Assembly (NCBI GenBank): GCA_013334325.1
Contig: JAAXXT010000009.1
Location: 1 to 64,000 of the forward strand
DNA: 64,000 bases
Source: Erysipelotrichaceae bacterium
Lineage (GTDB): Bacteria; Bacillota_I; Bacilli_A; Erysipelotrichales; Erysipelotrichaceae
Reading direction: 5' to 3'
Under the pieces are notes generated by a model. The model saw only the letters and a list, made by a program, of their open reading frames with translations, made no database searches and was not told the DNA's origin. This document shows, one piece after another, positions 1-64,000 of this stretch. The position numbers and the translations under genes are program-made. Position 1 is the first letter of the stretch. Each line of letters starts with the position of its first letter.

Positions 1-47
1 ATCTGTCCATGAATCAAACGTTCATCGATTCTAAAGAATGTAACCAT
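1..47 (-). CDS. PTS mannose-family EIIB, N-terminal fragment
   Basis: Only the first 15 codons are inside the window, reading MVTFFRIDERLIHGQ on the minus strand. The RIDxRLIHGQ stretch is the hallmark of mannose/fructose/sorbose-family EIIB proteins, and His13 is the residue phosphorylated by EIIA. An AGAGGA ribosome binding site lies just upstream of the ATG, within the short gap after the EIIA stop, so EIIA and EIIB are co-translated neighbours. The rest of EIIB, and probably EIIC and EIID, lie beyond the left edge. This fragment is too short to be listed as an ORF but is well supported by motif and position. Confidence 0.9.
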   Translation of the reverse strand, partial: MVTFFRIDERLIHGQ

Positions 48-58
48 AAGTCCTCTTT

Positions 59-469
59 CTAGAAGAAGTCGTCTGAAACGAGTGCTTCTTTGTCTTGTTT
101 GACCAATCTTAATGCTTGTCTGCTATTCTCTATGATCTCAAGCAGATCTTGTTCACTTAACCACTGATCACAAGCGACCAGTTCCAACACAAGAGCTAAA
201 TTTATTCCAGCGATCAGCGTCGTATTGGAACGGTCAGCGACGCAATACAATTCAGAGTTGACACTACCTCCATATAGATCCGATAACAAGAAAACTTGGT
301 CATTAGCTTCTACGGTTTTATAGAAAGCATTTAATGCATTGTCTAATCGAGTTTCATCACAATAAGCATCGAAGACGGTCACCTGATCTGCTTTTCCAAG
401 TAATATTTCGAGTGATGTTTTGATCCCCGAAGCAAAGCGCCCATGGCTGGCGATAAAGAATCTTCTCAT
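59..469 (-). CDS. PTS mannose-family EIIA component
   Basis: This 136-residue cytoplasmic protein accepts phosphate from HPr and hands it to EIIB of a mannose-type phosphotransferase system. The N-terminus FFIASHGRFASG carries the conserved active-site histidine (His9), and the length matches free-standing EIIA-Man domains. A strong AAGGAG site precedes the ATG. It is the first gene of the operon, 11 nt ahead of EIIB, behind a promoter, a cre site and an upstream inverted repeat. The sugar cannot be deduced from EIIA alone; mannose, fructose, sorbose or an amino sugar are all possible. Confidence 0.92.
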   Translation of the reverse strand: MRRFFIASHGRFASGIKTSLEILLGKADQVTVFDAYCDETRLDNALNAFYKTVEANDQVFLLSDLYGGSVNSELYCVADRSNTTLIAGINLALVLELVACDQWLSEQDLLEIIENSRQALRLVKQDKEALVSDDFF

Positions 470-482
470 GTTTTCTCCTTTG

Positions 483-496
483 CGAAAGCGCTAACA
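483..496 (-). promoter_or_regulatory. cre site (CcpA) upstream of PTS EIIA
   Basis: CGAAAGCGCTAACA matches the TGWAARCGNTWNCW catabolite-responsive element at 13 of 14 positions. It lies between the proposed promoter and the EIIA start, i.e. just downstream of the transcription start, a classic place for CcpA roadblock repression. No ccpA gene is in the window. Confidence 0.7.
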
Positions 497-509
497 AACT
501 GTCAATAAC

Positions 510-538
510 ATCATAATTGCACGATGAAATCCTGTGTA
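510..538 (-). promoter_or_regulatory. Putative sigma-A promoter of PTS operon
   Basis: On the minus strand TACACA, 17 nt, TATGAT. The -10 is good and the -35 weak (4/6), which is usual for an activator-dependent promoter. The upstream inverted repeat at 559-586 is well placed to bind such an activator. Confidence 0.5.
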
Positions 539-558
539 GTGCTTCTTTATCTCACTGC

Positions 559-586
559 TAAGGGCAATTACACCTATGTGCCCTTA
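559..586. promoter_or_regulatory. Inverted repeat, candidate regulator site
   Basis: TAAGGGCA, 12 nt, TGCCCTTA: perfect 8-nt arms centred about 35 nt upstream of the -35 box of the PTS promoter. The adjacent PRD regulator is the obvious candidate ligand. No T-run follows, so it is not a terminator. Binding is inferred. Confidence 0.45.
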
Positions 587-597
587 AGTAAGTGCAA

Positions 598-621
598 TAA
601 AAAATCCGATGTTACTCGGAT
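598..621 (-). terminator. Terminator of PRD regulator gene
   Basis: ATCCGA / TCGGAT stem with a 6-nt loop followed by TTTTTT on the minus strand. The regulator's TAA stop lies in the loop. Confidence 0.7.
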
Positions 622-2591
622 GTTAGACAGGCTTTGATCATATTGACATATACATCTTCAGAAGGTTTCTCCAAGAGTTCCATAATCGGTTCTTTGGTTA
701 CCATCATCATACGACTGATGTTCTCATATACTTTAGTTATTTGTGGATTTCGGCTAAAGTCTGCGATAAATACCACAATCGTTGATATTTCTCCTCGCGA
801 CCATGGGACAGGATCCTTTAATGAATAGATCTCTATAGCTTTATCATTGCACATGTTGTAAGGAAGAAAGATTGGGATGAGATCATCCATAGAGTTATAA
901 GAGGCAAACTTCTCGTTTTCGATCATCATTTCTTCTAATAAACTTGAGTTTGTTTCATCTTTACCATGTTTATAAGCAATCAATTTAAACATCGCAGGAA
1001 TACTCTCAAATGCAAAATTACGATAGATTTTAGTTTTTGTAACATCTGGTAAGAATTCTCTAAATTGGTAAGCATTGACAAGTATCTCATCAAAGAGAAT
1101 ATTGAATTGATTTGGTCGAGATACAGCAGCGACCATTACATGGGGGATCTGATAATTATAAGAGAATTCAGGATTGTTCATAATAACACAATCGATTGTT
1201 TTAGGATCCATACCTCTAATCTCATAAAGTTCTACAGGACGATTGGTTGCGATCATTGGCGCAAAGCGATTATTGATCCGATTGACTAATTCTTGGGCTG
1301 TTTCTTTTCCTGCCCAAGCCACCGTTACAAGATTCAATTTGCGAATTTCAAAGCGAATAGAGTTTAGGGCACCATAAAAACAATACGCTAAATTTATTAG
1401 AGATCGTGTGTTTATTCGAGAGTAATATTTCGATTCAATGAGACTAACTGTACTTCGTGCCAGTTCCATTGATAAAGGACACCCTTCTATTTCTTGATTC
1501 GTAATCGAGTTGCCTATGCTTTGGTGTGTTGATATACCAAACCTAATTTGAGATAAAATAGGCAAAAGTATAGTTATTAAACTACTATGAAGTTGCTGCG
1601 TATCTCTGAAATCTATTTCCCATATTGAATTAATCCTATCTATGATTTCAGACGATAGTACAGTCGCTTCTTGAAGATATTGCATATCTTCCTTAATGTC
1701 AGATTTACATAGATCCCTTGTACAGTGGAAAAGGATTGCGATATAAGCGGTCTCATCTTCATCCAAGTTAAAATCATCGCAACAATTCAATGCCTTTGCC
1801 ACATCGACAGCTACTGAATATTCAGGATAACTTTGGGCCTCTAAGCGAATCTCCTCTTCTAATATAATCTTATAACCATCTAGTCTACGATTGCGCGTAA
1901 TTAAGAGATAAAAAGCCAATCGCAATGTTTCAGAATCAGTCGAAGATATCCCGCTTTCTCTAAGTACTTTTAAATAGGCATGTCTTATTCTTTGTCTTTC
2001 CTCTTCTGTACATCGTAAAATGTGTGCGAATTCAGGTGAAGACTCATTGACTTTGATTTTATGATAATGATTGACCACTAGTTCCGTCATGGCCATTCTT
2101 AAATTGAATTCTGCTCCTATGATCTTGATCCCATGACCTATTTTGGAATCTACTTGGAGATGATACGAGTTAAAGAAAGAATAGATTTGTTTGATCTCAG
2201 CTTTGATCGAAGATCTTGATAAGTACATATTATCTGCCAAATCATCGAGTTTAATGTAAGTATTACTGGCAACTAAAGTTCTTGCGATATGAATAAAACG
2301 AGCCATTCTATCGGTCACAAAGGTTCCTAAAAGGACACTGTTATACATGAGCTGATCATAAAAAGGTCTAAACTTAGATTCATCTAGAATCTTATAAGTG
2401 TAGCCCATACTTTTCGTTGAGATCAGTTCTACCCCTTGACTCAGCATGATCTCCCTTACGTTGGCCATATCAGATTTAACGGTACGAGGGCTTACAGAGA
2501 TGATCTCTGAGAGTTTCTGAGAGGTGATTGGTTTACCTGCTTCTACAATGTGATAAATCAATCGTAGGTCACGGTTGTGTATTTCCTGCAT
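612..2591 (-). CDS. PRD-domain PTS-sensing transcriptional regulator
   Basis: This 659-residue protein looks like a BglG/MtlR/LicR-family regulator: an N-terminal helix-turn-helix (SQKLSEIISVSPRTVKSDM), then a Mga/HTH-like region, two PRD-like helical segments with scattered conserved histidines, and C-terminal EIIB-like and EIIA-like regions. Such proteins read PTS phosphorylation through histidines in the PRDs and EII-like domains. I chose the ATG at 2591 (MQEIHNRD) over the ORF-track start because AGGGAGAA lies 8 nt before it. There is no AAA domain, so it is not a sigma-54 LevR-type activator. It is upstream of and co-oriented with the mannose-type PTS operon, from which it is separated by a terminator, and probably activates it. 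Confidence 0.85.
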   Translation of the reverse strand: MQEIHNRDLRLIYHIVEAGKPITSQKLSEIISVSPRTVKSDMANVREIMLSQGVELISTKSMGYTYKILDESKFRPFYDQLMYNSVLLGTFVTDRMARFIHIARTLVASNTYIKLDDLADNMYLSRSSIKAEIKQIYSFFNSYHLQVDSKIGHGIKIIGAEFNLRMAMTELVVNHYHKIKVNESSPEFAHILRCTEEERQRIRHAYLKVLRESGISSTDSETLRLAFYLLITRNRRLDGYKIILEEEIRLEAQSYPEYSVAVDVAKALNCCDDFNLDEDETAYIAILFHCTRDLCKSDIKEDMQYLQEATVLSSEIIDRINSIWEIDFRDTQQLHSSLITILLPILSQIRFGISTHQSIGNSITNQEIEGCPLSMELARSTVSLIESKYYSRINTRSLINLAYCFYGALNSIRFEIRKLNLVTVAWAGKETAQELVNRINNRFAPMIATNRPVELYEIRGMDPKTIDCVIMNNPEFSYNYQIPHVMVAAVSRPNQFNILFDEILVNAYQFREFLPDVTKTKIYRNFAFESIPAMFKLIAYKHGKDETNSSLLEEMMIENEKFASYNSMDDLIPIFLPYNMCNDKAIEIYSLKDPVPWSRGEISTIVVFIADFSRNPQITKVYENISRMMMVTKEPIMELLEKPSEDVYVNMIKACLTSE

Positions 2592-2654
2592 TGTGGTATT
2601 CTCCCTGTAACACACATTATAAACAACTTACTTAAGCTTAGGAACACTTTTTTG

Positions 2655-2686
2655 TGAAATAAAAGAGACTCTCGTCTCTTATTTTT
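2655..2686 (-). terminator. Terminator after folT-like gene
   Basis: AAGAGAC / GTCTCTT stem, 4-nt loop, followed on the minus strand by a T-rich run; A/T tracts on both sides make it potentially bidirectional. It overlaps the stop codon of the folate transporter gene. Confidence 0.75.
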
Positions 2687-3491
2687 TTAATCGCTGTAGA
2701 CTTCTATAAATGAAATACGCTAAGAAAGTATTCAAGACCACAAAGAAACTGGCTTTGATACTTCGGACAATGACTTGTATCTCAAATGGGATCCCATAAA
2801 GCTGAGTGATCCAAAGCGGGGTCAAGATCACATTGATAAGGACCTCTATAATGATCACCGATAAGAGCCATTTTTGAAACAGAGATTGTTGAAGATCTTT
2901 ATTTTTTAATTTTCGATATATGAAATAGGTAATCGGTAGTATCGCTAAACTTAAGCTAATCAAAGCGATCTTCACAGGTGTATCTAAGACGTAAGTCACA
3001 GATGAAGCCGTCACAGAACTCGTGTTTATGATAAACAGAATACTCGACCCATAAAGTAAAGCTACCATCCCTAAAATAAACAGTTTTAGTTGATTAGGAT
3101 ATTTCTTTGCGAAGAGAAAAACCACTCCTGGGATGATCCCAATCAAAGCTTTGTTTAAAGTAAATCCAATATATGGAGATACTACAGTTCCACTGGCCAA
3201 TTCTAAGAGATCTTCTAAGACCCCTGCGATCATTCCCCACCAAGGTCCAAACAGTGCTCCTGATATCATGATAGGGAGCTGAGAGAACCCAAATTTAAGG
3301 GATGGGAAGCCAAACAAAGGAATCATGATCGATAAGTAAGCAGCCAATACCATAGACAATAGACTCATAAAACTAACGATGACCATCGTTTTTAGTTCAA
3401 ACTTGGTTTTAGTGGTTACTTGAACAAGAGCTATGATCGATACTAAGGCAATGCTGATCATCAACACATAGGTAAGATTACTTGAACTCAT
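2679..3491 (-). CDS. folT: Folate ECF transporter S component (FolT-like)
   Basis: A 270-residue integral membrane protein with about eight hydrophobic segments. The stretch QLPIMISGALFGPWWGMIAG resembles the substrate-binding FolT core (LPIAxxGxLFGPxWG), and it overlaps folC by ATGA, a pairing that strongly suggests folate. FolT proteins bind folate at the membrane and work with the shared EcfT-EcfA-EcfA' module, which is not in this window. Usual FolT length is about 170-180 residues with six helices; here there is an extra N-terminal helix and an inserted pair of helices before the C-terminal ones. Assignment rests on motif plus neighbour and is good but not certain. Confidence 0.78.
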   Translation of the reverse strand: MSSSNLTYVLMISIALVSIIALVQVTTKTKFELKTMVIVSFMSLLSMVLAAYLSIMIPLFGFPSLKFGFSQLPIMISGALFGPWWGMIAGVLEDLLELASGTVVSPYIGFTLNKALIGIIPGVVFLFAKKYPNQLKLFILGMVALLYGSSILFIINTSSVTASSVTYVLDTPVKIALISLSLAILPITYFIYRKLKNKDLQQSLFQKWLLSVIIIEVLINVILTPLWITQLYGIPFEIQVIVRSIKASFFVVLNTFLAYFIYRSLQRLKK

Positions 3492-4735
3492 AGTTCTTTT
3501 CCTAAAAGTTCAGGCAAGATCTTCTGTCTTACTTCAGAGATGAAGTATAGAGACCCTGTGATTAATAATGAGCCCCCTTTAGATCTCAAAATGCCTTTCT
3601 TAATGGCTTCTTTAGGATCTTTGACTTTTTCAACAGGAAAATCTTTCGCCAATAGATCAACAGTAGAAGCACGATAGAAATCAAATTCAGTTACGATCAA
3701 ATGAGGTGTCACATCCAACATCTGTCCAATCATCTTATCTGTTTCTTTATCTTTTAATGCACTAAAGACCACAAAGATCGGTTGAGGCAACAACTTAACG
3801 CTTTCCTTTAAGGCGGCGATCCCATGAGAGTTATGAGCACCATCTAAGATGATCAGCGGTGTATCGCTTACTTTCTCGAAACGGCCCTTCCATTCAGCTT
3901 TTAATAAGCCATTGATGATGGCTTGATCAGAGATCTTAAGACCTAAGTTCCTTAAGAATAATGCAGCCTCACAAGCAGTTGCGGAATTCTTGATTTGATA
4001 AAGCGCCATCGTAGAGAGATGGATCGTTAATCCTTGATAGATGTAACTTAAACCCTCTGTACTAGAAAGCTTTTTGATTTTAGAAAGTTGAATCAAAGGG
4101 GAATGATGAAGCTCACAGACTTCATTGAAAACTGATAAACAAACCTTCTTAGGTTCTGCGGTAAGACAAGGAACTTTATCTTTGATGATCCCTGCTTTTT
4201 CTTTTGAGATGAGTTTTAAGGTATGGCCTAAAAGTTCCATATGATCAAAACCGATCGTGGTGATGATGGATAGTAAAGGTGTAACGATGTTTGTAGCGTC
4301 TAAGCGACCACCTAATCCAACCTCATATAAGGCATAGTCTACTTTTTGTTCTTTAAAATAAGTCACCGCAAAAAGCATATCGATCTCAAACATCGATAGA
4401 TTGTTGGCTTCGATAAAGTGATAAAAACGATTCCCATAGATGAGTAATTGTTCATCGGTGATGTAGACATCGTTGATTCGAATACGATCGTTATGAACGA
4501 TTAGATGAGGTGAGGTAAAAGATCCTACTTTATAGCCTGCTTCTTGAAGGATGCTTCTTAGATAGTTGGTTGTAGAACCTTTCCCATTGGTTCCTGCGAT
4601 ATGGATACATTTGATCTCATCTTGAGGATTGCCTAAATCATTCATGGCTTTCTTAAAATGATCAAATCCAAATCGACCTTTAGCCATACGTGCTTCTGAA
4701 TAAGTGATGAAATCTTCGATCGTCTTGAACATCAT
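3488..4735 (-). CDS. folC: Folylpolyglutamate / dihydrofolate synthase
   Basis: Mur-ligase-fold ATP-dependent enzyme that adds glutamate to folates. The P-loop GTNGKGST is at about residues 49-56, followed by SFTSPHL and the central YEVGLGGRLDATN motif, all FolC hallmarks; length (about 415) is typical. The ORF-track start is a GTG inside ung; I prefer the ATG at 4735, which overlaps the ung stop codon as ATGA (another ATG follows at 4732). With a folate S component directly downstream and no other folate-biosynthesis gene here, polyglutamylation to retain imported folate is the likely main role. Confidence 0.93.
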   Translation of the reverse strand: MMFKTIEDFITYSEARMAKGRFGFDHFKKAMNDLGNPQDEIKCIHIAGTNGKGSTTNYLRSILQEAGYKVGSFTSPHLIVHNDRIRINDVYITDEQLLIYGNRFYHFIEANNLSMFEIDMLFAVTYFKEQKVDYALYEVGLGGRLDATNIVTPLLSIITTIGFDHMELLGHTLKLISKEKAGIIKDKVPCLTAEPKKVCLSVFNEVCELHHSPLIQLSKIKKLSSTEGLSYIYQGLTIHLSTMALYQIKNSATACEAALFLRNLGLKISDQAIINGLLKAEWKGRFEKVSDTPLIILDGAHNSHGIAALKESVKLLPQPIFVVFSALKDKETDKMIGQMLDVTPHLIVTEFDFYRASTVDLLAKDFPVEKVKDPKEAIKKGILRSKGGSLLITGSLYFISEVRQKILPELLGKEL

Positions 4736-5382
4736 AAGCACCAGTTAATTTCTTTCCTGCCATTTTTAAGTAAAAAGGCATTCGTTTTTGAGAAAGGCTT
4801 AGAACCATAGAATCCTCGATACACTGATAATGGTGATGGATGAGGTGCCATCAAGATCAAATGCTTAGGATCAGTAATCAAGCTTGCTTTAGACTGAGCG
4901 TTTTTTCCCCATAAGATAAATACACAAGGCTCAGGATGTTTGTTGCATAAACTAAGTATCCTATCTGTAAAGATCTCCCAACCTTGATCTTGATGAGATA
5001 AAGGTTGATTGGCTTCTACAGTAAGGATCGTATTTAAAAGTAAGACGCCTTGTGTAGCCCAAGGAATAAGCGATCCAGATCGTGGAGGAATACATCCAAG
5101 ATCATCGCTTAACTCTTTAAATATGTTTTGTAGACTAGGAGGAAAATCAATCCCAGGATTCACAGAGAAACATAAGCCATGAGCCTGATGAGGCTGATGA
5201 TAAGGGTCTTGTCCAATCAAGATCACCTTAAGTTCATTATAGTCAAAATAAGAGAAGGCATTGAAGATTTGCTCTTTTGGAGGATAGATAATCTTAGAGT
5301 CATAAGCTTCTTTTAGGAAAAGAGAAAGCTTCTTAAAGTAAGCTTCTTCGAATTGGCCTTTGATGATCTCGTTGAAGTTCAT
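4732..5382 (-). CDS. ung: Uracil-DNA glycosylase, family 1
   Basis: Removes uracil from DNA to start base-excision repair. The water-activating motif LIGQDPYH is at about residue 55-62 and the DNA-intercalation motif HPSPLS at about 181-186; 216 residues is the normal family-1 length. Only one nucleotide separates it from the MFS gene upstream, and folC overlaps its end, so it is mid-operon. The ribosome binding site (AGCGGG) is weak, consistent with translational coupling. Confidence 0.97.
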   Translation of the reverse strand: MNFNEIIKGQFEEAYFKKLSLFLKEAYDSKIIYPPKEQIFNAFSYFDYNELKVILIGQDPYHQPHQAHGLCFSVNPGIDFPPSLQNIFKELSDDLGCIPPRSGSLIPWATQGVLLLNTILTVEANQPLSHQDQGWEIFTDRILSLCNKHPEPCVFILWGKNAQSKASLITDPKHLILMAPHPSPLSVYRGFYGSKPFSKTNAFLLKNGRKEINWCL

Positions 5383-5383
5383 A

Positions 5384-6589
5384 TTAGACCCGCTTTAAGT
5401 GGTCTCTTTGACGATGATAGTTACCTGCATAGATGACCAAGATCGGAGCGAAGATCGCTGAACAGAAGACTGCAACGGCCATATACATAGATTCAGGTAA
5501 AAAGACAGAAGCGATTAAGATAAAGCCCATACCGATCAATCTTCCAATATTCAGCATGACTTCTTTGATGATCATATGTCCATAGACAGAGCCCTTTTCC
5601 ATATAATCTTGCATCGCATTCATGACGATGATCGAATAAGGATTGATAAAGAAAGGTGCTGCGATCGCATTGATCGTCCCATAAATCAAAGCACCAACTA
5701 AATTAGGACTTAGAACCAAAACCATAGCTGCCCCAAATAACGCAAAGGCCCCATAAGTATAGAGCTTTAAACGATTGTCTCTTCGTTGAACCTTACGTAC
5801 GATGGTTGACCCAACGATACCTAAGATTGAAAAGACAATCAAAAGCGTTGAATATAAAGATCCTACTGAACCTAAGGCATTGTATAAAAGAAGTCCCATA
5901 ATGACCAGTGTAGCTGAGTCTCTGATCCCAAAGATAAGATGAGATGTCATCATATATCTCCATTGAGGATCATTTTTGATCTTGAATTTATCAAGTAAGG
6001 TAAAGTTATCCTTACACGCAGCCACATCGATCGTAGAGGATAAATAAGCTGTAAAGGTATGAAGTAAGATAACCAATTGAAAAATAAAGAGATAACCTTG
6101 AGTATCCGTTGAAGAGAAGCTTACGATCAAAGCCGCAATCGAAGGTGCCAATACCGTTGAGATCGCATTGGTGATACTCATCGTCGTCACAAACATCGCT
6201 CTAGTTTTCTTCTCAGAGACCGCTAAACTGAGGTTATTGGCGGAGAACCAATACATGCCTTCTCCTATCCCAAAAGCTACCCCAATCAAATAAATGAAGG
6301 CATAATTCGTTTTAATCAATTCAGTAAAGGTCAATAAGAAACCTAATGTAGCGATGATGATCACTAGACCACTGGTTAAGGAAGTCGCTAAACGAGTACG
6401 TTTACCTAAGATTCCTCCGATTAAGAAACCTAAAGGAAAAAAGCCAAAACGAATCATCGCATAGATGGTCATTTCGACTAAGGAACCTGTAAAGGCATAA
6501 AGATATACGTTTACGAAGACGCCGCTCATGGTTCCTGATAAGAAATATAAGGCATTGACCACTAACAGTCGTTTTTCGTTTTTAGTCAT
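5384..6589 (-). CDS. MFS transporter, 12 TM
   Basis: A 401-residue, 12-helix major facilitator protein. The loop between helices 2 and 3 reads GGILGKRTRLATSL, a loose version of the MFS G-x3-D-R-x-G-R-R motif, and a central hydrophilic loop near residues 190-210 separates the two six-helix halves. Its start overlaps by 8 nt the end of an SBP-like gene, and ung follows after 1 nt. Substrate cannot be read from sequence; the coupling to a sugar-SBP-like protein hints at a carbohydrate or nucleoside but MFS carriers do not normally use binding proteins. Confidence 0.82.
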   Translation of the reverse strand: MTKNEKRLLVVNALYFLSGTMSGVFVNVYLYAFTGSLVEMTIYAMIRFGFFPLGFLIGGILGKRTRLATSLTSGLVIIIATLGFLLTFTELIKTNYAFIYLIGVAFGIGEGMYWFSANNLSLAVSEKKTRAMFVTTMSITNAISTVLAPSIAALIVSFSSTDTQGYLFIFQLVILLHTFTAYLSSTIDVAACKDNFTLLDKFKIKNDPQWRYMMTSHLIFGIRDSATLVIMGLLLYNALGSVGSLYSTLLIVFSILGIVGSTIVRKVQRRDNRLKLYTYGAFALFGAAMVLVLSPNLVGALIYGTINAIAAPFFINPYSIIVMNAMQDYMEKGSVYGHMIIKEVMLNIGRLIGMGFILIASVFLPESMYMAVAVFCSAIFAPILVIYAGNYHRQRDHLKRV

Positions 6590-7913
6590 TTGGGATAACC
6601 TCAGGTTGATTCAATTCATCACTTACACGCTGAGCTTCTTGAATGATCAAAGCTTGAGCTTCTTCTAGACTTATAGTTTTATCCCATAGTTGTCTGATCG
6701 TTTTCATAAGATCCATTCGATAATAGAGCTCTATCGCTAAAGTATCAGGATGATTAGGATACGCAATGACAGGTTCTCCACTAGAGTGCTGATAGGCTAT
6801 GGCCATTTCTCTACGATGAGGATCTTCAAAGATGAGATAAGGTAATGAGATCTTAGTAACCAAAGGTGTTAGTTTAGTATGATCAATGATCAGTTGGACA
6901 CCTTTAATGGATTTTAAGATACGAATAAGTTCATGGGCAGCACTTGGATAAAAAGTATCCTTATTGATCCCAAAACCACTGGTGCTTACGGTAGGTGATA
7001 ATTCATTTTCGAGATAGCTAGGGAATTTAGATACGGTCCATTCACTTAAGGCAGCCGCATCGCTTTCAGCGATATTCATCCACGGTCCCGCTAAAGTAAA
7101 TACGAAATCATCATTGACCAAGACTTCATCGAGTTTCCATGTATAGGTTTCTGAAGTAGCGGTTTCACTATGATTCCAATTGATCGATGAAAGTTCTTGG
7201 ATAAATGATAGGCTTGTCTTAAAGGCTTCTGAATCAAACCCTGGTTTAAGTGCATCATAGGAATCAAATAAACTAAAGCCTCCTGCAGTCAAGAAAGGAT
7301 AGAAAGAAATGGGTTCATTTAAAGCTAAAGGCAAGACATTCACTTCAAGTGAATCCCATAAAGGCTTTAATTCTAAGATCTTCTCAAAACTATCGACACT
7401 GTCGATTAATCCATCTTCGTTGAGGTCATCTAGTGAGAGTCCTAAAAGTTCTAATCTTGTCTTATTGACCAAGAAGGCAAACCCTGTCGCTGTCATAGGG
7501 ATGAAGTTTAAATGATCATAGTTTAAAGCGAGTACTTTTTCAAGATCGACATTCTTCGTCAAGGCTTCGTCCATAGGATATAAGGACGCATGAAGTTGAC
7601 CTGCTTGTTGCTGGGTAATGAATAAGACATCTTGAGTGCCTGCTGTTTCATTAGTGAGCTCATAGCTCACATGTCCTGCATACTCTGGATGATACCAATC
7701 CCAATACTCCACCACAGCTTGTCCATATTCTTCATTAGGAACCAATATTTTTAAAGAGGCATGAGCTTCGATCTTAAACGAATTTTTATTCGCATCAAAA
7801 CAAACGGTCAAGCCATCGGTAATACAATCTTCTGCCTTTACCACTTGAACAGCTGTGAAGCTTCCAAGCAATAAGAGGGCAATCAAAATCAGTTTCTGTA
7901 GTCGTGTGTCCAT
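6582..7913 (-). CDS. Secreted extracellular solute-binding protein-like
   Basis: A 443-residue exported protein of the maltose-type (family 1) binding-protein fold. It begins with a signal peptide ending VVKA before ED and, unusually for a Gram-positive SBP, has no lipobox cysteine. It is clearly paralogous to the lipoprotein at 23383-24804: both share CFDxxxxxxKIE near the N-terminus, a two-cysteine segment, a VNKTxLE/WNKTxLE segment and an acidic loop DLNEDGLIDSVD (about residues 162-173) resembling an EF-hand/dockerin calcium loop. No ABC permease is adjacent; instead an MFS gene overlaps its 3' end. It heads the SBP-MFS-ung-folC-folT operon. Ligand unknown; an oligosaccharide is a reasonable guess. 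Confidence 0.8.
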   Translation of the reverse strand: MDTRLQKLILIALLLLGSFTAVQVVKAEDCITDGLTVCFDANKNSFKIEAHASLKILVPNEEYGQAVVEYWDWYHPEYAGHVSYELTNETAGTQDVLFITQQQAGQLHASLYPMDEALTKNVDLEKVLALNYDHLNFIPMTATGFAFLVNKTRLELLGLSLDDLNEDGLIDSVDSFEKILELKPLWDSLEVNVLPLALNEPISFYPFLTAGGFSLFDSYDALKPGFDSEAFKTSLSFIQELSSINWNHSETATSETYTWKLDEVLVNDDFVFTLAGPWMNIAESDAAALSEWTVSKFPSYLENELSPTVSTSGFGINKDTFYPSAAHELIRILKSIKGVQLIIDHTKLTPLVTKISLPYLIFEDPHRREMAIAYQHSSGEPVIAYPNHPDTLAIELYYRMDLMKTIRQLWDKTISLEEAQALIIQEAQRVSDELNQPEVIPND

Positions 7914-7951
7914 AAGTGCGTCCTTATTCTATCAAATATGACCTGCTCTTT

Positions 7952-7980
7952 CAAATAAAGACTGCATTTTCATGCAGTCT
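7952..7980 (-). terminator. Terminator of transketolase operon
   Basis: AGACTGCAT / ATGCAGTCT, a 9-bp stem capped by GAAA on the minus strand and followed by TTATTT. It closes the split transketolase genes. Confidence 0.85.
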
Positions 7981-7984
7981 AATT

Positions 7985-8911
7985 TTAGATATGACGCTTT
8001 ACAGCGGCGATGATTTCTTTTGAAGTCAAACCATATTTTTCTAATAGAGCGTTAGGTGTTCCACTTTCACCGAAGGTATCATTGATCGCAACGACCTCCA
8101 TCAAGGTAGGACACTTCGCAGCCAAGACTTCCGCTATGGCTGAACTTAATCCACCATATTTAGAGTGTTCTTCTGCCGATACGATAAGTTTCGATTTCTT
8201 AGCCAACTTAACGATGAGTTCTTCATCGAGAGGTTTGATTGTATGGATATTGACGACAGTAACTTCTACGCCTTCAGCTTTTAGAGCTTCATAAGCCAAG
8301 AGCGCTTGTTGAACCATAACACCTGTAGCGAATATGGTGATGTCTTTGCCTTCTTTTAATACGACCCCTTTACCCAACTGCCATTTATAATCAGGCGCAT
8401 TGACGGTATCGACAGCACCTCTTCCTAATCTAATATAGAATGGACCATTGATATTAGCGATGGCGTTGATGACTTGTGCAGTTTCGATGTCATCGCAAGG
8501 TTGAACCACGGTCATCCCAGGAATCCCACGCATAAGCGAAATATCTTCTATGGATTGATGAGATGCCCCATCTTCACCCAAGGTGATACCCGCATGAGTA
8601 GCACAGATCTTCACATTAAGATGAGTATATCCAATCGAGTTACGTACGATCTCATAAGCACGACCAGCCGCAAACATCGCAAAGGAAGAAGCATAGACAG
8701 TATTACCACAAGTCGCTAGACCTGCCGCAATACCCATCATATCGCATTCTGCGATCCCTACATTAAAGTGTCTAGAAGGACACACTGCTTTAGCGTCATA
8801 AGTCTTCGTTGATTTAGAAAGATCAGCATCCAAAACGATGACTTTTTCATCTCTTACGATAAGTTCAGCCAATGCTTTTCCGTAAGCTTCACGGGTTGCC
8901 ATTTTTGCCAT
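7985..8911 (-). CDS. Transketolase, C-terminal subunit
   Basis: Pyrimidine-binding plus C-terminal domains of a split transketolase (308 residues). The N-terminus MATREAYGKAL and the internal ASSFAMFAAGRAYEIVRNSI and EDGASHQSIEDI segments are typical of the pyrimidine half, including the glutamate region that contacts thiamine diphosphate. It forms the active enzyme with the N-terminal subunit encoded 1 nt upstream. The enzyme moves two-carbon ketol units in the non-oxidative pentose-phosphate pathway. Two in-frame ATGs (8911 and three codons later) share the same upstream AAGGAG site; the first is kept. Confidence 0.95.
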   Translation of the reverse strand: MAKMATREAYGKALAELIVRDEKVIVLDADLSKSTKTYDAKAVCPSRHFNVGIAECDMMGIAAGLATCGNTVYASSFAMFAAGRAYEIVRNSIGYTHLNVKICATHAGITLGEDGASHQSIEDISLMRGIPGMTVVQPCDDIETAQVINAIANINGPFYIRLGRGAVDTVNAPDYKWQLGKGVVLKEGKDITIFATGVMVQQALLAYEALKAEGVEVTVVNIHTIKPLDEELIVKLAKKSKLIVSAEEHSKYGGLSSAIAEVLAAKCPTLMEVVAINDTFGESGTPNALLEKYGLTSKEIIAAVKRHI

Positions 8912-8912
8912 A

Positions 8913-9725
8913 TTAAACGAGCTCCTTCAAGGCCGCTTCAGCCTGTTCGGGTGTCGGTGCGACACCATGCCATCCTGCTTGATTCTCCATAAAGCTAACA
9001 CCTTTTCCTTTGATCGTCTTAGCGATGATCACAGTAGGTTGTCCTTTAATGGTTCTTGCTTTCGCATAAGCATCTAAAAGTTGATTATAGTCATGGCCAT
9101 CTACGTATAAGACGTGCCATCCAAAAGCTTTGAATTTTTCATCTAAAGGTAAAGGATTCATAACCTTGGTGATGTCTCCATCGATCTGTAGACCGTTTTG
9201 ATCTAAGATGACCAAAAGATTATCTAATTTATAATGAGCTGCAGCCATCGCTGCTTCCCAAACCATACCTTCTTGGCTTTCCCCATCCCCAACCAGTGAA
9301 TAGACTCTGAAGTCTTGATTGTGGATCTTATAAGATAAAGCCATACCTACTGCGGCTGAGATCCCTTGACCTAAGGATCCAGTAGACATATCTACCCCAT
9401 CCACATAGTTCATATTAGGATGACCTTGTAGTTTAGAATTTATTTTTCTAAAGGTTAAAAGTTCTTTCTCTTCGATAAAACCTTTTTCGCATAAGACAGC
9501 GAAAAGTAAAGGAGAGGCATGTCCTTTAGATAAGACAAATTTATCTCTTACCTTATCTTTGACATTACTCTTAGTGATGTTCATTTCCTCAAAATATAAA
9601 CTGACTGCGATCTCAGTGGCTGAAAATGAACCACCGATATGACCAGACTTAGCTTCTGTAACCATCTTGATGATGTTTCTACGAACTCTTAAGGCTATTT
9701 CTTGAAGGGCTGCAATATTGCGCAT
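8913..9725 (-). CDS. Transketolase, N-terminal subunit
   Basis: Diphosphate-binding half of a split transketolase (271 residues). The thiamine-diphosphate motif starts at GDGESQEGMVWEA and ends at the LDQNG element; GHIGGSFSATEI and LSKGHASP are also conserved. The ORF track begins 10 codons earlier, but AAGGAGA lies just upstream of the ATG at 9725 (MRNIAAL), which I take as the start. It is divergent from the GH13-type gene at 9850 and transcribed together with the C-terminal subunit. Confidence 0.95.
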   Translation of the reverse strand: MRNIAALQEIALRVRRNIIKMVTEAKSGHIGGSFSATEIAVSLYFEEMNITKSNVKDKVRDKFVLSKGHASPLLFAVLCEKGFIEEKELLTFRKINSKLQGHPNMNYVDGVDMSTGSLGQGISAAVGMALSYKIHNQDFRVYSLVGDGESQEGMVWEAAMAAAHYKLDNLLVILDQNGLQIDGDITKVMNPLPLDEKFKAFGWHVLYVDGHDYNQLLDAYAKARTIKGQPTVIIAKTIKGKGVSFMENQAGWHGVAPTPEQAEAALKELV

Positions 9726-9763
9726 GGTGTTCTCCTTATAAATAATATTATACACAGGATGAA

Positions 9764-9792
9764 TTGACTTTGATACAACTGGAACAAATAAT
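9764..9792 (+). promoter_or_regulatory. Putative promoter of GH13-like gene
   Basis: TTGACT, 17 nt, AATAAT. The -35 is good (5/6), the -10 only fair. A TATGAT at 9819-9824, next to the cre site, is an alternative -10. On the other strand a TATAAT at 9746-9751 may serve the transketolase genes. Confidence 0.4.
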
Positions 9793-9804
9793 CCTATCCC
9801 TGTA

Positions 9805-9818
9805 TGTAAGCGCTTTTT
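9805..9818 (+). promoter_or_regulatory. cre site upstream of GH13-like gene
   Basis: TGTAAGCGCTTTTT agrees with the CcpA consensus at 13 of 14 positions. It lies between the proposed promoter and the ATG at 9850, a position suited to catabolite repression. Confidence 0.6.
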
Positions 9819-9849
9819 TATGATAAACTTATTGTATTAGGAGAAAATT

Positions 9850-11922
9850 ATGAGTAAAAATCTACGAAAAATCGCTGAATCCTTACATAAACAAGGCAAG
9901 GCTAATCCTGGACTAATGAATTATGCGATTCCTGATCTATGGTATAATGCCAAGAGTAAAGTAGAACACCTAAGCGTCAACGATGGTCATGTCTTAGTCA
10001 ATCCTTACTTATTCTATGAAGCGATAATAAACGATGTCTTTTTATCTAAAGATGACAAGGATCTTTCTCCTTATTATCTAGATCATAAAGTAGAAAAAAA
10101 GTTATCCAATGGAAATTGGATCAAGAAAAGCAACGTCTATTCGATGATGATAAGATCCTCTGGATCCTTCGATCATGATCGGACAGGACTTCTTGAAGCC
10201 AAGAATCTTCTTGGGTTAAAAGACACAGGAACCTTCATAAAGACCTTAGCTTATTTACCTACTTTAAAACGATTAGGAATCGATGTTTTATATCTACTTC
10301 CTATCGCTAAGTATTCTTTAAAGGATAAAAAAGGTGAATTAGGATCTCCTTATGGGGTCTCAAATTTCTATCAATTGGATCCAGGACTAAAAGATCCTAT
10401 GAGTCCAGACACTTCCGTTGAGGAAGAATTCAAAGCTTTCGTAGAAGCAGCCCATCTCTTAGACATGAAGGTCATCATCGACATCATCCCTAGAACCAAC
10501 TCTGTGAATTCAGATATGATCCTTGATCATCCTGATTGGTTCTATTGGATCGGCTTAGAAGACTTACCAGGATATAAGCCTCCGATGGCTGAAGGCTTAA
10601 AAGCTTGTTTACCTCCTAAAGTAGAATACTTTAAAGAACTCTTTAAATCACCTGAAGTCGAAGAACATCTTCATAAGTTCAAAAAGAATCCAAAAGAAGC
10701 TGATCCTAAAGCATGGGCCAAGCTTCTAAAGAATTTCGATCCTTCTAAAACAGAGATCTTAGATGCGGTACGTGAACAATTTAAATTGACCGTAGCACCT
10801 GCTTTCTCAGATCATATCAATGATCCTCAACCTGCTTGGAGCGATGTGACTTTCTTTAGGCTCTATCTGGATCATCCACTAAACTCTCAACCTTTCTTAA
10901 AAGAACTAGGGACTTTTGAACCTTATATCTTGTTTGATGTGGCGAAAAGCTCACTCAATCCTGGTAAGAAACCCAATAAAGAACTATGGGATATGCTTTC
11001 TGGGATCATTCCTTTCTATCAAGCGAATTTCGGAATAGATGGGGCTCGTATCGATATGGGACACGCTTTACCTGCAGAACTCATCAATATGATCATATCC
11101 AAGGCCAGAGACATCGATTCTAACTTCTGTTTCATCGCTGAAGAACTCGATCCAGTAAACGCAAAAGCTTCCATTGAGAAGGGCTACAATATGATCATCG
11201 GAAATGGTTTCATGATGGAACCTAGAGTTGATCAAGGTAGCTTCAATGAATTCGTCTATTCCGCCAAAGACTTAGCTTCTCCTGTCTTTGCGTGTGGTGA
11301 AACCCACGATACACCACGACTTGCGAATCGTAAAGGCCAAGAAGTCTTAAGTAAGATGTTGAGCATCTTCAACCTCTTTATCCCAAATACAGTACCTTTC
11401 CTAAACTCAGGTCAAGAAGTCTATGAGAAACAACTCATGAATACAGGCTTGGATACTTCTCCAGAAGATGTCTTGGCTTTACCTGAAACTGATCCTTTGT
11501 TTAAGAAGTTGGCTCTGTTTGATGCCTATGCTTTCCATTATCTACATCCTAAACGTTGGGAATTGATTGAAGTCCTAGAAGAAGCCAACACCATTCGTAA
11601 AGGCATCCTTAGTGAAATCATCGATCTTAAGAAATCATCTTATCTAGGTTTCGGAGCTCCTTGGGATACCGCAGCTGGTGTCGCCTATGAAAGCAAAGAC
11701 AAGGTCACCTTGATCATCGCTAACACAGATTGTTTCAACGATAAGCAACATCAGATCCGTTGTGCTACCTTACCTGAAAGATTCCTAAAAGAAGACGCCA
11801 TCGCTAAACAGATCTTCTCATCTGAAAAGGTTGAGCAATTACCTGTCGTTATGGATTTCGCCAATAACCTTTGGGTCCAATTCAAAAAAGGCGAAGTTAA
11901 GATCTTCGAGATTACTTTATAA
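9850..11922 (+). CDS. GH13-superfamily protein of unassigned subfamily
   Basis: A 690-residue cytoplasmic alpha-amylase-family protein with AGGAG before its ATG. Catalytic motifs are visible: GIDGARID (nucleophile Asp402, preceding Arg400), FIAEEL (acid/base Glu431) and GETHDTPR (His486-Asp487). The early barrel segment VLYLLPIAKY followed by GSPYGVSNFYQLDP is also GH13-like. Region I, normally DxxxNH, reads DIIPRTN, so the usual Asn-His pair is missing, as happens in some glucan phosphate-transferring GH13 members. A long insertion (about residues 230-330) separates region I from region II. No signal peptide. It is the only plus-strand gene in the first half of the glucan region. Reaction unknown: hydrolase, transglycosylase or GlgE-like are possible. 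Confidence 0.7.
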   Translation: MSKNLRKIAESLHKQGKANPGLMNYAIPDLWYNAKSKVEHLSVNDGHVLVNPYLFYEAIINDVFLSKDDKDLSPYYLDHKVEKKLSNGNWIKKSNVYSMMIRSSGSFDHDRTGLLEAKNLLGLKDTGTFIKTLAYLPTLKRLGIDVLYLLPIAKYSLKDKKGELGSPYGVSNFYQLDPGLKDPMSPDTSVEEEFKAFVEAAHLLDMKVIIDIIPRTNSVNSDMILDHPDWFYWIGLEDLPGYKPPMAEGLKACLPPKVEYFKELFKSPEVEEHLHKFKKNPKEADPKAWAKLLKNFDPSKTEILDAVREQFKLTVAPAFSDHINDPQPAWSDVTFFRLYLDHPLNSQPFLKELGTFEPYILFDVAKSSLNPGKKPNKELWDMLSGIIPFYQANFGIDGARIDMGHALPAELINMIISKARDIDSNFCFIAEELDPVNAKASIEKGYNMIIGNGFMMEPRVDQGSFNEFVYSAKDLASPVFACGETHDTPRLANRKGQEVLSKMLSIFNLFIPNTVPFLNSGQEVYEKQLMNTGLDTSPEDVLALPETDPLFKKLALFDAYAFHYLHPKRWELIEVLEEANTIRKGILSEIIDLKKSSYLGFGAPWDTAAGVAYESKDKVTLIIANTDCFNDKQHQIRCATLPERFLKEDAIAKQIFSSEKVEQLPVVMDFANNLWVQFKKGEVKIFEITL

Positions 11923-11925
11923 AAC

Positions 11926-11952
11926 AAACGCATGAACTTAGTTCATGCGTTT
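11926..11952. terminator. Bidirectional terminator between convergent genes
   Basis: AAACGCATGAAC / GTTCATGCGTTT, a 12-bp stem with a 3-nt loop, A-tract on one side and T-tract on the other. It ends both the GH13-like gene and the CotH-like gene. Confidence 0.88.
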
Positions 11953-13404
11953 TTATTGACACTCTGTCGTAGGCATTCTCATATTCTTTACTTTATAAGT
12001 CTGAACACAATAGTAGATTCTTACCCCATCAGGTAGACCCATAGGTTTCGCATAGGTCCTTGTCTTAGATCTCGAGGCATCCTCGTGATAGAGCTTATAG
12101 GCCATTTGATACGCTTTAAGATACTTAGGATAAGTAAATACAGTAGTGACCTGTTGATTGAGTGTTTCCAAATAAGCTGAGACAAAAGGATCATAGGTCG
12201 ATAAGATGGTCTTGGATAATAATGGTACGATATCTACTACCCCATTGGATGAATACTTATCTAGAGGTAAGATACTCTTCATTTCTTGCCCATCAGGATT
12301 CCAATCCGTTATACCTAGACCTTTATCCAAGTCTGTCGGCAGAAAATTCAGTTTTGGTGATTTCGATGAATCGAAATATAGATAATAATTATTGGCGTTG
12401 TATCTTATGTCATCAGGATTCCCAAACAGATAATTCATCGCATTGAACTTCATAAATTCATCGAGATTTACACTCTCATTAAGATAATCATATAGCGACT
12501 TATCTGATTTGGTTTGATAGGTCTTGATGAAATCTCTTAGATCAGAACCATGATTGGTGTCTTCATTGGTTTTAATGTCATAGGGAGGGAAATAATTCTG
12601 TTCTTCTTTTTTGACGCCGAAATAGAGTGGTGTCGTTCCAGTCATATTGGCAGGAACCATCTGCCAGAGCGCTTTATATAGATTGCCTGTTTGATCATCT
12701 TTAGAATATCTCTTTTGTAGAAATTCATCGTCTACAGGTTCAATCATCGTCATGACCCCTTGATCGATCTCTTTCCCATCGATGGAGAAGATCACATGAA
12801 CCAAGCTCGCTTTAGAACTTGGGATTCCCGCATCTTCATACAGTTGATACCCATAAGATTCAGTGATGTAGGGATCCGTTGTATCCTTACTCCAGACAGA
12901 GGTCCTATTCCACTTTAAGACAAGATTCTCTAATCCATAGAGATCTCTTTTTTTACGTGCCTTATAGTATTCGGAATCAACTTTTAAATCAAAGGTCTCA
13001 TCGAAAGAAACTCTCCAATGAAGAGAATTCATCGAATAACCATCATATTGGATCAAGTATCGAGAAAAGACATTCCCGTGGGTCCTTAATCCAACCTCAT
13101 TGATTCTTATCTTTTCTTTCCCATCTTCGCGATAGATAAAATTAGCGCTCACATAGGAGCTGATCCGATAGTTTCCATATTTCTCAAAGACTTTATTCAT
13201 ATCGACATCGAGTTGATCAAGGCTTTTTGCCTTTACTTCGATTACGATCTCATGATAAATAGATGGATCGAAAAAATCGAAGTAGTCTTGGCTTGCGGTT
13301 ACTCCGTTTTTAACGATGTTTTCTTTATTTAGGATGGTAGCCCCTGAAGTACAGGCACTTAGAAATAAACTAAGTGCCCATATCAGGATGAATTTTTGTT
13401 TCAT
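11953..13404 (-). CDS. CotH-kinase-domain lipoprotein
   Basis: A 483-residue lipoprotein (signal peptide with lipobox LSAC, Cys18) carrying a CotH-like atypical kinase domain. Visible family features are GLRTHGN (nucleotide-loop region), LENLVLKWN (candidate ATP-binding Lys), the MNYLFGNPDDIRYNANNYYLY catalytic-loop region and FLPTDLDKG (metal-binding Asp, DFG-like). In Bacillus CotH phosphorylates spore-coat proteins; here it is extracytoplasmic and its start overlaps the stop of a cytoplasmic GH13 gene as ATGA, in a glucan-use cluster with no sporulation gene. Its substrate may be an exported protein or a glycan. The domain call is confident; the role is not known. Confidence 0.82.
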   Translation of the reverse strand: MKQKFILIWALSLFLSACTSGATILNKENIVKNGVTASQDYFDFFDPSIYHEIVIEVKAKSLDQLDVDMNKVFEKYGNYRISSYVSANFIYREDGKEKIRINEVGLRTHGNVFSRYLIQYDGYSMNSLHWRVSFDETFDLKVDSEYYKARKKRDLYGLENLVLKWNRTSVWSKDTTDPYITESYGYQLYEDAGIPSSKASLVHVIFSIDGKEIDQGVMTMIEPVDDEFLQKRYSKDDQTGNLYKALWQMVPANMTGTTPLYFGVKKEEQNYFPPYDIKTNEDTNHGSDLRDFIKTYQTKSDKSLYDYLNESVNLDEFMKFNAMNYLFGNPDDIRYNANNYYLYFDSSKSPKLNFLPTDLDKGLGITDWNPDGQEMKSILPLDKYSSNGVVDIVPLLSKTILSTYDPFVSAYLETLNQQVTTVFTYPKYLKAYQMAYKLYHEDASRSKTRTYAKPMGLPDGVRIYYCVQTYKVKNMRMPTTECQ

Positions 13405-14684
13405 TTTTTAGGGATAGAGAAAATGATTGGGCGATTGCTTAGAGACAACACCCCATGACGGATCTCAACTTGTTCATTTGTTAATGAGTGTGTATAGATG
13501 CCTTCAGGTAAGCTCACATTAATGACGCCTGTTTCCATGCCTACATTAAAGATGCCTACTCGAATTTCTTCTTTATTCTCATATTCAAAATGAAGGATAT
13601 CTTTTTTGTGTGAAACGATTTTATAGTGATCATCTTGAGCGAATATCGGATCTTTCTTCATTTTCGCTAAAGCTTTTATCATTTTAACCATCTCAGGATC
13701 AAGCTTGGTCCAATCAACTGGATCTTTCTCAAATAATCGAGGTAAATGATCCGTACCTGTTTCTACACCGAAGTGTAGGAAAGCGATGCCTTTGGCGAAG
13801 AAACAATAACCCAACCAATTCATCGTCTTATCATAGGATTGGGTAAAGAAACGTATCCTCGCATTGTCATGATTTTCGACGTTTCTCGCTTTGACATAGT
13901 TCTTCGGATAAATGATCTCTTGTAAACGATATCGATTTCTTAGTTCTTCTAAGGGGTGTTCACCTTTGAGATAACCTAAGAATTTTTCTTGATTGTCATA
14001 GTCGTATTCTAAATCGAAGTATTTATAAACTTCAGAATCGCTTAAGCAAGTATAGCCTTCATAACGTAAGAAACTTAAGAACCAAGGATCTACGCTTTCC
14101 GCTAAGAAGGTAAGCTGTGGATTAACCCTTTTGAGTTTAGGAAAAGCAAACTGATAAAAAACTTCTGGGATCATAGGGGCGACATCAAATCTGAATCCAT
14201 CGACACCTAGATCGACCCAATACAATAACGCATCCGTTAATAATTCTATTAATTTAGGATTATTATCGAATTCAAAATCAGCGATGTCTGTCCAATCCCC
14301 GATCTTATTGGTGAGATGTCCATCTTTCCAATGATAGAATTCAGGATGTTCCTTGACCCAAGGATGATCAGGTGCAGTATGATGATAGACCACGTCCAGC
14401 ATCAATCTCATGCCTCTACTATGGGTTTCTTTTACGAGTTTCTTGAAGTCTTCTAAAGTACCTAGATCTTCTGAGATACCTTTATAGTCTCTGATCGCAT
14501 AAGGTGATCCATAGACCCCTTTTCTTTCTTTGATCCCAATTGGATGAATGGGTAAAAGATATAGGATATCTGTACCTAAGTCCTTTATACGATCAAGATC
14601 CTTGATGAGGGCATTAAACGTTCCTTCTTCAGAATAGTTTCTTACGAAGACCTGATAGATGAATTGATTACGGTATTTTTGCAT
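13401..14684 (-). CDS. Cytoplasmic alpha-amylase-family (GH13) enzyme
   Basis: A 427-residue GH13 enzyme without signal peptide. All four conserved regions are intact: DVVYHHT, GFRFDVAPM (nucleophile Asp), FLAESVD (acid/base Glu) and VENHDNAR (third Asp). The short length leaves little beyond the barrel and a small C-terminal beta domain. It follows the lipoprotein amylase by 14 nt and overlaps the CotH-like gene, so it belongs to the malE-malF-malG-amylase operon. Likely acts on imported maltodextrins; whether it hydrolyses or transglycosylates cannot be told. Confidence 0.88.
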   Translation of the reverse strand: MQKYRNQFIYQVFVRNYSEEGTFNALIKDLDRIKDLGTDILYLLPIHPIGIKERKGVYGSPYAIRDYKGISEDLGTLEDFKKLVKETHSRGMRLMLDVVYHHTAPDHPWVKEHPEFYHWKDGHLTNKIGDWTDIADFEFDNNPKLIELLTDALLYWVDLGVDGFRFDVAPMIPEVFYQFAFPKLKRVNPQLTFLAESVDPWFLSFLRYEGYTCLSDSEVYKYFDLEYDYDNQEKFLGYLKGEHPLEELRNRYRLQEIIYPKNYVKARNVENHDNARIRFFTQSYDKTMNWLGYCFFAKGIAFLHFGVETGTDHLPRLFEKDPVDWTKLDPEMVKMIKALAKMKKDPIFAQDDHYKIVSHKKDILHFEYENKEEIRVGIFNVGMETGVINVSLPEGIYTHSLTNEQVEIRHGVLSLSNRPIIFSIPKK

Positions 14685-14698
14685 GTTTTTTCTCTTTA

Positions 14699-16222
14699 CT
14701 ATTTTAACATCAACACAACGCTATTGTAGGCACCTACACTTAGTTTTCCACCACTAATTTTTGCCGGGCTTTGCTTATAATTATAGATTTGATCCGCAAT
14801 CTTGTAATCTGAAAAGTCGTACTCCAGTGTTTTTTTCGTTTCGCTCAAATTGTGGATAACAATAATGGATTCTGTCGCACTACTTGATTTGACAGCATAG
14901 ATTTCCGAACCAACATCCAAAGCTTCGACAGTCCCCTCAGTAATCAAATCATAACTGTTTTTAATGGAGATGACGCGTCGGTAATGCGATAACAGGGAAT
15001 TGCTATCTACTATCGCTTGGGCGACACCCGCTTTGTAAACCCAAACATAATCAGCCCCAGAAGGACCAATCGTTTGGCCGGTCTTATCTTTGATGTCCCA
15101 AATCATTGGAAGACGTTTATTCTCATCTTTTCCACTACCTCGTAGGCTAATTTCTTCTCCGTAATAGATAAAAGATCTACCTGGCATGAGTAAATATATA
15201 GATGCCATTAGTTTGCTTTTGTACAAATCTTTTTCTGAAAAATATGCTGCGCTTCTGCCTTGATCATGGTTCGATAAGAAAATTGCATCGATAACATCAG
15301 GGTTGGCTATTCTGGCATTATTGAGATAGCTGACAACCGTGGTAGCCAATTCACTGCCGGCAGAGTTTCGTATGCTTGAGGCGATTTTTCCCTCTGGTTG
15401 AGAAAATTGGAAATGGAATAAACTATCAATTTCAGAACCATAAAGACTCATAATGGTGTCATCTGTTGTCCAAGCTTCACCTACTATGTAAGCATCCGAT
15501 TTTATTTCCTTTATTGATTGTGATAACCAAGACAAAAATAGTCTATTTTTTTCTACATCACCTGTAAAAAATGAAGTTACTGCATCAAGTCTAAAACCTT
15601 TGACTCCTTTGTTTAACCAAAATGAAATTATTTGCTTAAGTTCATTCTTAACATTTTCACTTTCAAGATTCAAATCAGGCATTCCACTCCAAAACCGAGC
15701 TTCATAGAAGTAACCCTTACCCAAGGCAGAATAACCTGACTTCGCTTCCTTAGTAAAATTATAGTAGTCACAATATGATTCGGGGAGATCACAAGTTCCA
15801 TTCAAAATATTCTTTTTCGCTTCTACAAACCAAGGATGATTAACCGATGTATGATTCACAACCAAATCAATAATTATATCTATATCCATTGATGTAGCTC
15901 TTGATACTAATTTCGTGAAGTCATCAAGAGTTCCATATTTAGGATCAATATCATAGTAATTTGTCACATCATACTTATGATATGTAGGCGAGGGCATAAT
16001 TGGCATTAACCACAGACCACCTATCCCCATTGATTGGATATAGTTCAACTTCTCTGTGACTCCATTGATATCACCTAAACCATCTCCGTTGGTGTCATAA
16101 AAAGACCCAACGAAGATTTCGTAGTAAACATAATTCTTATCAGACTGAACGATGGTGATTTTAGAACTTGTACAACCGAAAAGCAAAAAGCAAGACAATA
16201 CTAATAAAATTTTGTTTTTCAT
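14699..16222 (-). CDS. Lipoprotein alpha-amylase (GH13)
   Basis: A 507-residue surface-anchored amylase. The true start is the ATG at 16222 (MKNKILLVLSCFLLFGC), giving a signal peptide with lipobox LFGC; the ORF-track start lies inside malG and lacks sense. The domain shows FYDTNGDGLGDINGV (calcium-site segment near the barrel start), region I DLVVNHTS, region II GFRLDAVTSF, region III IVGEAWT and region IV LSNHDQGR. It is placed 1 nt after the malG stop codon, so it should be made together with the permease and release oligosaccharides at the cell surface for that transporter. Catalytic residues are complete. Confidence 0.92.
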   Translation of the reverse strand: MKNKILLVLSCFLLFGCTSSKITIVQSDKNYVYYEIFVGSFYDTNGDGLGDINGVTEKLNYIQSMGIGGLWLMPIMPSPTYHKYDVTNYYDIDPKYGTLDDFTKLVSRATSMDIDIIIDLVVNHTSVNHPWFVEAKKNILNGTCDLPESYCDYYNFTKEAKSGYSALGKGYFYEARFWSGMPDLNLESENVKNELKQIISFWLNKGVKGFRLDAVTSFFTGDVEKNRLFLSWLSQSIKEIKSDAYIVGEAWTTDDTIMSLYGSEIDSLFHFQFSQPEGKIASSIRNSAGSELATTVVSYLNNARIANPDVIDAIFLSNHDQGRSAAYFSEKDLYKSKLMASIYLLMPGRSFIYYGEEISLRGSGKDENKRLPMIWDIKDKTGQTIGPSGADYVWVYKAGVAQAIVDSNSLLSHYRRVISIKNSYDLITEGTVEALDVGSEIYAVKSSSATESIIVIHNLSETKKTLEYDFSDYKIADQIYNYKQSPAKISGGKLSVGAYNSVVLMLK

Positions 16223-16223
16223 G

Positions 16224-17075
16224 TTAGCCTTTAGTTGAACCACCAGTGATTCCACTGACGTAGAATTTTTGCATATAAATAAAGAGAATTGATATTGGAA
16301 TAGCAATCAGAACTGCCCCAGCAGCAAATCGAGTAAAATACATGAAAATATTTTCTCTTGATAGCATCCTATATAGACCTAATGCTACTGTATAATTTTG
16401 GTAGTTATCTTTCATAATTACGCTGACAAAAATAAAATCCATCCATGGACCCATAAATGACATTAGGATCGTATAAATGACTATTGGTTTCGACAATGGA
16501 AGTGTTATTTTCCAGAAAATCGTATTTTTATTTGCACCATCGAGCATTGCAGATTCATCAATTGCCTTTGGTATCGTATCAAAGAACCCCTTTGAAATAT
16601 AATATCCCATTGCGGCTCCTCCTGAGTAAACCAACACTAATGCAAATAAAGTTTGAGTTAATCCAAAGGATTTCAATATATGATAAATAGCAATCATTGC
16701 CATAAATCCTGGAAACATACCGAGAATCAATGCTATATTCATCATTGGTTTTCTCATTTTAAATCTTAAGCGGCTCAATGCATAACTTGTCATAAGTACT
16801 AATATTGTAGATACAGCTGCGGTGCAAATCGCAACAATGAGTGTATTTAAAAACCATCTTGGATAGTTGAATAATGATGTATCAGTAAATAACTTGATAT
16901 AGTTATCAAAAGTATACGATTTTGGCAATATATAAGAAGTATATGACCCTGGTTCCTTTCTAAAGGAAATCAAAACTAGCCAAAATATAGGTAAGATCCA
17001 AACAAATGATAAAATTCCGAGAATGGAATGTATAAACCCGTTGGCTATTCTTTCCTGCGTTCTCATGTTTTTCAT
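16224..17075 (-). CDS. malG: Maltodextrin ABC permease, MalG type
   Basis: Inner-membrane subunit of 283 residues with six predicted helices. The EAA loop that docks to the ATPase reads AIDESAMLDGANKNTIFWKI at about residues 170-190, and the C-terminal GGSTKG is also MalG-like. It overlaps malF by ATGA and is followed after 1 nt by the lipoprotein amylase, fixing its role in alpha-glucan import. Ile codons here use ATA and ATT more freely than in flanking glucan genes such as 13401-14684. Confidence 0.92.
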   Translation of the reverse strand: MKNMRTQERIANGFIHSILGILSFVWILPIFWLVLISFRKEPGSYTSYILPKSYTFDNYIKLFTDTSLFNYPRWFLNTLIVAICTAAVSTILVLMTSYALSRLRFKMRKPMMNIALILGMFPGFMAMIAIYHILKSFGLTQTLFALVLVYSGGAAMGYYISKGFFDTIPKAIDESAMLDGANKNTIFWKITLPLSKPIVIYTILMSFMGPWMDFIFVSVIMKDNYQNYTVALGLYRMLSRENIFMYFTRFAAGAVLIAIPISILFIYMQKFYVSGITGGSTKG

Positions 17076-18448
17076 TGGAACTCATCCTCCTTCTTCGCTG
17101 ACGATGTTTTGTTATAGACTAAAAGTGAGAAGAAAGCACTTAGTAAGAAAATAAATATCCCAATAGTTGATGCTAGTGAATAATTCTGTTCATTTACAGT
17201 CAGTTTATACAACCAAGTAACGAGTAAATCTGTTTTACCTGCTTGATAATAATTTAAGGTTAACGGACCACCACCTGTCAAAAGGTATATAACATTAAAA
17301 TTATTGATATTTCCAATAAACTGAGTAATGAGATATGGTCCAGTCACAAATAGCATATAAGGTAATGTGATCTTCATGAATTGAACTCTAGCATTAGCAC
17401 CATCAATTTTTGCACTTTCGTATAAATCTACCGGTATATTCATCAAAATTCCCGAGGTAATGAGCATGGAATAAGGAACACCGACCCATAAATTAACTAT
17501 AATAACCGTAAATTTTGCAACATCTCCGTTAGACAAGAAAGGAAAGAAGTCTTTCACAAATCCTAGTTGTCTTAATATAACATTTAAAGTTCCTTGATCA
17601 GCAAGTAATTGAGACATCAGCAACAAGCTCACAAATTGCGGTACGGCAATCGTAATTACGAAAATAGTTCTCCAGAATTTCTTGAGTTTGATTCCTTTTT
17701 TATTAATCATCAACGCCAATATCATACCCAAAATGTAATTCAAGGCTGTTGCTAAGACTGCCCAAACAAGTGTCCAGATAAGAAGACCAAAGAAAGTAGT
17801 TGATTTGAGCGGATCATTCCATAAAGCATCTTTGAAATTATTGAACCCAACCCAAGTAAATAGATTGCCTGGAGGTTGATGATTTTTATCAAAGTTTGTA
17901 AATGCAATTAGAATCATAAAAATTAGTGGTAATATCGTAAACATAAATGTTCCAATAACAGGAATAGTTAATATCGTTACGTGGTATTTTTCATTGAGAT
18001 AGAAATCAATCTCTTGTCTAAAGTTTCTTGGTCTAATACCATTATTAATTGAAACTTGATTCGCATAACAGGTTTTTAGATTAGATAAATATACTAGGAA
18101 GAAGCTTATGACAACAAATATTGTTGCTACACCAAACAAAAGCATCAACATTGAATTATCTCCAGGATATACTACGTAGATTCCTCTTACCTCATCAAAT
18201 ATCCTAGTTTGACCAACTGTACCTAATGTTTGAAGTCCAATAATGTAATCTAGTCCTCTGATAATCATAAATAAGATAAAAGTGATTTGGAAAAAAAGAT
18301 AAGCTAAGCCCTTGATAATTTGTCCTCTTGTAAACATACCAAAACCCATTATGAGGCCTGATAATCTTGTAGATAGATCACCCTTTATAAAACACATTAT
18401 GTATTTATTGAACAAATCATGAATTGAAGTTAATGCTTTTTTAACCAT
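17072..18448 (-). CDS. malF: Maltodextrin ABC permease, MalF type
   Basis: A 458-residue permease. Like MalF of Gram-positives it has an extended N-terminus with extra helices (residues about 40-130) before the core permease domain. The EAA loop DLYESAKIDGANARVQFMKI is present. It pairs with MalG and uses the SBP encoded just upstream; the ATPase is probably the MsmK-type protein at 19933-21024. The ribosome binding site is weak and it is separated from malE by a hairpin terminator, so expression should be lower than that of malE. Confidence 0.92.
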   Translation of the reverse strand: MVKKALTSIHDLFNKYIMCFIKGDLSTRLSGLIMGFGMFTRGQIIKGLAYLFFQITFILFMIIRGLDYIIGLQTLGTVGQTRIFDEVRGIYVVYPGDNSMLMLLFGVATIFVVISFFLVYLSNLKTCYANQVSINNGIRPRNFRQEIDFYLNEKYHVTILTIPVIGTFMFTILPLIFMILIAFTNFDKNHQPPGNLFTWVGFNNFKDALWNDPLKSTTFFGLLIWTLVWAVLATALNYILGMILALMINKKGIKLKKFWRTIFVITIAVPQFVSLLLMSQLLADQGTLNVILRQLGFVKDFFPFLSNGDVAKFTVIIVNLWVGVPYSMLITSGILMNIPVDLYESAKIDGANARVQFMKITLPYMLFVTGPYLITQFIGNINNFNVIYLLTGGGPLTLNYYQAGKTDLLVTWLYKLTVNEQNYSLASTIGIFIFLLSAFFSLLVYNKTSSAKKEDEFQ

Positions 18449-18480
18449 GTTTTTCTCGCTTTTCTCACTTATTTAAAAAT

Positions 18481-18506
18481 AAGGGCAATATTTTAGTATT
18501 GCCCTT
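18481..18506 (-). terminator. Intercistronic terminator/attenuator malE-malF
   Basis: AAGGGCAATA / TATTGCCCTT, a 10-bp stem with a 6-nt loop, followed by ATTTTTAAA on the minus strand. A partial terminator here would favour the binding protein over the permeases, as in other sugar ABC operons. Confidence 0.75.
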
Positions 18507-18529
18507 TTTGTTTACTTCTTAATCTACGA

Positions 18530-19711
18530 TTAGGAGCCGTTAGCCTGCAATACCCAAGCATCAAGCATCTCTTGAATTGTCTTGGAATAGTCTTTTGTTT
18601 CCATTGCTAAGCCGAAAGCTTCTCCAGGTCCCCAATAAGAATCAGGTACGCTGTTCTGACTAATTGCAAATGCAGCTTGAGCAGCTAAAGCAGCCAAAGC
18701 GACATCAGCAACAACTGTAGTACTTGTCGCAGCTTTAATATTACTTGGACCAAGTTTACGAGTTTCGAAGCGTTTAATCTGATTGGCTTCATTGGTCAAG
18801 AATTCTGCTAGAGCCATAGCTTCTTCAGGGAATTTAGTAAGCGCATTAACGCCCATCAATTTATAACCCGCAAAGCTTCCCATTTGTGTGGAAGTTGTTC
18901 CCAACATGTATGAAGGCAACTTTGTAGCGGCATAATTAGCACCTAAAACTGTAGAAATATCTGAAGCATTCCATGTTCCAGAAACACCAGCAGCAATTGT
19001 TGTACCAATGTTACCTTTTAGGTAAGCATCATCACCAGTAACGAATGCAGAGTTAGCAGTAAAGGATTTAATAAATTCACCGACCTTTAAACCAGTAGCA
19101 TTATTGAAGTCGATAACTTTCTTCCCATCAACGGTTTTGAAAGTGTTTCCAGCCCCAATAAAGAATGAAGCAATATACCAACCATTAGATACATCCATGA
19201 ATACTTTCTTGTTTGCTGTAGCAGCTTTTGTCAACATAGTATCGAGGGATTTCACATCGTCAGCACTGAAAACGCTCTTATCATAATACAAGAAATAACC
19301 ATTGTCAGCAGTGACTGGATAAGCATATAGCTTTCCACCAACAGTTGAAACATCAATAGAACCTGCGACATTGGCAGCGATAATAGCAGCCTTATTCAAG
19401 GTTACTTCATAAAGAGCCCCTGCATCTACTAAGCCAGAAATTTGATCATTCGGGAAAGAAAATACATCAGCGGCAGCTTCTGGATCTTCCAAATATTTTG
19501 TTTTGGCATCCGGTTCGCCTACAACACCCAAAGTAATAGTGTAGATCTTATCTGTGTTAGCAGCGATAAAAGCATCTACCATTTCTTGAAGCATTACTTG
19601 ATCTTCTTGAGAGCCCCAAACCTTCAAAGTAACTTCTGTTTTCTTCTTTGTACAAGCCGACAAAGAAGCAACTAACAACAATGCAGAGAGCAGTAAAATA
19701 ATCTTCTTCAT
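18530..19711 (-). CDS. malE: Maltose/maltodextrin-binding lipoprotein
   Basis: A 393-residue family-1 solute-binding lipoprotein. The start is the ATG at 19711 (MKKIILLLSALLL), preceded by AGGAGG; the longer ORF-track start reads through the promoter region. The lipobox is LSAC. The mature protein shows EVTLKVWGSQEDQ at the N-terminus, KLYAYPVTADNGYFLYYDKS and GSFAGYKLMGVNALTKFPEEAM, features of MalE-like proteins. First gene of the malEFG-amylase-GH13-cotH unit. Exact oligosaccharide specificity is inferred from neighbours. Confidence 0.92.
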   Translation of the reverse strand: MKKIILLLSALLLVASLSACTKKKTEVTLKVWGSQEDQVMLQEMVDAFIAANTDKIYTITLGVVGEPDAKTKYLEDPEAAADVFSFPNDQISGLVDAGALYEVTLNKAAIIAANVAGSIDVSTVGGKLYAYPVTADNGYFLYYDKSVFSADDVKSLDTMLTKAATANKKVFMDVSNGWYIASFFIGAGNTFKTVDGKKVIDFNNATGLKVGEFIKSFTANSAFVTGDDAYLKGNIGTTIAAGVSGTWNASDISTVLGANYAATKLPSYMLGTTSTQMGSFAGYKLMGVNALTKFPEEAMALAEFLTNEANQIKRFETRKLGPSNIKAATSTTVVADVALAALAAQAAFAISQNSVPDSYWGPGEAFGLAMETKDYSKTIQEMLDAWVLQANGS

Positions 19712-19734
19712 TTCATTCCTCCTATGGTATCCAC

Positions 19735-19754
19735 CAATGTAAGTGGTTACATTG
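19735..19754. promoter_or_regulatory. Perfect inverted repeat, candidate operator of malE
   Basis: CAATGTAA, 4 nt, TTACATTG: perfect 8-nt arms immediately downstream of the malE -10 box, covering the likely transcription start. This is where a repressor operator would lie. It has no T-tract. The cognate regulator is not known; the PucR-type protein at 21091 is the only nearby DNA-binding candidate. Confidence 0.55.
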
Positions 19755-19757
19755 ATA

Positions 19758-19766
19758 ATTATACCA
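19758..19766 (-). promoter_or_regulatory. Extended -10 promoter of malE
   Basis: TGGTATAAT on the minus strand: perfect TATAAT with an extended -10 TG. No recognisable -35 at 16-18 nt, consistent with an extended -10 promoter. Confidence 0.6.
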
Positions 19767-19834
19767 CCCATATTTTGCATTTTCCACTCATATGTTCACA
19801 AATATTTCACTTTTGGTCGTGAACTAATTATTCT

Positions 19835-19848
19835 AGAAAACGCTTTCC
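19835..19848 (-). promoter_or_regulatory. cre site upstream of malE
   Basis: GGAAAGCGTTTTCT fits the CcpA consensus at 13 of 14 positions. It is centred roughly 90 nt upstream of the malE transcription start, so its effect (repression or activation) is unclear. Confidence 0.55.
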
Positions 19849-19895
19849 CAGAATGTTGTGTGGTTTAGATATACTTCAAGACACTCTATACTGCA

Positions 19896-19930
19896 TAAAA
19901 AAACAAAAGAGGTTTAACTCTTTTGTTTCA
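19896..19930 (-). terminator. Terminator of msmK
   Basis: AACAAAAGAG / CTCTTTTGTT stem followed by TTTTT on the minus strand, directly after the ATPase stop codon. It separates the ATPase gene from malE. Confidence 0.8.
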
Positions 19931-19932
19931 TT

Positions 19933-21024
19933 TTAGATAATGGCTTTGGTGGTTTCTTTATCGAAGAAATGTAGTTTCGTTACATCCATGGCCAATTTAA
20001 TGGTGTCATGAGCGTGTACGTCAACTCTAGCGGATACCTTCGCCAAGATAGGTTGATTACCGAAACGTCCATGAAGGATGAATTCATGACCCAAAAGTTC
20101 AGAGACTTCAATATTGAAATCAAATGGTGTATCTGGGAATGTTTCTGCGACGATGCCTTCATAATGGATGTCTTCAGGACGGATACCCAATACGAGTTCT
20201 TTGCCTTCTAGATCTTTTAGGGCTTCACTGAACATCTTAGGAACCATAAATGATTTATTGTCGACTTCGAAACGGCCTTTAGCGTATTTTCCAGTGATGA
20301 AGTTCATCGCAGGAGCACCAATGAAGTTCGCAACGAACATATTGTTTGGATGATTATAGATTTCTTTTGGTGTACCGATCTGTTGGATATAACCGTCTTT
20401 CATAACGACGATTCTGGTAGCCATGGTCATAGCTTCAGTTTGGTCATGGGTGACATAGATGGTAGTAGCATTCAGACGTTCATGAAGTTTAATGATTTCA
20501 GATCTCATTTGAACACGTAGCTTAGCATCTAGATTGGACAAAGGTTCATCCATCAAGAATACCTGCGCATTACGTACGATGGCTCTTCCCAAGGCAACAC
20601 GTTGACGTTGTCCACCAGACAACGCTTTAGGTTTACGATCCAAGAAGTTTTCGATTTCTAGAATACGTGCAGCTTCTTTAACGCGTTCGTCGATCTCATG
20701 TTTAGGAAGTTTCTTTAAACGAAGACCGAAAGCCATGTTTTCATAAACAGTCATGTGTGGATACAAAGCGTAGGATTGGAATACCATCGCGATGTCTCTG
20801 TCTTTAGGAGCGGTCAAATTGGAGAACTTATCATTGATGAACAATTCACCTGATGAGATTTCTTCTAGACCGGCGATCATTCTTAAAGTCGTGGATTTAC
20901 CACAGCCTGAAGGACCGACCAAGACGATGAATTCTTTGTCTTTGATGTCGAGATTGAAATCGAAGACGGCTTGGACATTATTGTCGTAGATTTTGTTGAT
21001 GCCTTTTAATTGTAGTGTTGCCAT
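19933..21024 (-). CDS. msmK: Sugar ABC transporter ATPase, MsmK/MalK type
   Basis: A 363-residue ATPase energising oligosaccharide importers. Walker [11 protein letters not shown]-loop [14 protein letters not shown], signature LSGGQRQRV, Walker [14 protein letters not shown] and switch His in THDQTEA are all present, followed by the C-terminal TOBE regulatory region (IRPEDIHYE). It forms its own short unit between the malE promoter region and the pucR-like gene. MsmK-type ATPases commonly serve several sugar transporters, which would fit the orphan SBPs in this window. Confidence 0.95.
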
Positions 21025-21073
21025 AGTTTAGGTTTACCTCGTTTTTATTTTACACCCTAGTTATTGATTTGAT

Positions 21074-21090
21074 TTGTGCAGTATGCACAA
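21074..21090. promoter_or_regulatory. Inverted repeat upstream of msmK
   Basis: TTGTGCA, GTA, TGCACAA: perfect 7-nt arms between the pucR-like stop codon and msmK. It has no T-run, so it looks more like an operator than a terminator. A TAAAAT downstream could be the msmK -10. Confidence 0.4.
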
Positions 21091-21654
21091 TTAACCTAAA
21101 ATAGATGATTTTATGGTGAAATAGGTCTGTAAGAAGGCTGCTAAGTTGCTTTCTCTTAGATCTAATCCTGTTTGATCGATAAACTTAGCCAATCGATATG
21201 AGAAGGTATTGCGATGCACATACAGTAAGCTTGAAGCTAAGACAGAGTTTCCTCCTGTAAGTAGATACATACGAGCTGTTTCTAAGACTTCTTTTGAGAC
21301 TTTCGATAAAAGCTGATCTAGACTAAGCATCAAACGATGATCTCCTTTTAAGGTCTCTAGTAATAAGACATCTCCTAGATCTATAATCTTACCAGAATGA
21401 TGTTCACTCGCAATAGACAAAGCTAGCCTCATTAAAGCTTCATTATCGAAACCGATAACCATAGTCATCTTTATCCCTAAATCATCTCTTAGAGGCTCAT
21501 AAAGAACTCTAAGTTGAATAGCGTGAGCTTTACTGATGATGAACTTCGCCGTTCTTTGATCCAACCAAGTAAAATCGCTTCCATAGCTTAAACAAAAAGC
21601 CTGGATGTCTTGTTCACGATGGGTTTCTACAGTATTAAGATAAAGGGTTAACAA
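21091..21654 (-). CDS. Small PucR/CdaR-type helix-turn-helix protein
   Basis: A 187-residue protein whose last 60 residues (ETARMYLLTGGNSVLASSLL, then YVHRNTFSYRLAKFIDQTGL) match the C-terminal PucR-type HTH of the CdaR/PucR family; the N-terminal 120 residues show no domain I recognise and are far shorter than in usual PucR proteins (400-550 residues). The only plausible start is TTG at 21654, 1 nt after the stop of the alpha-glucosidase gene, with AGGCC upstream, so it should depend on translational coupling. Being the only DNA-binding protein inside the glucan cluster it is the natural candidate for local control. Function beyond DNA binding is inference. Confidence 0.78.
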   Translation of the reverse strand: MLTLYLNTVETHREQDIQAFCLSYGSDFTWLDQRTAKFIISKAHAIQLRVLYEPLRDDLGIKMTMVIGFDNEALMRLALSIASEHHSGKIIDLGDVLLLETLKGDHRLMLSLDQLLSKVSKEVLETARMYLLTGGNSVLASSLLYVHRNTFSYRLAKFIDQTGLDLRESNLAAFLQTYFTIKSSILG

Positions 21655-21655
21655 A

Positions 21656-23353
21656 TTAAAAGGCCTCTACTATCATAGCTTCATAAGGTTTTAGATGAAG
21701 CACTTTTCTGATATGCACATTTTGATAATTGTTGAAAATCACATGTTTATACTGACTCGGTAAGGTAAAGTCATGAGGATCTCTACTAAAGTTACAGATG
21801 ATCATCAAGTGTTGAGACGCTGTCTTTCTATGATACGCGAAGACATTTTCATCCTTAGGATGGATCAGTTTAAAATCTCCACAGATTAAGGTCTCAGAAT
21901 ATTTACTATCTTTACGAATTCTGATCAAGGTTCTATAGGTATTTAAAATAGAATCCTTTTCAGCTTGTTGTTTTTCTACGTTGATCAAGCTATAATTGCC
22001 TACGTTTTTCTGATGAGGGACATGCGTAGAGAAACCAGCATAAGCTTGATCATTCCACTGCATCGGTGTTCTCGCATTGTTTCTAGAGGTTCTTCTTAAA
22101 TGAGAAAGAATCTGTTCTTCTGAAAGATGGGTTTTAGCTTGTTTAGCGTAATTCTTGACCCAGACATCGGTAAAATCATCGATGGAGGTATAATCCACAT
22201 TGGTCATCCCAATCTCTTCTCCATTATAGATGAAAGGAGTTCCTGGTAAAGTTAAAAGTATCGTTCCTAATAAGGTTCCTGATTCTCGATGAAAGTGAAG
22301 AGGATCTCCGTATTGGCTCATGACTCTAGGATGATCATGGTTCAACCAATAATGAGGCATCCATCCTTTACCTTTCATCCCTTGGATCCATAAGTTAAAG
22401 GTACGCTTCATATCTAAGACGTTGATCCTTATATCTTCATCTTTTAGATTATCATTCCCAAAGATATTGTTTTTCCAACAAGTATCAAAGTTAAAGACCA
22501 TATTAAAGATGTGGGCATCATAGCCTGCATATTTTACCCCAGCTTCGACAGAAGCCCCACCTCCGACCTCGCCTACAGTCATACAATCATATTTACTTAA
22601 TACTTTCTCATTGAATTCTTTTAAGTAATCAAAGAGCTCTGGTCGATTAGAGAACTTACCCCAATCAGGGGCTACATGATGGGCATTTAAAGGCATCGTT
22701 GAATCAGTAAAAGAAAGCTCTCGTGCTAAGTGAGCGATCGCATCGACTCTAAATCCATCGATCCCTTGATCAAGCCACCATGAGGCCATCTTAAACATCT
22801 CTTGCCTTAAGGCAGGAGAATTCCAGTTTAGATCAGGCATCTTATCAGAGAAGATCTTCATATAGTATTGATTGGTGATGGGGTCATGATTCCACGCAGA
22901 ACCTTCAAAGAAGCTACCCCAATTGGTAGGCGCATGAAGATGTCCATGAGAGTCTTTCTTCCCATCTTGCCAAATATAGTAATCCCTTTTGGGATTAGAT
23001 AAGGAGGATCTTGATTCGATGAACCAAGGATGTTCATCGGAAGTATGGTTTAAAACGAGGTCTAGAATGATCTTGATGCCTCTTTTATGGGCTTCTTTGA
23101 TGAGATCTTTGGCGTCTTGTAGAGATCCAAATAAAGGATCTACATCATAAAAGTCACTGACATCATAGCCATTATCATCCATAGGTGATTTATAGAATGG
23201 CCCGATCCAAATAAGATTGATACCTAGATCTTTGATGTAGTCTAGTTTAGATATAATCCCTTTAAGATCTCCTACCCCATCATTATTACTATCATAGAAA
23301 GATCTAGGATAGATCTGATAACCTACTGCATTCTTCCACCATGTTTTATCCAT
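21656..23353 (-). CDS. Alpha-glucosidase / oligo-1,6-glucosidase (GH13_31-like)
   Basis: A 565-residue cytoplasmic GH13 enzyme typical of the MalL/TreC group: WWKNAVGYQIYPRSFYDSNNDGVGDLKGI at the N-terminus, LVLNHTSDEHPWF (region I), GFRVDAIAHL (region II, nucleophile), TVGEVGG (region III, acid/base) and LNHDHPR (region IV). It releases glucose from short maltose- or isomaltose-type oligosaccharides. It sits between the second SBP gene (30 nt upstream) and the pucR-like gene (1 nt downstream). Distinguishing 1,4- from 1,6-specificity or trehalose-6-phosphate hydrolysis needs more than motifs. Confidence 0.93.
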   Translation of the reverse strand: MDKTWWKNAVGYQIYPRSFYDSNNDGVGDLKGIISKLDYIKDLGINLIWIGPFYKSPMDDNGYDVSDFYDVDPLFGSLQDAKDLIKEAHKRGIKIILDLVLNHTSDEHPWFIESRSSLSNPKRDYYIWQDGKKDSHGHLHAPTNWGSFFEGSAWNHDPITNQYYMKIFSDKMPDLNWNSPALRQEMFKMASWWLDQGIDGFRVDAIAHLARELSFTDSTMPLNAHHVAPDWGKFSNRPELFDYLKEFNEKVLSKYDCMTVGEVGGGASVEAGVKYAGYDAHIFNMVFNFDTCWKNNIFGNDNLKDEDIRINVLDMKRTFNLWIQGMKGKGWMPHYWLNHDHPRVMSQYGDPLHFHRESGTLLGTILLTLPGTPFIYNGEEIGMTNVDYTSIDDFTDVWVKNYAKQAKTHLSEEQILSHLRRTSRNNARTPMQWNDQAYAGFSTHVPHQKNVGNYSLINVEKQQAEKDSILNTYRTLIRIRKDSKYSETLICGDFKLIHPKDENVFAYHRKTASQHLMIICNFSRDPHDFTLPSQYKHVIFNNYQNVHIRKVLHLKPYEAMIVEAF

Positions 23354-23382
23354 ATTGTTCCTCTCTCAATAAGTCGATCTAC

Positions 23383-24804
23383 TTAACGTTCTTCGTTCGC
23401 TTCAGCAAGTAATGCATCAGAAATCGTAATCAAATCTGCAATAGATTGATCAATAGACTTAGAACCATCCCAAATTGCAATCTGAGCATCATTCAAGAAT
23501 GATTGATAATAAGCAACACTCATCGCGCTCAGTTTCTTGTTATTTGGTATGGTTTCGAAATATTCAGAAGAACTATATAAGAACCCATACATCAAATCTT
23601 CTTGGATATTATTAGCTTTAAATATCGGAATATATATGGAATCATTTGAAAGTGAAGGGGCATATTTTGTATTATCAACCAATGCTTGAAACCCTGCCTT
23701 TGAATAAATCAATCTACCCAATTCATGAGCAGCGCTTCTAAATTTAGTATTGGTACTAATAACGAGTCCTTTTGTATTAACTAAGGTCGATTGGTGATTA
23801 CCGTTATAGGTTGGCAAGGCTGAAACGATGAAATCAGAACCAGTATTTGCTTCAGCTGTAGTTAGATCCATCCAAGTCCCCAAAAAGCCAAACGGTGCAA
23901 TTTCACTATCTAAAACATCTTCCCATCTCCAATTCATTTCTACACCTGGAGATAAAGTTTCTGATCCATCTTCAGCGATTTCTACAGAAATGAAAGAAGC
24001 TTTCGCATCTTCTAAAAATTCAAATCCAGTTTTAAATTCCAGATCATCATATCCAGGATCTAAAGGTCCATTTTCGAACATCTGCCACCCAGTAGATGAC
24101 AAGTGGTGGTAGTCAGACCACTGATTGTTTAAAGTTAAAGGAAAAAGAGTTTCAATTGGTTTCCCTTTATACATTGGACGATCACCTGTATACCAAGAAG
24201 CTAAGAGAGAGAATATTTCTTCCCAAGTATCGAATGCATCAGGCAAATTATCATTATTGGCATCAATTGTACTTAAGTCAATCATTTCCAACATTGTTTT
24301 ATTCCAAACGAAAACCAAACCATAATCATATAATATGGGGGCATAAACTAGATTTTCTGTGGTATTGACGGAATTTAAGAAAGACTCAACTGAATTGTCT
24401 TTTAGGGTATCAGTAAGTACCTTATCAAACGCAAGAAACTTTTCTGAATTCTTGACCACCTCACTATCATGCAATATATATATATCAGCATCATTATAGA
24501 TTTGATCAGAAATAAGCCCAGACTCATTTCTTTTACTATTAATAAAAGTAACCGCCCCAATCGAATCTGGATGAGCATTGTTCCATATCTCAACAATGGC
24601 TTCCCCCCATTTGTCGTCATCCACACTTACAACAAGGTGTGCATCAGATTCTATCTTGTATTGTTCTAATTTTTCATCAAAACAAATTGTGGTCCCATTT
24701 AGCTCAATATCATCACAGGTCATTAACTTATTAGTACATGCAGATAAAGTACTAATAATCATAAGTGAGACCAACGAAAGAAATAATGATTTTCTTTTCT
24801 TCAT
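23383..24804 (-). CDS. Solute-binding lipoprotein, second SBP
   Basis: A 473-residue lipoprotein with signal peptide and lipobox LSAC; start ATG at 24804 (MKKRKSLF) rather than the upstream GTG in the ORF track, with TAGGAG 5 nt before it. It is a paralogue of the 6582-7913 protein, with a shared CFDxxxxxxKIE segment, an extra cysteine pair and an acidic loop DANNDNLPDAFD (about residues 181-192) that looks like a calcium-binding EF-hand loop. It heads a three-gene unit with an alpha-glucosidase and the pucR-like gene but has no permease of its own; it may feed MalFG-MsmK or act as a sensor. Confidence 0.85.
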   Translation of the reverse strand: MKKRKSLFLSLVSLMIISTLSACTNKLMTCDDIELNGTTICFDEKLEQYKIESDAHLVVSVDDDKWGEAIVEIWNNAHPDSIGAVTFINSKRNESGLISDQIYNDADIYILHDSEVVKNSEKFLAFDKVLTDTLKDNSVESFLNSVNTTENLVYAPILYDYGLVFVWNKTMLEMIDLSTIDANNDNLPDAFDTWEEIFSLLASWYTGDRPMYKGKPIETLFPLTLNNQWSDYHHLSSTGWQMFENGPLDPGYDDLEFKTGFEFLEDAKASFISVEIAEDGSETLSPGVEMNWRWEDVLDSEIAPFGFLGTWMDLTTAEANTGSDFIVSALPTYNGNHQSTLVNTKGLVISTNTKFRSAAHELGRLIYSKAGFQALVDNTKYAPSLSNDSIYIPIFKANNIQEDLMYGFLYSSSEYFETIPNNKKLSAMSVAYYQSFLNDAQIAIWDGSKSIDQSIADLITISDALLAEANEER

Positions 24805-24824
24805 ACACACTCCTATTGAGACAT

Positions 24825-24853
24825 ATTATGACAATTTTTAACTATAACATCAA
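24825..24853 (-). promoter_or_regulatory. Promoter of second SBP operon
   Basis: TTGATG, 17 nt, CATAAT on the minus strand, with the ATG about 20 nt downstream. Confidence 0.55.
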
Positions 24854-24869
24854 GTAGATAGTACCTTTT

Positions 24870-24881
24870 AAGCAATTGCTT
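24870..24881. promoter_or_regulatory. Palindrome AAGCAATTGCTT, candidate operator
   Basis: A perfect 12-bp palindrome between the divergent promoters of the second SBP operon and the sortase gene. The same AAGCA-N2-TGCTT frame occurs once more in front of glgP (31737-31748), suggesting a shared regulator. Confidence 0.4.
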
Positions 24882-24893
24882 TCTTCCTAGAAA

Positions 24894-24921
24894 TTGACAT
24901 TTATAGTGTATCGTTTACAAT
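24894..24921 (+). promoter_or_regulatory. Putative promoter toward sortase gene
   Basis: TTGACA, 16 nt, TACAAT, close to consensus. The transcript would have a leader of about 260 nt before the sortase ATG. Confidence 0.6.
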
Positions 24922-25189
24922 AACACTTGGGATTATAAAGATAAAGAATGAATAATCTCTCCATTGATGTTTCTTATTATTAGACTTATCTCGTTTTAGT
25001 TTACGAAGGATCTTGGGAATGGATTGCTCATAAGACCCTATTAGTAATCAAAAAAACATGCTTGTCTAGATCATCAACTCAAGTTCAGACCCATGTGAAT
25101 GCCCAATAATGTGAAACATCCTGTATACTGAAAGCAGCTGTGTTTTATGTAGTGCTTATGATATCAAGTTGATACAGATCGGATAACCT
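24922..25189 (+). other. Long leader / intergenic region before sortase
   Basis: About 270 nt without a convincing gene. It holds an 11-codon ATG-TAG frame at 24948-24983 with no good ribosome binding site, a TATCAA-G-TTGATA repeat at 25162-25174 just before the sortase start, and no terminator or known riboswitch signature that I recognise. It could be a regulatory leader. Confidence 0.35.
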
Positions 25190-25957
25190 ATGATTACCAA
25201 TGATAAAATCAGAATAACTTTACGTGCTATATCCATCATATTTCTTGTATGGGCTCTCTTTTTGTTTGGTCAAGATGCCTATAGTACGATGAATCATCAA
25301 CAAGAAAACACCATCCTCGAAGACATCAAAGAAAACATCAGTGAGGAAATCATCGATACCACAGGTACTTTACCAGAAGAAGTCAAACCTGAAGACATCA
25401 TGGGATCTGTTGAATTCTTCAATCGACTAAAAGCCGCTAACGATGACTACATCGGTTGGATCTATCTACCTGGTCTTAAGATCGATCATCCTGTTGTCGC
25501 GGCACCTAATAATTCCTATTATCTTAATCATGGTTTCTATAAGTCCTACAATATGTATGGGACGATCTTTGCGGATTATCGCAATGAAGATCTCTATTTA
25601 GAACCTCATTTGGTTATTTATGGTCATCATATGAAGAATAAGTCGATGTTTAGTTATTTAGATACTCTAAGAAACAAAAGCAATTACTCAGCCAATAAGA
25701 TCATTGAGATCTATACTTCAGAAGGTTTAAAGAAATACATCATCTTCTCCGTTCATGCAGTAGATGCGGCTACCACTTCATTGAGTCTTCCTTATGAAGC
25801 TGACATTAAAACATTGATCGCAAGTTATACAAAAAAAGCCCTCTATAAGACGGGCGTAGATACTTCTAAAGCGACTCAAGTATTGACCTTAGTGACCTGT
25901 ACCTTAGCGGTCACCAATGGACGTCTACTGGTTCACGCGATTCCTTATAACGAGTAA
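25190..25957 (+). CDS. srtB: Class B sortase
   Basis: A 255-residue transpeptidase anchored by one N-terminal helix (about residues 13-30). The catalytic residues are visible: His in VIYGHHM (about residue 145), Cys in LVTCT (about 231) and Arg in GRLLVHA (about 242); YLNHGFYKSYNMYGTIF is typical of class B. Sortases join surface proteins to the cell wall. No LPxTG- or NPQTN-like sorting signal is seen on any protein in the window, so its substrates are elsewhere. Its stop codon directly abuts that of convergent pulA. The ribosome binding site is poor (CGGA). Confidence 0.9.
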   Translation: MITNDKIRITLRAISIIFLVWALFLFGQDAYSTMNHQQENTILEDIKENISEEIIDTTGTLPEEVKPEDIMGSVEFFNRLKAANDDYIGWIYLPGLKIDHPVVAAPNNSYYLNHGFYKSYNMYGTIFADYRNEDLYLEPHLVIYGHHMKNKSMFSYLDTLRNKSNYSANKIIEIYTSEGLKKYIIFSVHAVDAATTSLSLPYEADIKTLIASYTKKALYKTGVDTSKATQVLTLVTCTLAVTNGRLLVHAIPYNE

Positions 25958-28105
25958 TTACTTCTTCGCAAAGACCACTAAAGTATAAGGATTGATCGTT
26001 ACGTTTTGAGCTTTGACGGAATCTAGTAGACCTGCCTCATTGGCTAAGATTTCTACGAAATCATCGAAGTGTTCATAATAGATTTGATTGGTAGGATTGA
26101 TATAGACCCATAACTCATGATATGGGTTTTTTCTTTCACAGGTATAATGGATCACCAACATCCCATCGAAGTTTCTAAAAGAAACTCTGTTTTGGATCAT
26201 CGTAGAACTGGTCATTCTAAAGATAGGCAAACGTTTACGTAAAGCAATCAAATCTTTGGTGTATTGATAAACTTCTAGATGGCGTTCTTTTCTTAACCAA
26301 TCAACTTGATTGATCGCATCTGAACTACGATAAGAGTTATGTTGACCATTCTTGGTCCTACAGAATTCTTGACCTGAATGTAGGAAAGGTGTCCCTTGAG
26401 CCAAGAGCACAGAACCTATCATCAGTTTCTGTTTCTTGATCCTTATTTCCCGGGAATCTTCTTTACAGCACTCTTTTAATTTATCCCATGAAGTATGATT
26501 ATCATGACATTCGACATAATTGACGCTTTGGGTAGGTTGATCAAAGATCTTCACTAAGCCAGGGATACAATTGCCTACCATGGCCCCTTTCATCGCATCA
26601 ATAAAAGAAGCATCTCCAGAGGCATAGCCCTTCATGGTGATCTCATCAGGTGAGGTTCTTCCTTTAACGTGTTCTCTAAAGAAATCGTTGAAGTGAGCGA
26701 TATGAGGCATCTTAGATTGATTGCCCATATTGGCTTTCATCTCTTCAGGCAATATTGTAGGCATATTCCAGCCTTCCCCATAGACGATAGAATCAGGTTT
26801 TAAGGCCTTACATTGAGCTTCTACTGCATTCATCGTATCTACATCTAAGACACCCATTAAATCAAAACGGAACCCATCCACATCATAGGCTTCCATCCAA
26901 CATTTAACGCTATCTAGAATAAACTTACGAACCATCAATCGGTTAGAATCCACATCGTTATTACAGAAGGAACCATTGGATAAAGCCCCAGAAGAAGATC
27001 TTCTAAAGTAATAATAAGGTACTACTTTCTCAAACGCATTGGATTCCATCTCATAGACATGGTTATAGACGACATCCATGATGACTCTTATGCCTTGTTT
27101 ATGAAAAGCTTGGACCATTTGTCTCGCTTCTAATACTCGTTTTAATGGATCTTTAGGATCGCTTACGAAGCTTCCTTCAGGGACATTGTATTGAAGAGGA
27201 TCATAGCCCCAATTATAGAAAAGCGAAGGATTGTCTTCATCGACTGTAGAGAAATCATACATAGGCATGATTTGGACATGGGTAACCCCTAAATCAACGA
27301 TATGGCTTAAGCCTGTGATCGTCCCAGAAGGCGTCTTCGTATTAAGTTCAGTTAAACCTAAATACTGACTACGAGACTTAACCCCTGATTCAACTTGGGC
27401 CGTAAAGTCTCTTACACTGAGCTCATAAATGACCGCATCTGTAGGATGAGAAAAAGGTGGTAAACGATGAGCGAATCTTTCCACATCGACCAAGTTGTAA
27501 TCGATGACGACGGAAGCGGTATTATTGGAAGTCGCACTTCGTGCGATAGGATCACTTGATGTATTCCAATTCCCATTGACTAAGACATGGTAAAGATACT
27601 GACGCCCATGAAGATTGCCTCTTACGTTAAAACGAAAGACACCTTTATCAGTTCTCTTCATCTCAAAGCTCTTTTTAGGCGTATCCATCAACTCTAATAT
27701 AACTCGGGTCGCAGTAGGCGCCCATAAGGTAAAGTCTGTCCCATCATTACTAGGATGGACTCCTAGATCATCCCCATCATAATAGAATTCTTGATCAAAA
27801 CGAGCCGTTTTCGTAATCAATGAATATTGAAGAGGGACCTTTAAACCGTGTTCCTCGGTGACCTCATAAGCTTGGCCTATCTCAATGACTTCGTTGGTTT
27901 GAATGATGTATTTATTATAGTCCCCTTGAGAAAGTTCAAAATTTAAGATAGGACACTTACTTACAGAACCATCTGGTTTCTTTAAGTAAAAAACGTCAGA
28001 TTTCCCATTATAGAACTGACGAGATAAATAGATGGTGATCAACCCATAATCATCTAAATGGGCTTCGTATTTTACACTTTTTCTCACGTTTAGATTATAC
28101 CTCAT
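25958..28105 (-). CDS. pulA: Type I pullulanase (GH13_14)
   Basis: A 715-residue debranching enzyme with no signal peptide, acting on alpha-1,6 branches of imported or stored glucan. A CBM48-like domain (residues about 115-215, FTLWAPTATRV) precedes the barrel; the type I pullulanase signature YNWGYDP is present, with VVYNHVY (region I), GFRFDLMG (region II), VYGEGWN (region III) and ECHDNHTS (region IV). The first 100 residues are an additional N-terminal domain, as in other PulA proteins. It overlaps the end of an MFS gene by 11 nt and meets srtB tail to tail with no terminator between. Confidence 0.96.
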   Translation of the reverse strand: MRYNLNVRKSVKYEAHLDDYGLITIYLSRQFYNGKSDVFYLKKPDGSVSKCPILNFELSQGDYNKYIIQTNEVIEIGQAYEVTEEHGLKVPLQYSLITKTARFDQEFYYDGDDLGVHPSNDGTDFTLWAPTATRVILELMDTPKKSFEMKRTDKGVFRFNVRGNLHGRQYLYHVLVNGNWNTSSDPIARSATSNNTASVVIDYNLVDVERFAHRLPPFSHPTDAVIYELSVRDFTAQVESGVKSRSQYLGLTELNTKTPSGTITGLSHIVDLGVTHVQIMPMYDFSTVDEDNPSLFYNWGYDPLQYNVPEGSFVSDPKDPLKRVLEARQMVQAFHKQGIRVIMDVVYNHVYEMESNAFEKVVPYYYFRRSSSGALSNGSFCNNDVDSNRLMVRKFILDSVKCWMEAYDVDGFRFDLMGVLDVDTMNAVEAQCKALKPDSIVYGEGWNMPTILPEEMKANMGNQSKMPHIAHFNDFFREHVKGRTSPDEITMKGYASGDASFIDAMKGAMVGNCIPGLVKIFDQPTQSVNYVECHDNHTSWDKLKECCKEDSREIRIKKQKLMIGSVLLAQGTPFLHSGQEFCRTKNGQHNSYRSSDAINQVDWLRKERHLEVYQYTKDLIALRKRLPIFRMTSSTMIQNRVSFRNFDGMLVIHYTCERKNPYHELWVYINPTNQIYYEHFDDFVEILANEAGLLDSVKAQNVTINPYTLVVFAKK

Positions 28106-29237
28106 TTAATGTGCTATGCAAGAAGAGAGTCCCTACGAATGTCCCAAAAAGACATAGTAGGATCATCCCTAGAAATCCAAAGCTTTGATAGAATAAAGGT
28201 CCAAATCCATTCACCAATAACCCATACACAGCCCCTGTTAAACTCATCAGCATGATCACTGTTCCGCTTTGTCGACTATAACGTACAGCCAACATAGGAT
28301 TGATCAAACCTACGATCGTATCGTAGCCTAAAGAAAAGACCACAGACACCGGAATGATGATCAATGGATTAAGACTTACCATTGGGATTAAACCCACTAA
28401 AGCAACGTATAAGCCTCCCTGAAAGAGCTTGGTCATCCCAAATCGTTTATTCAGAAAGAAGATCACAAACGCAGAGGCAATCGATCCTAATCCTATCATC
28501 GAGTAGATCGATGAGATCTCTATCTGAGAATAACCTTTCTCACTTAAAAATACACTGAGAAAGTTAAAGAAGATAACGCCTGGTAAACCTGTCGCTAAGC
28601 TTACTCCTAAGAACCTTCTTACGGTCTTATCTTTTAATAAGAGCTTGAGATCGATAAGCGTAAGATGATCTTGATGAGATGAGCTTACATGAGGAATCAT
28701 AAACAAGGCCAACCATAAAACAACACTTAATCCAAATAGACATAGATATAGAAATTGAAAACTAGTCGCTTCTACGATCGATGAGGCTAAGATCGGTGAT
28801 ACAAAGACCCCTAACGCAAAGGATAACTTTAAGAAAGCAGAAGTATTGCCCATATGTTTATGGTCCAAGAATTTTGATAGGTAAGACACGATAAGTCCTA
28901 ATATGGCGAAGTATCCTAAGCCTACTAAGAAACGAGCACTAAAATACATCAGTACCGTTGAACTAAATGCCGCTAGTAGATGACCTAAGACAAAGATAAA
29001 GGTCCCACCGATCAAGATCGACTTGGTTCCTCTTTTATCCGCTAAATATCCAAAGATGGGTGATAAGAGCCCTGCCGCAACGAAACCTAGATTCAAGAAG
29101 GTCGCGTTCGATGAAGGTAAATCATAAAAAGAGGTAATACTTGGCGCTAACGAAAAAACCATACTCATCGTAACACTGGCCATAAATTGAAGGATCAATA
29201 AGATCCCGATCGTGATTTTTTTGTTTAGTAAAGTCAT
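28095..29237 (-). CDS. MFS transporter, 12 TM
   Basis: A 380-residue major facilitator with the A-motif GYLADKRGTKSILIGG between helices 2 and 3 and a central loop near residues 180-200. The family includes sugar-efflux and drug-efflux carriers; substrate unknown. It overlaps pulA, so it is probably expressed with it and may handle a glucan breakdown product. It follows glgP's terminator. Confidence 0.85.
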   Translation of the reverse strand: MTLLNKKITIGILLILQFMASVTMSMVFSLAPSITSFYDLPSSNATFLNLGFVAAGLLSPIFGYLADKRGTKSILIGGTFIFVLGHLLAAFSSTVLMYFSARFLVGLGYFAILGLIVSYLSKFLDHKHMGNTSAFLKLSFALGVFVSPILASSIVEATSFQFLYLCLFGLSVVLWLALFMIPHVSSSHQDHLTLIDLKLLLKDKTVRRFLGVSLATGLPGVIFFNFLSVFLSEKGYSQIEISSIYSMIGLGSIASAFVIFFLNKRFGMTKLFQGGLYVALVGLIPMVSLNPLIIIPVSVVFSLGYDTIVGLINPMLAVRYSRQSGTVIMLMSLTGAVYGLLVNGFGPLFYQSFGFLGMILLCLFGTFVGTLFLHSTLNEV

Positions 29238-29294
29238 TACATTACTTTACACGATAAAGCTCTGTTCGTAAAGCGAAGGCTCTGTCTATACTCC

Positions 29295-29319
29295 AATAAA
29301 AAACAGCTTTTCAGCTGTT
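29295..29319 (-). terminator. Terminator of glgP
   Basis: AACAGCT-GAAA-AGCTGTT followed by TTTTATT on the minus strand, overlapping the glgP stop codon. Confidence 0.85.
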
Positions 29320-31720
29320 AGTTTTGTAAAGATTTGATATGCCAGATCTCTTCTGCGTATTGTCTGATCGTACGATCTGATGAGAAGAATCCAGATTGAG
29401 CGATATTGACCAAGCACATCTTGGCCCAATAAGTCTGATCGTTGTATCGACGTTGGACTTCTTCTTGGGCATCCACATAGGATCTAAAGTCAGCTAAGAG
29501 GAAGTATTCATCGTTTCTAAACATCAGTTCATCATAGATGATCTTGAATTCATCACGACTTTCACTAAACGAACCATCGATTAATGAATCTACCACGGCC
29601 TTTAGTTCAGGATCCGCATTGTATTTATCCCATACATTGTAGCCTTTTAACTTAAGGGCTTCGATGTCGTCTACTTTTAATCCAAAGATCACATCATACT
29701 GTGGACCTACATGTTCATGGATCTCCACATTGGCTCCATCTAAGGTACCTAAGGTCAAAGCTCCATTCATCATAAACTTCATATTACCTGTACCACTGGC
29801 TTCTTTACCAGCAGTTGAGATCTGTTCAGATACATCGGCTGCATTCATTAAGATCTCCGCTGTAGAGACATTATAGTTAGGTAAGAATACCACTTTGATG
29901 AATTTAGAGATCATAGGATCGTTATTAGCGACCGTTCCAACGCTGTGGATAAGCTTAATAACCTTCTTCGCGAAATAATAGCCAGGTGCTGCTTTCGCCG
30001 CAAAGATAAAGGTCCTTGGGGTCATCGTAAAGCTAGGATCCTTCTTGATCTTTTGGATCAAGTAGATGATATGCATCACATTAAGCAATTGACGTTTATA
30101 AGCATGTAGTCTTTTCGCTTGGACATCAAATATAGAATTCGTATCGACTTTGATCCCTGTCGTTTTTTCGATATGGGCCGCTAAGATCTTTTTACGTTTG
30201 GCTTTGACTTCTAAGAAAGCTTTTTGGACCTTAGGTTTATCGATGTGTTCCATGAGACGTAGTAAGGTCTCAGGTTCATAGAGATAATCTGAGCCTATTG
30301 TCACATCCAAGAGATCCTTCAACTGAGGATTAGAATAGACAAGCCATCTTCTATGGGTGATTCCATTGGTCTTATTGTTGAATTTTTCAGGGAATAATAA
30401 ATAGAAATCTTTGAAGAGATCCTTGATCAAGATGTCTGTATGAAGTTTCGCGACCCCATTGACGGAGAAAGCCGAAACGATCCCTAAATGAGCCATTTGG
30501 ACTTGTCCATCACGAATGATGGATACTCTATTGATCAAATCGGTCTGTTGAGGATATTGACGTCTAACGCCTTCTAAGAATCTTCGATTGATTTCTTCGA
30601 TAATCATATAGATACGAGGTAATAGTCTTTGGATATAATCGATAGGCCATTTCTCTAAAGCTTCAGCCATGACCGTATGATTGGTATAAGCGAAGATGCG
30701 TGATACAATCGGCCAAGCTTCATCCCATGTATAGTGATGTTCATCCATAAGGACTCTCATGAGTTCAGGAATAGCTAAGATCGGATGGGTATCATTCAAT
30801 TGGAATACGAGCTTATCAGCCATATTGTCTAAAGAAGGATAGACTCTAAGATGAGCCTTAATGTTAGAAGCGATCCCAGCACTACTAAAGAAGTATTGTT
30901 GTTTCAAACGTAAGAAACGTCCATGTTCAGTAGAATCATCAGGATATACGTTTTGACAGATTTCTCTGAGTTCATTGATGTATTGTCTAAAATCTTTATC
31001 GGTAGGTAAATTATCAGAAGCTTCAGCTGACCATAGTCTTAAGGTATTGGTTTGATCAGTACCTCTTCCTACAATAGGCATATCATAAGGAACCGCTAAT
31101 ACAGACTCATAATCGACATGGTTAAATATGATCTCCACGCCTTCGCCTTTCTGCATTTCGATTCTTCCCCAAAATTTGACTTCTACAGCGTGTTTAGGTT
31201 TACGAACTTCCCATACATTGCCTAAACGAAGCCATTGATCAGGAACTTCGACTTGGTAACCATCGACGATCTTTTGTTTAAAAAGCCCATATTCATATCG
31301 AATACAGTTCCCATGACCTGGTAAGCTCATCGAAGATAAGGAATCCATAAAGCACGCCGCTAAGCGTCCTAGACCTCCATTACCTAGACCAGCATCAGAT
31401 TCCATGTCTTCTAGTTGATTAAGATCGATGTCGAGTTCTTTTAACCCATCTTTGACCACATCATAGATCCCAAGGTTCATAAGGTTATTGGTTAGTAATC
31501 TTCCGATTAAGAATTCCATCGAAAAATAAACCAATTGTTTGGCTTCTAACTGGGCTACTTCTTCCTTGGTATTCTTCCAATGGATCGAAGCATAATCCCT
31601 AACCATTTCTCCTAGAACCATATAACGTTCAGTACGATGCGATTCTGAAACTGAACGACCATAATTTTCAATAACTCTTTGCGCAAAATCTCGCTTAAAT
31701 TCAAATTTGTCTTTAAACAT
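29318..31720 (-). CDS. glgP: Glycogen/maltodextrin phosphorylase
   Basis: An 800-residue GT35 phosphorylase releasing glucose 1-phosphate from alpha-1,4-glucan ends. The pyridoxal-phosphate region EASGTGNMKFMMNGALTLGT is complete, and VYFSMEFLIGRLL and ESDAGLGNGGLGRLA are typical. AAGGAGG precedes the ATG. It follows glgB, 62 nt away, in the pgm-glgB-glgP order, and a palindrome lies in the intervening gap. Its product is converted to glucose 6-phosphate by the co-encoded phosphoglucomutase. Confidence 0.97.
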   Translation of the reverse strand: MFKDKFEFKRDFAQRVIENYGRSVSESHRTERYMVLGEMVRDYASIHWKNTKEEVAQLEAKQLVYFSMEFLIGRLLTNNLMNLGIYDVVKDGLKELDIDLNQLEDMESDAGLGNGGLGRLAACFMDSLSSMSLPGHGNCIRYEYGLFKQKIVDGYQVEVPDQWLRLGNVWEVRKPKHAVEVKFWGRIEMQKGEGVEIIFNHVDYESVLAVPYDMPIVGRGTDQTNTLRLWSAEASDNLPTDKDFRQYINELREICQNVYPDDSTEHGRFLRLKQQYFFSSAGIASNIKAHLRVYPSLDNMADKLVFQLNDTHPILAIPELMRVLMDEHHYTWDEAWPIVSRIFAYTNHTVMAEALEKWPIDYIQRLLPRIYMIIEEINRRFLEGVRRQYPQQTDLINRVSIIRDGQVQMAHLGIVSAFSVNGVAKLHTDILIKDLFKDFYLLFPEKFNNKTNGITHRRWLVYSNPQLKDLLDVTIGSDYLYEPETLLRLMEHIDKPKVQKAFLEVKAKRKKILAAHIEKTTGIKVDTNSIFDVQAKRLHAYKRQLLNVMHIIYLIQKIKKDPSFTMTPRTFIFAAKAAPGYYFAKKVIKLIHSVGTVANNDPMISKFIKVVFLPNYNVSTAEILMNAADVSEQISTAGKEASGTGNMKFMMNGALTLGTLDGANVEIHEHVGPQYDVIFGLKVDDIEALKLKGYNVWDKYNADPELKAVVDSLIDGSFSESRDEFKIIYDELMFRNDEYFLLADFRSYVDAQEEVQRRYNDQTYWAKMCLVNIAQSGFFSSDRTIRQYAEEIWHIKSLQN

Positions 31721-31736
31721 CCAAGACCTCCTTAAA

Positions 31737-31748
31737 AAGCACGTGCTT
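31737..31748. promoter_or_regulatory. Palindrome AAGCACGTGCTT before glgP
   Basis: A perfect 12-bp palindrome directly upstream of the glgP ribosome binding site, followed by TTTTT on the minus strand. It matches the frame of the palindrome at 24870-24881. It could be an operator or a weak attenuator hairpin. Confidence 0.4.
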
Positions 31749-31782
31749 ATTTTAGCATAAAACTTGCATAATGCTCAATGTT

Positions 31783-33606
31783 TTATCGACGGTACTCAAA
31801 CATGATCCCCGCAAATGGGGCAATTCTGATGTTGATGGACTGAGGATATCCATGTGAAGGATAGTCTTCTGAGTTGAGCGGGAAGTAATTACACATGTTG
31901 TTTCCGTTATAAATATCCTTCTCAGTGTTCATGATTTCTGTATAAAGACCCGCATGAGGAACCCCTAAACGGAAGTGTTCAAACGCATTAGGCGTCATAT
32001 TCAATACGACCACTACAGTTGAATGTTCATCTTCTCTTTGGTAAGAATAAATGCTTTGGCTCGCATTATCCGCATCGATCCATTTGAATCCAGGATGCGC
32101 ATAGTCTTGATTGCTTAAGGCTGTATGATAAAAATAGACATGGTTTAGATCTCGTATATAGCGATGGAACTTGTTGTGGGCATCAAAACCCAATAAGAAC
32201 CAATCCAGTTCAGTGCTTTCATCGAATTCTTTAAACTGGGCCAATTCATTGCCCATAAAGTTAAGTTTCTTCCCAGGATGAGTCATCATATATAGATAAA
32301 GGTTTCTTACTTGAGAGAACTTCTGTTCATAAGAGCCCCACATCTTATTGATGATGGTTCCTTTCCCATGGACAACTTCATCATGAGATAAAGGCAAGAT
32401 AAAGTTTTCTGAATAGAAATAAGCCATAGAGAAGGTCAATTGATGATGATGGAATTGTCTATAGATAGGATCTAACGCGTAATACTTCAAGGTATCATTC
32501 ATCCAACCCATATCCCACTTATAGTCAAAACCAAGACCCATATCGGTCGTAGGATGGGTAACTTTAGGAAAGTCTGAGGAATCTTCCGCGATCATGGTGA
32601 CACCAGGATAGCGTACATTGAGGTAATAGTTCAATCGACGAATAAAAGCCACAGCCCCATCATTGGATCCATTTTGTTTATTGCCGTGCCAATAGATGAG
32701 GTTACTTACCGCATCAACTCGTAAACCATCGATATGATAGGTCTCCATCCAAAACGAAGCAGAAGACATCAAGAAGGATCTTACTTCTTCTTTCCATAGA
32801 TCGAAGTTCTGTGTATCCCATTGACTATTCGCATCTTTTTCATTTTGATATTCATAAAGGGCTGATCCATCAAAGTATCTTAAACCGAAATCATCTTTTA
32901 CGAAATGAACAGGGACGAAATCTAATATGACACCGATATTATTGATGTGGCATTGATTGATCAAATGCATGAACTGTTTAGGTGTCCCATAACGTGAAGT
33001 TAATGAGAAATAACCATGGGCTTGATATCCCCAACTACCATCAAAAGGATGCTCAATAAGAGGCATCAGTTCGATGTGGGTATAACCCATGTCTTTGATG
33101 TAAGGGATAAGATGATGAACCAGTTCTTCATAGTTCATCCAAAATAAACCATCTCGCTTCATCCAACTACCTAGATGAAGTTCATAGATGTTCATGGGTT
33201 CATTAAAATGTTTGCGTCGTTTAGAGATCCATGTCTTATCGTTCCAATTGAAACCTGATAGATCTACAACGAGATTACCTACCTTAGGTCTAACTTCACA
33301 CGCAAAAGCATAAGGGTCGCTCTTTTCGATCCAGAATCCATCTTTCTTTTGGATCTTGTATTTATACAAGCTCCATTCTGTAACTCCAGGGATAAAGATT
33401 GACCAAGACCCATCGTGATCTCGATGAAGATCTATGCCTTCCCAATTGTTGAAAGATCCAGATACAAGTATGCGTTGTGCTTCAGGTGCATAGACACTAA
33501 AACGAACGCCTGTTTGGTCTTTTTCCTTTTCTAAATGTGCCCCATAAACCTTGTGGGCATCAAGACAATGACCTTCATGAAACTGTTTGATGATCTCTTG
33601 ACGCAT
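31783..33606 (-). CDS. glgB: 1,4-alpha-glucan branching enzyme
   Basis: A 607-residue GH13_9 enzyme introducing alpha-1,6 branches. A CBM48 domain (residues about 30-110, with SFNNWEGI) precedes the barrel; conserved regions are DFVPVHFVKD, GLRVDAVSNL (nucleophile), MIAEDSS (acid/base) and LPLSHDEVVHGKG. The C-terminus FAGIMFEYRR is typical. Neither glgC nor glgA is in this window, so branched glucan would be built elsewhere or from imported maltodextrin. It starts 12 nt after pgm. Confidence 0.97.
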   Translation of the reverse strand: MRQEIIKQFHEGHCLDAHKVYGAHLEKEKDQTGVRFSVYAPEAQRILVSGSFNNWEGIDLHRDHDGSWSIFIPGVTEWSLYKYKIQKKDGFWIEKSDPYAFACEVRPKVGNLVVDLSGFNWNDKTWISKRRKHFNEPMNIYELHLGSWMKRDGLFWMNYEELVHHLIPYIKDMGYTHIELMPLIEHPFDGSWGYQAHGYFSLTSRYGTPKQFMHLINQCHINNIGVILDFVPVHFVKDDFGLRYFDGSALYEYQNEKDANSQWDTQNFDLWKEEVRSFLMSSASFWMETYHIDGLRVDAVSNLIYWHGNKQNGSNDGAVAFIRRLNYYLNVRYPGVTMIAEDSSDFPKVTHPTTDMGLGFDYKWDMGWMNDTLKYYALDPIYRQFHHHQLTFSMAYFYSENFILPLSHDEVVHGKGTIINKMWGSYEQKFSQVRNLYLYMMTHPGKKLNFMGNELAQFKEFDESTELDWFLLGFDAHNKFHRYIRDLNHVYFYHTALSNQDYAHPGFKWIDADNASQSIYSYQREDEHSTVVVVLNMTPNAFEHFRLGVPHAGLYTEIMNTEKDIYNGNNMCNYFPLNSEDYPSHGYPQSINIRIAPFAGIMFEYRR

Positions 33607-33617
33607 GAGCTTCTCCT

Positions 33618-35303
33618 TTATTGATAGTGCTTCTGCAAATCTTCTTTAATGGCTTTGAATTTAGATTGAACGGAGACTTGATCCTTGGCAACGATACAGA
33701 AATAGAATTTACACTTAGGTTCAGTTCCTGATGGTCGTATGGCTACCCAAGAACCATCTTCTAAGAAATATTTGATGACGTCAGATTTTGGGAAGTCTAA
33801 GACAGAGCTTTGCCCATTTTCTTCTCTAAGCGAAGTCATATAGTCTTCTTTGACGATGATCTTATAGCCTGCGAAATCATGGATCTTTTCAGTTCTAAAA
33901 TGAGTGAGGATCGTTTTGATTCGTGCGGCCCCATCTTCACCTTTTAAAGTTAAGGATACTTGGTCTTCATGATGGGTCCCAAACTTCTCATAGAGCCCAT
34001 TTAAAACATCGACTAAGGTCTTCCCATGATTTTTATGATAGGTAATGGCTTCCGCTAAAAGTAAGCATGCTTGTATCGCATCTTTGTCTCTTACGAAAGG
34101 TTCAAAGAGATATCCATAGGATTCTTCATAGCCGAAAACGAAGTTCTTTAAATGATTGATTTCATATTGAGCGATCTTATCGCCTATAAACTTAAAGCCT
34201 GTGAGGGTCTTTTCTGTTTCTACCCCATAAAACGATGCGACCTTTTGACCTAGATCTGAAGTCACCACGGTATTAAACATCACTGGATGATCAGGCATAT
34301 TACCGATTTCTCTTCTTGAGGAGAAAAGATAATCGATCAGGATGGATCCTGTTTGATTGCCTGTCAATAAGATATATTCTCCATTATGAAGGACGGCGAC
34401 ACCTAAACGATCCGCATCTGGATCAGTACTTAAGACCCCATCCGCTTTGACTTGTTTGGCCAATTCTATGGCACCTTCATAAGCGATCTTTTCTTCTGGA
34501 TTAGGAGATTTCGTATTTGAGAAATCAGGATCAGGATCACATTGGCTTAAAAGAGGGATCACATAGTATCCTGCTTTGGCTAAACTTTCTCTGACTAAGA
34601 TATTAGCGGTCCCGTGTTGAGGGGTGAAAACCAAACTGACTTTTAATTTATCTTGGTTAGGTCTGAGTTGACATCCTAAGACAGCCTCTAAATAAGGCTC
34701 ATCTACTTCTTTATCGATGATGTGGATCAATTGTTGTTGTTTAGAACTGAGTTCTACGACGATAGATAGTTCATCGTCGATTGCTTTTATTTCTTTAATG
34801 ACTTGATCGATCAGATGAGGAACCAATTGACAGCCCTTATCATCATAGATCTTATAGCCGTTGTATTCTTTAGGATTATGCGAGGCGGTGATAACGATAC
34901 CCCCTTCACAGTTAAGGTATCTTACCGCATAAGAAAGTTCAGGCGTTGGTCTTAAGGATGAGAAGACATAGGACTTGATCCCATGCATGGCTAATACTTT
35001 CGCTGATTCTAGTGCGAATTCTTTAGACATATGGCGATTATCATAAGCGATCGCAACACCTCTTAGTTGAGCTAAAGGGTATTGAAGAAGATATCTTGCG
35101 AAGGCAAGATTCGCTTTACGTATGGTATAGATGTTAAGTCGATTAGGACCTACGCCTAATAGACCTCGCATTCCAGCAGTCCCAAACTCTAAGTCCGTAT
35201 AAAAAGCATCTTGAAGTTCTGCATCAGATGCTTTCTCTAAAAGAACTTTTAATGTAGGATCGAGAGCCTTAAAATTCTTCCAATGGTTGATTTTGTTGTT
35301 CAT
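33618..35303 (-). CDS. pgcA: Phosphoglucomutase/phosphomannomutase
   Basis: A 561-residue alpha-D-phosphohexomutase linking glucose 1-phosphate and glucose 6-phosphate. The phosphoserine loop GGIVITASHNPKEYNGYKIY, metal loop STDPDADRLG, sugar loop GYEESYG and C-terminal phosphate loop RPSGTEPK are intact. First gene of pgm-glgB-glgP, making the path from phosphorolysis to glycolysis. A terminator lies between it and ptsH upstream, so it depends on readthrough or an unrecognised promoter. Confidence 0.95.
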   Translation of the reverse strand: MNNKINHWKNFKALDPTLKVLLEKASDAELQDAFYTDLEFGTAGMRGLLGVGPNRLNIYTIRKANLAFARYLLQYPLAQLRGVAIAYDNRHMSKEFALESAKVLAMHGIKSYVFSSLRPTPELSYAVRYLNCEGGIVITASHNPKEYNGYKIYDDKGCQLVPHLIDQVIKEIKAIDDELSIVVELSSKQQQLIHIIDKEVDEPYLEAVLGCQLRPNQDKLKVSLVFTPQHGTANILVRESLAKAGYYVIPLLSQCDPDPDFSNTKSPNPEEKIAYEGAIELAKQVKADGVLSTDPDADRLGVAVLHNGEYILLTGNQTGSILIDYLFSSRREIGNMPDHPVMFNTVVTSDLGQKVASFYGVETEKTLTGFKFIGDKIAQYEINHLKNFVFGYEESYGYLFEPFVRDKDAIQACLLLAEAITYHKNHGKTLVDVLNGLYEKFGTHHEDQVSLTLKGEDGAARIKTILTHFRTEKIHDFAGYKIIVKEDYMTSLREENGQSSVLDFPKSDVIKYFLEDGSWVAIRPSGTEPKCKFYFCIVAKDQVSVQSKFKAIKEDLQKHYQ

Positions 35304-35314
35304 AGCGCCTCATA

Positions 35315-35340
35315 ATAAAAAGAAGATGAGATCATCTTCT
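35315..35340 (-). terminator. Terminator of ptsH
   Basis: AGAAGATG-ATCT-CATCTTCT followed by TTTTATTATG on the minus strand. Readthrough would connect ptsH with pgm. Confidence 0.8.
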
Positions 35341-35357
35341 GTTTTATGTTTCAGTTT

Positions 35358-35624
35358 TTACTTAATGACCTTTTGGGTTCTGAGAACGTCTTCGATGGTT
35401 TTGATCGCATCTTGTTCGTCATCGCCTTCACATGAAATCGTAACTTCTGATTGGGTTGGGATGCCTAATGACATAACGCCCATAATGGATTTCATATTCA
35501 CGGAACGACCTTTAAAGGCAACCTTAACGTCACATTTAAAGCGGCTTGCAGCGCTCACAGCCACGGTGGCTGGACGAGCATGCAATCCAACTGGATCGAC
35601 AACCAACACTGTAATTTGTTTCAT
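35358..35624 (-). CDS. ptsH: HPr phosphocarrier protein
   Basis: An 88-residue HPr. GLHARPA holds the EI-phosphorylated His15, and NMKSIMGVMSLG holds Ser46, the HprK target that makes HPr a CcpA co-repressor in Gram-positives. AGGAGG precedes the ATG and a good promoter lies upstream. ptsI, its usual partner, is not next to it; instead the glycogen genes follow. This HPr would energise the PTS at the left edge and inform the cre sites in this window. Confidence 0.97.
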   Translation of the reverse strand: MKQITVLVVDPVGLHARPATVAVSAASRFKCDVKVAFKGRSVNMKSIMGVMSLGIPTQSEVTISCEGDDEQDAIKTIEDVLRTQKVIK

Positions 35625-35651
35625 AACGTAATTCCTCCTGCTCTTGGCTTA

Positions 35652-35680
35652 ATTGTATCTTATAATCCTTTGCTTTACAA
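35652..35680 (-). promoter_or_regulatory. Promoter of ptsH
   Basis: TTGTAA, 17 nt, TACAAT on the minus strand, about 30 nt before the ATG. Confidence 0.65.
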
Positions 35681-35689
35681 CAGTAAACT

Positions 35690-36340
35690 TTAAACACTAT
35701 AGGCTGATGTAAGCGATTTCATGATGGATTCTAAAGTCTTTGAGCTAAGTTCATCACAATGGCTCCCAATCAGAGTTTTTGAGTTTAAGCTAATCGCTAG
35801 TTCTATCGTTTTTTTATAGGCTTCAAGATCTTCACATTCAGGGATCTTTCCTTTCCCATGATCGGCTAAATTATCTCCCATAAACAAGATTCCTTCTTGT
35901 GGATAATGAATCATTAAACCATCGCGTGTATGCCCAGGTGCAGGATAAAGCACCAAAGGACCTATTTGAGTTTTAAAGTCGATCAAGGTATCCGCATAGA
36001 CACAGCCTACTTCTCCTTCTTGGATCTCTTTAAAGTAAGCATAGGATCGATCGAAATCTTCTTCTAGTAAGGTATTAAAAGGTTCACAGGCGATGATCTT
36101 TGAGAATGAAGCGCCTTTAGAACCCCATACATGATCAAAATGAGAATGGGTATAAATCAAGATATTAGGCTTCTTAGGATCACAATAAGGCATAAAATCA
36201 GTTATGGCTTTTGAACCTAAGCCACTATCGATATAGACATTCGCTTCATCTAGACAAATCAAAAAGGTATTGATAAACCAGTCTACCCCTTCAGGATGGA
36301 CCCTTCTTTCATACACATGAGAAGCAAGCTCTCTTATCAT
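35690..36340 (-). CDS. Metallo-beta-lactamase-fold hydrolase
   Basis: A 216-residue MBL-superfamily protein. The metal-binding motif THSHFDHVWG is at about residue 79, with further metal ligands in PAPGHTRD and near the C-terminal GSHCDE. The arrangement fits glyoxalase II-like or persulfide dioxygenase-like hydrolases but the substrate is unknown. No Shine-Dalgarno is visible before the ATG; instead TATAAT ends exactly 6 nt upstream, implying a leaderless mRNA. Confidence 0.88.
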   Translation of the reverse strand: MIRELASHVYERRVHPEGVDWFINTFLICLDEANVYIDSGLGSKAITDFMPYCDPKKPNILIYTHSHFDHVWGSKGASFSKIIACEPFNTLLEEDFDRSYAYFKEIQEGEVGCVYADTLIDFKTQIGPLVLYPAPGHTRDGLMIHYPQEGILFMGDNLADHGKGKIPECEDLEAYKKTIELAISLNSKTLIGSHCDELSSKTLESIMKSLTSAYSV

Positions 36341-36346
36341 AGTCTC

Positions 36347-36352
36347 ATTATA
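36347..36352 (-). promoter_or_regulatory. -10 box for leaderless MBL gene
   Basis: TATAAT on the minus strand, 6 nt before the ATG at 36340, so transcription would start at or next to the start codon. No -35 match; upstream lies the rlmH terminator. Confidence 0.4.
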
Positions 36353-36379
36353 AAATAAAAATGACGCTTTGCGTCATTT
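36350..36379 (-). terminator. Terminator of walJ-htrA-rlmH operon
   Basis: AAATGACGC-AAA-GCGTCATTT followed by TTATTTTAT on the minus strand, overlapping the rlmH stop. Confidence 0.85.
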
Positions 36380-36844
36380 ATGATAAGTCTGATTTGATAA
36401 GATCTTAAAGCTTCGATAGATCTGTTCTAAGACAAGCACTCTTACGAGCCCATGAGGGAAGGTATTATCTGAGAGCTTCCAAATAAAATCTGCTCTTTCT
36501 CTAAGTTCATCGTTGACCCCTAAAGAACCTCCAATCACAAAGACTACATTCTTTACGGAGCGATTAAAATTGGTTTGGATCAATAAGGCAAGCTTCTCTG
36601 AACTGATCAAGACCCCTTTTAGATCCAGTAAGATCACCCCATCATCTGAGCCTATAGTCGATAAGATCGCTTTGGATTCTTTATCGATGGCTTTTAGATT
36701 AAGTGACTCACTCTCTGTATTAGGCTCATCAGGAAGCTCAATAAGAGAAAGCTTATGAAAGGGCTGTATTCGTTGAGAGTAATCCTCAACCAGACTGACA
36801 AGTGCTTTTTCTTTAAGTTTCCCAACACAGATCAGTTTGATCAT
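36374..36844 (-). CDS. rlmH: 23S rRNA pseudouridine-1915 N3-methyltransferase
   Basis: A 156-residue SPOUT-fold methyltransferase that modifies pseudouridine 1915 in helix 69 of 23S rRNA on 70S ribosomes. FVIGGSLG forms part of the AdoMet-binding knot, and the C-terminal LVRVLVLEQIYRSFKI..YHK is diagnostic. Overlaps htrA by ATGA; the walJ-htrA-rlmH order is conserved in Bacillota. Confidence 0.97.
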   Translation of the reverse strand: MIKLICVGKLKEKALVSLVEDYSQRIQPFHKLSLIELPDEPNTESESLNLKAIDKESKAILSTIGSDDGVILLDLKGVLISSEKLALLIQTNFNRSVKNVVFVIGGSLGVNDELRERADFIWKLSDNTFPHGLVRVLVLEQIYRSFKILSNQTYHK

Positions 36845-37926
36845 TCAAGTTTGGCACTGGTGGTATACGAAGTAGTGCCTCTAACGTAAGTCACTTCAAC
36901 GGTATCCCCAACGGCTTTCCCATAAAGCAATCTTCTAAATTGTTTAAATGAAGTCACAGTGGTCCCATCGAAGATCGTAATTACATCTTTCGCTTTGAGT
37001 CCTGCTTTGGCTGCAGGTGATCCTGCTTGGACACCTGTGATCATGATACCTTTATCCAGATCCAATTGGATCCCATAAAAACTCTTTTGAGCGGAAGGCA
37101 TCGTATCGATACTGACCGCAGATACGCCCAATAATGGACGAATGACTTTCCCGTTGGCCATCAATTGTTCAATGATCGGAATGATCTCATTGACTGGGAT
37201 CGCAAACCCCATACCTTCAACACTGCTATCGGCGATCTTCATCGAGGTGATCCCAATAAGTTCTCCTGCCATATTGATGAGAGGTCCTCCTGAGTTGCCT
37301 GGATTGATCGCTGCGTCTGTTTGAAGTACGATAGAATCCCAATCATCTGTCCCATCCCCATCGATATCGACAGGAACGACTCGATCTGTCCCTGAGATGA
37401 TGCCCATGGTGACTGATCCTGAGAATTCAAAACCTAAAGGACTCCCTATCGCTAAGACGGTCTCTCCTGCTTTAACCAAGGAAGAATCTCCTAAATCAAA
37501 GGTCTTGACTGTAAAATCGACTGGGACTTTTAAAAGAGCCAAGTCGGTGAATTTATCAGATCCTACAACGATCGCATCTACTTCTTCTCCGTTGACGAAA
37601 GTCACGGTCACATTGGTTGCCCCATCGATGACGTGATTGTTGGTGATGATGTAGACATTGCCTTCTAGAGATAGATAGATGGCACCACTACCGGTTGAGA
37701 CGAGCTCTGTTTGGTAGTAATTGGATACCCCTACGACTTTAGAAAGGTTATCGGCAACGACTTTGGTAATATTAGTCGTAAATTCAGTATCGACCTCACG
37801 AATGATTTTAACTTCACCCGTAAGTTCCAAAGTATCTAAAAGATTTTTTACTCCGACATACTCAAAAGTAAGTACAGTGTTCCAAATCAATAAGACACCG
37901 ATAATCAAGGTCGCATATTTCTTCAT
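36841..37926 (-). CDS. htrA: HtrA/DegP-like membrane serine protease
   Basis: A 361-residue surface quality-control protease with an N-terminal signal anchor (residues about 4-24), a trypsin-like domain with catalytic His (ITNNHVIDG), Asp (DLALLKV) and Ser (NPGNSGGPL), and one C-terminal PDZ domain (about residues 265-355). It overlaps walJ and rlmH by 4 nt each, forming a coupled set. An insertion of acidic residues, DIDGDGTDDWDS, precedes the catalytic serine and resembles a calcium loop. Confidence 0.95.
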   Translation of the reverse strand: MKKYATLIIGVLLIWNTVLTFEYVGVKNLLDTLELTGEVKIIREVDTEFTTNITKVVADNLSKVVGVSNYYQTELVSTGSGAIYLSLEGNVYIITNNHVIDGATNVTVTFVNGEEVDAIVVGSDKFTDLALLKVPVDFTVKTFDLGDSSLVKAGETVLAIGSPLGFEFSGSVTMGIISGTDRVVPVDIDGDGTDDWDSIVLQTDAAINPGNSGGPLINMAGELIGITSMKIADSSVEGMGFAIPVNEIIPIIEQLMANGKVIRPLLGVSAVSIDTMPSAQKSFYGIQLDLDKGIMITGVQAGSPAAKAGLKAKDVITIFDGTTVTSFKQFRRLLYGKAVGDTVEVTYVRGTTSYTTSAKLE

Positions 37927-38672
37927 AAGGTTCCTCCTGAGACAGGTTCATTCTGTTTCGCACAATCCAAAGTAATGTCTGGATTAAGCTTGATCTGATG
38001 GGCTTCAAAAGTTTCGACTAAGGTCTGTAAGGCATGTCTCTCTGTATTGGCCTCACTGGATAAATGAGCCAAGTGGATAGACTTCGTATTAATACCTACC
38101 AATTGTGCCAGATAAGCAGCACTGTCTTCATTACTGAGATGACCACTATCCGATAAGATCCTAGATTTAACAGGATAAGGCCGTTGTGTCTGCATCAGTA
38201 ATTCCACATCGTGATTGCTTTCAAAGATATAATAATCTGCATTGCTTAAGTAGATGAAATCCGTTTCTCTTAGATATCCTGTGTCTGTAATATAAACCAA
38301 AGAAGTCTCATGATGTCTAAAGACATAGCCGAAGGTCTCTTCAGCGTCATGGGACAATGGTAAAGGCAGGATCTCTAGATCACCTATGGTGATCCACTCA
38401 TAAGGCACCAAAACCATCGTATCCTCTCGATCTCTTAATCGATGAGGCGCAAAGACGGGTTGATCCTTAAACAGTTTCAACTGACTCACATGATCGATAT
38501 GGCTATGGGTTATCACTACCGCATCAATCTCATGATAGTGTACGCCACAATTATGGAGGGATTGTGTCAAATAGCGTTTTGTATGACCACAATCTAAAAG
38601 AATTTTCGTTGTTTTGGTTTCGATGAGTGTACTGTTGCCTCTTGAACCACTACATAAAACAGTGTATTTCAT
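37923..38672 (-). CDS. walJ: WalJ/YycJ-type MBL-fold hydrolase
   Basis: A 249-residue metallo-beta-lactamase-fold protein of the YycJ/VicX family, a proposed nuclease tied to cell-wall/cell-division coordination. The N-terminus SGSRGNSTLIE and metal motif ITHSHIDHV are diagnostic. The start is the ATG at 38672, sharing one nucleotide with the TGA of the upstream M23 gene (TGATG); the ORF track's two extra codons use a TTG. In Bacillus it follows walRKHI; here those genes are absent. Confidence 0.92.
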   Translation of the reverse strand: MKYTVLCSGSRGNSTLIETKTTKILLDCGHTKRYLTQSLHNCGVHYHEIDAVVITHSHIDHVSQLKLFKDQPVFAPHRLRDREDTMVLVPYEWITIGDLEILPLPLSHDAEETFGYVFRHHETSLVYITDTGYLRETDFIYLSNADYYIFESNHDVELLMQTQRPYPVKSRILSDSGHLSNEDSAAYLAQLVGINTKSIHLAHLSSEANTERHALQTLVETFEAHQIKLNPDITLDCAKQNEPVSGGTL

Positions 38673-40174
38673 CAGCAATATAAATATCTACAAGGGTTCA
38701 TCCAAACCCCATTGACCATGACCCCAAAGTGTAGATGAGGTCCTGTAGCATTCCCAGTTTGACCAATGGTTCCAATAACTTCCCCTTTATTGACGACGAT
38801 GCCTTCTACGACCCAGCTTCTTGAACGCATGTGGGCATAATAAGTAATCATCCCATTATTATGATTGATTTTTACATAATATCCAGCGTAAATATTGTAT
38901 CCAACTTCCATAACACGTCCACGATCAGCGGCATAAATAGAGCCCGCATTGGTTGTGGTATATTTCATATCTAAACCTTGATGCCATTGTCTACCATCGT
39001 AGTAACAGTGGAAATGACAAGTCAAATACCTAGGATAACCTATAGGCCAACGTAAGGTTCCTGATCCAATATGAGGGATAATCTTAGTGCCTATTAATAC
39101 GACTTCTCGAATAGGTTGCTTGGTAATGACAGATGAGCTCTCATTACTATCAATCAAGATCCCATTGACATACTTTTCAACATACTTGACATTCTTATAG
39201 CCCACTTTATCATGGGTCTTTATGACAGATAGACCTTCTCTTATGGATGCATCTTTTACGTATAGTGTGGTTTCAGGATAAACGATTTCTTTTGCGAAAC
39301 GTTCTTTGGTTACGACAACGCTTAATGGAGAATCAAAATAGCTTACATTTAAAATGGTCCCAGGTACCAAGATCTGATTTTCCGATTTTATGATCTCACT
39401 ATTGACACTAAGGAGCTGTTGAGCTGTCATTCCTGAAAGATAAGCAATATATTCTAAAGTATCGTAAGTCTTGACCGTATAGGTCTTTAAGGCTTCCGTG
39501 TAACCATAACTTAAGAAATACATAATTTCTGCTTTTGTCTTCAAGATCTCAGAAACTGAAGCCATGGCTGCGGAATATTCCGCTGTTTCTATGACATTGA
39601 TACCGATTTCACGTGTCCCATAAGTTGTAAGTTCTGCAGGCATTTGTTTCTTCTTTAAAAGCTCATACGCATCTAATGAGATGAAGTTTAAAAGGAACTG
39701 TTCTTTAGCTGTCTCAAAATCATTCGTATTCTTAACGTAAATGAGGGCTCCATTAGAGAATTTTATCTTATAGACCTGAACTGAGAATAAAGTATTTTCT
39801 TTTAAATAGTCAAAAATTTGAGTATCCGCATTTTCATAAAAGATGTAACTTTCTTCACTGGTGATAAAGATATCTTCGCCTAGACCAAGCTTTGTCTCAG
39901 GGAAATCAACTTGATACGTCTCTTCATATGCACTCTGTAAGAAAGCATCTAGATCTTCCTGACTGGTCAAAACCCCAATCAATTGATTCTTATGATAGAT
40001 CTTTTTGATCATATGAGGTTGAACATCGACAGCCATGACAGGCTGTTCAACGAGACTAGTTTCTTTGATGTTGATCTTTGTGATTAGGCTTTGGCCTGAT
40101 CCAAAAGTATCCGCTGCGATCATCAATAAGAAGCTCATGACAATCGCAAATAAGATCGTTAAGATTTTCTTCAT
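38672..40174 (-). CDS. M23 endopeptidase with LysM and G5 domains
   Basis: A 500-residue exported peptidoglycan hydrolase. It has an N-terminal signal/anchor helix (about residues 4-20), a long unassigned region, a LysM domain near 230-275 (TYTVKTYDTLEYIAYLSGM), a G5 domain near 280-360, and a C-terminal M23 domain with zinc ligands in HQGLDM and HLHFG. Such enzymes cleave peptide cross-bridges of the wall. It starts directly after the dnaB stop codon (TAG then ATG) and overlaps walJ, taking the place of walRKHI. Confidence 0.92.
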   Translation of the reverse strand: MKKILTILFAIVMSFLLMIAADTFGSGQSLITKINIKETSLVEQPVMAVDVQPHMIKKIYHKNQLIGVLTSQEDLDAFLQSAYEETYQVDFPETKLGLGEDIFITSEESYIFYENADTQIFDYLKENTLFSVQVYKIKFSNGALIYVKNTNDFETAKEQFLLNFISLDAYELLKKKQMPAELTTYGTREIGINVIETAEYSAAMASVSEILKTKAEIMYFLSYGYTEALKTYTVKTYDTLEYIAYLSGMTAQQLLSVNSEIIKSENQILVPGTILNVSYFDSPLSVVVTKERFAKEIVYPETTLYVKDASIREGLSVIKTHDKVGYKNVKYVEKYVNGILIDSNESSSVITKQPIREVVLIGTKIIPHIGSGTLRWPIGYPRYLTCHFHCYYDGRQWHQGLDMKYTTTNAGSIYAADRGRVMEVGYNIYAGYYVKINHNNGMITYYAHMRSRSWVVEGIVVNKGEVIGTIGQTGNATGPHLHFGVMVNGVWMNPCRYLYC

Positions 40175-41533
40175 CTATTCACCTTGTCCTTGGGCAGATT
40201 CAGAGATGTTATAGAAGGCATTGATGTTACGTTCAAAAGCTAAGTTTATGCTTCCTGTTGCCCCATTACGATGTTTAGAGATCAAGACTTCTGTGACTTC
40301 AGTTGTTTTTTCTTCTTCTTCACGTTTATAGTAGGATTCACGATATAGGAAAAGTACGATATCCGCATCTTGTTCCAAAGATCCTGATTCTCTTAGATCT
40401 GATAATTGAGGTTTATTCCCAGCTCTTTGTTCAACCATACGAGACAATTGAGACAGCGCCAAGACAGGGGTCTCTAGCTCTCTGGCTAAAGCTTTTAAAG
40501 CACGTGAGATCTCCGATACTTCTTGTTGACGATTGTCTGAGGATCCTTTTCCACTACCTGAGATCAATTGAATATAATCGATAACGATCAGACTTAAAGG
40601 ATGCTCAGCTTGAAGCTTTCTACATTTAGAGAATATTTCTGCGACTCTGATCGATGGTGAATCATCGATATAGATCTTAGTGTTTTTTAGATCAGCTGCA
40701 GCTTCGTTTAAGGCATTCCATTGTTGATTAGATTTAAATTGACCTGTTCTTAGTTCAGATCCATTGATTCTGGATTTAACTGAAAGCATACGTGTGATCA
40801 ACTGTTCAGCAGGCATTTCTAAAGAGAATAATGCGACTGCTTTATCGGTGATCTGGGCCGCATTTAAAGCTACGTTCAACGCAAAAGCTGTCTTACCCAT
40901 AGAAGGACGAGCCGCTAATAAGATAAGGTCTCCTTTTTGAAAACCATTGGTGATACGATCCAATCGACGATAACCTGATGAGGTCCCTGTAATATTGGAA
41001 TGTTGTTCACTCATTTTTTGAATGTTTTCTAAGACATGACCTACAACTTCTTTCGCATCTCTAAATTCACTCGTACGACGAGTTCTTGTTACGTTTAGGA
41101 TCTGTTTTTCAGCTCTATCCATAACTTCATCGATGTCTGCTTCCGCATTAAACCCTTCTTCAGCAATGAGCTGAGAAGTGGTGATCAAGTTTCTTAAGTA
41201 GGCTTTATTTTGGATCAATTCGACATAGTACTTCGTATTGGCTCCTGATACGGAAGTATCAGATAGTTCCATGATCATATTGACTCCACCTACTGCAGTT
41301 AGCACCTTAAGATCATTACATCTTGAGATCAAACTTACAGAGTCGATGGGTTTGCCTTCTTCTTGCATAGACATCATGACTTGAAATAAACGCTTATGGG
41401 CTTCCGCGAAAAAATCCTCTGCTTTAAGTCCCATTTCAATGACAGTACTTACAGCACTAGGATAAACCATCATACTGGACAGTAAAGCTTGTTCAGCTTC
41501 TAGACTGCTGGGCAGTTGACGTTTGAGGGTCAT
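40175..41533 (-). CDS. dnaB: Replicative DNA helicase
   Basis: A 452-residue hexameric DnaB helicase (DnaC in Bacillus nomenclature). N-terminal primase-interacting domain (residues 1-120), RecA-like motor with Walker A ARPSMGKTAFA and Walker B LIVIDYIQLI. Two nucleotides separate it from rplI. No intein or insertion is visible. Confidence 0.98.
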   Translation of the reverse strand: MTLKRQLPSSLEAEQALLSSMMVYPSAVSTVIEMGLKAEDFFAEAHKRLFQVMMSMQEEGKPIDSVSLISRCNDLKVLTAVGGVNMIMELSDTSVSGANTKYYVELIQNKAYLRNLITTSQLIAEEGFNAEADIDEVMDRAEKQILNVTRTRRTSEFRDAKEVVGHVLENIQKMSEQHSNITGTSSGYRRLDRITNGFQKGDLILLAARPSMGKTAFALNVALNAAQITDKAVALFSLEMPAEQLITRMLSVKSRINGSELRTGQFKSNQQWNALNEAAADLKNTKIYIDDSPSIRVAEIFSKCRKLQAEHPLSLIVIDYIQLISGSGKGSSDNRQQEVSEISRALKALARELETPVLALSQLSRMVEQRAGNKPQLSDLRESGSLEQDADIVLFLYRESYYKREEEEKTTEVTEVLISKHRNGATGSINLAFERNINAFYNISESAQGQGE

Positions 41534-41535
41534 AA

Positions 41536-41982
41536 TTAAACTCCTTTGACTTGAACCTTAAGTTCACCGACAACGGTACGATGAAGATCGATCTTAAGCA
41601 CATACATCCCAACGGCGTTGATGGGATCGCTTTCTTGGATCTTACGTTTATCGATACTTAGCTTATGTTGTTTTAGTAATTCTTCTGCGATCTGTTTAGA
41701 AGCGATCTTCCCAAAGACACGACCTTTATCGCCTGTCTTCAAAGTTAAAACGACGGTTACTTTGGATAACTGTTCTTTTAAGACATTGGCTTCTTCGATG
41801 GCTTTAGATTCATCATCGAGTTTCTTTTGATTCTGTTCTTCTAATATGGCTTGAGATTGAGAAGAAGCTGGTACAGCGAGTTTATTTCTAATTAAGAAAT
41901 TGCGAGCGTATCCATCTGCGACCTCACAGATCTGGCCCTTCTTGCCGACATTTTTTACGTCACTCAAGAGAATGATTTTCAT
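41536..41982 (-). CDS. rplI: 50S ribosomal protein L9
   Basis: 148 residues. The start is the ATG at 41982 (MKIILLSDVKNVGKKG), preceded by GAGGAGG; the longer ORF-track version runs into gdpP out of frame with sense. The N-terminal RNA-binding domain, the charged connecting helix (NQKKLDDESKAIEEAN) and the C-terminal domain are all present. Its start overlaps gdpP by 23 nt. Confidence 0.98.
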   Translation of the reverse strand: MKIILLSDVKNVGKKGQICEVADGYARNFLIRNKLAVPASSQSQAILEEQNQKKLDDESKAIEEANVLKEQLSKVTVVLTLKTGDKGRVFGKIASKQIAEELLKQHKLSIDKRKIQESDPINAVGMYVLKIDLHRTVVGELKVQVKGV

Positions 41983-43939
41983 TGTTTTTATCCTCCTCAT
42001 CCACGTTTTGTTGAAGGATCGCTTGTAATTCAGCGAGGACTTCATTGACTGTGGTATTTGATCTTTGTAGACCGGCAGCTGTATAGTGGCCACCGCCATT
42101 CATCTTTTCCATTATAACATGGACGTTAACATTTCCATTAGATCTGGCTGATACTGCCACCTGATCATTGTCATCCATAGCAACCACAAAGGAAGCTTCG
42201 ACCCCTTTTATCCCAAGCATCATATCAGCCGTTTGAGACATGACCGATCGAGAGATCTTTTCGTTAGGTAAAGAGGTGATCGCCATAGAATGGGAATTGA
42301 TCGAGATGTTGTTATAGAGCTTAGCTTTGATCTCAAAGGTCTGATAATCATCTTTTAAGAATTCATCAGCTTTTAAAGGATCAGCTCCGTATTGTTTCAA
42401 TAGCGAAGCGACCTCAAAGGTACGACTTCCTGTTCTATTTCTAAAGCGATTCGTATCGATCATGATCCCAGTTAGAATCATGGTTGCTTCTTCTTTGGTC
42501 AATTCAAAATGCTTAGGTTGATAAGGAATCAGTTCTGTGATCAATTCACAGCACGATGAAGCTGCTGTTTCGGTATACACCATCATAGGATCAAAGGTAA
42601 AGTCTTGATTGCGTCGATGATGATCGATAACGACCACTCGTTTAGATTTCGTGATCAACGAAGGTATGCTTGATTGACTGGCATTATGATGATCCAACAT
42701 GACCACCAAGGACTTCGATTTAAGCACACGTGTGATTTCAGTCTCATCCATAAAGACGTTGGTCTTATCCAGTTCTTCTTTGTATTCTAGATAAGCAAGA
42801 TTCAGTTTCTCTTCTATGCCACCAGCTAATACGATATAGGCATCTTTCCCATTACTACGGGCAATATTACACATCCCAATCGCAGAACCCATACAATCAA
42901 AATCCATCTCTTTATGACCAACTAAGATCACATTATCAGATTTATGGATCAAATCTTTTAAGGTCTGAGCGATGATACGAGCTCTTACTTTACTTCGTTT
43001 TTCTTGAGCTTGAGAACTTCCGCCTAAGTATTCAACTTCTTGATCATAGGCTTTGATGGCGATTTGATCGCCCCCTCTACTTTGAGCGAGTTCTAATGCG
43101 TTGAGTGCCATTTCATCCAACATCTGGACATCACTAGAGCCTTTCCCAAATCCTATAGATAAGGTAATGGCGACATCTAGTTTAGCCGATTCTTCATGAA
43201 TGACTTTCATAATGGAGAAATTATCAGCGATGATCTGTTCAAATAATTGTTGAGTCATGACCAACATCAAACGATTGGTTCTTAGTCTTCTCACCAAGAC
43301 ACCTTGAGCTCTTGCCCATTCGATGATCCTTTGACGGATATTGGTATCGATTTGACCTGTTGTCTTATCATCTGAATACAAGGCTGTTTCTTCATAGTTG
43401 TCCAAATGGACATAACCGATGACCATCTGTTGATTGGTAGTCAGTTCTTTTAGATTATAAAGATCAGTGATGTCTCTAAAGAATAAGGTTTGGCCTTCTT
43501 CTTTCTTTAAGACTTCATAGGTATATTGATCTAATGTCACAGTAACTAAGTCAGCTTCTGAATTAAACAATTGTTGAGTTTCAGGCATCCAACTACTGAT
43601 CTGTTTACCTACGATATGTTCAAAGCGAGATTGAAGGAAATCATTGGCCCAGGTCACATTCAAATTACTGTCATAAGTCAAGATCCCAATATTCCCAAAC
43701 ATAAACGCTTGAGATGCTTCTTCACCGATGATCTGTGATAAAGCAAGATTACGTTTAACTTGAGCAGATTCCACGAAATCAAAAACCCCAATCAATAAAA
43801 CCATATTGATAGCAGCTAAAACCATATCCAACCAATTGATGGATTGTTTCATAAGGTAATGAACCACAAACAAGATCACTGCTTCAATAAGTAAGACCTT
43901 GAATATGTTTGATTTTAGTTTATTCAGTGGGTTTTGCAT
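41960..43939 (-). CDS. gdpP: Cyclic-di-AMP phosphodiesterase
   Basis: A 659-residue membrane protein degrading c-di-AMP. Two N-terminal helices (about residues 10-55), a PAS-like domain, a degenerate GGDEF domain, then DHH and DHHA1 catalytic domains with MDFDCMGSA, LDHHNAS, IDHHRR and GGGHYTAAG. Conserved neighbour of yybS and rplI. It controls osmotic and wall homeostasis in Bacillota. Confidence 0.96.
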   Translation of the reverse strand: MQNPLNKLKSNIFKVLLIEAVILFVVHYLMKQSINWLDMVLAAINMVLLIGVFDFVESAQVKRNLALSQIIGEEASQAFMFGNIGILTYDSNLNVTWANDFLQSRFEHIVGKQISSWMPETQQLFNSEADLVTVTLDQYTYEVLKKEEGQTLFFRDITDLYNLKELTTNQQMVIGYVHLDNYEETALYSDDKTTGQIDTNIRQRIIEWARAQGVLVRRLRTNRLMLVMTQQLFEQIIADNFSIMKVIHEESAKLDVAITLSIGFGKGSSDVQMLDEMALNALELAQSRGGDQIAIKAYDQEVEYLGGSSQAQEKRSKVRARIIAQTLKDLIHKSDNVILVGHKEMDFDCMGSAIGMCNIARSNGKDAYIVLAGGIEEKLNLAYLEYKEELDKTNVFMDETEITRVLKSKSLVVMLDHHNASQSSIPSLITKSKRVVVIDHHRRNQDFTFDPMMVYTETAASSCCELITELIPYQPKHFELTKEEATMILTGIMIDTNRFRNRTGSRTFEVASLLKQYGADPLKADEFLKDDYQTFEIKAKLYNNISINSHSMAITSLPNEKISRSVMSQTADMMLGIKGVEASFVVAMDDNDQVAVSARSNGNVNVHVIMEKMNGGGHYTAAGLQRSNTTVNEVLAELQAILQQNVDEEDKNNENHSLE

Positions 43940-44828
43940 AAGTATATAATACTCTTTTTCTTAGGTCAGTAAAACTGTCAAACAAACCTATGGATACACC
44001 AATAACTGGCAACCTCAAAAATATCAAAAGTGCGAGGATAGTTAACCATGGTTTTTTAGCCAATTTAGCCACCATCAACACAACGATATAGGCATCTATT
44101 GAAAAAATCAAAAGCGAGAATACCCCGAAATTAGTAAGGATGATCTGTAAGGTCACATCATCTGTATAACCCATCAACAAATTACTAAATAGACCCAAAG
44201 ATAATATAGCTGCTAATTTTTTAGGTAATATGATTTGCGATAAAGGTTTCATTGAACGAGTTTTCAATTTTAATCGTCCCAATAATAAAATGGAAAGCAT
44301 ATGCGTTACCAAAGCTTGACCAACAGCCGCCACCAACATCAACATTGGATAAATCGACATGATTAAGGTCTTAATATTAGATGGTAAATCTTTGATTCCT
44401 AATTCACTGAGAAAGGCCAACATCACATCGACTTCTTTCACAAGATCAAATCCAACCAGTTTTGCGATCACGACCATTTCAAAAAAGTAACTGATCGCTG
44501 TCAATAACGTTGTCCAACTCAATAGCCATCCATTATCTTTATCTTTATAGATCCCATATCCATAAACAAGTCCAACAACGACCGCGGTCATCATATAAAA
44601 TAAGCTTACTGGATCCGAAATCATTAGACCCAAGATGATCATCGCTGTACTAAAAAGAAGACCTTGTTTAAATCCATACTTCGCAATGTAAAAAATTGCA
44701 GGTAAAGGCATAATAAAGACAATAAAATCACGAAACAAACTTCCTGTGACTCGATTAGCGATAAGCATTACACCGACAAACGCTAATAACATAGCGCCTT
44801 CGGTAACGGTTCTAACTTGTTTTTTCAT
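43920..44828 (-). CDS. yybS: DUF2232 membrane protein (YybS)
   Basis: A 302-residue protein with about eight membrane segments of the DUF2232/YybS family, regularly found between rpsR and gdpP. The function is not established. It ends 20 nt into gdpP. A hairpin upstream contains its GGAG ribosome binding site in the 3' arm, so translation may be restrained. Confidence 0.88.
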   Translation of the reverse strand: MKKQVRTVTEGAMLLAFVGVMLIANRVTGSLFRDFIVFIMPLPAIFYIAKYGFKQGLLFSTAMIILGLMISDPVSLFYMMTAVVVGLVYGYGIYKDKDNGWLLSWTTLLTAISYFFEMVVIAKLVGFDLVKEVDVMLAFLSELGIKDLPSNIKTLIMSIYPMLMLVAAVGQALVTHMLSILLLGRLKLKTRSMKPLSQIILPKKLAAILSLGLFSNLLMGYTDDVTLQIILTNFGVFSLLIFSIDAYIVVLMVAKLAKKPWLTILALLIFLRLPVIGVSIGLFDSFTDLRKRVLYTYAKPTE

Positions 44829-44836
44829 GTAAAGTA

Positions 44837-44860
44837 AAGCTCCACCTTGCGATGGAGCTT
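44837..44860 (-). promoter_or_regulatory. Hairpin sequestering yybS ribosome binding site
   Basis: AAGCTCCA-N8-TGGAGCTT between rpsR and yybS. The T-run after it is poor (TACTTT), while the 3' arm holds GGAG about 10 nt before the yybS ATG. It may act as a translational brake or a leaky terminator. Confidence 0.5.
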
Positions 44861-44865
44861 GTGTT

Positions 44866-45099
44866 TTAGTCTGCTACGTAAGGGAGTAATGCCATTTGAC
44901 GAGCACGTTTGACCGCAGTGGCCAACATGCGCTGGTATTTAGCATTGGTACCGGTAACGCGTCGCGGAATGATCTTACCATTGGAAGAGATAAATCTCTT
45001 CAAGAGTTCGATATCCTTATAGTCGATGACCGTAATGTTGTTCTTAGTAAAGTAACATACTTTCTTACGGCCAATTCTTTGTTTTTTATAGACTGCCAT
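44866..45099 (-). CDS. rpsR: 30S ribosomal protein S18
   Basis: 77 residues, standard bS18: [17 protein letters not shown] and the C-terminal [15 protein letters not shown]18 forms a heterodimer with S6, encoded in the same operon; together they can bind the rpsF leader. Confidence 0.99.
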
Positions 45100-45111
45100 A
45101 ATTCTCCTTTC

Positions 45112-45579
45112 TTAGAATGGAAGATCATCACTGGATATATCCAGTAAAGGCCCTGTATTGAAGTCATCATCATTGACTTGACTTTCATCAGGGAAATAGC
45201 CGGTAGCGGCTTTAGGTGCTTGTTGAGACGGCTGATAATTAGTGCCGGCATTTTGAGGAGCTGGGGAAGTCCCTGTTCGAATCAATTGAACAGAATCACA
45301 ATTAATTTCAGTGACATAGACCTTACGGCCATCTTTGTCATCGTAGTTTCTTGATGTGACACGTCCTTCGATTGCGATCATGTTTCCTTTTTTAGCGTAT
45401 TGATTCATGTAATCAGCGGATTGAGCCCATGCTACACAAGGGACATAATCGGTTTGTTCCTGGTCTTTAAATTTGCGATTGACCGCAATTGTAAACATGA
45501 CCTTGGAAGTCCCGGTTGAAATCTTACTGAACATTGGGTCTCTGGTGAGATTACCAACGACAACAACACGATTAATCAT
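45112..45579 (-). CDS. ssb: Single-stranded DNA-binding protein
   Basis: 155 residues: an OB-fold domain (MINRVVVVGNLTRDP through about 105), a Gln/Pro-rich linker, and the acidic tip DDLPF that recruits replication and repair partners. Placed between rpsF and rpsR as is universal in Bacillota. Confidence 0.99.
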   Translation of the reverse strand: MINRVVVVGNLTRDPMFSKISTGTSKVMFTIAVNRKFKDQEQTDYVPCVAWAQSADYMNQYAKKGNMIAIEGRVTSRNYDDKDGRKVYVTEINCDSVQLIRTGTSPAPQNAGTNYQPSQQAPKAATGYFPDESQVNDDDFNTGPLLDISSDDLPF

Positions 45580-45588
45580 AGGTGCTCC

Positions 45589-45879
45589 TTAATTTTCTTC
45601 TAGATTGAGTATAAGTGTTCTTACTACATTTGTATTGATACGTGTTAAGCGGTCGAATTCCTTAATGGCTTCCGGTTCTGCTTCTACGTTCAACAACATG
45701 TAGTAACCTCTTGTCGCAAAGTCGATGGGATAAGCAAATTCTTTTACGCCCCAATCATCTGCTTTACTGATAACCGCACCATTGCTGGTTAGGATACCGT
45801 GTAAAGAAGCGATGAGTTCGTTACGAACTGCGTCTTCCAAAGAAGCTTTGACGATGTACATGATTTCATATTTTCTCAT
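45589..45879 (-). CDS. rpsF: 30S ribosomal protein S6
   Basis: 96 residues from the ATG at 45879 (MRKYEIMYIVKASL), with a consensus AGGAGGTGA upstream; the ORF track adds 13 non-conserved codons. Standard bS6 fold. First gene of rpsF-ssb-rpsR-yybS-gdpP-rplI-dnaB; its leader can fold to hide the ribosome binding site. Confidence 0.99.
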   Translation of the reverse strand: MRKYEIMYIVKASLEDAVRNELIASLHGILTSNGAVISKADDWGVKEFAYPIDFATRGYYMLLNVEAEPEAIKEFDRLTRINTNVVRTLILNLEEN

Positions 45880-45887
45880 GTGGTCAC

Positions 45888-45922
45888 CTCCTTGTGGTCT
45901 AATGGCCTTTTCAGGCAAGGAG
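45888..45922 (-). promoter_or_regulatory. rpsF leader, SD-sequestering hairpin
   Basis: CTCCTTG pairs with CAAGGAG of the rpsF ribosome binding site, enclosing a smaller GCCT-GAAA-AGGC hairpin. This arrangement fits the known autogenous control of rpsF by the S6-S18 complex, though I cannot confirm the full consensus by eye. Confidence 0.6.
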
Positions 45923-45951
45923 TAAATAAATTAATATCTACCCGTTAAAAG

Positions 45952-45980
45952 ATTATAACACCCCAATTAGACCTTGTAAA
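45952..45980 (-). promoter_or_regulatory. Promoter of rpsF operon
   Basis: TTTACA, 17 nt, TATAAT on the minus strand; transcription would start about 65 nt before the rpsF ATG. Confidence 0.75.
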
Positions 45981-46003
45981 CCATCCTTAATGATGAAGGT
46001 ATA

Positions 46004-46037
46004 AAAAGATAGCTTCAATAAAGTGAAGCTATCTTTT
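46004..46037 (-). terminator. Terminator of licD-like gene
   Basis: AAAAGATAGCTTCA / TGAAGCTATCTTTT, a 14-bp stem with a 6-nt loop ending in a T-run on the minus strand. Confidence 0.88.
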
Positions 46038-46064
46038 AGTCTTATTAAATAACCATTTCTTTGA

Positions 46065-46877
46065 TTATTTTGTCTTATCTAACCAGAATATCGTATTGAT
46101 ATGAGGAGAAGAACGTTTATCTAATGGAGGAGGTGTCATATAATCCCCATAGACTTGAGTTAACCAAGCATGGGTATTCGCAGGCGCTTTTGCCTTAAGT
46201 GTTTCAAAAGGCAATTCGATTTGAGGTATGAATTCTTCTTTTAGACAGGCTTCTTTACCACCATAGCCCCACGCAATGATGCCTATGATCGAACTATCAT
46301 CGAAATCAATCGATCGTACTTCTTTGTCTATGAGTTCTAAGATACGTTTATTCCCATAAAGATGGATCAACTGGATAAGGATCTTCATCATGATATTCTT
46401 TAATGGATTATCCCAATGGTGTTTACGTTTATAGGCTAGGCTCAACAACTTTCTATAGACTCCCATCTTATGATATTTCTTTTTTCTAAGTTCTGGATCT
46501 TCTGGTAAGCCATCTATTGGGAAGATATCGAGATAGACCCCTGCTTTATAATCATAAAGATCCTCGATCAATAGGGTATCCTCATGTATGATTTTCGCAA
46601 AAGGATAAATGTATCCTGGTGATCTTTTAAAGGAATCTATCCTCATCGAAGGTGCTAAACCATCCTTGGTCAATTCAAGAAGTTTCTCATAATCAGGTCT
46701 AGGCATCATCACATCGAGATCATCATCCCAGGGGATAAAACCTTGATGTCTAACGGCTCCTAAAAGCGTGCCATAGGTTAAATAGTAACGCAATTGATGA
46801 GCCTCACAAAAACGAGATAATTCATCAAGCATCTTAACCATGAGTTGTTTAGATTCTATAGGGGTGATTTCTTTCAT
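46065..46877 (-). CDS. LicD-family phosphotransferase
   Basis: A 270-residue cytoplasmic protein of the LicD nucleotidyltransferase-like family. The motif LTYGTLLGAVRHQGFIPWDDDLDVMMPR near the N-terminus is diagnostic, with the DDDLD metal-binding acidic residues. LicD proteins transfer phosphocholine or similar groups to surface glycans (teichoic acids, capsule, LPS). It is a single-gene unit, with GAGGAT before the ATG, divergent from the sigma-factor gene. Acceptor and donor are unknown. Confidence 0.92.
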   Translation of the reverse strand: MKEITPIESKQLMVKMLDELSRFCEAHQLRYYLTYGTLLGAVRHQGFIPWDDDLDVMMPRPDYEKLLELTKDGLAPSMRIDSFKRSPGYIYPFAKIIHEDTLLIEDLYDYKAGVYLDIFPIDGLPEDPELRKKKYHKMGVYRKLLSLAYKRKHHWDNPLKNIMMKILIQLIHLYGNKRILELIDKEVRSIDFDDSSIIGIIAWGYGGKEACLKEEFIPQIELPFETLKAKAPANTHAWLTQVYGDYMTPPPLDKRSSPHINTIFWLDKTK

Positions 46878-46965
46878 AAATTATCCTCGCTTTAAAGTTT
46901 ACACGATAAACTATGGAAATACTATCTTATTAATTTGCTTGTGAAAAAACAAATAAACGTTTTAA

Positions 46966-46993
46966 TTGAATTTTAATCTTAGACAAGTAAACT
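46966..46993 (+). promoter_or_regulatory. Promoter of ECF sigma gene (leaderless)
   Basis: TTGAAT, 16 nt, TAAACT, with the -10 ending exactly 6 nt before the ATG at 47000. No ribosome binding site is seen, so the mRNA would be leaderless. Confidence 0.5.
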
Positions 46994-46999
46994 AAACCT

Positions 47000-47515
47000 A
47001 TGAACCGTCAATCTGAACTTTTCGACTCCGTATATCACGCCAGTTTTAAGACCTTATCTAAATTTGTCTATTTTAAAACTGCTCAATTGGCGGATGCGGA
47101 AGACATCGTTCAAAACGTATATGCCTCCTATTATCGCTATGTGATCGTTCCCAATAAAACCGTAGATAATCCAGTCGCTTATCTTCTCGAATTGGCGAAG
47201 AATGAATTGGCTTCATATTATAAGGATAAGGCCATCACCAATGAGAATACGGTTGAAGCTGAAGTTGACATCTTAGATAACTTTCCTTCAGAGACAGATC
47301 TCGCTTTAGAAACCATCGAAAAGTTCTCCGTTGAAGCCATCTATGATCAAGTCAAGACCTTACATCCTCTCGATCAAAAGATCATCGCAGGAAGATTTAG
47401 ATATGAACTTACTTTCGCTGAAATCGCTAAACAAGTAGATTTAAGTGAAAACACCATAAAGACTCGATATTATCGAGCCATCCAAACTTTAAAAGATAAA
47501 TTAGACAAAAAATAA
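47000..47515 (+). CDS. ECF-type RNA polymerase sigma factor
   Basis: A 171-residue sigma-70-family protein with only regions 2 and 4. Region 2 includes FKTAQLADAEDIVQNVY (residues about 25-41), and the region 4 helix-turn-helix reads LTFAEIAKQVDLSENTIKTRYYRA. It is followed after 82 nt by a membrane protein with an RsgI-like domain, the expected anti-sigma partner. No Shine-Dalgarno sequence is visible. Its regulon and inducing signal are unknown; the partner's ectodomain suggests an extracellular cue. Confidence 0.9.
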   Translation: MNRQSELFDSVYHASFKTLSKFVYFKTAQLADAEDIVQNVYASYYRYVIVPNKTVDNPVAYLLELAKNELASYYKDKAITNENTVEAEVDILDNFPSETDLALETIEKFSVEAIYDQVKTLHPLDQKIIAGRFRYELTFAEIAKQVDLSENTIKTRYYRAIQTLKDKLDKK

Positions 47516-47550
47516 ACAATTTATCTTTTTTTGAAACTATTTAAGTAAAA

Positions 47551-47570
47551 CTCATCTCGAACAAGATGAG
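47551..47570 (+). promoter_or_regulatory. Hairpin between sigma factor and RsgI-like gene
   Basis: CTCATCT-N6-AGATGAG without a following T-run. A TTTGAAAC lies 20 nt upstream and could be part of an ECF-type -35, but no matching second site was found. Role uncertain. Confidence 0.35.
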
Positions 47571-47597
47571 ACAGGTTTATCCCTAAAGGAGAAGTCA

Positions 47598-49196
47598 ATG
47601 AGTAAACTAAGAAGTGCGATGACGAAAAACGTCATGAACGAAGAGAAGATGTATTCAGAACTAAGTAAAGGTCTAGGTTTAAAAGCCGCCAAGAAGAAAG
47701 ATTCTTTTTGGTTAAGAAACGCCCTCATCAGTGTCAGTTTGGTGTGTTTGGTGGTATTTGGATCCTTCTATGATGGTTTAGGAAAAAACAAGATCTCTGG
47801 ATCTCTCGCAACCGCCATCATATCGATCGACATCAACCCAAGCTTTACCTTAGAAGTCGATGGGAATAATCTCGTCATTTCAATCAAAGCTGAAAACACA
47901 GACGCTGAAAAGATCTTAGTCACTGATCTTATTGGTCAAGATGCGGCTTTAGTCGTTGAAACGATCATCTTAAGAGCTCAAGAAGCTGGTTTCTTAATGG
48001 ATCCTACTTTATCTGATTATGTATTAGTTACTACTGCACCAGCGCATGAAGGTGATGAAAGTGCTGCTGATCATTTAAATGATTTGATTCAAGAAGCATT
48101 GAATAAAGAAGGCACTAGTGATGATGTCAACGTAGCTCTCATCAAAGCAACCCTTCAACAATGGTTAGATGCCTTAGATAAGAACGTTCCATTAGGACTC
48201 TATGTCATTAGTGGATTGGTCAACGTCAACGGTGAAATCATGAGCGTAGCGGATTTCTTCAAGACTTCAGGTAATCTTGAACTCTTAGAAACCATTTCCC
48301 ATATCGTTAAAAAGACGACTTTAAATACTGTATCTTTATTAGAACGTTTCCTTGATCGTCTAGAAAGAGCTGGCGTCGATGTGACTGCCTTAAGAGCTCG
48401 TTTAGTAGCCGACGGTGAAAACCTCGCTGTATTAAAAGCTGATGTCTTGGCTCTATGGGCCGCTTTAGACCCAGATGTACAAGCAGGTTCCAGTTTAAGC
48501 GATACCGCAAAAGCCGACATGAAAGTCGTCATCGAAGGTCTCTTAGCTCAACTGAAGGCCTTAGGACTTGATGTTTCTGGGTATGAAACTTACTTAGCTG
48601 CTGATGGGGCAGATCTACAATCCATCGAAAAAGAATTGGTTGCCTTATTGAACCTCAATGGAGTCGATACATCAACTGGATCTACTTTGACCTCAGCTGA
48701 TAAAGACGCCATCGTTACCTTACTAAACGATATGATCAAACAACTTAAAGCTTTAGGTGTAGATGTAAGTGCTTATGAAGCACTACTCGCAGGCACTAAT
48801 CCTGATCTATATGCATTGGAAACCACATTAAAGGGCTTATTAGCCGCTAATGGGGTCGATACGAGCACAGGTTCTACAAGTGCTGGATCACAGACGCTCT
48901 TCCAAGAACTCTCAGCCAAGATCAATCAACTCAGACTCTTAGGCATCGACGTAACAGCTTTCCTCGCTCGACTCAACGCAGTCAATCCTGATTATGCGGC
49001 ACTTGAACTCGATGTGAATATCGCATTAACCGCTAAGGGGATCGATACTACCACCGGATCAACCACAACTTCAGGTGAAGATGATGATGACGAGGATGAT
49101 GACGAAGATGATGACGAAGAGGATGACGAAGAGGACGAAGATGAACATGAAGAAGAAGACGAAGAAGATGAAGAGGATGATGAAGACGAAGATTAA
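47598..49196 (+). CDS. RsgI-like anti-sigma/membrane sensor with repeats
   Basis: A 532-residue bitopic protein. Residues 1-40 are cytoplasmic and basic, a single helix spans about 42-60, then AIISIDINPSFTLEVDGNNL begins an RsgI-like middle domain (to about 145). A linker leads to four tandem repeats of about 62 residues (about 247-491), each with a GxDVxA core and most ending GVDTSTGST. The last 40 residues are almost only Asp and Glu. A GGAG site precedes the ATG. Classical RsgI proteins end in carbohydrate-binding or sensor modules; here the repeats and acidic tail take that place. It most likely restrains the ECF sigma factor encoded just upstream. The N-terminal anti-sigma segment is short and not clearly recognisable. 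Confidence 0.8.
   Translation: MSKLRSAMTKNVMNEEKMYSELSKGLGLKAAKKKDSFWLRNALISVSLVCLVVFGSFYDGLGKNKISGSLATAIISIDINPSFTLEVDGNNLVISIKAENTDAEKILVTDLIGQDAALVVETIILRAQEAGFLMDPTLSDYVLVTTAPAHEGDESAADHLNDLIQEALNKEGTSDDVNVALIKATLQQWLDALDKNVPLGLYVISGLVNVNGEIMSVADFFKTSGNLELLETISHIVKKTTLNTVSLLERFLDRLERAGVDVTALRARLVADGENLAVLKADVLALWAALDPDVQAGSSLSDTAKADMKVVIEGLLAQLKALGLDVSGYETYLAADGADLQSIEKELVALLNLNGVDTSTGSTLTSADKDAIVTLLNDMIKQLKALGVDVSAYEALLAGTNPDLYALETTLKGLLAANGVDTSTGSTSAGSQTLFQELSAKINQLRLLGIDVTAFLARLNAVNPDYAALELDVNIALTAKGIDTTTGSTTTSGEDDDDEDDDEDDDEEDDEEDEDEHEEEDEEDEEDDEDED
48336..49075 (+). repeat. Four ~62-residue tandem protein repeats
   Basis: Inside the RsgI-like gene. Unit starts (residues approximately 247, 311, 374, 435) align as DRLERAGVDVTA, AQLKALGLDVSG, KQLKALGVDVSA and NQLRLLGIDVTA; units 2-4 end in GVDTSTGST or GIDTTTGST. 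The DNA of the units has diverged, so the duplication is not recent. Predicted helical pairs joined by Ser/Thr-Gly linkers. Confidence 0.82.
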
Positions 49197-49215
49197 TTAA
49201 ATCATTTCTAAAGCC

Positions 49216-49240
49216 AAACTCCTTAACGGGAGTTTTTCTT
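49216..49240 (+). terminator. Terminator of sigma/RsgI-like genes
   Basis: AAACTCC-N6-GGAGTTT followed by TTCTTT on the plus strand. Confidence 0.75.
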
Positions 49241-49250
49241 TGTCGTTTGA

Positions 49251-49279
49251 TTGAATCTTAAGATGAGATGACTTATAAT
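49251..49279 (+). promoter_or_regulatory. Promoter of cobalamin riboswitch operon
   Basis: TTGAAT, 17 nt, TATAAT; transcription would begin at about 49285, right at the base of the riboswitch P1 stem. Confidence 0.75.
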
Positions 49280-49283
49280 GAGA

Positions 49284-49443
49284 TTGCGAAATACGGTGCT
49301 TTTTAAAAGCTCAAAAGGGAATTCGATTAAACGAAGCTGTCCCAGCAACTGTAGGTCCGGACAAGAGGAGACATACCACTGTGAAAACGGGAAGGTTCCT
49401 CAAGGATGAAAGACCAGCCAGTAGACCTGCCCTATATCCGCAA
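49284..49443 (+). promoter_or_regulatory. Cobalamin riboswitch
   Basis: The aptamer is recognised from the AAAGGGAA and CCAGCAACTGT segments, ACCACTG, CGGGAAGG and the B12 box GCCAGTAGACCTGCC (49417-49431). TTGCG at 49284-49288 pairs with CGCAA at 49439-49443 as P1. It precedes four B12-related genes and two hairpins ending in T-runs, so adenosylcobalamin binding should terminate transcription. Confidence 0.95.
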
Positions 49444-49470
49444 CGCTTTTATCTTCTGGGAAAAAGATAA

Positions 49471-49491
49471 AAAGACAAGCCTGTCTTTTTT
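49471..49491 (+). terminator. Riboswitch terminator 1
   Basis: AAAGACA-AGCC-TGTCTTT followed by TTT. First of two hairpins in the expression platform. Confidence 0.75.
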
Positions 49492-49517
49492 CACACATCC
49501 CTTAGATGTGTGTTTTT
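49492..49517 (+). terminator. Riboswitch terminator 2
   Basis: CACACATC-N5-GATGTGTG followed by TTTTTATT, directly after terminator 1. It ends about 16 nt before the first start codon. Confidence 0.8.
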
Positions 49518-49532
49518 ATTGAAGGAGGCAAC

Positions 49533-49964
49533 ATGAAGAAAAATGCAGTAAGAATAGGTTTAGCTTTTTTAGTGTTAGTGTTAAGTTTAGGTGCCTATAA
49601 GATCTATTCAGATTCAAAGTTAGATCAAGGCTCTAAATCCATTCAAATCGTCATCCAAGACGATAAACAAGTCGTCTTATTCGATAAAACGGTCAAGACT
49701 CATGCGGAAACATTAGGAGACCTTTTAGATGAAATGATCGCAGAACAACGTTTAAGTATCGTGTACTCTGGAAACAAGACCGATCTCTATGGACGCTTCA
49801 TCACCAAGATCAATGATCTTGAATCGAAAGAAGCGGGTCCTTGGTGGGTCTATGCTTCCACAACCAACGCTGAATGTATAGCGGCTGGATATTGTGGGGG
49901 AATCGACGTGAATCCTATCCACGATAAAGACATTTTTACTTTCTCTCTAAGTATGGGTTATTGA
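49533..49964 (+). CDS. DUF4430 (transcobalamin-like) surface protein
   Basis: A 143-residue exported protein with an N-terminal anchor helix (about residues 6-22, no lipobox) and a DUF4430 domain ending GPWWVYASTTNAECIAAGYCGG. DUF4430 is related to the C-terminal domain of transcobalamin/intrinsic factor and is found next to B12 uptake genes. Start at ATG 49533 behind GGAGG; the ORF track begins inside terminator 2. It is under the riboswitch and overlaps the S component gene by one base (TGATG). It probably presents a corrinoid to the transporter. Confidence 0.88.
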   Translation: MKKNAVRIGLAFLVLVLSLGAYKIYSDSKLDQGSKSIQIVIQDDKQVVLFDKTVKTHAETLGDLLDEMIAEQRLSIVYSGNKTDLYGRFITKINDLESKEAGPWWVYASTTNAECIAAGYCGGIDVNPIHDKDIFTFSLSMGY

Positions 49965-50503
49965 TGAGACCTCTACTAAAATACCTTATCTTAGCCTTAT
50001 TGGCGGCGATGCTTTTTATGGCCCAATTGACCTTGGCACTTTTGCCTAATGTAGAATTGGTGACCTTACTTTTAATGAGTATCGCGGTCCTATTTAAGTT
50101 TAAAGACGGTGTTTTAGTGGTGGTCCTGTTTACCTTATTAGAAGGGCTCTATTGGGGTTTTGCGGATTGGGTCTTAGGTTATCTATGGATATGGAGCCTA
50201 CTTGTCATTTTGACTCAGATCACCAAGCCACTTACCTTAATGAAAGCACATCGAATGGCCATCCTGGGAGGTCTATTTGGCCTGGCCTTCGGTTTCCTTT
50301 TCGCCCTTCAACACGCTGTATTGTATGGTTTATCGATGGGCATCTCCTATTGGATGATGGGGATTGGATTCGATCTACTTCATGGTTTTGCGAATTATAC
50401 TTTGATCTTATTGTTGTTTGAACCGATCAATAAACTTCTAAGTAACTTGATCAGAAAGGCGGAAAGCAGATATGGGCGTCGTAACTACGAAAACGGGAGA
50501 TAA
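49964..50503 (+). CDS. ECF transporter S component, probably cobalamin
   Basis: A 179-residue membrane protein with about six helices, typical of ECF substrate-binding subunits. The start is the ATG at 49964 overlapping the TGA of the DUF4430 gene; the ORF track's TTG is one codon earlier. Lying under a cobalamin riboswitch between a DUF4430 gene and an adenosyltransferase gene, it should bind a corrinoid (CbrT-like role). The energising EcfA/EcfT genes are not here, the same as for the folT-like gene. Confidence 0.82.
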   Translation: MRPLLKYLILALLAAMLFMAQLTLALLPNVELVTLLLMSIAVLFKFKDGVLVVVLFTLLEGLYWGFADWVLGYLWIWSLLVILTQITKPLTLMKAHRMAILGGLFGLAFGFLFALQHAVLYGLSMGISYWMMGIGFDLLHGFANYTLILLLFEPINKLLSNLIRKAESRYGRRNYENGR

Positions 50504-50936
50504 GGGAACTACTTATCTAAAAGACAGTGTGGTCTCAAAAGGATCCTTTAGGGTAGATGCGATGGGCACCATCGATGAGCTTATCGCCAATCTTATCTTG
50601 ACCCAATCGATCACGAAATTGGATCGAGAACTCTTTGAGACCCCTATTAAGAAACTGATTGAAATTGGATCTTACTTAGCGGGTTATAAAGAGGTCCCTG
50701 ACTTCAAACAGACCACTGAATATATGGAGAAGATCATTATGAGTCGAAGGGAAGCTTATAATGGCTTCATCTATCCTTATGATGATCCTAGAAACGCTCA
50801 AATCAATGTCGCAAGAACGATTTGTAGACGTGCAGAACGCACCATCATTCGTCTACACGAAGAAAGCAATCAACCTGAAAGTCTCCTCATATTTATGAAT
50901 AGGCTTTCAGATTATATTTTCGTGCTTATCGGATAA
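50472..50936 (+). CDS. PduO-type ATP:cob(I)alamin adenosyltransferase
   Basis: A 154-residue enzyme making adenosylcobalamin from cob(I)alamin and ATP. TKTGDKGTTYL is the N-terminal ATP-binding motif and RTICRRAERTIIRL plus NRLSDYIFVL are the conserved C-terminal motifs of the MMAB/PduO family. It overlaps the S component gene by 32 nt, and its product is the cofactor of the reductase encoded next. Some members are about 30 residues longer. Confidence 0.94.
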   Translation: MGVVTTKTGDKGTTYLKDSVVSKGSFRVDAMGTIDELIANLILTQSITKLDRELFETPIKKLIEIGSYLAGYKEVPDFKQTTEYMEKIIMSRREAYNGFIYPYDDPRNAQINVARTICRRAERTIIRLHEESNQPESLLIFMNRLSDYIFVLIG

Positions 50937-51021
50937 ATGTAAGAGATAATGAAAACGAACTTTTAGTTTTATATGATAAAATAGTAGCACGATGTTTATA
51001 GAAGAAGGGACGGGAAATCAT

Positions 51022-53535
51022 ATGTATCAGAAAGAAACTATTTTTAAATTAAACCAAGACATCACCACGCATTTCACACACATTTTCCCTATTGAGCCAA
51101 GCTTTTCATTGACCCACGCAGGAGTAAGTCGTTTGGTTATGTTGGATAGATATTCTCAAAAAGACAGAAGTCTTAAGACCCTTGGGGTCAATGACCTCGT
51201 CGTTACCATCGTAAAAGAAGATCCTAAGTTTCCAGCTCGAGGCATTGGGATCATTACGAAGATGGATAAAGAAAAAGAAGAAGTTACTATTAAGCTCGAT
51301 GAAGAATTTAGAGCGATCTTAGAAGATGAGAAGGAAGCCGAAACAGGGCTTATTGTCCGTCCTTTTAAACGAGTAGAAAAACCTTTAGAGATCTATTATG
51401 AACAGATCGCTAAACGTGTAGGTAAGTCTTTAGCGTCCACTGAACAAACTCCTGAACTTAAAGAAAAGTTCAGTGCTTCTTTCGCTGATGAACTCGCTAA
51501 AATGAACATCATCCCTGCAGGTAGAGTACTGTATGGGGCAGGTAGTGGAACACAAGTTACTTACTTCAATTGTTTCGTTATGCCTTTTATTCATGACAGT
51601 AGAGGAGGCATCTCCAGTCATCGTGCAGAAGTCATGGAGATCATGTCTAGAGGTGGAGGTGTAGGAACCAACGGATCTACACTTAGACCTAAGAGCGCCC
51701 CTGCGAAAGGCGTAGGTGGTAAATCATCAGGCGCAGTCAGTTGGCTCAACGATATCGCTAATCTAACCCATTTGGTTGAACAAGGCGGAAGTCGTCGTGG
51801 TGCCCAAATGATCATGTTGGCAGATTGGCATCCAGACATCATCGAATTCATTGTATCTAAGATGCAAAATGCCAAGGTCTTAAAATGGCTCACTGAAAAC
51901 TCAAAAGATTATCAGATCGTAGAAGAAGCTAAACGTAAACTGAAATTCGTTCCTTTGACAAGAGTTGAAAGAGAACTATATGAAGCAGTCGTCGACAGTA
52001 AGAATGCTGCTCCTCAAGTCGTTGAATACGCAAGAGAGATGTTGATCGACGGAGGTAAACTAGAAGTCCACGCCCCTGAATTCTTATCAGGCGCTAATAT
52101 TTCAGTAACCTTTACAAAAGAATTCATGGAAGCAGTTAAACATGACCGCGACTTCGAACTTCGTTTCCCAGATCTACAGAATTATACAAAACAACAAAAA
52201 GATGACTATGATGCCAAGTGGCAAGACTGTGGTGATGTCAGAGAATGGCAAGCCATGGGTTATCCTATCAAAGTCTATAGAACGATAAAAGCCAGAGATC
52301 TATGGGATCTCGTCAGTTTCTGTTCGACCTATTCTGCAGAACCTGGAATCTTCTTCATCGACAACGCCAATGACATGACCAACGCGAAAGCTTATGGACA
52401 AAAAGTCGTCGCCACCAATCCTTGTGGTGAACAACCTTTAGCGGCCTATAGTGTATGTAACTTAGCCGCCATCAACTTAGCCAACTTCGTCGATCGTAAG
52501 AGCGGTAAGATCCTGTATAAGGAACTCGCCGATAGCGTTAAGATCTGTGTACGTATGCAAGATGACGTCATCGACGATACACCTTACTTCTTAGAACCCA
52601 ATCAAAAACAAGCCACTGGTGAACGCCGTGTCGGCTTAGGTGTTATGGGCCTTCATGATCTATTGATCTGGGCTGGTCTACGTTATGGCTCAAAACAATC
52701 CTTGGTCGCCATCGATGAGATCTTTAGAACCATCGCCGAAGCTGCTTATACAGAGTCCATCGACTTAGCCGCTGAAAAAGGATCTTTCCCTTTCTTGACT
52801 AGTCGTGAAGCTTTCATAAATACAGGCTATATGAGACAAATGAACGATGATATCCGTAGTGGTGTCCTCAAACATGGGATCCGTAATTCTCATTTATTAA
52901 CCATAGCCCCTACAGGTTCCACAGGAACCATGGTTGGGGTATCAACTGGTCTTGAACCTTATTTCTCATTCTCCTACTTTAGAAGCGGAAGACTCGGTAA
53001 ATTCATCGAAGTCAACGCCCAGATCGTAGAAGACTGGTTGGCAGTTCATCCAGAATATACACGTCAAACCTTACCTGATTTCTTCGTCTCAGCGATGGAT
53101 CTTACCCCTGAAGAACACGCCGATACCCAATGTGCAATTCAACGTTGGATCGACTCTTCGATCTCCAAAACGGTCAACGCCCCTAAAGGCTTCTCCGTTA
53201 AACAAGTCCAAAAGATCTATGAACGTCTCTATGATGGAAAAGCCAAAGGCGGAACCGTGTATGTCGATGGAAGTCGTGATTCTCAAGTCCTTTCTCTCAG
53301 TAATGATGAAGATAAGAATTGGGCTCAAATGGACCTCGTCAAAGACTTTGGGGTCAACGTCAAAGAACAACAAGTTGAAGAAAAGAAAACAGATCTTAGA
53401 TCTGATCGTATGGATAGAAACATCGGCGTTGAAGTCGGTGATATCTGCCCAATCTGTTTAGAAGGTGTCGTTGAAGAAATCGGTGGATGCAATACTTGCA
53501 CCAACTGTAACGCACAGCTTAAATGTGGTCTCTAA
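51022..53535 (+). CDS. nrdJ: Adenosylcobalamin-dependent ribonucleotide reductase
   Basis: An 837-residue class II reductase converting ribonucleotides to deoxyribonucleotides with AdoCbl as radical source. FNCFVMP carries one redox cysteine, NPCGEQPL the thiyl-radical cysteine in the finger loop, and APTGSTGTMVG the substrate-phosphate region. The C-terminus holds CPIC and CNTCTNC, a likely zinc/redox thiol cluster. The ATG at 51022 (MYQKETIF), with GGGA upstream and a TATGAT/TAAAAT -10 region near 50972-50982, is preferred to the ORF-track ATG that has no ribosome binding site. It is downstream of the riboswitch operon, with which it may also be co-transcribed. No other reductase is in the window. 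Confidence 0.96.
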   Translation: MYQKETIFKLNQDITTHFTHIFPIEPSFSLTHAGVSRLVMLDRYSQKDRSLKTLGVNDLVVTIVKEDPKFPARGIGIITKMDKEKEEVTIKLDEEFRAILEDEKEAETGLIVRPFKRVEKPLEIYYEQIAKRVGKSLASTEQTPELKEKFSASFADELAKMNIIPAGRVLYGAGSGTQVTYFNCFVMPFIHDSRGGISSHRAEVMEIMSRGGGVGTNGSTLRPKSAPAKGVGGKSSGAVSWLNDIANLTHLVEQGGSRRGAQMIMLADWHPDIIEFIVSKMQNAKVLKWLTENSKDYQIVEEAKRKLKFVPLTRVERELYEAVVDSKNAAPQVVEYAREMLIDGGKLEVHAPEFLSGANISVTFTKEFMEAVKHDRDFELRFPDLQNYTKQQKDDYDAKWQDCGDVREWQAMGYPIKVYRTIKARDLWDLVSFCSTYSAEPGIFFIDNANDMTNAKAYGQKVVATNPCGEQPLAAYSVCNLAAINLANFVDRKSGKILYKELADSVKICVRMQDDVIDDTPYFLEPNQKQATGERRVGLGVMGLHDLLIWAGLRYGSKQSLVAIDEIFRTIAEAAYTESIDLAAEKGSFPFLTSREAFINTGYMRQMNDDIRSGVLKHGIRNSHLLTIAPTGSTGTMVGVSTGLEPYFSFSYFRSGRLGKFIEVNAQIVEDWLAVHPEYTRQTLPDFFVSAMDLTPEEHADTQCAIQRWIDSSISKTVNAPKGFSVKQVQKIYERLYDGKAKGGTVYVDGSRDSQVLSLSNDEDKNWAQMDLVKDFGVNVKEQQVEEKKTDLRSDRMDRNIGVEVGDICPICLEGVVEEIGGCNTCTNCNAQLKCGL

Positions 53536-53556
53536 AAATCCCGTAAGGGATTTTTA
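53535..53556 (+). terminator. Terminator of nrdJ
   Basis: AAAATCCC-GTAA-GGGATTTT followed by TATTTG, beginning at the last base of the stop codon. Confidence 0.82.
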
Positions 53557-53561
53557 TTTGA

Positions 53562-53567
53562 TATGAT
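53562..53567 (+). promoter_or_regulatory. Extended -10 of photolyase gene (leaderless)
   Basis: TGATATGAT: TATGAT with an extended -10 TG, ending exactly 6 nt before the ATG at 53574. The -35 position falls in the nrdJ terminator and has no consensus. Confidence 0.45.
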
Positions 53568-53573
53568 AGACCT

Positions 53574-54851
53574 ATGAAACATGTCGTCTATTGGATATCT
53601 CGTGCTTTACGTACGATCGATAATCAAGCCCTCTATGAAGCTCAACAATTTGCCCTTTCTAGACAAGAACCTTTAATTGTCTTTTTCAATCTCATCGATG
53701 ATTTTCCTCATGCGAATACAAGAAACATGGATTTCCTATTAAAAGGTTTAGTTGAAGTCTCTCTTAAACTAAAGAAACTCAATATCTCTACACTCGTTAC
53801 ACAAGGTCAATCCCTTGATCAACTCAAGAAACTCTCAAAAGAGATAGAAATCAGTGCGATATACACTGAACACAATCCACTAAGACCTATTAAACGACTT
53901 CATGAATCCGTCTCAAAATGGGCACTCGAAAAAAAGATCCTTTTTCACAGAATCAATACGGCTTGTGTCATACCTGTATGGATCGCTTCTCCTAAACTAG
54001 AGTATTCCGCGAAGACAATACGCGCTAAAATCATGAACAATTTCGAACCTTATCTTGAGAAAGACTATCCTTTGATTTCTCATCCTTATATTTCTTCGAT
54101 CAATTCTGTTTTTACCTTAGAAGAAGCAGAGAAATTGATGAAGGATAGAAACTGGGAACCATTAACTCTTTCTTCTTTGGTTCCAGGAGAAGACGCCGCC
54201 AATAGAATTTTAGAAGACTTCATAGCTCATCGACTTGAACATTATGATCATCGTAATGAGATCAACTCTCAAGGACAATCCCACCTTTCTGCGTATCTTC
54301 ATTTTGGGATGATTTCCCCTTTAAAAATGATCAGGGACGTAAAGAACTCAAATCACCCCAATGCGCCTTTGTTTATTGAGGAAGCCATGGTTCGTAGAGA
54401 GCTCGCAGAGAATTACTGTTTCTACTGTGATCACTATGATGAACTCAGTGGTGCTTGGCCTTGGGCCCAAGCTTCATTGAACACTCATCGAAATGATCCA
54501 AGAATGTATGTGTATACCCTAAAGCAATTCGAGAATGGGAAGACCCATGATGAACTATGGAATACCTGTCAAAAAATGGTCAGAGAAACGGGTTACTTAA
54601 ATTCTTATTTGCGTATGTATTGGGCAAAGATGGTTCTCTTTTGGAGTGAAAGTCCTGAAGAAGCCATCAAGATATTGATCCATCTCAATGACACTTACTT
54701 CCTTGATGGGAGAGATCCAAATGGGTATACTGGAATCATGTGGAGTGTCGCTGCGGTCCATGATCGTCCTTGGTTTGATAAACCTATCCATGGTTTGATT
54801 AGAGCGATGGGAAAAGATGGAACCTTAAAGAAAACGAAGATAAAACTATGA
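53574..54851 (+). CDS. phr: Class II CPD photolyase
   Basis: A 425-residue light-driven DNA repair enzyme splitting cyclobutane pyrimidine dimers. The C-terminal FAD-binding half has class II hallmarks: YLRMYWAKMVLFWSESPEEA, LNDTYFLDGRDPNGYTGIMW and VHDRPWF. The N-terminal half is the Rossmann-like antenna domain. No Shine-Dalgarno is visible and a -10 box ends 6 nt before the ATG. The next gene overlaps by 4 nt. Class II enzymes are sporadic in Bacillota, so transfer is possible but not shown. Confidence 0.94.
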   Translation: MKHVVYWISRALRTIDNQALYEAQQFALSRQEPLIVFFNLIDDFPHANTRNMDFLLKGLVEVSLKLKKLNISTLVTQGQSLDQLKKLSKEIEISAIYTEHNPLRPIKRLHESVSKWALEKKILFHRINTACVIPVWIASPKLEYSAKTIRAKIMNNFEPYLEKDYPLISHPYISSINSVFTLEEAEKLMKDRNWEPLTLSSLVPGEDAANRILEDFIAHRLEHYDHRNEINSQGQSHLSAYLHFGMISPLKMIRDVKNSNHPNAPLFIEEAMVRRELAENYCFYCDHYDELSGAWPWAQASLNTHRNDPRMYVYTLKQFENGKTHDELWNTCQKMVRETGYLNSYLRMYWAKMVLFWSESPEEAIKILIHLNDTYFLDGRDPNGYTGIMWSVAAVHDRPWFDKPIHGLIRAMGKDGTLKKTKIKL

Positions 54852-55342
54852 AACTGAAATTCAAAAAAGACCTCTCAAATAAGCAAATCGCCGCCATCGC
54901 TGTCATAGGCGTCACTTCCCCTTATATCGTTTTCTTTGGCTTTATGATTTCAACCGCAGTTATTCCTAAAGCTCCTGAACAACATGATTTTACTCAATTC
55001 CAAAATCAAGTCGAAAAAATCGATTTAGTCGACTTTGACTACATCGATGATTATGCGGTCCTAGAAACCCTTGATCCACTAAGCAACACTTCTGTTCTAA
55101 ATGACTTATCAAATCTTTGGTTTCATAATTCTGGATATGGAGATCCACCAGGCTTTGGAGGAAAGTGTATCCTGCTTTCTTTTAAGGATGATTCGCACCG
55201 AATCGTTTGTAGTATGGGATATGCCTACTTCAACGACGACGATGAAGATCTACATTTTTTTACTACTGCATGGCGATATATAAAATCAGAAGAGTATAAA
55301 ACTCTTTTAGAACGTTACTTTACTTCTAAACTAGATTATTAA
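54848..55342 (+). CDS. Hypothetical membrane-anchored protein
   Basis: A 164-residue protein I do not recognise. Residues 1-15 are basic, one hydrophobic helix spans about 15-38, and the rest is an acidic extracytoplasmic domain with aromatic residues and two cysteines (GGKCILLSF and RIVCSMGY) separated by 12 residues that might form a disulfide. It overlaps the photolyase gene by ATGA, so it is translationally coupled to it; no functional link is evident. Confidence 0.65.
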   Translation: MKLKFKKDLSNKQIAAIAVIGVTSPYIVFFGFMISTAVIPKAPEQHDFTQFQNQVEKIDLVDFDYIDDYAVLETLDPLSNTSVLNDLSNLWFHNSGYGDPPGFGGKCILLSFKDDSHRIVCSMGYAYFNDDDEDLHFFTTAWRYIKSEEYKTLLERYFTSKLDY

Positions 55343-55362
55343 TCTCATTAAAGGAGAATCCT

Positions 55363-55674
55363 ATGAACGATATATCTTCTTACTTATTAATGGTGGTCAC
55401 CTATACGACCAAACCTGGTTTAAGATCAGCCTTTCATGAAGTTATTTTAAAAGAGGGACTTCAGGAAGCTTCTCGTCAAGAAGCTGGAAACATCGCTTAT
55501 GATTATTTCCTTTCTGTCGATCGTCCTGATGAGCTCTTACTCGTTGAGAAATGGATCGATAAAGACGCATTGTCGCTTCATAAGACCTTGCCTCATTTTC
55601 TAAGACTACAAGCTCTAAAAGATGAGTTTATAAAAAGTGTCTCAGTCGTAATAACTCAGATCGATCCTAAATAA
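55363..55674 (+). CDS. ABM-domain monooxygenase-like protein (YgiN family)
   Basis: A 103-residue dimeric ferredoxin-like-fold protein of the antibiotic-biosynthesis-monooxygenase/YgiN family. LLMVVTYTTKPG at the start, NIAYDYFLSVDRPDELLLVEKW in the middle and the HKTLPHF segment are typical. Family members act on quinones, haem degradation products or unknown electrophiles. AAAGGAG precedes the ATG. Last gene before the terminator of this strand. Confidence 0.82.
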   Translation: MNDISSYLLMVVTYTTKPGLRSAFHEVILKEGLQEASRQEAGNIAYDYFLSVDRPDELLLVEKWIDKDALSLHKTLPHFLRLQALKDEFIKSVSVVITQIDPK

Positions 55675-55687
55675 ATGCCTCAACGAG

Positions 55688-55711
55688 AAGAGTCCAACGG
55701 ACTCTTTTTAT
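55688..55711 (+). terminator. Terminator of photolyase-ABM genes
   Basis: AAGAGTCC-AAC-GGACTCTT followed by TTTAT on the plus strand. Confidence 0.85.
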
Positions 55712-55744
55712 ATTTACTGGATGAGAATTGAAACATTATATAAT

Positions 55745-55771
55745 CAAAAAAACGCCTCATTTATTGAGGCG
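55745..55771 (-). terminator. Terminator of B12-binding/ABC operon
   Basis: CGCCTCA-N5-TGAGGCG followed by TTTTTTT on the minus strand. Confidence 0.88.
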
Positions 55772-55778
55772 CTTATGT

Positions 55779-56465
55779 CTATTGATTAATATCTAGGATG
55801 ATTTTCCCATCTTTGATTTCGATGATACGATCTGCTTTTTCGGCGATGTGTTGGTCATGGGTAATGATGAGGAAGGTTGTCCCATACTTACGATTGATCT
55901 CACGCATCAATTGATAGATCTGTTCTGCGGTATCTGAATCTAAGTTTCCTGTAGGTTCATCCGCTAGGATCATCTTAGGTCGATTCATCAAGGCTCTTGC
56001 GATGGCGGTACGTTGTTGTTGACCACCAGACATCTTAAGGGCGTTGTTGTTTTTTACTTTGCTTAAACCTACGAGCTCTATAAGTTCTTCGGCTCTAGCC
56101 ATAGCTTCTTTATCTACAGATCCATGTTGGATACGATAAGGAATCAAAATGTTTTCTAAAGCTGAGAATTCAGGTAAGAGGTAATGAAATTGAAAGATGA
56201 AGCCTAAAGTCTGATTTCTAAGAATGGCCAATTCTTTTGTTTTCATCTTACTGACTTCTTTCCCATTGATGATGATCTCACCACTGGACGGTTTATCCAA
56301 AGTACCTAGGATATTCAACATCGTTGATTTACCTGAACCGGATTGACCGATGATACTACTGAAGGAACCTTCTTCGATGCTTAGATTCACATCGAAGAGG
56401 ACTTGATTCTTTATCTTATCCCCATAGAATTTGGTGATGTTTTTTAGTTCTAGGATCTTAGCCAT
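55779..56465 (-). CDS. ABC transporter ATPase, LolD/MacB type
   Basis: A 228-residue ATPase of the type working with FtsX-fold permeases. Walker [11 protein letters not shown]-loop [12 protein letters not shown], signature [15 protein letters not shown], Walker [13 protein letters not shown] and switch His in ITHDQHI. It overlaps the permease gene by 8 nt. Such mechanotransmission-type complexes export peptides or lipids, or signal across the membrane. Confidence 0.94.
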
Positions 56466-57609
56466 TACGGATTACCTCGATAGGAGAAAGCTTCTTAGAT
56501 TTTCTCGCTGGAATAAAGGAAGCCACTAAAGCTGAGAAGACAGCGATACTTCCTGATGCTAGGATAAACGGAATATCAAATTCAATCGGTATGATGGGTG
56601 TCCCATCCGCTGCTTTCGCAAAAGTGGTAAAGCTTTGAAGTAGGCCATAGCCTAAAGCCATACCTAAGAGTCCCCCAAAGACTCCTAAAATTAAACCTTG
56701 GAAAATGAAAATCAAGGACGCATTGGAATCATTGATCCCCATGGCTTTTAAGATACCGATCTGTCTAGATTTCTGTAAGACTGTGATCGCTAAAGTACTG
56801 GCGATCCCTAAGACAACTGAAATCAAAACGAAAATCTGAATCATGATGGTTGAGACGGATTGTCCATTTAACCCTGATAAGAGTTCCGCATTTTGAGCTT
56901 TCCAATCCACCATCTTAAGTCCTGTAGGGACGTTTGAACTGAGTTCTAAGGCTAAGGCATCAGCCTTAAAGACATCTTTGACTTGGATCTCGACACTGTT
57001 TATCAAATTGTCTAGACCTAAGAGATCTTGAGCGAAAGAAGGCGTAGATATGACCCAACTGTCATTAAGGGCAGCGATCTTAAGATCTGCGATCCCTACG
57101 ACTTTGACTTCAACTGATTTTAAAGAAGGGGTTTGTAGAGTAAACATATCGTTGAGATTAAGCTTGAGCTGTTCAGCCAAGCCTTTCCCAATAACGATCT
57201 CGGTGTTGTTTGTTGCGAGACGTCCTTCGATCAACTTCGTTTCGATCTTAGCGATGTCTAATGAATCTTGAGAAAGACCTCTTACTAAGACAGATTGGCT
57301 TTGATCAGGTGTGACCCCAAAGGCAGGACCACTGATGGAGAGCCCAACTTTCGTTAAACGTGTATCTTCTTGAAGAGACTTTAGCCAAGAATCATTGATG
57401 GTAAAGCTTTCTCCTCTAACTTCAGTAGATACTGAAATATGAGCTGAACTTCCTATGGTTTTATCCACTAGAGAAGTTTGTAGACCACTGATAAGTAATC
57501 CAATAAAGATCTGAACGGAGATGCCTAATGCGATCCCCAAGATGATCAATATGGTTTGACCTTTATTGTAGGATAGAAAACGTTTTGCGATTTGAAAGGA
57601 AAGCCTCAT
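56458..57609 (-). CDS. FtsX-like ABC permease (MacB/LolE type)
   Basis: A 383-residue permease with one N-terminal helix, a large extracytoplasmic MacB-periplasmic-core-like domain (about residues 45-230) and three C-terminal helices ending [18 protein letters not shown], the standard coupling-helix and C-terminal pattern of the family. It overlaps the ATPase and, by 4 nt, the B12-binding-domain gene upstream. Substrate unknown. Confidence 0.9.
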   Translation of the reverse strand: MRLSFQIAKRFLSYNKGQTILIILGIALGISVQIFIGLLISGLQTSLVDKTIGSSAHISVSTEVRGESFTINDSWLKSLQEDTRLTKVGLSISGPAFGVTPDQSQSVLVRGLSQDSLDIAKIETKLIEGRLATNNTEIVIGKGLAEQLKLNLNDMFTLQTPSLKSVEVKVVGIADLKIAALNDSWVISTPSFAQDLLGLDNLINSVEIQVKDVFKADALALELSSNVPTGLKMVDWKAQNAELLSGLNGQSVSTIMIQIFVLISVVLGIASTLAITVLQKSRQIGILKAMGINDSNASLIFIFQGLILGVFGGLLGMALGYGLLQSFTTFAKAADGTPIIPIEFDIPFILASGSIAVFSALVASFIPARKSKKLSPIEVIRNG

Positions 57610-58229
57610 TTTTTAATGACCTCGCTTGCCTTTAGTAGATCTTCATAGGTCTGACAGACAAGAAGATTCTGTCCTTTAACTCCATTTGGGTTATTCATAA
57701 TGGCTCTTCCACCTAAGATGATCTTAAGCTCAGGATTGGCCTCATTGACTAAACCGATCATCGTATTTAAGCTGCTCATCGTATAGAAGTTAGAGATACT
57801 GATGGCTAACGCATCGAGATGACACTCTCTTACGAGATCTACCAATTCATGTTTAGGTAAACTGTTACCTAAGTAATAGACCTCAAAACCTAATAGTCTA
57901 AGATAATCCGCAGCGATCCTTCCACCCAACTCATGAAGTTCTCCTTCAGGGGTCACAACGGCGATCTTGCGGGTTTTTTGTGTTGGGGCGAGCTTAAGTA
58001 CATAAGGATACATCGCTTCGATGGTGGTCCTTACGATCTGTGTCTTGATGTGTTCTTCCCATACATTGTGATCTTTATTGTCTACATCTTCTAAGGCATG
58101 AGAAAGAATGCCTTGATAGACGCTGATCAAATCGATTTGTTTTTTATCTAAGGCGTTTGTGATCAATGATAAAGCAGTATCTTTATCTAAAGCATTCAAT
58201 GCGTTTAAATACTGTTGTTTAAGTTCCAT
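57606..58229 (-). CDS. Stand-alone B12-binding-domain protein
   Basis: A 207-residue two-domain protein: an N-terminal helical cap (residues about 1-85, containing WEEHIKTQIVR) and a Rossmann-like B12-binding domain starting VTPEGELHELGGRIAADYLR. ExHxLG replaces the common DxHxxG and holds the candidate axial histidine, as in the CarH/LitR light sensors and corrinoid proteins. The cap keeps the EEH element of CarH-type caps, but the tryptophan nine residues earlier that sits over the adenosyl group seems absent. There is no DNA-binding domain. Translationally coupled (ATGA) to a FtsX-type ABC permease and its ATPase, which is an unusual setting; a sensor function is inferred. Confidence 0.85.
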   Translation of the reverse strand: MELKQQYLNALNALDKDTALSLITNALDKKQIDLISVYQGILSHALEDVDNKDHNVWEEHIKTQIVRTTIEAMYPYVLKLAPTQKTRKIAVVTPEGELHELGGRIAADYLRLLGFEVYYLGNSLPKHELVDLVRECHLDALAISISNFYTMSSLNTMIGLVNEANPELKIILGGRAIMNNPNGVKGQNLLVCQTYEDLLKASEVIKK

Positions 58230-58304
58230 ACTTCTCCTTTTATTATTCTTTAAGTTACTTAACCATTTTAGTGTTTAACCCTTAATAAGTCAAATTATAT
58301 ACCC

Positions 58305-58336
58305 ATTAAAAAAACACCTGAATCGAATCAGGTGTT
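58305..58336 (-). terminator. Terminator of lysS operon
   Basis: AACACCTGA-N6-TCAGGTGTT followed by TTTTTAAT on the minus strand. Confidence 0.88.
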
Positions 58337-58341
58337 AAGGT

Positions 58342-60818
<2,477 letters not shown>

Positions 60819-61688
60819 TTAGTTTGTCCTATGGATATTTAAAAGTTCTTCTTCATTAAAAGTATAGCTCGTATTACAAAAATGACAGGTGATCTCTGCG
60901 CCTTTGTCTTCGTTGATCATGAGTTCAAGTTCATCTTTGTCGATGGTCGATAAGGCATCATGAAGTCTATCTTTACTACAACTACATTTAAATTGTAAGG
61001 TTTGGACTCCCATGATCTCTACTTCATCAAAAAGTGCCAAAGCAATCTCATCAGGCGTCATCCCATCATGGATCATTTCTGAGATAGGACGTAGATGTTT
61101 AACCACGTCTTCTGTCATTAAAAGGTCAGTTTCTGTAGCGCTAGGCATCAGTTGAATGAGTAGGCCACCAGAGGCTAAGATTTCATTTTCTTTCCCAACC
61201 AAGACTCCTAATGAGACAGCAGAAGGTGTCTGTTCACTTACGGTAAAGTAATAAGCGAAATCATCTCCGATCTCACCAGTCTGTAGTTCTACTGTTCCGG
61301 TAAAATCAGCTTTCATATGGGTATTACGAATGACCCTTAAGGTCCCATCTTTCCCAACGGCTTTACCTACATCTAATTTATTGGTTGTTTCATTGATCAA
61401 AAGAACTTCTGGATTAGACACAAAGCCTCTTAATTCCCCAAAAGTATTGGCTTCACATAGTATGGTCCCTAAAGGACCTTTCCCATTGATTTGGACAGTA
61501 ACGCTTTCTCCTGTATCCTTAAGCATAGCCCCTAGCATCGCAGTTGCGCTTAAAGTACGTCCTAAAGCAGCACTGGCGGTAGGAAGTGTATGGTGTCGAT
61601 GAGCTGCCTCAGCGACGGAATCTGTTGAATTAAGCACCATGATACGGATCGCTCCGTTTTTAGTCATGGCTTTAACTAAAGTATCCAT
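60819..61688 (-). CDS. hslO: Redox-regulated chaperone Hsp33
   Basis: A 289-residue holdase chaperone activated by oxidation. The C-terminal zinc centre is visible as KCSCSK and CHFC, the CxC and CxxC pairs. The N-terminal domain begins TKNGAIRIMVLNSTD. It lies between the ftsH terminator and dusB; the zinc centre makes it responsive to oxidants such as hypochlorite or peroxide at high temperature. Confidence 0.97.
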   Translation of the reverse strand: MDTLVKAMTKNGAIRIMVLNSTDSVAEAAHRHHTLPTASAALGRTLSATAMLGAMLKDTGESVTVQINGKGPLGTILCEANTFGELRGFVSNPEVLLINETTNKLDVGKAVGKDGTLRVIRNTHMKADFTGTVELQTGEIGDDFAYYFTVSEQTPSAVSLGVLVGKENEILASGGLLIQLMPSATETDLLMTEDVVKHLRPISEMIHDGMTPDEIALALFDEVEIMGVQTLQFKCSCSKDRLHDALSTIDKDELELMINEDKGAEITCHFCNTSYTFNEEELLNIHRTN

Positions 61689-61699
61689 TTTTGTCTCCT

Positions 61700-61726
61700 T
61701 GAATAAAAACCCCTGTTGTCAGGGGT
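61700..61726 (-). terminator. Terminator of ftsH
   Basis: ACCCCTG-ACAA-CAGGGGT followed by TTTTATT on the minus strand. Confidence 0.88.
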
Positions 61727-61734
61727 AGTGTTAT

Positions 61735-63582
61735 TTATGCGGGTAATACTTCGATGACAGGTGTATCGAAAGGTTTGCCTTCGACGATGTTTTGGATCTG
61801 TTCACTGGTGAGGGTTTCTTGTTCCATCAACACTTCAACGATCTTATCCATCAAAGGACGATTGGCCAAGATAAGTGCTTTCGCTTTTTCATAGCCTTCA
61901 TCGATCAAAGCACGTACGCTCTTATCGATCTCAAAGGCGATTTGGCTAGAATAACTTCTTGTGGCGTTATAATCACGACCTAAGAAGACATTGGCTCCAC
62001 TGTGTTCATATTGGATAGGACCTAAGTCGCTCATCCCATAAGACATGACCATTTCTCGGGCAATCTTCGTTGCCTGTTCGATATCACTGGAAGCACCAGT
62101 AGAGATTTCGTTGAACACGATTTCTTCTGCGACACGACCACCAAGAAGGCCTGTGATCTTCGCGATCAAGTCAGTCTTGGTCAATAAGAATTTTTCTTCT
62201 CGTGGGGTCATTAGGTTATAACCACCAGCTGTTCCTCGAGGTATAATGGTTACTTTTTGAACCATATCAGAGTCTTGACACATGAGACCTACGATCGTAT
62301 GGCCAACTTCATGATAGGCCACCAATTTCTTCTCACGTTCACTGTAGGTCTTGGATTTCTTCGCAGGACCAGCGATGACACGATCAATCGCTTCATCTAA
62401 ATGATGCATCGTAATGGTATCTGCGTTTTCACGAACAGCTAAGATCGCAGCTTCATTCAAGACGTTTTCTAGATCAGCCCCTGAGAATCCAGGAGTACGT
62501 TTCGCTAAGGCTACTAAATCAGCTGAATCAGCTAATTTCTTATTTCTCGCATGAACGGCCAAGATAGCTGCACGTCCTTTACGATCAGGTAAAGATACAG
62601 TAATGGTTCTATCAAAACGACCTGGTCTTAATAAAGCAGGATCCAAGACATCTGGACGATTGGTAGCCGCAACGATGACGATCCCAGCGTTATCGCCGAT
62701 CCCATCCATTTCAACCAACAATTGATTCAAGGTCTGTTCACGTTCATCATGACCACCACCTAAACCAGTGCCTCTTTGACGTCCTACAGCATCGATTTCA
62801 TCAATGAAGATGATACAAGGCGCAGTCGCTTGAGCTTTTTTAAACATATCACGGACTCGGCTCGCACCGACCCCAACAAACATTTCAACGAAATCAGATC
62901 CTGAGATCGAATAGAACGGAACATCAGCTTCCCCTGCCACGGCTTTCGCCAACAAGGTCTTACCAGTCCCAGGAGCCCCAACCATCAAGACGCCCTTAGG
63001 AATACGAGCACCCATCTTAGCGAACTTCTTAGGGTTCTTAAGATAGTCGATGAGTTCCATCATTTCTTCTTTTTCTTCATCACAGCCCGCAACATCGTTA
63101 AAACGAACCTTGATGTCGCCTTCTAGTTTAGCTTTGGATTTCCCAAAGTCAAAGGCCTTATTGTTATTACCACCTTGCATACGGGTAATAAAGAAGAAGA
63201 AGAGACCTCCCATCAATAGTAAAGGTACGAAGTTGATGAAGAAGTCTACATAAGGATTGGTTGCATAAGCATCAATGATCTTGACCGTTGTGGTTGAAGC
63301 ATTGATCTTATCCATCAAACCATTGTTTTGAGCTTCCGTATTTGGAATAACTAAAGTATAGTCATATTCTGTGGTTCCATCTTTGACTTTACCAGACAGT
63401 TTGATGACTACGGTCGAAACAGTCACATTGGTTTCAGTGACTTTGTTTTGTTCAAGCAGAGTAACGTATTCAGCATACGTCAGCTTTTTTGTCGTTGTAT
63501 CAAAATTCATGAAGATCAAACTGACAACTGCCAGTGTGACGATCAGATATGGTATAAACGATCCTAATTTTTGATTGCGCAT
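61735..63582 (-). CDS. ftsH: ATP-dependent zinc metalloprotease FtsH
   Basis: A 615-residue membrane AAA+ protease. Two helices (about residues 7-26 and 103-125) flank an extracytoplasmic segment; Walker A GAPGTGKT, Walker [13 protein letters not shown], the second region of homology and zinc motif HEVGH follow. Start at ATG 63582 (MRNQKLGS) behind AAGGAG. It degrades misfolded membrane proteins and short-lived regulators. It follows hpt by 11 nt, as in most Bacillota. Confidence 0.98.
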
Positions 63583-63593
63583 TCTAAACTCCT

Positions 63594-64000
63594 TTACAGA
63601 TAACACTCATCTTTTAGTACCCCTACATAGGGTAAATTACGATACTTTTCATTAAAGTCCAATCCAAATCCAATCACGAATTCATTGGGGATTACAAAGC
63701 CTGTATAATCCGCTTCAATAGGGATCACTCGTCGACTTGGTTTATCCAATAAACTTACGATCTTAACTCGTCCAGCACCTTTATTGAGCAAGAGCTTGCT
63801 TACTTCATGAAGGGTCCTTCCGGTATCAACGATGTCTTCTACTAGTAAGATGGAAGCCCCTTTGATGGAACGATCCAAATCTTTAAGGATACGGACATCC
63901 CCAATCGATTCTGTTCCTTCATAGGACTTAACATCCATGAAGTCAAATTCGATATCTATATCAATATAGGTAATCAGTTTGGCCAAGAAAGGCACAGAGC
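63594..64000 (-). CDS. hpt: Hypoxanthine phosphoribosyltransferase, partial
   Basis: The C-terminal 135 or so residues of a purine-salvage phosphoribosyltransferase making IMP or GMP. The PRPP-binding loop [14 protein letters not shown] is intact and the C-terminal [22 protein letters not shown] is typical of Hpt. The frame stays open to the window end (the GTG used by the ORF track is internal, reading SVPFLAKL), so roughly 45 N-terminal residues lie outside. Upstream partner of ftsH. Confidence 0.96.

Follow-up and report, generated by a model that had tools for sequence, protein, structure and literature searches.

What does a CotH-type lipoprotein do at the end of a maltodextrin operon, in a bacterium with no sign of spore formation, and do its neighbours bear on that task? 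The stretch of DNA analysed here (64,000 nucleotides of contig JAAXXT010000009.1, hereafter the window) comes from an Erysipelotrichaceae bacterium whose genome (1.95 Mb, 98.8% complete) encodes three CotH proteins. A first-pass annotation had described the gene as a lipobox-bearing CotH kinase that overlaps a cytoplasmic GH13 gene and follows malEFG and an amylase gene, in a setting without sporulation genes.

The cotH gene and its operon

The features surrounding cotH are as follows.

9850..11922, plus strand: convergent GH13-like gene, 690 aa, bordering the variable slot that holds cotH
11926..11952, minus strand: terminator-like stem-loop (12-bp stem, T-rich tail) at the operon end, just past the CotH stop
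11953..13404, minus strand: CotH-family lipoprotein with predicted protein-kinase-like fold, 483 aa; D331, N339, D358; lipobox LSAC
13401..14684, minus strand: cytoplasmic GH13 (alpha-amylase family), 427 aa; ATGA overlap with cotH
14699..16306, minus strand: GH13 lipoprotein, lipobox LFGC; likely start near 16225, MKNKILLVLSCFLLFGC
16224..17075, minus strand: malG-type permease
17072..18448, minus strand: malF-type permease
18530..19780, minus strand: malE-type solute-binding lipoprotein; likely start near 19711
19933..21024, minus strand: malK-type ATPase; in sister genomes GH13-cotH comes directly after it

The Pfam CotH profile (PF08757) covers residues 138-425 of the protein with an E-value of 5.6e-21 and 75.8 bits, against a curated cut-off of 23.8, and a search of the whole genome recovers the same protein again; an NCBIfam search assigned no family to it. 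Together with a structural match to the B. cereus CotH kinase described below, the Pfam score confirms the protein as a genuine member of the CotH family, as first annotated. Its N-terminus, MKQKFILIWALSLFLSAC, carries the reported lipobox (LSAC) behind a hydrophobic signal segment, and LSAC is also found in the full-length orthologues; the protein is therefore predicted to lie at the cell surface. Comparison with the sister genome gave a dN/dS of 0.11 over 216 codons, indicating purifying selection.

The reading of the locus as an operon also stands; malEFG, the amylase gene and the GH13 gene lie upstream of cotH on the same strand. A promoter-like sequence (TGGAAA-17-TATAAT) occupies 19786-19758 in the malE start region. 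The GH13 stop and the cotH start share the sequence ATGA at 13401-13404, an overlap of 4 bp that agrees with the earlier description, and cotH is probably translationally coupled to the GH13 gene, for which inspection by eye revealed no signal peptide. cotH is the last cistron, since its stop codon is followed by the stem-loop and then by a convergent GH13-like gene.

A spore-coat role for this protein was ruled out: the Spo0A_C profile found no match in the host genome, whereas a B. subtilis control was positive, and since the genome lacks Spo0A, cotH cannot be counted as a spore-coat gene. This result bears out the non-sporulating setting noted in the first pass. Elsewhere in the window, a cobalamin riboswitch was detected at 49277-49449 (86.4 bits).

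Fold and active-site residues

The structure of the protein was modelled from an alignment of 52 sequences, which also served as the profile for a search of the PDB. The resulting AlphaFold model (pLDDT 90, pTM 0.89) matched two entries of the B. cereus CotH kinase best, 5jda (E-value 1.8e-15; TM relative to the target 0.75, probability 1.00) and 5jd9 (2.7e-15), and the next match after the CotH entries was a weak one to HipA (0.0097). The 52-sequence profile aligned with 5jd9 at 3.6e-34; PDB searches with a single sequence or with 5 sequences did not find CotH, and an earlier model based on 5 sequences was poor (pLDDT 36) and was left out. We conclude that the modelled protein has the CotH kinase fold.

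In the alignment, D331 and D358 correspond to D228 and D251 of B. subtilis CotH, for which the substitutions D228Q and D251A are inactivating (PMC7821199). The two aspartates are 23 residues apart in both 5jd9 and the B. subtilis protein and 27 apart in the window protein, the difference being due to small insertions. CotH kinases retain an asparagine equivalent to N171 of PKA (PMC12189002), and N339 fits this position. Across the subfamily to which the protein belongs, R107, E222, D331 and N339 are invariant (43/43 members), while D358 and K244 are each kept in 42 of the 43.

Two other positions have changed. The canonical Lys-Lys pair of the N-lobe strand (KKSY), whose catalytic role is not established in the sources used, aligns with S127-L128, and the lysines are not conserved across the subfamily. 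The tryptophan that stacks on adenine in B. cereus (W245) is replaced by Thr357; most of the subfamily has Tyr or Phe at this position, and Thr is found in the orthologues of the window's genus and in one further genome (G342). The tryptophan is present in all nine other CotH proteins aligned, although it is a trait of the studied enzyme and not of the Pfam family as such. With the Asp/Asn/Asp set retained and both the Lys-Lys pair and the stacking tryptophan lost, the catalytic machinery has been kept and the nucleotide pocket altered. Loss of the catalytic lysine or aspartate had been named at the outset as grounds for abandoning the kinase proposal; D331 and D358 are both in place, but the canonical lysines are gone and Trp has become Thr. 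K244 and R107 are candidate phosphate contacts, and R107, E222 and K244 could stand in for the missing lysines.

Distribution of the subfamily and linkage to sugar genes

Of 395 genomes sampled from the class, 59 carry the separate CotH subfamily to which the window protein belongs, and most of these lie outside the window's own family. Within that family (273 genomes, 60 genera) it occurs in only 4 genomes, all of the same genus, a sparse distribution that fits horizontal gain or loss elsewhere; a scan of genome contigs for close relatives returned the sister genome only. In the tree, the window clade forms its own long branch. A constraint joining it with the clade of genome G185 and genus g203 was not rejected (AU p 0.51), so that a single old link and multiple gains are both possible. 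As a side observation, loci of family f22 from several genera (L110, L111, L114 and L118) carry tandem pairs of subfamily CotH genes, one partner often lacking a lipobox.

Within the genus, the order malK-GH13-cotH and the 4-bp ATGA overlap are kept in G002 and G006, at CotH identities of 63% and 56%. In G001, one contig ends within GH13 and another starts within cotH, consistent with the same order, while in G004 and G005 malK-GH13 is present but CotH is missing. The block of malEFG and amylase lipoprotein (14699-19780) lies between malK and GH13 in the window genome only; in the sister genomes malK adjoins GH13, and another GH13 lipoprotein (524-527 aa) lies upstream. The link of CotH is therefore primarily to malK-GH13. 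The slot between the convergent GH13 genes (11922-13404 in the window; L040, L041, L042, L156 and L157) varies within the genus. CotH fills it alone, with a PIN7 gene or with two other ORFs; in G005 the slot is empty, and in G004 an unrelated ORF of 440 aa takes the place of CotH.

Outside the genus, G185 has the order MalE-MalF-MalG-GH13-GH77-CotH-GH13, in which the last GH13 is a homologue of that in the window. In g203, CotH is part of an operon with MalF, MalG and a solute-binding protein; it is the terminal gene in four genomes and the first in G342. An orthologous solute-binding protein (at least 75% identity) is found in 6 of 7 g203 genomes with CotH and in 0 of 4 without (Fisher p 0.015, calculated by hand and ignoring relatedness). 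G514 has retained CotH, and the adjoining transporter is gone. The g203 sugar-ABC operon also encodes, together with CotH, a lipoprotein that matches the OB-fold profile PF01336 (L130:6027-6770 and L125:3899-5362).

These linkages are not general. A sugar gene lies within three genes of subfamily CotH in 3 of 36 sampled genera, which is not clearly above the local background (binomial P about 0.19), and VTC or DUF4956 neighbours occur in seven genera. Among the 395 genomes of the class, 118 carry the same GH13, yet GH13-CotH adjacency is confined to the window's genus and G185, with the two genes about 6 kb apart in G409; this limited adjacency rules out a broad GH13-CotH linkage. The conserved linkage on which the original proposal leaned thus survives in part, being kept in the genus wherever CotH exists and recurring in two other lineages, but absent from 33 of the 36 genera. 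A functional link of the window CotH to sugar uptake is only modestly supported.

Possible roles and relation to known systems

The reading we favour, with a probability of roughly 0.45, is that the window protein is a divergent extracytoplasmic phosphotransferase of the CotH type, probably active, that was recruited to an alpha-glucan operon. As the last, probably translationally coupled cistron, the lipid-anchored CotH would be produced along with the proteins of alpha-glucan uptake. It would most likely still be a metal-dependent phosphotransferase and, while maltodextrins are being used, would act on a surface acceptor on the outer side of the membrane. Candidate acceptors would include a glycan, other surface proteins and the lipoproteins of the operon itself. 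Whereas the lipobox, operon position, family, fold, purifying selection and catalytic Asp/Asn/Asp set are established here, the surface location, catalytic activity and functional tie to glucan uptake are inferred. Phosphorylation of surface proteins, as first suggested, is possible. The companion idea that the protein helps attach the cell to starch drew no support from any finding of the analysis.

The main rival explanation, which we consider plausible, if on the whole doubtful, is that cotH was gained horizontally into the variable slot between the convergent GH13 genes and rides at the operon end, being co-transcribed by position and serving the general surface or matrix function of CotH proteins, unrelated to sugar uptake. 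The restriction of the subfamily to 4 genomes of one genus within the family, the changing content of the slot, the sugar linkage in just three genera and the placement of the f14 relatives in VTC-DUF4956-CotH modules all fit such a history. However, the overlap with GH13 has been retained down to 56% CotH identity, the mal operon of G185 has CotH adjoining a homologue of the same GH13, and the link could be old, given that the grouping with the G185/g203 clade was not rejected.

It is unlikely, in our estimate, that the protein is a pseudokinase or ligand-binding lipoprotein, one whose altered pocket has lost phosphate transfer and whose fold binds a surface partner or glycan. The unconserved lysines and the Thr in place of Trp in the genus orthologues and G342 agree with this explanation, as does an extracytoplasmic location, for we know of no extracellular source of ATP that a lipoprotein on a Gram-positive-type cell could draw on and, to our knowledge, of no extracellular phosphate donor. 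Yet an invariant D331/N339 pair and a D358 kept in all but one member would be an improbable pattern for a lost active site, and the nearly invariant R107, E222 and K244 could replace the lysines. Bolder still, and in our view quite improbable, is an extracellular subfamily with a rebuilt pocket that would work within an alpha-glucan uptake operon and phosphorylate surface proteins or the glucan from a donor other than ordinary cytosolic ATP; polyphosphate is offered as an example since the host genome also carries VTC-type polymerase genes.

Compared with the Bacillus proteins (B. cereus 5jd9/5jda; B. subtilis CotH, which acts on CotB and CotG), the window CotH has the fold, Pfam family and catalytic Asp/Asn/Asp in common. 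It differs in being a lipoprotein in a genome without Spo0A, in an identity of about 17% in the structural alignment and in the loss of the KK lysines and stacking Trp, and no CotB or CotG neighbour was seen. CotH outside spores is already known, including a CotH-VTC(polyphosphate polymerase)-DUF4956(-DUF4832) module beside Gram-positive Pel clusters (PMC7112168). Such modules likewise place CotH in non-sporulating bacteria, and the f14 members of the window subfamily sit in one. The host genome has two, on C49 (with Pel genes) and C1, but the window CotH is of a different subfamily, and no VTC or DUF4956 neighbour lies beside it or its orthologues. A similarity of CotH to Fam20C has been reported (PMC12189002), and secreted Fam20-type kinases, like CotH, act outside the cytosol. 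The best structure matches listed for our model included none to Fam20, and the lysine and nucleotide contacts of the two are not comparable here.

A search of non-subscription literature found no paper in which CotH is described alongside genes for an amylase and an ABC transporter. What is new is a separate CotH subfamily whose pocket residues are altered and which turns up repeatedly, if not generally, in operons for sugar uptake. CotH proteins are widespread beyond spore formers, where their acceptors and donor are a general question; one tied to a defined catabolic operon supplies an inducing condition and a few candidate acceptors, namely the operon's own lipoproteins, and a subfamily-wide loss of canonical pocket residues, the catalytic Asp being kept, is directly testable. 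In the host's C49 module (L044, genome G000), PelF/PelG-like genes are followed by CotH, VTC, DUF4956 and DUF4832, an arrangement as in PMC7112168.
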